Shown here: positions 1 to 26,656 of the stretch, in pieces
How positions within the stretch are numbered: the first letter of the stretch is position 1
Layout of the letters: each line of letters starts with the position of its first letter
Assembly (NCBI RefSeq): GCF_000003605.2
Contig: NW_003109092.1
Coordinates: forward strand, 310,547 to 337,202
DNA: 26,656 nt
Direction of reading: 5' to 3'
DNA from: Saccoglossus kowalevskii
Taxonomy: Eukaryota; Hemichordata; Enteropneusta; Harrimaniidae
Translations under genes and position numbers: made by a program
Notes under the pieces: generated by a model
What the model saw: the letters and a program-made list of their open reading frames with translations, nothing else
Databases searched by the model: none
Told to the model about the DNA's origin: nothing

Positions 1-30
1 CAACTGCATTCGTAATCTAAATTTACATAC

Positions 31-132
31 CGCTAAGCTGCCTTTTGGACAATATTCCGTTACAAGGCAACACTTTGGTTCCACGCATGCGCCAACAAAT
101 CTCGTCAGATTTGGATGTTGTATGCCATGCAA
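31..132 (-). CDS. Exon 11: kinase homology domain; last exon inside the window
   Basis: 34 codons (562-595), phase 0 both sides. Acceptor TTCTCTTACGCAG, donor GTATGT at 30. Reads HPNLTRFVGACVEP, then CCLVTEYCPKGSL, the conserved hinge region of the pseudokinase domain. The gene continues past position 1. Confidence 0.92.
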
Positions 133-3100
133 CTGCGTAAGAGAAAAAAAAAGCAAAAACACTGGTTGGGAAAAAATAAATTTAGTCATGTAACAGCATA
201 TGGAACAGAATATAGACGATAAAATATTATACATGCGTTGTTTACTTGAAAGTCATAACGAACATGATGTTGTGGACGACATCTGCGCACGCGTGGGAAT
301 TGAGTCCCAAGCGATGATATAACAACACACGCTAAAAACGCAAAGGCTCATTGGTAGACGCTTGTTTGTAAACAATGACACGCTATGCCCAATTGACGCA
401 TGCGTAGGTGACGACTCCCCCGCTTTAAACTTGGAGATACATTTTTCGCGTAAATAATCATTCAAGCACTAACTTTCATATAACTGAGCTAGATTAAATG
501 TCCATTTTTGTACCACCGTAATGCAAAAACTAAAGGTGTTCCAATGCCATATAAACAAGCACTTACGCTCCATCATAACAACACTCGACGTACTTACCTG
601 TCTCAGTTCGATAAGCGTTGCACGTGTCAAGTGAAACTTGGAATGGTCCAAATATTTTATAGCTTGTCGTACTCCCTGGAAAAATAATATTATAATAATA
701 TTATATGATACTATTTTTTTTATCTTCACTTGAATAACTGTTCTAAGAGTCATGAACAACTACAGAGTGTTATTACAGGATAAATTGCAGATAAAATATT
801 TATGAAAATAATATTTAAAATTTGATATCATATAGTGTTAACATAAACATAACACTAAACGGTGGGTGATAATATAAAATAATTGAATTATAAATTGATT
901 TTCGGAAGACTTCGTCTACGTGCAGTATATTTGCTGAATAGCCACCTAGTAAACTAATTGCCACACGTTGTTATATCAAAACAAGTATTTTTTAGAACAG
1001 TGGGTAAACACCATACACAGCTAGAACACTTATGACGCTTACTTTGTATATTCCAGTCGTTGTAAACACTTGTTCCGCAACACTTTTAACAGATCTCGCA
1101 GATGAAATCAATGATAACTGGAAACAGAGTACACATAACGTTACTTCACTATCATAGTTTTAGTTGCTGGATTGAAGGATTCAGAAATTCTCGGTTGTAT
1201 TCAGTCGGAAGAACGGATAACAAAAATGAGATTCAATTTACAAGACAAACTTAGTATATATTAAATTCTGATAAAAAACAACTGAAGGATTGAATCTAGG
1301 AAAGATTCCAGTTAGAGCTAAATAAATAAATAAATAAATTTGTCATTGTCATAAATTTTGCTCATAACATTTCACACATTTACTCTGCCACCCCCACCCC
1401 CAAGTATAGAAACTTACGCCGCCTATCGTATATCGGAAATATTACAAGTCTATGACTTGTTGTTTTTATTCTTTCTTGATAACAAACGCAGTGGAAGGAT
1501 GGCAGGTACTGCTAAACCATATTAGTGAACCGTTTAAGCACCTGGCCTCTGAACGCCCAAATGAATCAGACCACACAACAAAATAATTAAGCAGAATATC
1601 CAACAAATAACAATGTATCACGGAAGCACGGATGGATGATAGGGCGGACATGATTATTCAGTCCAGTTAACTCCACATACACACATTCTCATCTGTTAAA
1701 TGTTTCAACATCTCGCTGGCATATACTTTATGATTCCTACAACTTAGACCCCATTCACAACTGATGATGCACCTTGGAGGAGAATGACTCCGCATCTTTC
1801 CTATCACTAATGATGATATCGTGAAAATCTATCTTCCATAGCATATCGGCGATATCCTTCTGTTGCCTATAACGCCTATATGATCAGAAATAAAAGTAGG
1901 AAACAATTATAAAAGTAATTTTCCAGGCTATGACAATATCAAACTCAAATGAATTACAGACATTGTGAAAATCGATTAAACTATTCACGATGCTCCCTGC
2001 CTTACGTTAAAGCGGGAGGGTCGTCACCTGCGCACGCGCGGAAATTGAGTCCCAAGCGACGATAACAACACACGCTAAAAACGCAAAGACTCATGGGTAG
2101 ACGCTTGTTTGTAAACAATGACACGCTATGGCCATCTGACGCATGCGCAGGTTACGACTCTCTCGCTTTAAAGCCGTTATGTCACGTGTCTGTCCACGTT
2201 AATCATTCAAGTCAGTAATTGTCAAAATATCACATCATGGAATTCAAATGTATCCACTGTATTTTATTATCCGTCGTATAATCCACCCATGTAAATGGTA
2301 TGATGCCTACCTGTATAGTATTATGAATAATACTAGTAGAACGACAACGAGTATCGCTAGAACTATTCCTATGATAGGCAGAACACCTAGTGGCTCTGAA
2401 AAGAAAAACAAATGTTTCATTAATTTGTGCGAAGAACTGTATATGCTTGTGGTACTTCTGATGGATGACATTGATAGATGCAAACACATAACAACATGCA
2501 CAATACATACAGAGGAATTAGATTCATCTTGATAGTTTAATTTTAGCAAAGCCACATCCGGTAGGTTTTGGGTGAGATCAAGGTCTAAATAATTTTATTA
2601 ATATTTATTCATGTTTATATTTTTTATACATATTTCACACATTTTAAGCTTTTATCAACAAGAATCTGTTGTCAAGCCGGTAGCGCGTCACGGTGTTCAT
2701 CAAATCAGGGCGGTGACTAGAGTGACATTTATTAACTTACTAGTGTCTCTGCATAATTCCCCTTTGTATCCGCATATAGGCGTATCTAGTGGTGGTTCTG
2801 TTGCTCCTCCTGGCCACTGTATTTCCGTGTCAGTTTTCGGTACGTACACTTTATCTTTCCCGTAATAGTATCCAACTGTAGTCAACTAAAGATATACAGC
2901 ATATGTTATTGCATCATCTAACTGCTGCATATCTCGTAGAATTCGGGATCTCGCGTTCACACACTAATTAATTTACATCATAGACCTTAAAATGTTTACA
3001 TATACTATACTTTGTTTTTTTCAAATATGGAATTAGAATCTATAACGTAACGAGAGTTTTGTCATCTCTGTACACTATTACACTAGATACATTTTATTTA

Positions 3101-6100
3101 AAGTTGTAAGTATCGGAATAGTACGCGCTGTATCTTCAACTCACCTTATAACTGTCGTCGTCATGATACTGCATATCTAACAGCATATAGTCCGAATCAA
3201 GGTCACCATTATCATCTATTGTCATGCGCAGAACACCTGGAAAATCACGACATGTATGCATGATACTTATTCAATTTTTACGTTTTATGTTTCATTCTTT
3301 CCTTGGTTACCATCAGAATGACACGGAAAATAGAGTTATATATCAAATAAATAATCGAAATTTTTTATTTACTGTCGCCCACTATTAGTTTGACTTCTCC
3401 TGTTGAGGTTGGTTTGACCCAACTTGCTCTAATCGCGTAACGATCTCCGAACATGCTTAGCAAACCAATCAGCAACTTAGCTGGCAATGTTGCTGTTCTG
3501 GTGTTCGGAACAATATGGCGGCGACAGTAGCTTCCATAATATTAGTTCAGATCTATCTGTGATTTATCTGTATAAAGATGGCAATATCCTATAACGGGAT
3601 ACAGTAATTCCCAGAAATTGCTTCTCACAAAAATCTGAAGTATAAATCTGGTTTGTTGACCGGACATGTTCATTCTCACGTGATCGTGGACGATGCATTG
3701 TGGGTAATTTAAAAAGTTAATTATTTCATGTGATATTTACGGAATGCACGATGGATAACCAAAGAAACTGACGATTACATTTGTTTTTTACCTGGTAAGT
3801 CTGTTCGACTGTACACCCTATGTGCTATTGTTAGGCCGTCGTATGGATTCCCTCCTTCGTTGATGGTTTCATTCAAAGCCACTGCGTACAGATACACTGC
3901 GTCGTGGAGATAACCGGCTATAATCGACACCTGCATGTAAAACAGAGGTGTACTAGTAATGATGAGGTAATACAGAATAAATGACGATGTAATACACACA
4001 TTATATGTAAAAACATTATTATAAATTATAATTATAAATTTCTAAAACCTGCAAGTTAGTATTTTTTTCAGATGCTTAAATTTAAGCAGATAAACACACA
4101 CAACAGTTTGAATTCACAGCATCTGAACAAGTCGTGTTTTCCAACACCGTACAGGAATTGTTCTCAATACACAAATAAAGATATCGATTTTTCTATAAAA
4201 AATACTTGAAAAGGACAAGATAAATTAAAACATTTTTATATGGGAACAGTCATAGTAACCATTATTATACATCAGTCACCGTAACGCCATAAGTTGCAGC
4301 GTGCCGTAATTTTGCGGTATTTTACTGGGTATTTTCATCCTACCATATAAGGAAATACAAATTCCAAATATGGAATTAGTACGCGTGTAAGCGTTCTCTA
4401 ATAATAAAAACAAACATGGCTGCCACCAGGGTTTGTCCGGACTACACACAAAGAGGTTTGCTGTTTCTGTTCTAAACTTTTTGGATTTCGGCATTTCCAT
4501 GATGTATCCTTAGAAGGAAACGATGTATAATAATAAGGTTATTACGAGGATACCTCAAAGTATGCACCAAGACAGTATAGTGGGAGTATCGACCGACGCG
4601 CAGCTATTATTGTAGTGCAAAATAACGTATGCATTAGCTTACATCTTCATCATCCGCATAAACATAACCATATACGGACGATGACCTTGCTTTGACCTCT
4701 TTTGTAAAATCCGTGTATTCGTCGTAATCTGGTATTAATACTGCTAAAAACATTAATGCCTAGATAGAGAGAGAAAAGCTATGAATCTTAGAGATTAGTG
4801 AACTGGAGTATGTGGTTTATTACATATACGCAATCTACAATGCGTGAACGTCAGTAAGTCGGTCATCGAACTCTGGAGACCTCAGTACCATAACCCGAAT
4901 ACAAACTGTCATGCGCAAAACACGGATAGGTAAATAACATTGAAATACCTCATACGCCTTTTTGGCCTTTTGATTTTCCTCTTCGTCAGTGCCTTGGTCC
5001 CAGGAAAAGTCACCAAATGAAACGACGTCCTTGTAGTGATATATACAAATAAACGCATATTCTCCATTTATCAATCCTTGGTCATATGCATGGATCATGA
5101 ATTCCCGTACCTGATGTCCCCATGCCGACAATATGATGACTGAAATGACAAATTCGTACTTTGTGATGTTTTCAAATGTCGCATTAGGCTGTTCAATTCA
5201 GATAACTCTTTCGATAGTTCTCTGAAGCTTTGTGAATACCCAGGCCTCGGAGCTAATCCATTAAGTTAAACTAGATTTGTTGCAACATTTATGACTCAAA
5301 TGCGCACAACACACTCATAAACAATCACGTCATTGTCAATAGTACGAACTCTGACATTTACAACTAATTGAAAAAAAATCATGATTCAATAACAACTATT
5401 GGGTCCTCACTTGCCTCGGGGATTGCCTTTTTACTAAAAGATGTTAAAGATATATCTTTTGTCGTCAGTATGACAACTTAACGTTTAACACGCGGCACTT
5501 TGGGGAGTAAATGCATTAAATTAGCATCATTGCATATAATATACATTTTTAATGAAGTCTATTTGATGACCTTAATGGTTACAACACAACTAACACAGCG
5601 ATAAAGACTTACCATTTTCGTTATTTTGGGAGAAAAAAAAAACTTGAAAAACTGATTTTGACAAGATAATTCAGAAATTTATATTAAGAATAATTCATAA
5701 TGAAATGTATTTCCCATGCACCCTTAACTAATTTTCGTAATTGCCGATTACTCACGAATATTACAGAAAAAAACGATAATTTGCAATATTCTCTATATTC
5801 TTTCCAATTATTTGTCCTGAATTATGACTGAAAGAAGCTGAATGAAATTACAATCTATGTAGTGTGTTCAACAACTCATGTATGAACAATAACTTTAATA
5901 AATATGATTTTACTTGGTGAAAACACTGTATTTTTATGCATAAAAACGAAAGACTGAATTTCACAATGTCGAAAACGGAAGTTTTTTTTATCGCAGTGTT
6001 AACTATCACATATAGTATCTGCCTCTAAGACTTGAAAAGATGTTCAAAGACCCGTAGAGACGGTAGAAACATGTCAGCAATCTAGTTGACACTTTTTCGA

Positions 6101-7152
6101 GTTCGATTGTTATAGGAAGTGAATCACGTATATTAATTGAAAGTACTGTAAACATAATGATTGTACATCGTCACACCTGTCTAACCTCTGATTAGTAACT
6201 TGTATTACTAGTCTGAGGTCTAACGAAGTAACATGGCATATTAGTGTTGATATAAATATTCCTTAATTTTTTCATAACCTTCATTGCTTATATTTAAAAA
6301 AATGTCATATTTAAGCATGTTTTCTCGCAGAAGGAATCTGTATTTGTTATTAGAAGTATTGTTTCTGATATAATCTTCATCTATTAATCTGCTAAAGGAT
6401 AATGATCATTGCAAGATGTTTCAGACTTTGTGTATTTCTCTCCCTCGAAATGTTGACGAATATTTGCGTTTTGTGAAACGGTCATTTTACTCACTTCTAG
6501 AAACCACAGCGGCGTCCGCGAGAATATCTCCGAGATCTTTGTTATCAAGATTGTCTTGTAGGTAGAAATTAATGGTGACGTTAGCTTCGTTCAATGCAAG
6601 TTTAACACCATCGGAAGATATGCTCCATACAAGATAATCATCAGTAACTATGGCGACACGTTTCCAATTGAAAAGCTGACTCACAGCCGCCATAAACTTG
6701 CCGTTTGACGACTGTGGTCCGACGGTCCGAACAAGGGTCTTGAACACAGTTTTATCCCTCATTTCGTTGTCGCTGCATAACGGGGAAAACGTCGGTATGT
6801 TGTAAAACACACCTAGTCTAGCCACATGTCGACATACTGCCGAGCAGCTTGGTCCTATAAACGCGCTATAGTTCTGGTCCTTCATCTTTTCAACGATAAC
6901 TCCTAGGCCGTGCACAGAGTCGCACAAGGTGTCAATTTCGTCGTGGACCAAACTATGCCCCGGCAACAAAGTGTCGTCTGCGTTCACTTTTTCAATGGCG
7001 ATCAATGCCGCCGCAGCTGTGCGCGAGATGCTGACCGGCAAATAAATCTGAGATGGTAGAGGTATTAATAATCGAAATTTTTCCCCGTTAATTCCATGTA
7101 GAATAAGTAAGAACAATGATGGGAAAATAAAATTAGTATATTTAACAGACAT
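31..7152 (-). CDS. Receptor-type guanylyl cyclase (natriuretic-peptide-receptor-like), 11 exons, 3' part beyond window
   Basis: Single-pass membrane receptor that by family would make cGMP when a peptide ligand binds outside the cell. Eleven exons joined at GT/AG sites give 595 uninterrupted codons: signal peptide 1-23, ANF-receptor ligand-binding domain about 24-445, membrane helix about 452-474, juxtamembrane 476-525, start of the kinase homology domain 526-595. Intron phases from exon 1 on are 1,0,0,1,0,1,2,0,0,0, and every junction keeps the frame. Family hallmarks are NADDTLL, GPSCSAVCRH, CSDNEM, GDFSW, LHDAV, PGG...PP.DTP.CGY, MLWKI, AIKY and TEYCPKGSL. The start is the first ATG, at 7152; the frame is open further upstream but only from a TTG. 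The remaining kinase homology domain and catalytic cyclase must lie left of position 1, so cyclase activity is inferred from architecture. Which family subtype it is, and its ligand, cannot be told. Confidence 0.95.
266..428 (+). mobile_element. TTAA-type MITE-like element, family A, copy 1 (intron 10)
   Basis: About 163 bp, the same sequence as the intact copy at 2007-2171. Shared blocks include ATTGAGTCCCAAGCGA, ACACACGCTAAAAACGCAAA and TGTAAACAATGACACGCTAT. The left terminus is decayed; the right one still ends GCTTTAA. No coding capacity. Confidence 0.75.
598..675 (-). CDS. Exon 10: kinase homology domain, AIK lysine
   Basis: 26 codons (536-561), phase 0 both sides. Acceptor TTATTTTTCCAG, donor GTAAGT. 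Reads GVRQAIKYLDHSKFHLTRA then LIELRQ. K542 sits where kinases carry the beta-3 lysine, and LTRxxLxEL is a receptor guanylyl cyclase hallmark. Confidence 0.92.
1043..1117 (-). CDS. Exon 9: start of kinase homology domain
   Basis: 25 codons (511-535), phase 0 both sides. Acceptor CTGTTTCCAG, donor GTAAGC. Ends QVFTTTGIYK, corresponding to the degenerate nucleotide-loop region before the Y-K-G-x-x-x-A-I-K stretch of the family. Confidence 0.87.
1316..1342. repeat. (AAAT)n tract in intron 8
   Basis: About five AAAT units. Such tails often mark LINE or SINE 3' ends, but nothing recognisable is attached. Confidence 0.6.
1773..1875 (-). CDS. Exon 8: intracellular juxtamembrane segment
   Basis: Codons 476-510. 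Acceptor GATCATATAG, donor GTGCAT, phase 0. Reads RYRQQKDIADMLWKIDFHDI, matching the basic stretch plus LWxIxxxDI found just inside the membrane of receptor guanylyl cyclases. The donor departs from consensus at +4 to +6, but the AAG before it and the frame into exon 9 support it. Confidence 0.87.
2007..2171 (+). mobile_element. TTAA-type MITE-like element, family A, copy 2 (intron 7), best preserved
   Basis: 165 bp bounded by TTAA on both sides. Imperfect terminal inverted repeats of about 33 bp: left begins TTAAAGCGGGAGGGTCGTCA, right reverse-complements to TTAAAGCGAGAGAGTCGTAA, and both continue into a CTGCGCAYGCG block. TTAA flanks are typical of piggyBac-type transposition; the family is inferred from that alone. 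Non-autonomous: nothing coding inside. Confidence 0.8.
2311..2395 (-). CDS. Exon 7: transmembrane helix
   Basis: Codons 448-475 plus two bases. Acceptor TTTTTCTTTTCAG, donor GTAGGC, phase 2. Encodes an unbroken hydrophobic run of about 23 residues (VLPIIGIVLAILVVVLLVLF onward) followed by YRRYR, a positive-inside stop-transfer signal completed by exon 8. Confidence 0.93.
2741..2885 (-). CDS. Exon 6: end of ligand-binding domain and juxtamembrane cysteines
   Basis: Codons 400-447 plus one base. Acceptor ATATCTTTAG, donor GTAAGT, phase 1. Contains IQWPGGATEPPLDTPICGY then GELC. The WPGG...PPxDTPxCG stretch and the following cysteine pair are the membrane-proximal motif of natriuretic-type receptors. 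A second AG ten bases into the exon (CTACAG) would break the frame, so the upstream acceptor is chosen. Confidence 0.92.
3145..3236 (-). CDS. Exon 5: ANF-receptor domain, D-x-NGD-x-D-x-DY motif
   Basis: Codons 369-399. Acceptor GATTTTCCAG, donor GTGAGT, phase 0. Reads VLRMTIDDNGDLDSDYMLLD, the usual IDxNGDxDxDYxLLD segment near the end of the second lobe. Confidence 0.92.
3237..4642 (-). other. Introns 3 and 4 (flanking exon 4)
   Basis: Non-coding apart from exon 4 at 3930-3792. Around 3458-3545 is a denser segment with CCAATCAG and ATATGGCGGC, and around 4270-4500 a patch of higher complexity with an open frame but no recognisable protein. Neither has splice-site or family support. Confidence 0.5.
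3792..3930 (-). CDS. Exon 4: ANF-receptor domain with GYLHDAVYLYA motif
   Basis: Codons 323-368 plus one base. Acceptor TTTTACATGCAG, donor GTAAAA, phase 1. Contains the family signature AGYLHDAVYLYAVALNETI followed by EGG; N342 in NET is a potential glycosylation site. Confidence 0.93.
4643..4759 (-). CDS. Exon 3: ANF-receptor domain
   Basis: Codons 284-322 (39 codons, phase 0 at both ends). Acceptor CTCTCTATCTAG, donor GTAAGC. Reads ALMFLAVLIPDY and ends VYGYVYADDED. It fits between the GDFSW exon and the LHDAV exon exactly as in related receptors. Confidence 0.9.
4949..5139 (-). CDS. Exon 2: ANF-receptor domain with GDFSW motif
   Basis: Codons 220-283. Acceptor TTTGTCATTTCAG, donor GTATTT. 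The single base left from exon 1 completes an ATC codon, giving IIILSAWGHQVREFM and later GDFSWDQG, a strongly conserved stretch of natriuretic-peptide-receptor-type ligand-binding domains. Ends in phase 0 after KKAYE. It begins the part of the receptor that both exon-1 copies could share. Confidence 0.93.
5140..6494 (-). other. Intron 1 (from exon 1a)
   Basis: AT-rich, with GTGAGT donor and TTTCAG acceptor. I see no second exon, repeat family or long ORF inside it. Confidence 0.7.
6495..7152 (-). CDS. Exon 1 (1a): signal peptide and first lobe of ANF-receptor domain
   Basis: Codons 1-219 plus one base; donor GTGAGT at 6494, phase 1. Signal peptide 1-23 has a hydrophobic core and likely cleaves after HGING. 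The mature part (24-219) is the membrane-distal lobe of the ligand-binding fold. Cysteines at 77, 103, 107 and 126 and N-glycosylation sequons at N94 (NYS) and N191 (NVT) are all shared with the duplicate at 21875-21209. The in-frame stop just inside the intron (TAA at 6489-6487) means the exon must be spliced to continue. Confidence 0.95.
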
Positions 7153-7165
7153 TTTCGATCCTGCA

Positions 7166-7175
7166 GCAGACCAGC
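7166..7175 (-). promoter_or_regulatory. 10-mer shared by the 5' flanks of exons 1a and 1b
   Basis: Copy of GCTGGTCTGC upstream of exon 1a; see 21899-21908. Together with the shared GAAAATG start context it shows the duplication included some 5' flank and supports ATG 7152 as the start. Confidence 0.35.
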
Positions 7176-7310
7176 GTAACACCGTGATATATTTCAAGCC
7201 TGCTTCTTCCTGTGTAATCCCAGCTGGCGTGGCGTGTTGTGGGCAGCAGATTATGCAGGGTGTAGATGATGATTCTCCACAATCGAAAAAAATGTTTAAG
7301 AAGTATTATC

Positions 7311-7320
7311 TATTTATAAA
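7311..7320 (-). promoter_or_regulatory. Probable TATA box for exon 1a
   Basis: Minus strand reads TTTATAAATAG about 165 bases upstream of the exon 1a ATG. A start of transcription roughly 30 bases downstream would leave a 5' UTR of about 130 bases. Judged by sequence and position only; no clear initiator is visible. Confidence 0.45.
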
Positions 7321-8490
7321 CCATTTACAAACACTGGCCAAGTTGTTCTACACAAATTAGCGAATTACTTCTTGTATTGATGACAGCTTTAATCACAAAG
7401 TCATGACATGACATGACAGTCGCAGTCGTTCTCGCAATTGTTATGCTGGCGCGCTTTGTAATGCTGTGTGTTTTTCCGACAGTAATGTTAATTCATTTTT
7501 AAGGCCTCCGGCCATATGCATGCAAATTTAGAAACAGTATATGCACGAAACCTCCTACTCTCTGACGTATTAAAAAAAGATGAAGTCTAAACATCAAGTT
7601 AGTTTAAATACAATATTATTGCATTTATTGTTGAAAATATTAATGACATTCTTCATTGTTGGTTTTCTGTGATCTCAAAGATTTAAAATCCACAGACGTG
7701 TAAACTTTTTTACATTCAGGTACATGCCTCCCAGGTACGACCCCGAGTTTGCATATATATGTTATAACACATAAGATTTGTATGCAAATATTACCAGCAC
7801 TTATCAAACATTTACGTAATCAGATGGCAAGTATATTCATGTAGCATTCCGATATTATTTCTCACGTAATATATATTATATTTTTTTCTTATGATAAACT
7901 ACGCCATTCAATTCTATGAGTAAAACCAGGCAAATCCGCAGCACATGGGGTTGGTTGGAAAATTCATATGAAGTTACTTTATAAAATACATTTAAGTTAA
8001 TTAATTATATTTAATTAATTATAATTATAATTATATTATATCAATGTTACACCGGTATTCAGTGAATAGTTTTTTTTTTGTGCGAATTAAGGACGTTTTC
8101 AAATCTACCGAAATCAAACCGGTTGTTCGTGAATTGTTTTTCTTACAATTTATTACAGACAGATGTTGATGTCATTTTTAGCGCATAAATTTAAGGTTTT
8201 TCAATTATACGTCAACACTTCTATAACACATAAGCAAAATACGGCACATTTTGAGTTAATACATAAACATACTTAATAACCGTAGAACACGTATTCCTTT
8301 CTCTTTAACTTCAAAGTAAGAGCAAGGCACAGGAAAATTCCATATATAACATATGTATTGTTTTTATAGATTTACGCCAATAATTTTTTTGTTTACCTAT
8401 TGTACGAGAAAATTACAATAATATTATAAACCACATTTGCTGCAACAAAGAACATCCAAACAGCGGTGACGTAAAAGGTAACCTGGACTG
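7321..8490. other. Upstream of exon 1a: non-coding
   Basis: AT-rich, with a long alternating A/T palindromic stretch at 7997-8042 (TTAATTAATTATATTTAATT and onward). No gene, RNA or named repeat recognised. Confidence 0.5.
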
Positions 8491-8496
8491 GCCCAG

Positions 8497-8683
8497 CTGT
8501 GGTGATTTTTTTCAGTTAAAACAATTGGAAAAACAAGTTTTGCGACAGGTGGGGTGAACGCAAAACCACCACAGTCTGGGTGATTTCGCAGTTACAGGGG
8601 ATTTTGCGTTAACACCTCCATTTCGCTATTTTTTTAAAATTTAATTTTAAATTTAAAAAGAAATAAATCGCCCAGACTGTGTC
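8497..8683. repeat. Nested fold-back element
   Basis: CACAGTCTGGGTGATTT at 8570-8586 recurs inverted at 8665-8681 with one mismatch in 17. Inside, GGTGGGGTGAACGCAAAA at 8548-8565 pairs with TTTTGCGTTAACACCTCC at 8602-8619. A further related copy (GCTGTGGTGATTTTTTT) lies at about 8499. An A/T palindrome of about 25 bp is at 8630-8656. Non-coding; probably a decayed fold-back transposon. Confidence 0.5.
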
Positions 8684-9510
8684 AGTCTACCATACATGCT
8701 TTTTGGGCATAATGCGTAGTAACACGTATGCAAGGAATTTGTTTGTGGACTATGTTGCCTGGATTTATTCGGTTATTTCTCGTTATTATCATAACGGTTA
8801 ACAGACAGAAGTGACGTCAGTGAGGTTTCTATCCACCTTGGCGTCATCAAATAATTCGTTTCTTTTCACACGACACACTATGAAATCGTTTTGTCTTTTT
8901 CGCTAACCGGATGCATACAGAGAAAGGCATTATTGACTTTTCTGTCACTGTCATTATCGCGATAGTTTGCGTCAAAGGTGAGTCTATTAATGTAAATGTA
9001 TATGCATAGCAACAAGGAGACTGATAAAAGATGACATTTGTTGGTAAAAATATTAATGTTTGCGATCCTTTGTGACATACTGCATTTTTAAATGGTACGT
9101 ACCAGAAAATTGATGTGTTGCTCTATAATGTTATTCTCTAAAAGCTTAACGTTTCAACCTCGAATTTCAATTAAATTCGCCTAGTACCCTCGTAAATTAA
9201 ATAACTTATGAATCCTAAAAGTTAAAAATGTTACATTCAGGCAATGAAAACAAAGCTAGACGTTACGTACGAGACAACAATTAAATTCATGAACTATCAC
9301 GGGGGAAATTCTTCTCCTCTGGGGTTCTCCATACGTGTCAGGGGGAATATCGTCTCGTCTCTATATCGCGTCCCCTTGAGGTACGGGATCGGGAAAGTCA
9401 CTTATTATAAGCTTTACAGTCAAATGGACGCACACAACAAAATACGTTTCAACTCCCGTCTTTAGTCAGTCAGTCGAGTACTCTATAAGACACAGCGCCC
9501 TGGGGAAAAG

Positions 9511-9592
9511 TCCCCAAGACTATCGCAAGGCTGGCCCAAGACTAGCCCAAGACTGCGTCTCAAGACTGCCTTAGACTGCGTCTGCCCTGGTG
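9511..9592. repeat. Irregular short minisatellite, CCCAAGACT-type
   Basis: Five or six irregular copies of (C)CCAAGACTG spaced 12-17 bp, with two copies of AGACTGCGTCTG. Preceded by a small TGGGG-AAAAGT-CCCCA hairpin. Non-coding; origin unknown. Confidence 0.5.
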
Positions 9593-10251
9593 TATTCGCG
9601 AAGACCAACTCAAAACAACTTTATTCATTTTCAAAACCTTAACTAATTACAAAGCAGTTAAAAGACTCTAGGGCGTAACCTTCAATCATAAAGCCAATCA
9701 CACTAAGTACTGAATACGTCATATCTTTTGATTAATCGTTAACTACATTAGTAACTGCGAATACCAAACTGTCAGAAATAGTAGTCCGAATAGCGACGGT
9801 TATCTCGTAATTAGTTCCAAATCACTGGGCCAAGTTCCGTCTAGGACCTCACATGGGCCTAAACGATGACAGACATAACACAGCCATTCGCTAGTAATCA
9901 ACCAAACAAGTCGATCAACAGATACGCAACAATTTCATCATAGATCTCCAAAAAACTAATAGATGTAAGAAGATTCACTTGACGGAAGTGCACCACCAGA
10001 CGTTCTCACCCAAATTTGTCTGCAATTTTTTCTTATATTTCTGGAAATGAACCCTAATTAGAGTCAATTGTCAGTTTTTACTCAAAAAATGTGGATATTT
10101 TTGTTCCAGTCTTCTAAAAGGAAAGTGCAGACTATAAATGGACTATTTTGTGAATTTTTAATGAAAAGTAGGAACTGGTGGTCCATGTCATATTTCTTTG
10201 CGAGTGTGTTTTTAACACGCTTTCGCATATGTAAATTCACTTGAACACGAC

Positions 10252-10271
10252 GTTCAGACCACGGTCTGAAC
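10252..10271. repeat. Perfect inverted repeat, 9-bp arms, 2-base spacer
   Basis: GTTCAGACC-AC-GGTCTGAAC, a 20-bp perfect inverted repeat just outside the satellite array. It might be a dimeric binding site or a cruciform; nothing decides which. Confidence 0.5.
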
Positions 10272-10488
10272 AAAACACGCAGATATCGTTTCAATTTAAT
10301 TAAAATAATAGTACTCCAATACACACACAAATTATATTTATCCGCACAACTATGACGCAGTTCAATTTTCAACATGTTTAACCGGTTTATACTAGATGCA
10401 CTGATGGATAGAAATGGCGTATTCCTGAAATGAATTCTAAATTGAAAAAGAAAGTTCAGTGACTCCAAATTGCGTGTATGTTGTGATA

Positions 10489-12272
10489 ACGTCAGTACTG
10501 CTACAATTACGAGACAATCTGACTGTGATGCAATTACGTAAAAACTGTCACCATTACGTGGCAAGGCTAAGATGCAATTACATGAATACTGCCACCATTA
10601 TGTGACAAGGTTATGATGCAGTTTCGTAAATACTGTCACAATTACGTGACCAGGATATGATGCAATTACATGAATACCGCCACCATTACGTGACAAACCT
10701 ATGATGCAGTTACGTGAATACTGCCACATTACATGTCAAGGCTGGGTTCAATAACATTATTACTGCCACCATTACGTGACCAGGCTACGATGCAGTTACA
10801 TGAATGCCGCCACCATTACGTGACCAGGATATGATGCAAATACATGAATACCGCCACCATTACGTGAAAAACCTATGATGCAGTTACGTGAATACTGCCA
10901 CATTACATGACAAGGCTGGGTTCAAAAACATTAATACTGTCACCATTACATGACCTGGCTACGATGCAGTTACATGAATGCCGCCACCATTACGTGACCA
11001 GGATATGATGCAATTACGTGAATGCAGCCACCCTTACGTGACAAAACTATGGTGCAGTTACGTGAATACTGCCACATTACATGACAAGGCTGGGTTCAAT
11101 AACATTTACACTGCCACCATTACGTGACCAGGCTACGATGCAGTAACATGAATACCCCCACCATTACGTGACCAGGATATGATGCAGTTACGTGAATACC
11201 GTCACCATTACGTGACAAAACTATGATGCAGTTACGTGAATACTGCCACATTACATGACACGGCTGGGTTCAATAACATTAATACTGCCACCATTACGTG
11301 ACCAGGATATGATGCAATTGCGTGAATACCGCCACCATTACGTGACAAAACTATGATGCAGTTACGTAAATACTGCCACAACTAAGTGACCAGGCTATGA
11401 TGCAATTACGTAAATACTGCCAAAATTACATGCCTAGGCTATGGTGCAATTACATGAATATTGCCACCATTACGTGAACAGGCTACGATGCAGTTACATG
11501 AATACCGCCACCATTACGTGACCAGGATATGATGCAGTTACGTGAATACTGCCACATTACATGACAAGGCTGGGTTCAATAACATTAATACTGCCAACCA
11601 TTACGTGACCAGGCTACGACGCAGTTACATGAATACCGCCACCATTACGTGACCAGAATATGATGCAATTACGTGAATACCGCCACCATTAAGTGACAAA
11701 ACTATGATGCAATTACGTAAATACTGCCACAACTACGTCACCAGGCTATGATGCAATTACGTAAATACTGCCAAAATTATATGCCTAGGCTATGGTGCAA
11801 TTACATGAATATTGCCACCATTACGTGAACAGGCTATGATGTAATTACGTAAATACTACCACCATAACGTGACAAGGCTGGGTTCAATTACATTAATACT
11901 GCCACTATTACGTGACCAGGCTACTATTCAGTTACATGAATACTGCCACAACTGCGTGACCAGGCTATGTACAATAAAGGGAATGCTGCTACCACTACGT
12001 GACCAGGCTGTGATTACTGTCGCCACTGCGTAACCAGGCTGTAGTGCAATTATGTGAATACTAGGACAACTACATAACCAAGCTATGATGCAATTACGTA
12101 AAAACTGCTACCACTACGTGACCAGGCTGTGGTGAAATTACGTGAATAACGCGACCACTACGTGACCATGCTATGATGCAATTACGTAAATACTGCAACC
12201 ACTACGTGACCAGTCTATGGTGCATTTACGGGAATACTGCCACCATGTCGTGGCTATGATATGACGTCAGTA
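10489..12272. repeat. Satellite array: 44-bp monomer, 174-bp higher-order unit
   Basis: About 40 diverged monomers with the pattern CCACCATTACGTGACC-AGGCTATGATGCA-ATTACGTGAATACTG. Each monomer holds two related halves of about 22 bp, each centred on TTACGTGA or TTACGTAA. A variant monomer containing GGCTGGGTTCAA begins at 10740, 10914, 11088, 11262, 11568 and 11876: spacings of 174, 174, 174, 306 and 308, which are about 4, 4, 4, 7 and 7 monomers. The array becomes irregular after 11.9 kb. The 9-mer ACGTCAGTA occurs at both edges (10489-10497 and 12264-12272). Confidence 0.92.
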
Positions 12273-12984
12273 AAGCACATACTCTCTCGAGGCGATAGTG
12301 TGACATTGATATGAAATATGGTATTACTTATCAGAAAGTATACAGCTAAACTACGTGCCAGTTGAAGTTTCTAAACATGGGGTTAGCAGCATTGCATTTA
12401 GTATGCCATTGTAATAAAACACAATATACGTTATTTTGTCTGACTTTGTTATTAAATCAATATTTTCATCATTACTGCTACGTATAATTGCAAAGTGTGT
12501 TTAGATATGTTAACAACACCTTGTGAATCTAGTAAGTGAGTAAATTCAGTGTTTCCATGCGTTGAAAACAGATATTTGAATGTGTCCAAGCATACATATT
12601 TTCAATTTGATAAATCTGAACTAAAGTTATAGTCAAACAAATATCAGCTCGTCCTCAACGTGTCCCTAGTTTAGTTATGTATAATACTAGGCGTCTCCTG
12701 TAAATGATAGCACACATTAAATTAAATTTCTATTCCAGAAGTGATGAGTTATAATCGATAATTAAATGTGGTTCATAATTGACAAGCATCGATAATAATT
12801 GTGATGAGTCATGATCGATAATAACATATGTTTGGAAATAATAACTAAGCAGTGGAAGTTTGGGCATTAATATATTTTAATTTGAACTGTCTGTTGAGGA
12901 ACCTTTCCATTGATGTCGGATATCAGAAGAGAGAGAAAAATTCGTGTCAAGCGAGTGCATGTAATTAAATAATAATTAAATACA
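12273..12984. other. Non-coding stretch between satellite and LINE
   Basis: Contains two similar pieces near 12740-12830 (GTGATGAGTTATAATCGATA and GTGATGAGTCATGATCGATA, about 58 bases apart), an isolated duplication. Nothing else seen. Confidence 0.5.
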
Positions 12985-13595
12985 TTAAATAATTTATTTA
13001 TTTCCCTTTGCTTCCTCCGATAGAGGTATGAGAGAACTAAATAATACATTACATAATACAAACGAAAAAAGCATGTACATGGAAGCGTCACATGAAATAA
13101 ATTTATAAATTAGAAGAAATGCATAATAAGGCACCAGCCCAAAATTACAAAAAGCAAGTAAATAAATAAATATACATGGCACTGAATCGGTGGTCAGAAA
13201 TGACCTGGCTGAATTAAAAACCGCTTCATTATATCTTTACAGAATCTAGAAAGATTTAACAACTCCAATTCATTAGATGTGTTAAATAGCCGATACATTT
13301 TTAAAGTATTAGGTCTAATTCTATGATATGATTTCAAAAATCTCTCCCGTTCTTTACTCAGGGCCAGACACTCAAAGATATAGTGAAATTCATCACCAAG
13401 GTGGTTACCTTGGCATAAGGTACAAATTCTATCATGAACGGCCTTATTTTGATAGCGACCTGTGACAATGGGCAAATTGTGGTTCCCACATCTAAATTTA
13501 CATAATTGAATACGATGTACTGGATCGAGTATCAGAATGTAATCTGACACAGATAATGACTTTTTGATTATTCTACTACTTTGAATGCGAAAACC
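12985..13595 (-). mobile_element. LINE retrotransposon 3' end (reverse transcriptase C-terminus and 3' UTR)
   Basis: The frame stays open from 13595 to the stop at 13196-13194. It reads LCKFRCGNHNLPI, then RICTLCQGNHLGDEFHYIFE followed by C, the zinc-knuckle-like C-terminal segment of many non-LTR retrotransposon polyproteins. An untranslated tail follows and ends in AAATAAATAAATT-type simple sequence near 12985, as expected for a LINE 3' end. The reverse transcriptase and endonuclease are absent, so this is a typical 5'-truncated dead copy. Exact clade not determined. Confidence 0.8.
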
Positions 13596-13599
13596 TTAT

Positions 13600-13745
13600 T
13601 TGGAAATGACCGCGCGAGATCTCGCTGAGAGCGAGATAGCCACGAGACTTTTTTTGTTTTTTGCCCACGACCCCAAAATAGTGTTCCATTCTTTACCGTT
13701 AACTCGTTCCCTGTTACATTATAAAACGGGGTGGGGGGGGGGGGG
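13600..13745. other. Palindromic patch and G13 homopolymer
   Basis: Next to the LINE remnant is GCGAGATCTCGC overlapping CTCGCTGAGAGCGAG (about 13611-13635), two small fold-backs. A run of 13 G is at 13733-13745. No gene recognised. Confidence 0.5.
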
Positions 13746-14417
13746 CTGACACAATTGGTTGAAAAAATCGCCTATTCAATGAAACTATGCGAACATCTTT
13801 TCCGATAGCCAACACTCTTCTAAATTGTCCGCTTACAACAGTTTGAGACACGTTTTTGATCAGGGTCCAGCAGAAAACTTGTTTCTTTAACTTCATTAAA
13901 GCAAGTTACGAGTTTCTAGTACTGTTGCTCAAAATGTTGCATAATACTTTTAATAACTTTTACCAGTGATAATTACCCAATTAATATGTATTTCGAAAAA
14001 TCACTGTGTATGTGTACATGCGCTATTTAAAATAGATCAATTTTGAACGCAATAAAATCACTCGTAGAACTAACTCCTACAAGAAACGAGTAGCACCAAC
14101 TTGACTGTCGGCTGAATTGTTTTGTAAGAGACACAATTTTAGGGCCTGTATACTCCTATGTAAGTTTTGTTGAGTATTATTCTGAAAATAAATTGCTGAA
14201 ATGAGTTCATCTATTCGTGAAAGGGACGTTATTGCTTAAATCATGACTGCGTTCTCGTCGCTGTCTCAGGGTGTCCCAAGTGACGTGGCAGTAGTGACCC
14301 GTGGCAACGAAAGGGTTCCCCGAGGAAGTAGATTACACGAACCGTGACGTAATCCGGGGAACTAGTATCACGTGATCGTATTGGTTCGTTGCTATGCAAG
14401 CAAAACTCATGTAAAAT

Positions 14418-14448
14418 CACAGTCCTTCCACAACTTGGAGGGACTGTG
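14418..14448. other. 13-bp stem-loop
   Basis: CACAGTCCTTCCA pairs with TGGAGGGACTGTG (one G.T pair) around a 5-base loop. At 31 bases it is too short for a microRNA precursor. An AT-rich stretch follows. Possibly a transposon terminus; not assigned. Confidence 0.45.
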
Positions 14449-14579
14449 GTAAAATATATAAAATTAATTTTAAAACACACCCAGTAACATTTTATGTTTG
14501 AGAACATTACACCTTTTTATCTATTCATTCCGTCGTTCGCTATCTTTATGCTATCGTTCGTCGTTATCTTTTTCCCAAA

Positions 14580-14740
14580 CTCCCCGGCACTGCGCATGCG
14601 AGCAGGGCGGTAAAACCCGTTCCGAGACGCCACCAGTTGTGATGTCACATAGCAGTCGAACAAAAACTGGGCAGGCTTGAGGCTCCCCGCGGCACCCCGG
14701 AGTGACGACGCGAACGCACTCCGTGAAATCAAGAGAACGG
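14580..14740. promoter_or_regulatory. CpG-rich patch with NRF-1-like palindrome
   Basis: A local G+C and CpG peak in AT-rich surroundings, including CTGCGCATGCGAG (an NRF-1-like site), GATGTCACAT and ACTCCGTG. It could be a small CpG-island promoter or old transposon DNA. No gene starts here that I can recognise. Confidence 0.25.
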
Positions 14741-14756
14741 AACACTATTTAGAGGG

Positions 14757-14908
14757 GGCAAGCATTGGCGGATTTAGAGGGGGCCGAGGGGGCCGTGGCC
14801 CCCTATCTTTAACAACCAGCAGGGCCTCGCGCCATCGGCGCTCGCAAACTTGGTTTTCGGCCAACTTATGGCCCCCTATTCCAGAATCCTAGATCCGCTC
14901 CTGGCAAG
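14757..14908. mobile_element. Short GC-rich MITE-like element
   Basis: Approximate terminal inverted repeats: left GGCGGATTTAGAGGGGGCC, right reverse-complements to GAGCGGATCTAGGATTC and then AGGGGGCC. The direct repeat GGCAAG at 14757-14762 and 14903-14908 may be the target duplication. The middle holds a GGGGGCCGTGGCCCCC fold-back. Open frames here are by-products of base composition. Confidence 0.5.
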
Positions 14909-16679
14909 TCTCATAACTTACTCGCCCTCACCGAGATTTCGGCGGCCATTTACGAACAAGTTGTACCTGCATATGATTGTATTTTACTTATCATATACAT
15001 GTATACTACAACACAGTATGTTCAGTGCATTATTATTAATTTATCCTTACACACTAAACCAGCAATGACCTGACGAAAAGTACATGTAGTGTGCATGTAT
15101 ATATTTCAATTATGTATATTTTGTATAAATAACATTCGATTGTTGTTTTCAAGTAATGAACTGTATTGATACTATTTTGGCCAACATTCCAGTGTCAGTA
15201 CATTTATTACATTATTGATATACCAACATTAATATGGAAATGTTGTACTTCCTGGTTTTCAGTTGCTCCTTTCAACAAAATAAACACGTTATTCTTTCAC
15301 TGAGCCAATAGCATCACACAAAATCAATATTTTAATATATTGCCCGTAAAAATTCATTTGTGTGTGAAGAACACGTAGTAAACGACTGGCATTTAAATAT
15401 ACTGGAATACATGATCAAATCGAATAAGAGCACAATATCGACCTCTAGGCATACATCACTCTGTATACAATATTTCTATAAACTTCATTTTCGATGAACA
15501 ATTGTTAAAATCGTTAAAAATGGAAATGTATATTAGGTTACGATTCTACTTATTTCCGTTAAGAACAACACATATCTATAACGTTATCATTTTGCCTAGC
15601 AAAACACGTGTGTGTGTATAAAGCACGTGAGAATACCTACAGACTCCAAGCATAAATTAACATAATTTTAATTTAGCTAAAGTGTCAACTATCTCATTGT
15701 GGGAATATACATTCTGTTAAATTAGCTACATCTTGAATTAGCGAAATTACAGATTAGCTAAATTAGCTTAAATAACCTGTAATATAAAGACATATTTCAC
15801 AGTATGATTCCTTCCTTCGGTCGATTATGAAGTAAAAAATAGTTTAAAACTATGGCACTGTAAAATTGCCAACATTAATACAATGTACATCGATTTTTCT
15901 TTTAATTTTAAAATTCAGTTTGAGCTTTAGATTTTACGATATTTATATGCTATTTCTTAATCCGATTTTTCGAGCTGTGTATTCGAACCTGTAATCCGCT
16001 CATGAAAATACGACACGTGACGCAATGTCATTTAAAAATAACGGCAAAAAGAAGCTTAAACCTTTGATTTCATATTCAGCCAATATAAAAAAAAACGCAT
16101 TTAGTATTTATGCTATAATGGTATATCTAAATTAACTTGAGATTAAATAAATCGTTTAATCTGCTTCCCCTGTGACGTACCTAAATCTTTACATTGAATT
16201 TGACTGTAATTGTCGGCTATCTGTCAGAATGTATGACCAAAGAAATTATTTCAACGTTGCGACCATCATTGCATATCTTTGCCGATGTTTCTATTCTGTC
16301 TAATCTATGGGGTATACATTCACTGATTTGAAAGGTAAATGTATATAGGTATACTGTTCAGTACGTACGTTCTTGTAAGTGGTTTTCCGTTCACTGCGAG
16401 ATTTCGCATAATGCGTGTAAGGAGCGGTCCGAACGTTCGCTGCAAAAATCCAAATGATTTTATTTTGAGCTTCAATTTCTTTCTATTTTATAGTTCAATG
16501 TCGAATTGCAGAGCTTCCAGAGGGACACATGGCGTTGAGATACACTACTACAAAATTGACCATCATTAAATGTGTATAGCACATTATTAGGCGAGGAAAT
16601 GCGAAGTTTTCATGTCACTACGACGCTATGACTTTTGTTTTCTTTGCAGTTAGTGCGTCTGTATGTGTGTCTGTTCCAC
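14909..16679. other. Non-coding AT-rich stretch
   Basis: Only short unconvincing open frames. TTAGCTAA/AATTAGCT words cluster at 15670-15775. No conserved protein or RNA recognised. Confidence 0.5.
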
Positions 16680-17510
16680 AGATATCAAAAGCACCACTAA
16701 TTAGATTTCGATGAAACTTAGATACTCTTGGCTAATGTGCAGATTTGATTAGTTTTTGGTTGAAATTCGTGCATATTAATTACAAATTTGCATGATAATC
16801 GACCAATTTTTAGCTGCGCTATGATTATTCTACTGATATTTAAATAACCGCTTCATGGATTTTGATGAAACTTGGTACATGCTCTACTGGGGCAATGCGC
16901 AGACCTGGTTAGTTTGAAGTAAAAATCCATGCATAGTAAATTTTCGGCTTTTCCACTGATATTTCAAGTACTAATCATCACATTTTAATGAAACTTGGTA
17001 CATAGATGTCATAGGACAATTCACGGACCAGATTTGTGCATACTAATCACCTAATTTGCATAATACTTAGTCAATTTTCGGTTTTTCCCACTGATATCTC
17101 AAGTACTAATCATCACATTTCAATGAAATTGGTACATAGATGTCATAGGACAATTCACGGACCAGATTTGTGCATACTAATCACCTAATTTGCATAATAC
17201 TTAGTCAATTTTCGGCTTTTCCCACTGATATCTCAAGTCCTAATCATCACATTTCAATGAACTTGGTACATAGATGTCATAGGACAATGCACAGACCCTA
17301 TAGGTTTTGGGTTAATATCCGTGCATATTAATTACTTAATTTTCATAATGACTAATTTTTTAGTAAATAAATTCTCTAGGACAATACACAAACCTGATTA
17401 GTTTTAGTTTAAAATCTTTGCATATTAATTACCTAATTTGTATAATCGGGTTAACATCTGCCCATATTAATGACGCAATTTGCATAATAATGAAACTAGG
17501 TACGTAGATG
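16680..17510. repeat. 134-bp tandem repeat with degenerate flanks
   Basis: Core copies begin with TTTTCGG at 16941, 17075 and 17209, exactly 134 bp apart and nearly identical over CACTGATATCTCAAGTACTA, GAAACTTGGTACATAGATGT and CACCTAATTTGCATAATACT. Older, diverged partial units with the same GATGAAACTTGGTACAT and TTAATTACCTAATTTGCATA words extend the array to both sides. Confidence 0.9.
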
Positions 17511-18655
17511 GTCTGTGACATAAACTTCAATAATGTGGATCACATTGTTTACACACTGTGCATGTCAAATAGCAGACAAATATTAATTGGCAGGTTCTTG
17601 TTTGAAAGGATGATCTTAAAATTTGAATTAATTAGATCTCCAGTATTATCAGTACACGGGAGTTCTTTCTAAACTTTCTTTGATTGCATTCGACGCATAA
17701 CGGGGGATCTAACAGTGAACGGGAAATGGGCTATTAAATTGCATAGTAACATACATCGATAGATTATGCGAGGGGAAATCGAATCACTTTTATTTATTTA
17801 TAAGTTACAAAATTGTGAAATATTCAAATTAAAACGAGTCCGATAATTAGAGTATACCAGCCTTTTTTTATCGGACCATCTCTTGAAATCACCAGTGTTA
17901 TGCTCTCGTAATTGGAACGGCTTATCTTTTAATATACTTTTCCCCATAGAATCCCATGTACTAACTCCGCAATCAGCGCAAGGTTTATCTAATAAAGTTG
18001 GTCCGTGGCCTCAATTTGTATTCTTCTACAGCAGTACGCAAATATATTCACAGTATCAGCAGTTTCGAAAGTGTTGCATGAAACTGCCTGTATAAGTCTC
18101 AATACAGATTAGTGTATGGCGGATATGTATCTTATGATTAACTTTTCATCGGGTTCCACGGAATAGTACTGCTTAGATTTCATTTATCGCAATTTGTTTT
18201 CATCTCAATACATCAGTAATATTATATGTTCTCAATGGTTAGTAATAACATTTAGTTGTGTTGTGAAATTAGTTGGCGGGAGAAATTTAATCAGCTTCTG
18301 AAAAAGTCTATCAAGATACAAAAATCACATTGCGAATCATTTATAATAAGTCTCCTATTTCAAAGCAACACAGTTGCGTAATGAAATTACCATGCTCTAA
18401 TGTATTATATGGATTGTATGACATCGATTATATTTTAACAATCGAAGTGAAATTTTATGTTAATTTAATATTTTTATATTTTAATAACTGGTTGTTGAAA
18501 GAAGTTTAATTTCTATGTATCAATTATAGAATTAATTTCATCTCCGGGAAAGGCATGATGATGAGTACCACGTAAAATTGTACTCTGTTTAAGCGTGGCA
18601 GTCTATAATTGTCACTATGTCGTACAGCAGTTTTTCGGTATTTTAACATATACCG
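17511..18655. other. Non-coding stretch
   Basis: AT-rich. The 70-codon open frame near 17.9 kb has no family resemblance and no splice context. Nothing further seen. Confidence 0.5.
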
Positions 18656-18725
18656 TATGATATGATATGATATGATATGATATGATATGATATGATATGA
18701 TATGATATGATATGATATGATATGA
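18656..18725. repeat. (TATGA)14 microsatellite
   Basis: 70 bases of perfect 5-base repeat. It ends exactly where the truncated family A element begins. Confidence 0.98.
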
Positions 18726-18726
18726 C

Positions 18727-18826
18727 AAGCGTCTACCCATGAGCCTTTGCGTGTTTAGCGTGTGTTGTTATCGTCGCTTGGGACTCAATTCCCGCGCGTG
18801 CGCATGTGACGATCCTTCCGCTTTAA
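18727..18826 (-). mobile_element. TTAA-type MITE-like element, family A, copy 3, truncated at a microsatellite
   Basis: About 100 bp matching the family in reverse orientation, from ACAAGCGTCTACCCATGAGC to CCGCTTTAA. The other roughly 65 bp, including one terminal repeat, are missing, and the break abuts the (TATGA)14 run directly. Confidence 0.75.
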
Positions 18827-19774
18827 CGACAAAAAGGTGTTAGACATGGTACTGTTTGTCAGAAGGCCTTAAAATAGTTTTAAAATGTTCACGTTAAATA
18901 TAACAGACGGTGTGTTATGACCGTGCAGTGTTACAACGAATTTACGTCATTTTAGCGTTGTATGCGTTATTGCAAATGTACGGTGTGGTAAAAATATTGA
19001 CACAGGGGGTATCGGTTACACAGCGAAACATTTAGACCAGTAAACAATATTTGGCACCAGAAAATTGTATTACCTCTCCAAGAAATCAATACCTCACATG
19101 ATAGATATATATGTGCAAATATGTGACGAAATGTTACACCTAAATCAAATCTTGTCATAATTCGTTATTGCTCAATTTACGGGAAAAATGATTTCTAACA
19201 ATCGTCGTTAACTTAATTTAACATCAAAGAATATCTCTGTCGTTGGCATGGATATCATTATATGAAATTTAATTACTTGACAGTATTGGCAAAACGACGG
19301 ATACGAGTTAGAGTGAATTGTACAAAATTTATAAATTCCTGGCAACGCAGTCAAAAAATCGTGTTTTTTTCTTAATTGTGAAAATATTCATTTTGTTATG
19401 TCATTAAGTAATATCCTTTCAAATAAACAACGTATGCCCCAGATTGTGTGACGTGTCGATTAATAGAATTAATCATGTTACGTAATCGCATTTTCTTTTT
19501 AGCTTCCAATTACTATACGTACAATATACGTCGAAGAATATTGAATTGGCTTCACACGGGAGCGCTTATTAGAATCTCTAGTTAATTTCGATGACTGTCA
19601 ACATCTTGAGTAAAGGATAATGTGACTGTACATATTAATTTGACAGGTATACGTGCCTTTTCTGCATTAGTTCGGGCATGTCAACTAAGGTATTCAGTGT
19701 GAATGTAGAAGCTGACTTATATAAGGCAATCAATGTAATTTTCGGGAAACATATCATACGGTGCAAAGACGTGG
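18827..19774. other. Non-coding stretch between two MITE-like elements
   Basis: No recognisable exon on either strand; searched in particular for receptor exon 2 motifs on the minus strand without success. Confidence 0.5.
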
Positions 19775-19907
19775 TTAAAGAGCGGCAGTCGTCGTGTCGC
19801 GTCCTGTTCGATATGAGACTCATAGCGACGTATACAACGCGTGTAAAATACATTGTTTATTTACATGAAATTCGAACACGCGCTGCGCGACGACCATCGC
19901 GCTTTAA
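19775..19907. mobile_element. TTAA-flanked MITE-like element, family B
   Basis: 133 bp with TTAA at both ends. Terminal inverted repeats of 27 bp share 20 positions: left begins TTAAAGAGCGGCAGTCGTCG, right reverse-complements to TTAAAGCGCGATGGTCGTCG. The ends resemble family A (TTAAAG...GTCGTC) but the interior differs. Confidence 0.65.
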
Positions 19908-20193
19908 AGTATTAACAACATATTCTTCGATAACATCATAACCATTGTTAAATATACCCGTATTTGGTTGTTCAAAAAAAAAAAAAAAAATTGTCATCTA
20001 ATGTCACAGCGATTCATAGCACCAAATAATTATTTATGTGGGATAAAACACGCATTCAACACTCCAAAATCGACCGACTCCAACATTAAAACATCATGAC
20101 ACAGTTTTCTCCATTAAAGCTCACAATCGTCGCATCCAGGGCTAAAATTTCATATCAACAATGTTTTTTATGCGCCTTGTATACGACTAATAT

Positions 20194-20353
20194 TTAAAGC
20201 GTGGGAGTCGTCACGCATGCGTCAGATGGTCATAGCGTGTCATTGTTTACAAACAAACGTCTACCCATGAGCCTTTGCGTTTTTAGCGTGTGTTGTTATC
20301 GTCGCTTGGGACTCAATTCCCGCGCGTGCGCAGGTGACGACCCTCCCGCTTCA
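20194..20353 (-). mobile_element. TTAA-type MITE-like element, family A, copy 4
   Basis: About 160 bp, inverted relative to copies 1 and 2. Begins TTAAAGCGTGGGAGTCGTCA and ends GTGACGACCCTCCCGCTT; the final TTAA has decayed to TTCA. The open frames across this stretch come from the element and are not a gene. Confidence 0.8.
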
Positions 20354-21208
20354 GAAACTACTCGGCATGACAGCGCATGTTGGAGGCTGGAGTTGCACCA
20401 GAGAACTAAGAAACACCATTGTTTGTGTTGCTTAAAATTTGTCTGCATTGTATATATAGAAGTTTGGTTACAAAATTTCTCAATTAACTTCCCAATATTG
20501 GTTAATACTGCGAAGCCAACAACGCCGGTGGATAATTACAATCGTTAACGTATTGTTAGTTGTAAAGCGCTTATGGGCACGTCTCAACTGATTTATTGTA
20601 TTCGATATGGGTATCCCTGTAGTCTACCATCAATTGATTAGGTCATACTAATTACCTACTTTGTCTAAACCGAAGTACACACTCTGGTCGTCAAATACCC
20701 TTTGCCAATTTAGTTCAATGATATTCAATTCATTACATATGTCAAGATTTTGTTATGTGACATTTCCATGACTAGTGCTATACGTATAACTCATCTCTAT
20801 CTGATAACCATAGACTTCATTTTTTTTTTAATTTCATGTTTTTATTGTTATTTTTCTTTATTTGTTCTTGGTTTTACTCGCCGTTATTCAGCTTTTCATC
20901 TATCGTAAAAGGCAAGTAAAACCAAAAATTAATAAAAATAAGCAAAATATTTAATAAAATATTAAAATAATTGTTTTGTTTTTTTTCAATTTGTCACGTT
21001 AACATGACAGTTGAAAAGGTTGTAATATATATATGCATCGCTTTAAAAAAAATAGTTTGTTGGGTAAATGAATAGTTCCAAACATTAAGGGAATTTCCTT
21101 AATTAGTTTCGAGAAGTCATTATAATTCATCAGCACGGATCATGACTGGAGAACGAAATAATGACGAATAATACATAACCGAATGCATAATATGACAAAT
21201 GTACTTAC
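20354..21208 (-). other. DNA immediately downstream of exon 1b
   Basis: This is where a second receptor gene's exon 2 would be expected if spacing matched the first gene. I see none of the GDFSW, YADDED or LHDAV coding patterns. AT-rich, with A/T runs at 20820-20990. Confidence 0.55.
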
Positions 21209-21875
21209 TTCGTGAAATGTCAGCGGCCTCGGCTAGAAGAGTCCCCAAATTGTCATCATCAAGATGTCCCTCGTAGAAGGACGCGGCTGTAATATTGGCT
21301 TCCTTGATGGCTAATCGCAGCCCGTTCATTGGAGTGCTCCAGACAAGGTAATCATCCGATATTAGACTTGTTCTTTCCCATTCGAACTGCTTAAAAATCT
21401 CCATCACCGCTCGACCAGCTTTCGTAAACGGACCAAATGTACGAACGAGTGTCCCGAACTGGTTTTTGTCTAACATTTCGTTGTCCGAGCACACTGCGCT
21501 GAATGTTGGCAAATTGTAAAATGTGCTTAATGTGGCCACGTGCCGACATACCGTTGAACAAAGTGGACCAATAAGGCCGCTGTAGTTATAAGTTGCCAAC
21601 AGTTCCACTGTCAGTCCGAGTCCCAATACAGGATGACACATCGTATCGACTGTGTCGAAGGTCAGAATATGACCAGATAACAAAGTGTCGTCTGCGTTCA
21701 CTTCGTCGAAAGCGATTAGTGCAGCTGATCCGATGCGAGGAATGCCGAACGGTAAAACCAACTGTGACGGCATAAGAAGAAGCACCCGAAATTCATCCGA
21801 ATTGGCGATGCGAACATCCAGTAAATACATTAATACTGTAACTAAGACAGTTCTTTGTTTTGGGGTCATTTTCAT
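21209..21875 (-). CDS. Exon 1b: second, intact first coding exon of a receptor guanylyl cyclase
   Basis: 222 codons plus one base. ATG at 21875 follows an in-frame TAA at 21881-21879; a second ATG two codons later lines up with the exon 1a start. Signal peptide about 1-26 (likely cut after RIANS), then 196 residues of ANF-receptor lobe that align without gaps to exon 1a, with 102 identical by my count. Four cysteines (80, 106, 110, 129) and two N-glycosylation sequons (N97, N194) match exon 1a. The donor is a perfect GTAAGT at 21208, in phase 1, after the same SR residues as exon 1a. No stop or frameshift interrupts it. I find no exon-2-like sequence between here and 7.2 kb, so it either splices to the exons at 5139 and below or is an orphan duplicate. 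It is too diverged to be a recent copy yet remains open, which argues for selection. Confidence 0.92.
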
Positions 21876-21898
21876 TATTTAGCTGTCAGGAAAATGTT

Positions 21899-21908
21899 GC
21901 AGACCAGC
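21899..21908 (-). promoter_or_regulatory. 10-mer shared by the 5' flanks of exons 1a and 1b
   Basis: GCTGGTCTGC on the minus strand lies 23 bases upstream of the exon 1b ATG. The identical 10-mer is at 7166-7175, 13 bases upstream of the exon 1a ATG. In 1b it is followed by TTTTCCTGACAG and in 1a by TGCAG, both possible 3' splice sites, so it could be part of an intron end, a 5' UTR or a core promoter. Function unknown. Confidence 0.35.
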
Positions 21909-22419
21909 TAAAACTACGATAATCTGATGAACATATGTAATAGTCGACTGTCACAACCGACAACTGTATAACTGTGTCGATGACTTCACACTTGCGGAAC
22001 AACACGATTTGCATCGATTTTTACTACGTTCGATTTCCAGTCATATGTAGAATATGCCCAACCAATCCAAGAAGTTGTTGAATCATTTGGTAACCATGGC
22101 GCGGCAAACGAAAATAATTATAATTTTGCACCGACTGTGAACAAAATATACAAAGTAATTTTGAAAATGATCGATGTGGACTCTGTAAATTAAATTAATT
22201 CAAGAATTTTTTTTTGGGGGGGGGGATTTGAGGACTTCATTGTTTTGACTGCTGTGAACACAAATCATTTCGTTTCAGGCTACTAGTTTCGATATACATG
22301 TATACGAATCGTCTGACAATAACGCATTGAGTTCGTTTACATCATGATCATTATAAGATGATAGAACTGAGCTCTTCATGTAGGTGAATGTCCGTCGTTG
22401 TTCGTCCGTCCGTTAACAA
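21909..22419. other. 5' flank of exon 1b
   Basis: Presumed promoter region of exon 1b. No strong TATA box like that of exon 1a. An ACCAATCC box on the plus strand is near 22058. A T9G10 homopolymer junction is at 22207-22225. Confidence 0.4.
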
Positions 22420-22540
22420 TTGCATTTTCGATTTCTTCTTGAAAACTACAAGTTCAATTGCTTTGATATGAACAAGGTCGCTTGTTTGGGCGGATCTCTG
22501 TCAGATTTGTTCATTTCGGGGCAATATCTTCTACCGGTAT
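22420..22540. repeat. Diverged single copy of the ~157-bp repeat
   Basis: ATTTTCGATTTCTTCTTGAA then CAATTGCTTTGATAT, followed by CTGTCAGATTTGTTCATTT and CAATATCTTCT. These are the same blocks in the same order as the minus strand of the repeat at the right edge. Preceded by GTCCGTCGTTGTTCGTCCGT. The short plus-strand open frame here belongs to the repeat. Confidence 0.6.
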
Positions 22541-23078
22541 TCTTAAGGGCAAAGAATGATCTTTTCGACTTCAGTTACTACCAACCCGGTGTACATAATT
22601 GTTGTCTACAATATGTTTGATCAAGTTAAGTTAACATGTTCTGAACCAGCCAGAACCAAACTACTTGCTTATGGGTTAACCCCATTTTGTTTTATGGGTG
22701 GGCGTACTTTGATTTGCCTAGCGTAATGTTGTAAGACATAGCGTAGGTATTTCGACCGTCAGGTCGTTTGTTTACTAACATTTCATATTTAGAATGAACT
22801 GTAATCACCGCACACGGATGGTTAATTTCAATTGTTACATTGTAGATTGTTATTGTGGCGAGTTTATATTTAAACTGCCACCTTCTGAGAAATATGGTCA
22901 TGATCATATTTGTTTATATAGAGGGCGCACAATGATTTCTGTCAAAATGTTTATGTTTTGAGATCAGTAAACAATGTATCGTATAAATCGCACGGTTTCG
23001 CGAACCCGCCGATGAAAACCGAACAAATCCTCGATTTTATTGAGAGGTCGCGCATTTGACTTTGGTGAAATAGACTAA

Positions 23079-23117
23079 TCTGATTGGACGCGCCAGTAAA
23101 ACATGTGCCCAATCAGA
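23079..23117. promoter_or_regulatory. Inverted pair of CCAAT boxes
   Basis: TCTGATTGG and CCAATCAGA form a perfect 9-bp inverted repeat 21 bases apart. Each arm is a good NF-Y (CCAAT) site. It lies about 1.2 kb upstream of exon 1b, with CpG-containing DNA around it, so a role as a distal promoter is possible but unproven. It could also be a fold-back terminus. Confidence 0.35.
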
Positions 23118-23384
23118 GTTGTCGCAGCAACAGTATGACCCTGAAAATGGCAGAATGTCAAATTGACGAAGAGGGCGCACTTCAATACTGTAACAGTAAA
23201 TTGTTATTAACGCTTAACAAACCTCGGAAAAGATGAAAAGGATAACAATTAAGCAGAATAACAAAAATAAAAGTACTCAAAACGCAGTTTAAAAAACAAA
23301 TATATGACAATTAAAATTGATTTTTAATTGAAAAGAATGTACCGTTAATTTATTTTTTTATTTGCATTTGGTAAAGAGAACCAT

Positions 23385-24060
23385 AGACATTAGAATTTTA
23401 AGGTCTATGACAGAACAAGACGTTAAGAAACGTTGTTCTTGTTCAATGTCATTGCCATGACAGTGTTCACAAATCCTTTCTTTAATAGTTACATTATAAT
23501 GGTGGCCCATTACATTTTTATGTGGGTTAGTAGTAATTAACCGGGTGCGATATTCACGTACAGCATTATTTTTTTAACCAGTCGGGTAACTTTCGACGTG
23601 GATATTATTTTTAAATATCATGTATGTTTATTTTTAACATTCGGAGTTGATCTATTGTTAATATTAATTTCTTTCGTCCAATATTTTTAGAAAATTTCTT
23701 TCAAGTTTCCATAAATGTTGTTCAATTTTGAAGCTGTATTTACTGTGATTGTTTAATATTTGTTAATGCTGACTCTATTTTAGAGTACTATTTTCTCTTT
23801 AACTCTTTGTTTAATTTGAAAGACTTCATTTAGTAAATGTGTTTTCGCTGTTTTTGAATGAACACTTCAAATGGACACCTACTCAGTTCATTATAAATCG
23901 GATTGGATTTGTGCCTTGACACACCTAGTAGATACCGACAGAATCTGAGATGTACATCCTCAATGCTTGATTTCATATTATATTTAACCACACCAGATAT
24001 TACTACAATAGACGATGATTGGTCCGATTTGTTTATCATCATAGAAAAGGCTGCCATGAC
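23385..24060 (-). mobile_element. Decayed LINE fragment
   Basis: From 24057 the minus strand encodes IEDVHLRFCRYLLGVSRHKS and then NELSRCPFEVF, a familiar segment downstream of the reverse transcriptase in non-LTR elements. Further on, through stops and frame changes, comes HKNVMGHHYNVTIKERICEH followed by C, the cysteine segment near the end of such proteins (23540-23430). No intact product; part of the intervening sequence is lost or scrambled. A different subfamily from the copy at 13 kb. Confidence 0.7.
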
Positions 24061-24188
24061 TGGTCGGTCACAGATTTTGTATTTGATATCATTATATATG
24101 TTCTTAATTATGTCACATGTTGCCGGTAATATTATTTTGTTGTAATTTTAAATACATGTCGTCATGCCAGATGCTGTCAAAAACTCTC

Positions 24189-24465
24189 TTAAAGAGCAGT
24201 AGTCGCCGCGCTGCGCATGCGCGAGATATGGGTCTCATATAAGCAAAGATGGCGATTTTGACTGTTGCGCACACCAATTAGTACACACTAAAAGCTTACC
24301 AAGCTTTAATTAGGTAATTGTTTGGTGTTTGGAAGGTATCGAAGGAGTCACCGGGCAAAACTCGTACTCGTGATTTCATTAGAAAGGCGCATTGGATTAT
24401 CGTAAAATCAATGTTTATCTACACAAATGTCGCACATGCGCGGTGCAATGACGACCGCCCTTCAA
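24189..24465. mobile_element. TTAA-flanked MITE-like element, family C
   Basis: About 277 bp. Left end TTAAAGAGCAGTAGTCGCCG then CTGCGCATGCGC; right end reverse-complements to TTGAAGGGCGGTCGTCATTG then CGCGCATGTGCG. The interior carries a further fold-back (CACCAATTA ... TAATTGTTTGGTG around AAGCTTACCAAGCTT). Same terminal style as families A and B. Confidence 0.6.
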
Positions 24466-26329
24466 TGTCTATGAAACATGCATAGATTTTATTAGATTTC
24501 TTGGCGGAGTGCTTTTAAGATGTTCTCAATGGTACAGATATTGTGATGAGCGTACTGCAGTCACCGTACAGCGCGCGTTGGAAGTTCATGTAAATACTAG
24601 TAAACACATTTTACACGCATCTTTTGGCATAAGTTACATTTAAAACAAAAAAAACTTTCGAAGAATTTAAAACACTAAAGTTTAATAAAATGTTGCTATT
24701 TGTATAAACTGCCGTGTATACTATACTTATTATGACTTATGCTGCCGCATCCTGGAAGATATCATCGCACCCATTCTGCAATGATAGTTATTGAAATGTG
24801 GATATCTATAATATCCGGTAATGTCGATATCCACGGCCATTTTCGTAGATAAACAAATAATTACGTCGGGTTTTTGTTGAGCAATTCGCTGCCACGGTAT
24901 CTATCTGGACCTATCAACCAACCTCGAAAGACCAACAGGTAAAATTACCAACGATCTTCTGGTACGGCGCCTGTCTCGAGTACTTCAAGGCTTGGCGCAT
25001 TTGCAACACATGCCATCGAATCCAGCTTACAGTGTTATGCAGACGCAGTTAAGTTTTTTATGTTTTGTTTTTATGGGACGAACCTTAAATTACAGAACAT
25101 TACACGTGACACAATATAACATAATTACGCATGCGCCGTTACGACAGTGACGTAAACGATATATGTCTTTATTGCCAGTGAGTTAATCATGTTTTGACTA
25201 TAGATAATAATCTCTAGTTTTAGGGACATGATTATTTACTCAGTGGATTTAAATGATGTCGATGTTCAGCTGAGATCGTGACATGTTTATATCACCTGTA
25301 GCGTTAGTTAGTCTTAGCCTTTAGAATGCCGGGAGCACTTCTATCGATGACTGTGCCGGACAATAGTATCAACACCCTCACCTATGCATGCTTCACAATC
25401 GGTGACCGTACTGGTTAGTTTACACACCAAAACAAGTGTGCTTTTTAGATGTTTGTACGCAAATTCGGAACTTATGTCAACGACATCATGTCACAATGGT
25501 CGCCAGAGAGTGGACGTCGTCGTATACTTATTATAGATATCCACTACGGTTTTACATTCTATAATGGAATTTGCATATTATTCGGGTTTCAGTGAGCTAG
25601 AGAAAAAATAAAATAATCCAGTCTTTTACGTGACTATCGTTCAACGCCACGTTCTCACAAGTATGGAGCTATAGAACACTGGATTCTTATTAAACGGTTG
25701 ATATGGTATTTAGCGCACACAATTCGAAGCGCTGCTGAATACTAAAAGGGATTTTTATTGAATTCACTATCCTTCACATAGTCACGTGTATGTCGAGAGA
25801 ATACCGGCAGTCAAATATAAAACAATTCAAACATACGCATGACGTTAGTGGTTTCCAAATAAAAACCGATACAATTCATTATCAGATAGCAAGCATTAAT
25901 TGTCTTCACCGTAAATGAAGACACTCACCTGATGACATGTACGTGTACTTCAATTTACCGATCACACGCAGTGCAACTCTACTGACCGCGCTGCTTAAAA
26001 TGAAGCAAAAACGGTGTATACGGCGACACCATTTTTATTTCTCCAGGTATTGACAAGGGGGGGGGGTATTACTTTTTATTATACCAGTTGTCGGAATTAT
26101 ATAGGTCGTCGCATACCCGTGATTTAGCTATGCTATTGGTTAATTGGAGTTGACCCTAATAAAAAAAACGAATTAACTTGTCTGCTTGGTATTTGCAAAA
26201 TTATATCACTCGACTCAAAACAAACATGAAACAGACTGACTGCTCAGGACTAGATTTATCACCACTGTGTCAAAAAAATAAATAAAACAAGCAGCCTATC
26301 GGCTGAGATAGCTCCACTGATAGCAATGC
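24466..26329. other. Non-coding right-hand stretch
   Basis: No gene recognised and no third exon-1-like copy. An isolated NRF-1-like ACGCATGCGCCGTTACGACA at about 25127 resembles the MITE termini and may be a remnant. A G10 run is at 26057-26066. CAGCC-TATC-GGCTG at about 26293 is a small perfect hairpin beside the right-edge repeat. Confidence 0.45.
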
Positions 26330-26656
26330 ACATTTCAATTAAAGAACTGAAGACATCATTAGAAAATGAACAATATGAATAGTATCAAAGCAATCGGACT
26401 TACAGTTTTTAACAAGAAGTCGAAAATATCACTTTTTACCAAAAATGACAAAAATATTCACCAAAATTAGAGAATTAAAGATATCATTACAAAATGAACA
26501 AATCTGAGAGAGGTCCACATGTAGTACCTATATATGTAATATCAAAGCAATCGGACTTACAGTTTTCAACAAGAAGTATCACTTTTTACAAAAATGACAA
26601 AAATATTCACCAAAATTAAAGAACTGAAGATATCATCACAAAATGAACAAATCTGC
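26330..26656. repeat. ~157-bp tandem repeat, running off the right edge
   Basis: ATCAAAGCAATCGGACTTAC begins at 26384 and 26541 (157 apart). The neighbouring blocks GAACTGAAGA/GAATTAAAGA plus ATATCATTACAAAATGAACA, and ACAAAAATATTCACCAAAAT, also recur. About two units are visible, with small indels. Confidence 0.85.

Follow-up and report, generated by a model that had tools for sequence, protein, structure and literature searches.

In the UGT1A and clustered protocadherin loci, the variable first exons are each spliced to one constant group of 3' exons. The Drosophila gene Gr39a has several large 5' exons that carry separate donors and are spliced to common small 3' exons, and these exons have been gained and lost under purifying selection, according to the available excerpt of the source (PMC2204066). 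For the receptor guanylyl cyclase gene gcy-28 of Caenorhabditis elegans, excerpts of two papers describe isoforms that differ in promoter and start but have their 3' end in common (PMC9249223; PMC3842693), and in the first of these gcy-28.c and gcy-28.d each have their own promoter and their own forward cloning primer, with one reverse primer for both (PMC9249223). Receptors of this kind in echinoderm sperm serve as chemoreceptors for egg factors, as stated in an excerpt of PMC6787079.

Here we analysed a window of 26,656 nucleotides from the hemichordate Saccoglossus kowalevskii (positions 310,547 to 337,202 of contig NW_003109092.1, hereafter C355), which on the basis of its gene structure probably carries a single gene for a receptor guanylyl cyclase that has 1b and 1a as alternative first exons (Table 1). 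Both first exons are intact, their reading frames starting at a Met followed by a hydrophobic leader and staying open up to an SR pair and one further base in front of a good phase-1 donor, as the sequence-only reading had described them. The same reading had put their gapless identity at about 52% over 196 residues, and counting past the leader gave 102 identical residues out of 196 (52.0%), with four Cys and two N-glycosylation motifs in register. We ruled out that 1a and 1b are haplotype copies, since their identity is just 52%.

Table 1. Features of the two loci; positions on C355 count from the first letter of the window, those on C3981 are contig positions.
Feature	Contig	Position	Strand	Remarks
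Alternative first exon 1b	C355	21209..21875	(-)	Met, hydrophobic leader, N-terminal half of ANF-receptor domain; end ..DISR A/GTAAGT, phase 1
Interval between first exons, 14 kb	C355	7153..21208	(.)	minisatellite and short repeats; no copy of exons 2-6 or 8-12 found
Alternative first exon 1a	C355	6495..7152	(-)	layout as 1b; end ..VVSR A/GTGAGT, phase 1
Exon 2	C355	4949..5139	(-)	common acceptor; begins second half of ANF-receptor domain
Exon 3	C355	4643..4759	(-)	
Exon 4	C355	3792..3930	(-)	
Exon 5	C355	3145..3236	(-)	
Exon 6	C355	2741..2885	(-)	end of extracellular domain
Exon 7	C355	2511..2584	(-)	juxtamembrane; junction inferred
Exon 8	C355	2311..2393	(-)	transmembrane helix
Exon 9	C355	1773..1875	(-)	cytoplasmic juxtamembrane (LWKIDFHDI)
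Exon 10	C355	1043..1117	(-)	
Exon 11	C355	598..675	(-)	kinase homology domain
Exon 12	C355	31..132	(-)	kinase homology domain (LTRFVGAC..LVTEYCPKGSL); gene goes on past left edge into N
First exon 1A	C3981	228579-227919	(-)	end ..RAR A/GTAAGT
First exon 1B	C3981	221183-220505	(-)	end ..EISR A/GTAATG; donor weaker than the others
Exon 2, sole one	C3981	212527-212403	(-)	phase as first exons; 8 kb downstream
Kinase-domain marker, one	C3981	207074		
Cyclase domain, one	C3981	202967-204388		PF00211 search

Each first exon matches the Pfam ANF_receptor profile (PF01094; E 1.8e-30 for 1a and 2.7e-29 for 1b), of which exon 1a covers positions 3-153 out of 353 and exons 2-5 cover positions 180-351. 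In the ANF-receptor fold, each of the two lobes is composed of both sequence halves, and the N-terminal half gives rise to most of the membrane-distal lobe, where such receptors dimerise, and to part of the proximal lobe. Since each lobe uses both halves, exon 1 corresponds to the N-terminal half of the two-lobed domain and not to the complete first lobe that had been proposed for it. AlphaFold2 run on exon 1b, with 1a as the sole other row of the alignment, gave no usable fold (mean pLDDT 31.5, with 222 of 222 residues below 50). Assignment of the gene to the receptor guanylyl cyclases rests on its body, because the first exons alone find their best PDB matches among class C receptors (mGluR3 for 1a, E 2.2e-8; GABA-B1 for 1b, E 3.3e-11) and match NPR-C more weakly (E 2e-5 for 1a and 6e-5 for 1b).

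For the body, in contrast, the best solved relatives are NPR-A chains (E 3e-44). Its extracellular part, the second half of the ectodomain, matches PF01094 at E 1.6e-12, and exons 8-12 align to residues 433-588 of an NPR-A chain, comprising the single membrane helix and the kinase homology domain, of which the window holds just the first part (PF07714, E 4.8e-08). The sequence-only reading was correct in seeing a single set of body exons but counted them as exons 2-11, while eleven body exons (2-12) are present. The exon 2 acceptor (..TTTCAG/TC) matches the phase of both first exons. At the exon 7 junction, an end at 2511 keeps the frame when exon 8 starts at 2393, and the pairing of a donor at 2507 with 2395 leads to a stop. 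The window contains no N and its right end is the end of the contig, so that the contig offers no sequence there for the 100 kb scan for further first exons suggested by the sequence-only reading; directly to the left of the window, C355:274103-310546 reads N. A genome-wide search with PF00211 had no C355 match among those listed, which is uninformative because of this stretch of N, and we infer the cyclase end of the gene. Another ANF-receptor gene lies about 70 kb away on the opposite strand of the same contig (242951-246773, plus strand).

If 1b belonged to a gene of its own, a second body might be expected between 1b and 1a, and the sequence-only reading had named a separate exon set for 1b as evidence against a common body. 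We searched this interval exon by exon with protein models of exons 2-6 and 8-12 (10 models), using 15 Markov-generated sequences as controls. None of the 10 models scored above its best control in 7153-21208, at least 4 of the 15 controls scoring as high for each model, while the true exons scored far higher. A tblastn search for a copy of exon 7 gave chance matches only, and on C355 a genome search with exons 2-5 listed four matches, which correspond one to one to these exons of the known set. Sensitivity to a strongly diverged exon 2 is limited, because the model built from genes a and c finds exon 2 of contig C1345 at 23.4 bits and that of contig C3981 at 15.5 bits, and the latter is close to the 14.3 bits reached by the best Markov control with a four-gene exon-2 model. 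Within this sensitivity no separate set was found, and since the 14 kb yielded no copy of exons 2-6 or 8-12, 1b has no visible partner other than the exon 2 that begins at 5139.

Of the ORFs that lie wholly within the interval, 11 reach 80 aa or more. Pfam matched none of 10 ORFs searched, 8 of them between 1b and 1a and 2 to the right of 1b. Two minus-strand ORFs (13194-13595 and 23830-24147), without a Pfam match, we take to resemble C-terminal pieces of retroelement polyproteins. A minisatellite with units of about 44 bases occupies 10443-12346 between the first exons, and one short interspersed repeat is present in both orientations at 274-429, 2005-2172, 18725-18828 and 20213-20351, its copies being 82-97% alike.

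The divergence between 1a and 1b is under purifying selection. The dN/dS check suggested by the sequence-only reading gave a pairwise maximum likelihood omega of 0.19 and excluded an omega of 1 (2dlnL 55.6). When 1c, the first exon of a related gene on contig C2114, was added to make a three-way tree, the 1b branch also had an omega of 0.19, but its test against 1 was weak (2dlnL 4.8) because the distances are saturated. A stronger point than this branch test is that all 222 codons of 1b are open despite its age.

Searching the genome with 1a identified two first-exon matches on contig C3981, 7 kb apart on one strand. These two exons, 1A and 1B, are both intact and lie above one body with a cyclase (Table 1), and a second locus with the layout of C355 is new here. 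Body exons were sought between 1A and 1B in the same manner, and 0 of 10 models rose above the controls, with at least 2 of the 15 controls as high for each model. The two exons are 59% identical with a maximum likelihood omega of 0.17 (2dlnL 73.1). Ten first exons, out of the many in the genome, were placed in a tree, where 1A and 1B grouped with support of 100/100 apart from 1a, 1b and 1c, although the tool warned that long branches meet in this tree. Two separate first-exon duplications thus appear, from sequence comparison, to have arrived at one state.

This second locus is central to the weighing of the alternatives, of which the best surviving one holds that 1b was orphaned when a tandem gene b lost its body, an event too recent for the exon to have decayed. 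The strength of this alternative comes from the other receptor cyclase loci of the genome, where tandem genes are common. A search with the exon 11-12 marker listed 32 matches with E values no higher than 10, and the C355 gene accounts for two. On contig C1297, which carries tandem ordinary genes, each of the first three of four first exons is followed by one body, which speaks for alternative first exons at C355; the fourth (174.7 kb, plus strand), however, has no body marker among the matches listed, so the lack of a body is no proof that one is shared. The nearest relative of the C355 gene is that on C2114, with 1c 44% identical to 1a and with exons 2-5 of its own, which are 58-63% identical to those of C355. 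The readable part of this contig yielded nothing from exon 6 on, and as far as it goes C2114 holds an ordinary single gene. The possibility that 1c is a third first exon of the C355 gene was ruled out, as 1c precedes its own exons 2-5. In the tree, 1a, 1b and 1c form a three-way split without resolution, which makes 1b about as old as the split from this paralogue and fits a gene b that once had a body. On the other hand, the search of the 14 kb brought up no relic exons, an unused exon of 666 bases would be expected to gain stops or indels soon, and a separate locus, C3981, is in a like state. The like layout of C3981 makes an orphan relic less likely, so that we regard this explanation as unlikely and alternative first exons as the best reading.

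A second alternative is an assembly error by which the body of 1b was lost or misplaced. The assembly is divided into 4830 contigs and has long stretches of N, and the window lies at a contig end; however, the window itself is free of N, and in the 30 kb read of C3981, which shows the like layout, the single gap of 50 N is placed between 1B and exon 2 and thus outside the interval between its first exons. An error of this kind is therefore very improbable. Slightly less probable still is that 1b yields a short secreted half-domain, or some other type of transcript than a receptor. In favour of this, the unspliced frame reaches a stop 30 codons beyond the donor, but this donor fits the consensus at the phase-1 site common to all seven first exons whose donors were read (1a, 1b, 1c, 1A, 1B and those at 173 and 139 kb on contig C3947), and half of a two-lobed domain would be unlikely to fold alone.

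Further candidates for alternative first exons were noted elsewhere. On the minus strand of C3947, three first-exon matches (139, 173 and 230 kb) lie above one body. The exon at C3947:173108-173593 is intact where readable, its 5' part being N, and the copy at 138.7-139.5 kb is frame-broken and resembles a copy at 54 kb, so not every such first exon is intact. We set C3947 aside as a third case, given the frame-broken copy at 139 kb and the exon at 173 kb cut by N (148001-163600 lying outside the stretch read). On contig C1740, ten first-exon-like ANF-receptor matches between 60 and 524 kb compare with two kinase-domain markers, and 13.5 kb separates two of the matches on one strand, at 510 and 524 kb. 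On the mitochondrial contig of the same assembly (C4830), COX1 is oriented opposite to ND1 and COX2, and COX1 and ND1 are best read with AAA as Lys, ATA as Ile, TGA as Trp and AGA as Ser, which tentatively points to a hemichordate-like animal.

Under alternative first exons, each would supply its own start, its own leader and its own N-terminal half of the ligand-binding domain, presumably from a separate promoter. Because a first exon needs no acceptor, splicing of a transcript begun at 1b would pass over 1a, where it would meet no strong acceptor, and would join 1b to exon 2 across an intron of 16 kb; in a transcript begun at 1a, 1a would be joined to the same exon. A pyrimidine stretch upstream of 1a with an AG near 7276 could be an acceptor within the 5' UTR. 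As the intron follows exon 1 at one phase-1 site in these seven first exons, a tandem copy of promoter and exon 1 would be usable at once. The outcome would be two receptors that differ in their heads, which may bind different ligands, and have the second half of the domain, the membrane helix and the signalling body in common. The variable/constant reading given earlier is thus partly supported: the layout stands on gene structure, phase, the one body found, purifying selection and the second locus, and the splice from 1b to exon 2 is what these features would predict.

Receptor guanylyl cyclases act as dimers, and since the two isoforms would have one body in common, mixed dimers are conceivable. 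If so, cells with both promoters active could form mixed dimers with a third specificity. We tentatively extend this, with more doubt than confidence, to the proposal that receptor guanylyl cyclases of this lineage repeatedly evolve interchangeable heads by tandem copies of promoter and exon 1, C355 and C3981 being independent instances and C3947 a possible third, and that mixed dimers could arise from them. If true, this would be a simple route to new receptor specificities as well as to mixed dimers.

Like NPR-A/NPR1, the C355 gene encodes an ANF-receptor ectodomain followed by a membrane helix, a juxtamembrane part and a kinase homology domain, but it differs in its two first exons, which probably compete, and in that no cyclase domain can be read where the sequence is N. 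To our knowledge, vertebrate NPR genes have not been described with competing first exons. The earlier statement that no receptor guanylyl cyclase is known to be arranged in this way needs softening, since gcy-28 isoforms have separate promoters in the excerpt of PMC9249223; gcy-28 is a partial precedent by its promoters, starts and common 3' end, while homologous ANF-receptor halves that replace each other are proposed here for C355. Among the entries listed from the open-licence full-text literature, which covers few subscription journals, none described a receptor guanylyl cyclase whose ANF-receptor first exons are duplicated and used as alternatives, and this is weak evidence that the arrangement is novel. 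The UGT1A and clustered protocadherin loci encode unrelated proteins and have far more first exons than C355. The closest structural analogue is Gr39a, although it encodes an unrelated protein, a seven-pass gustatory receptor, whose variable exon contributes six of the seven helices. If our reading of C355 is true, a single-pass enzyme-linked receptor would diversify its sensor by duplication of a first exon and not of the whole gene, much as these taste receptors do.
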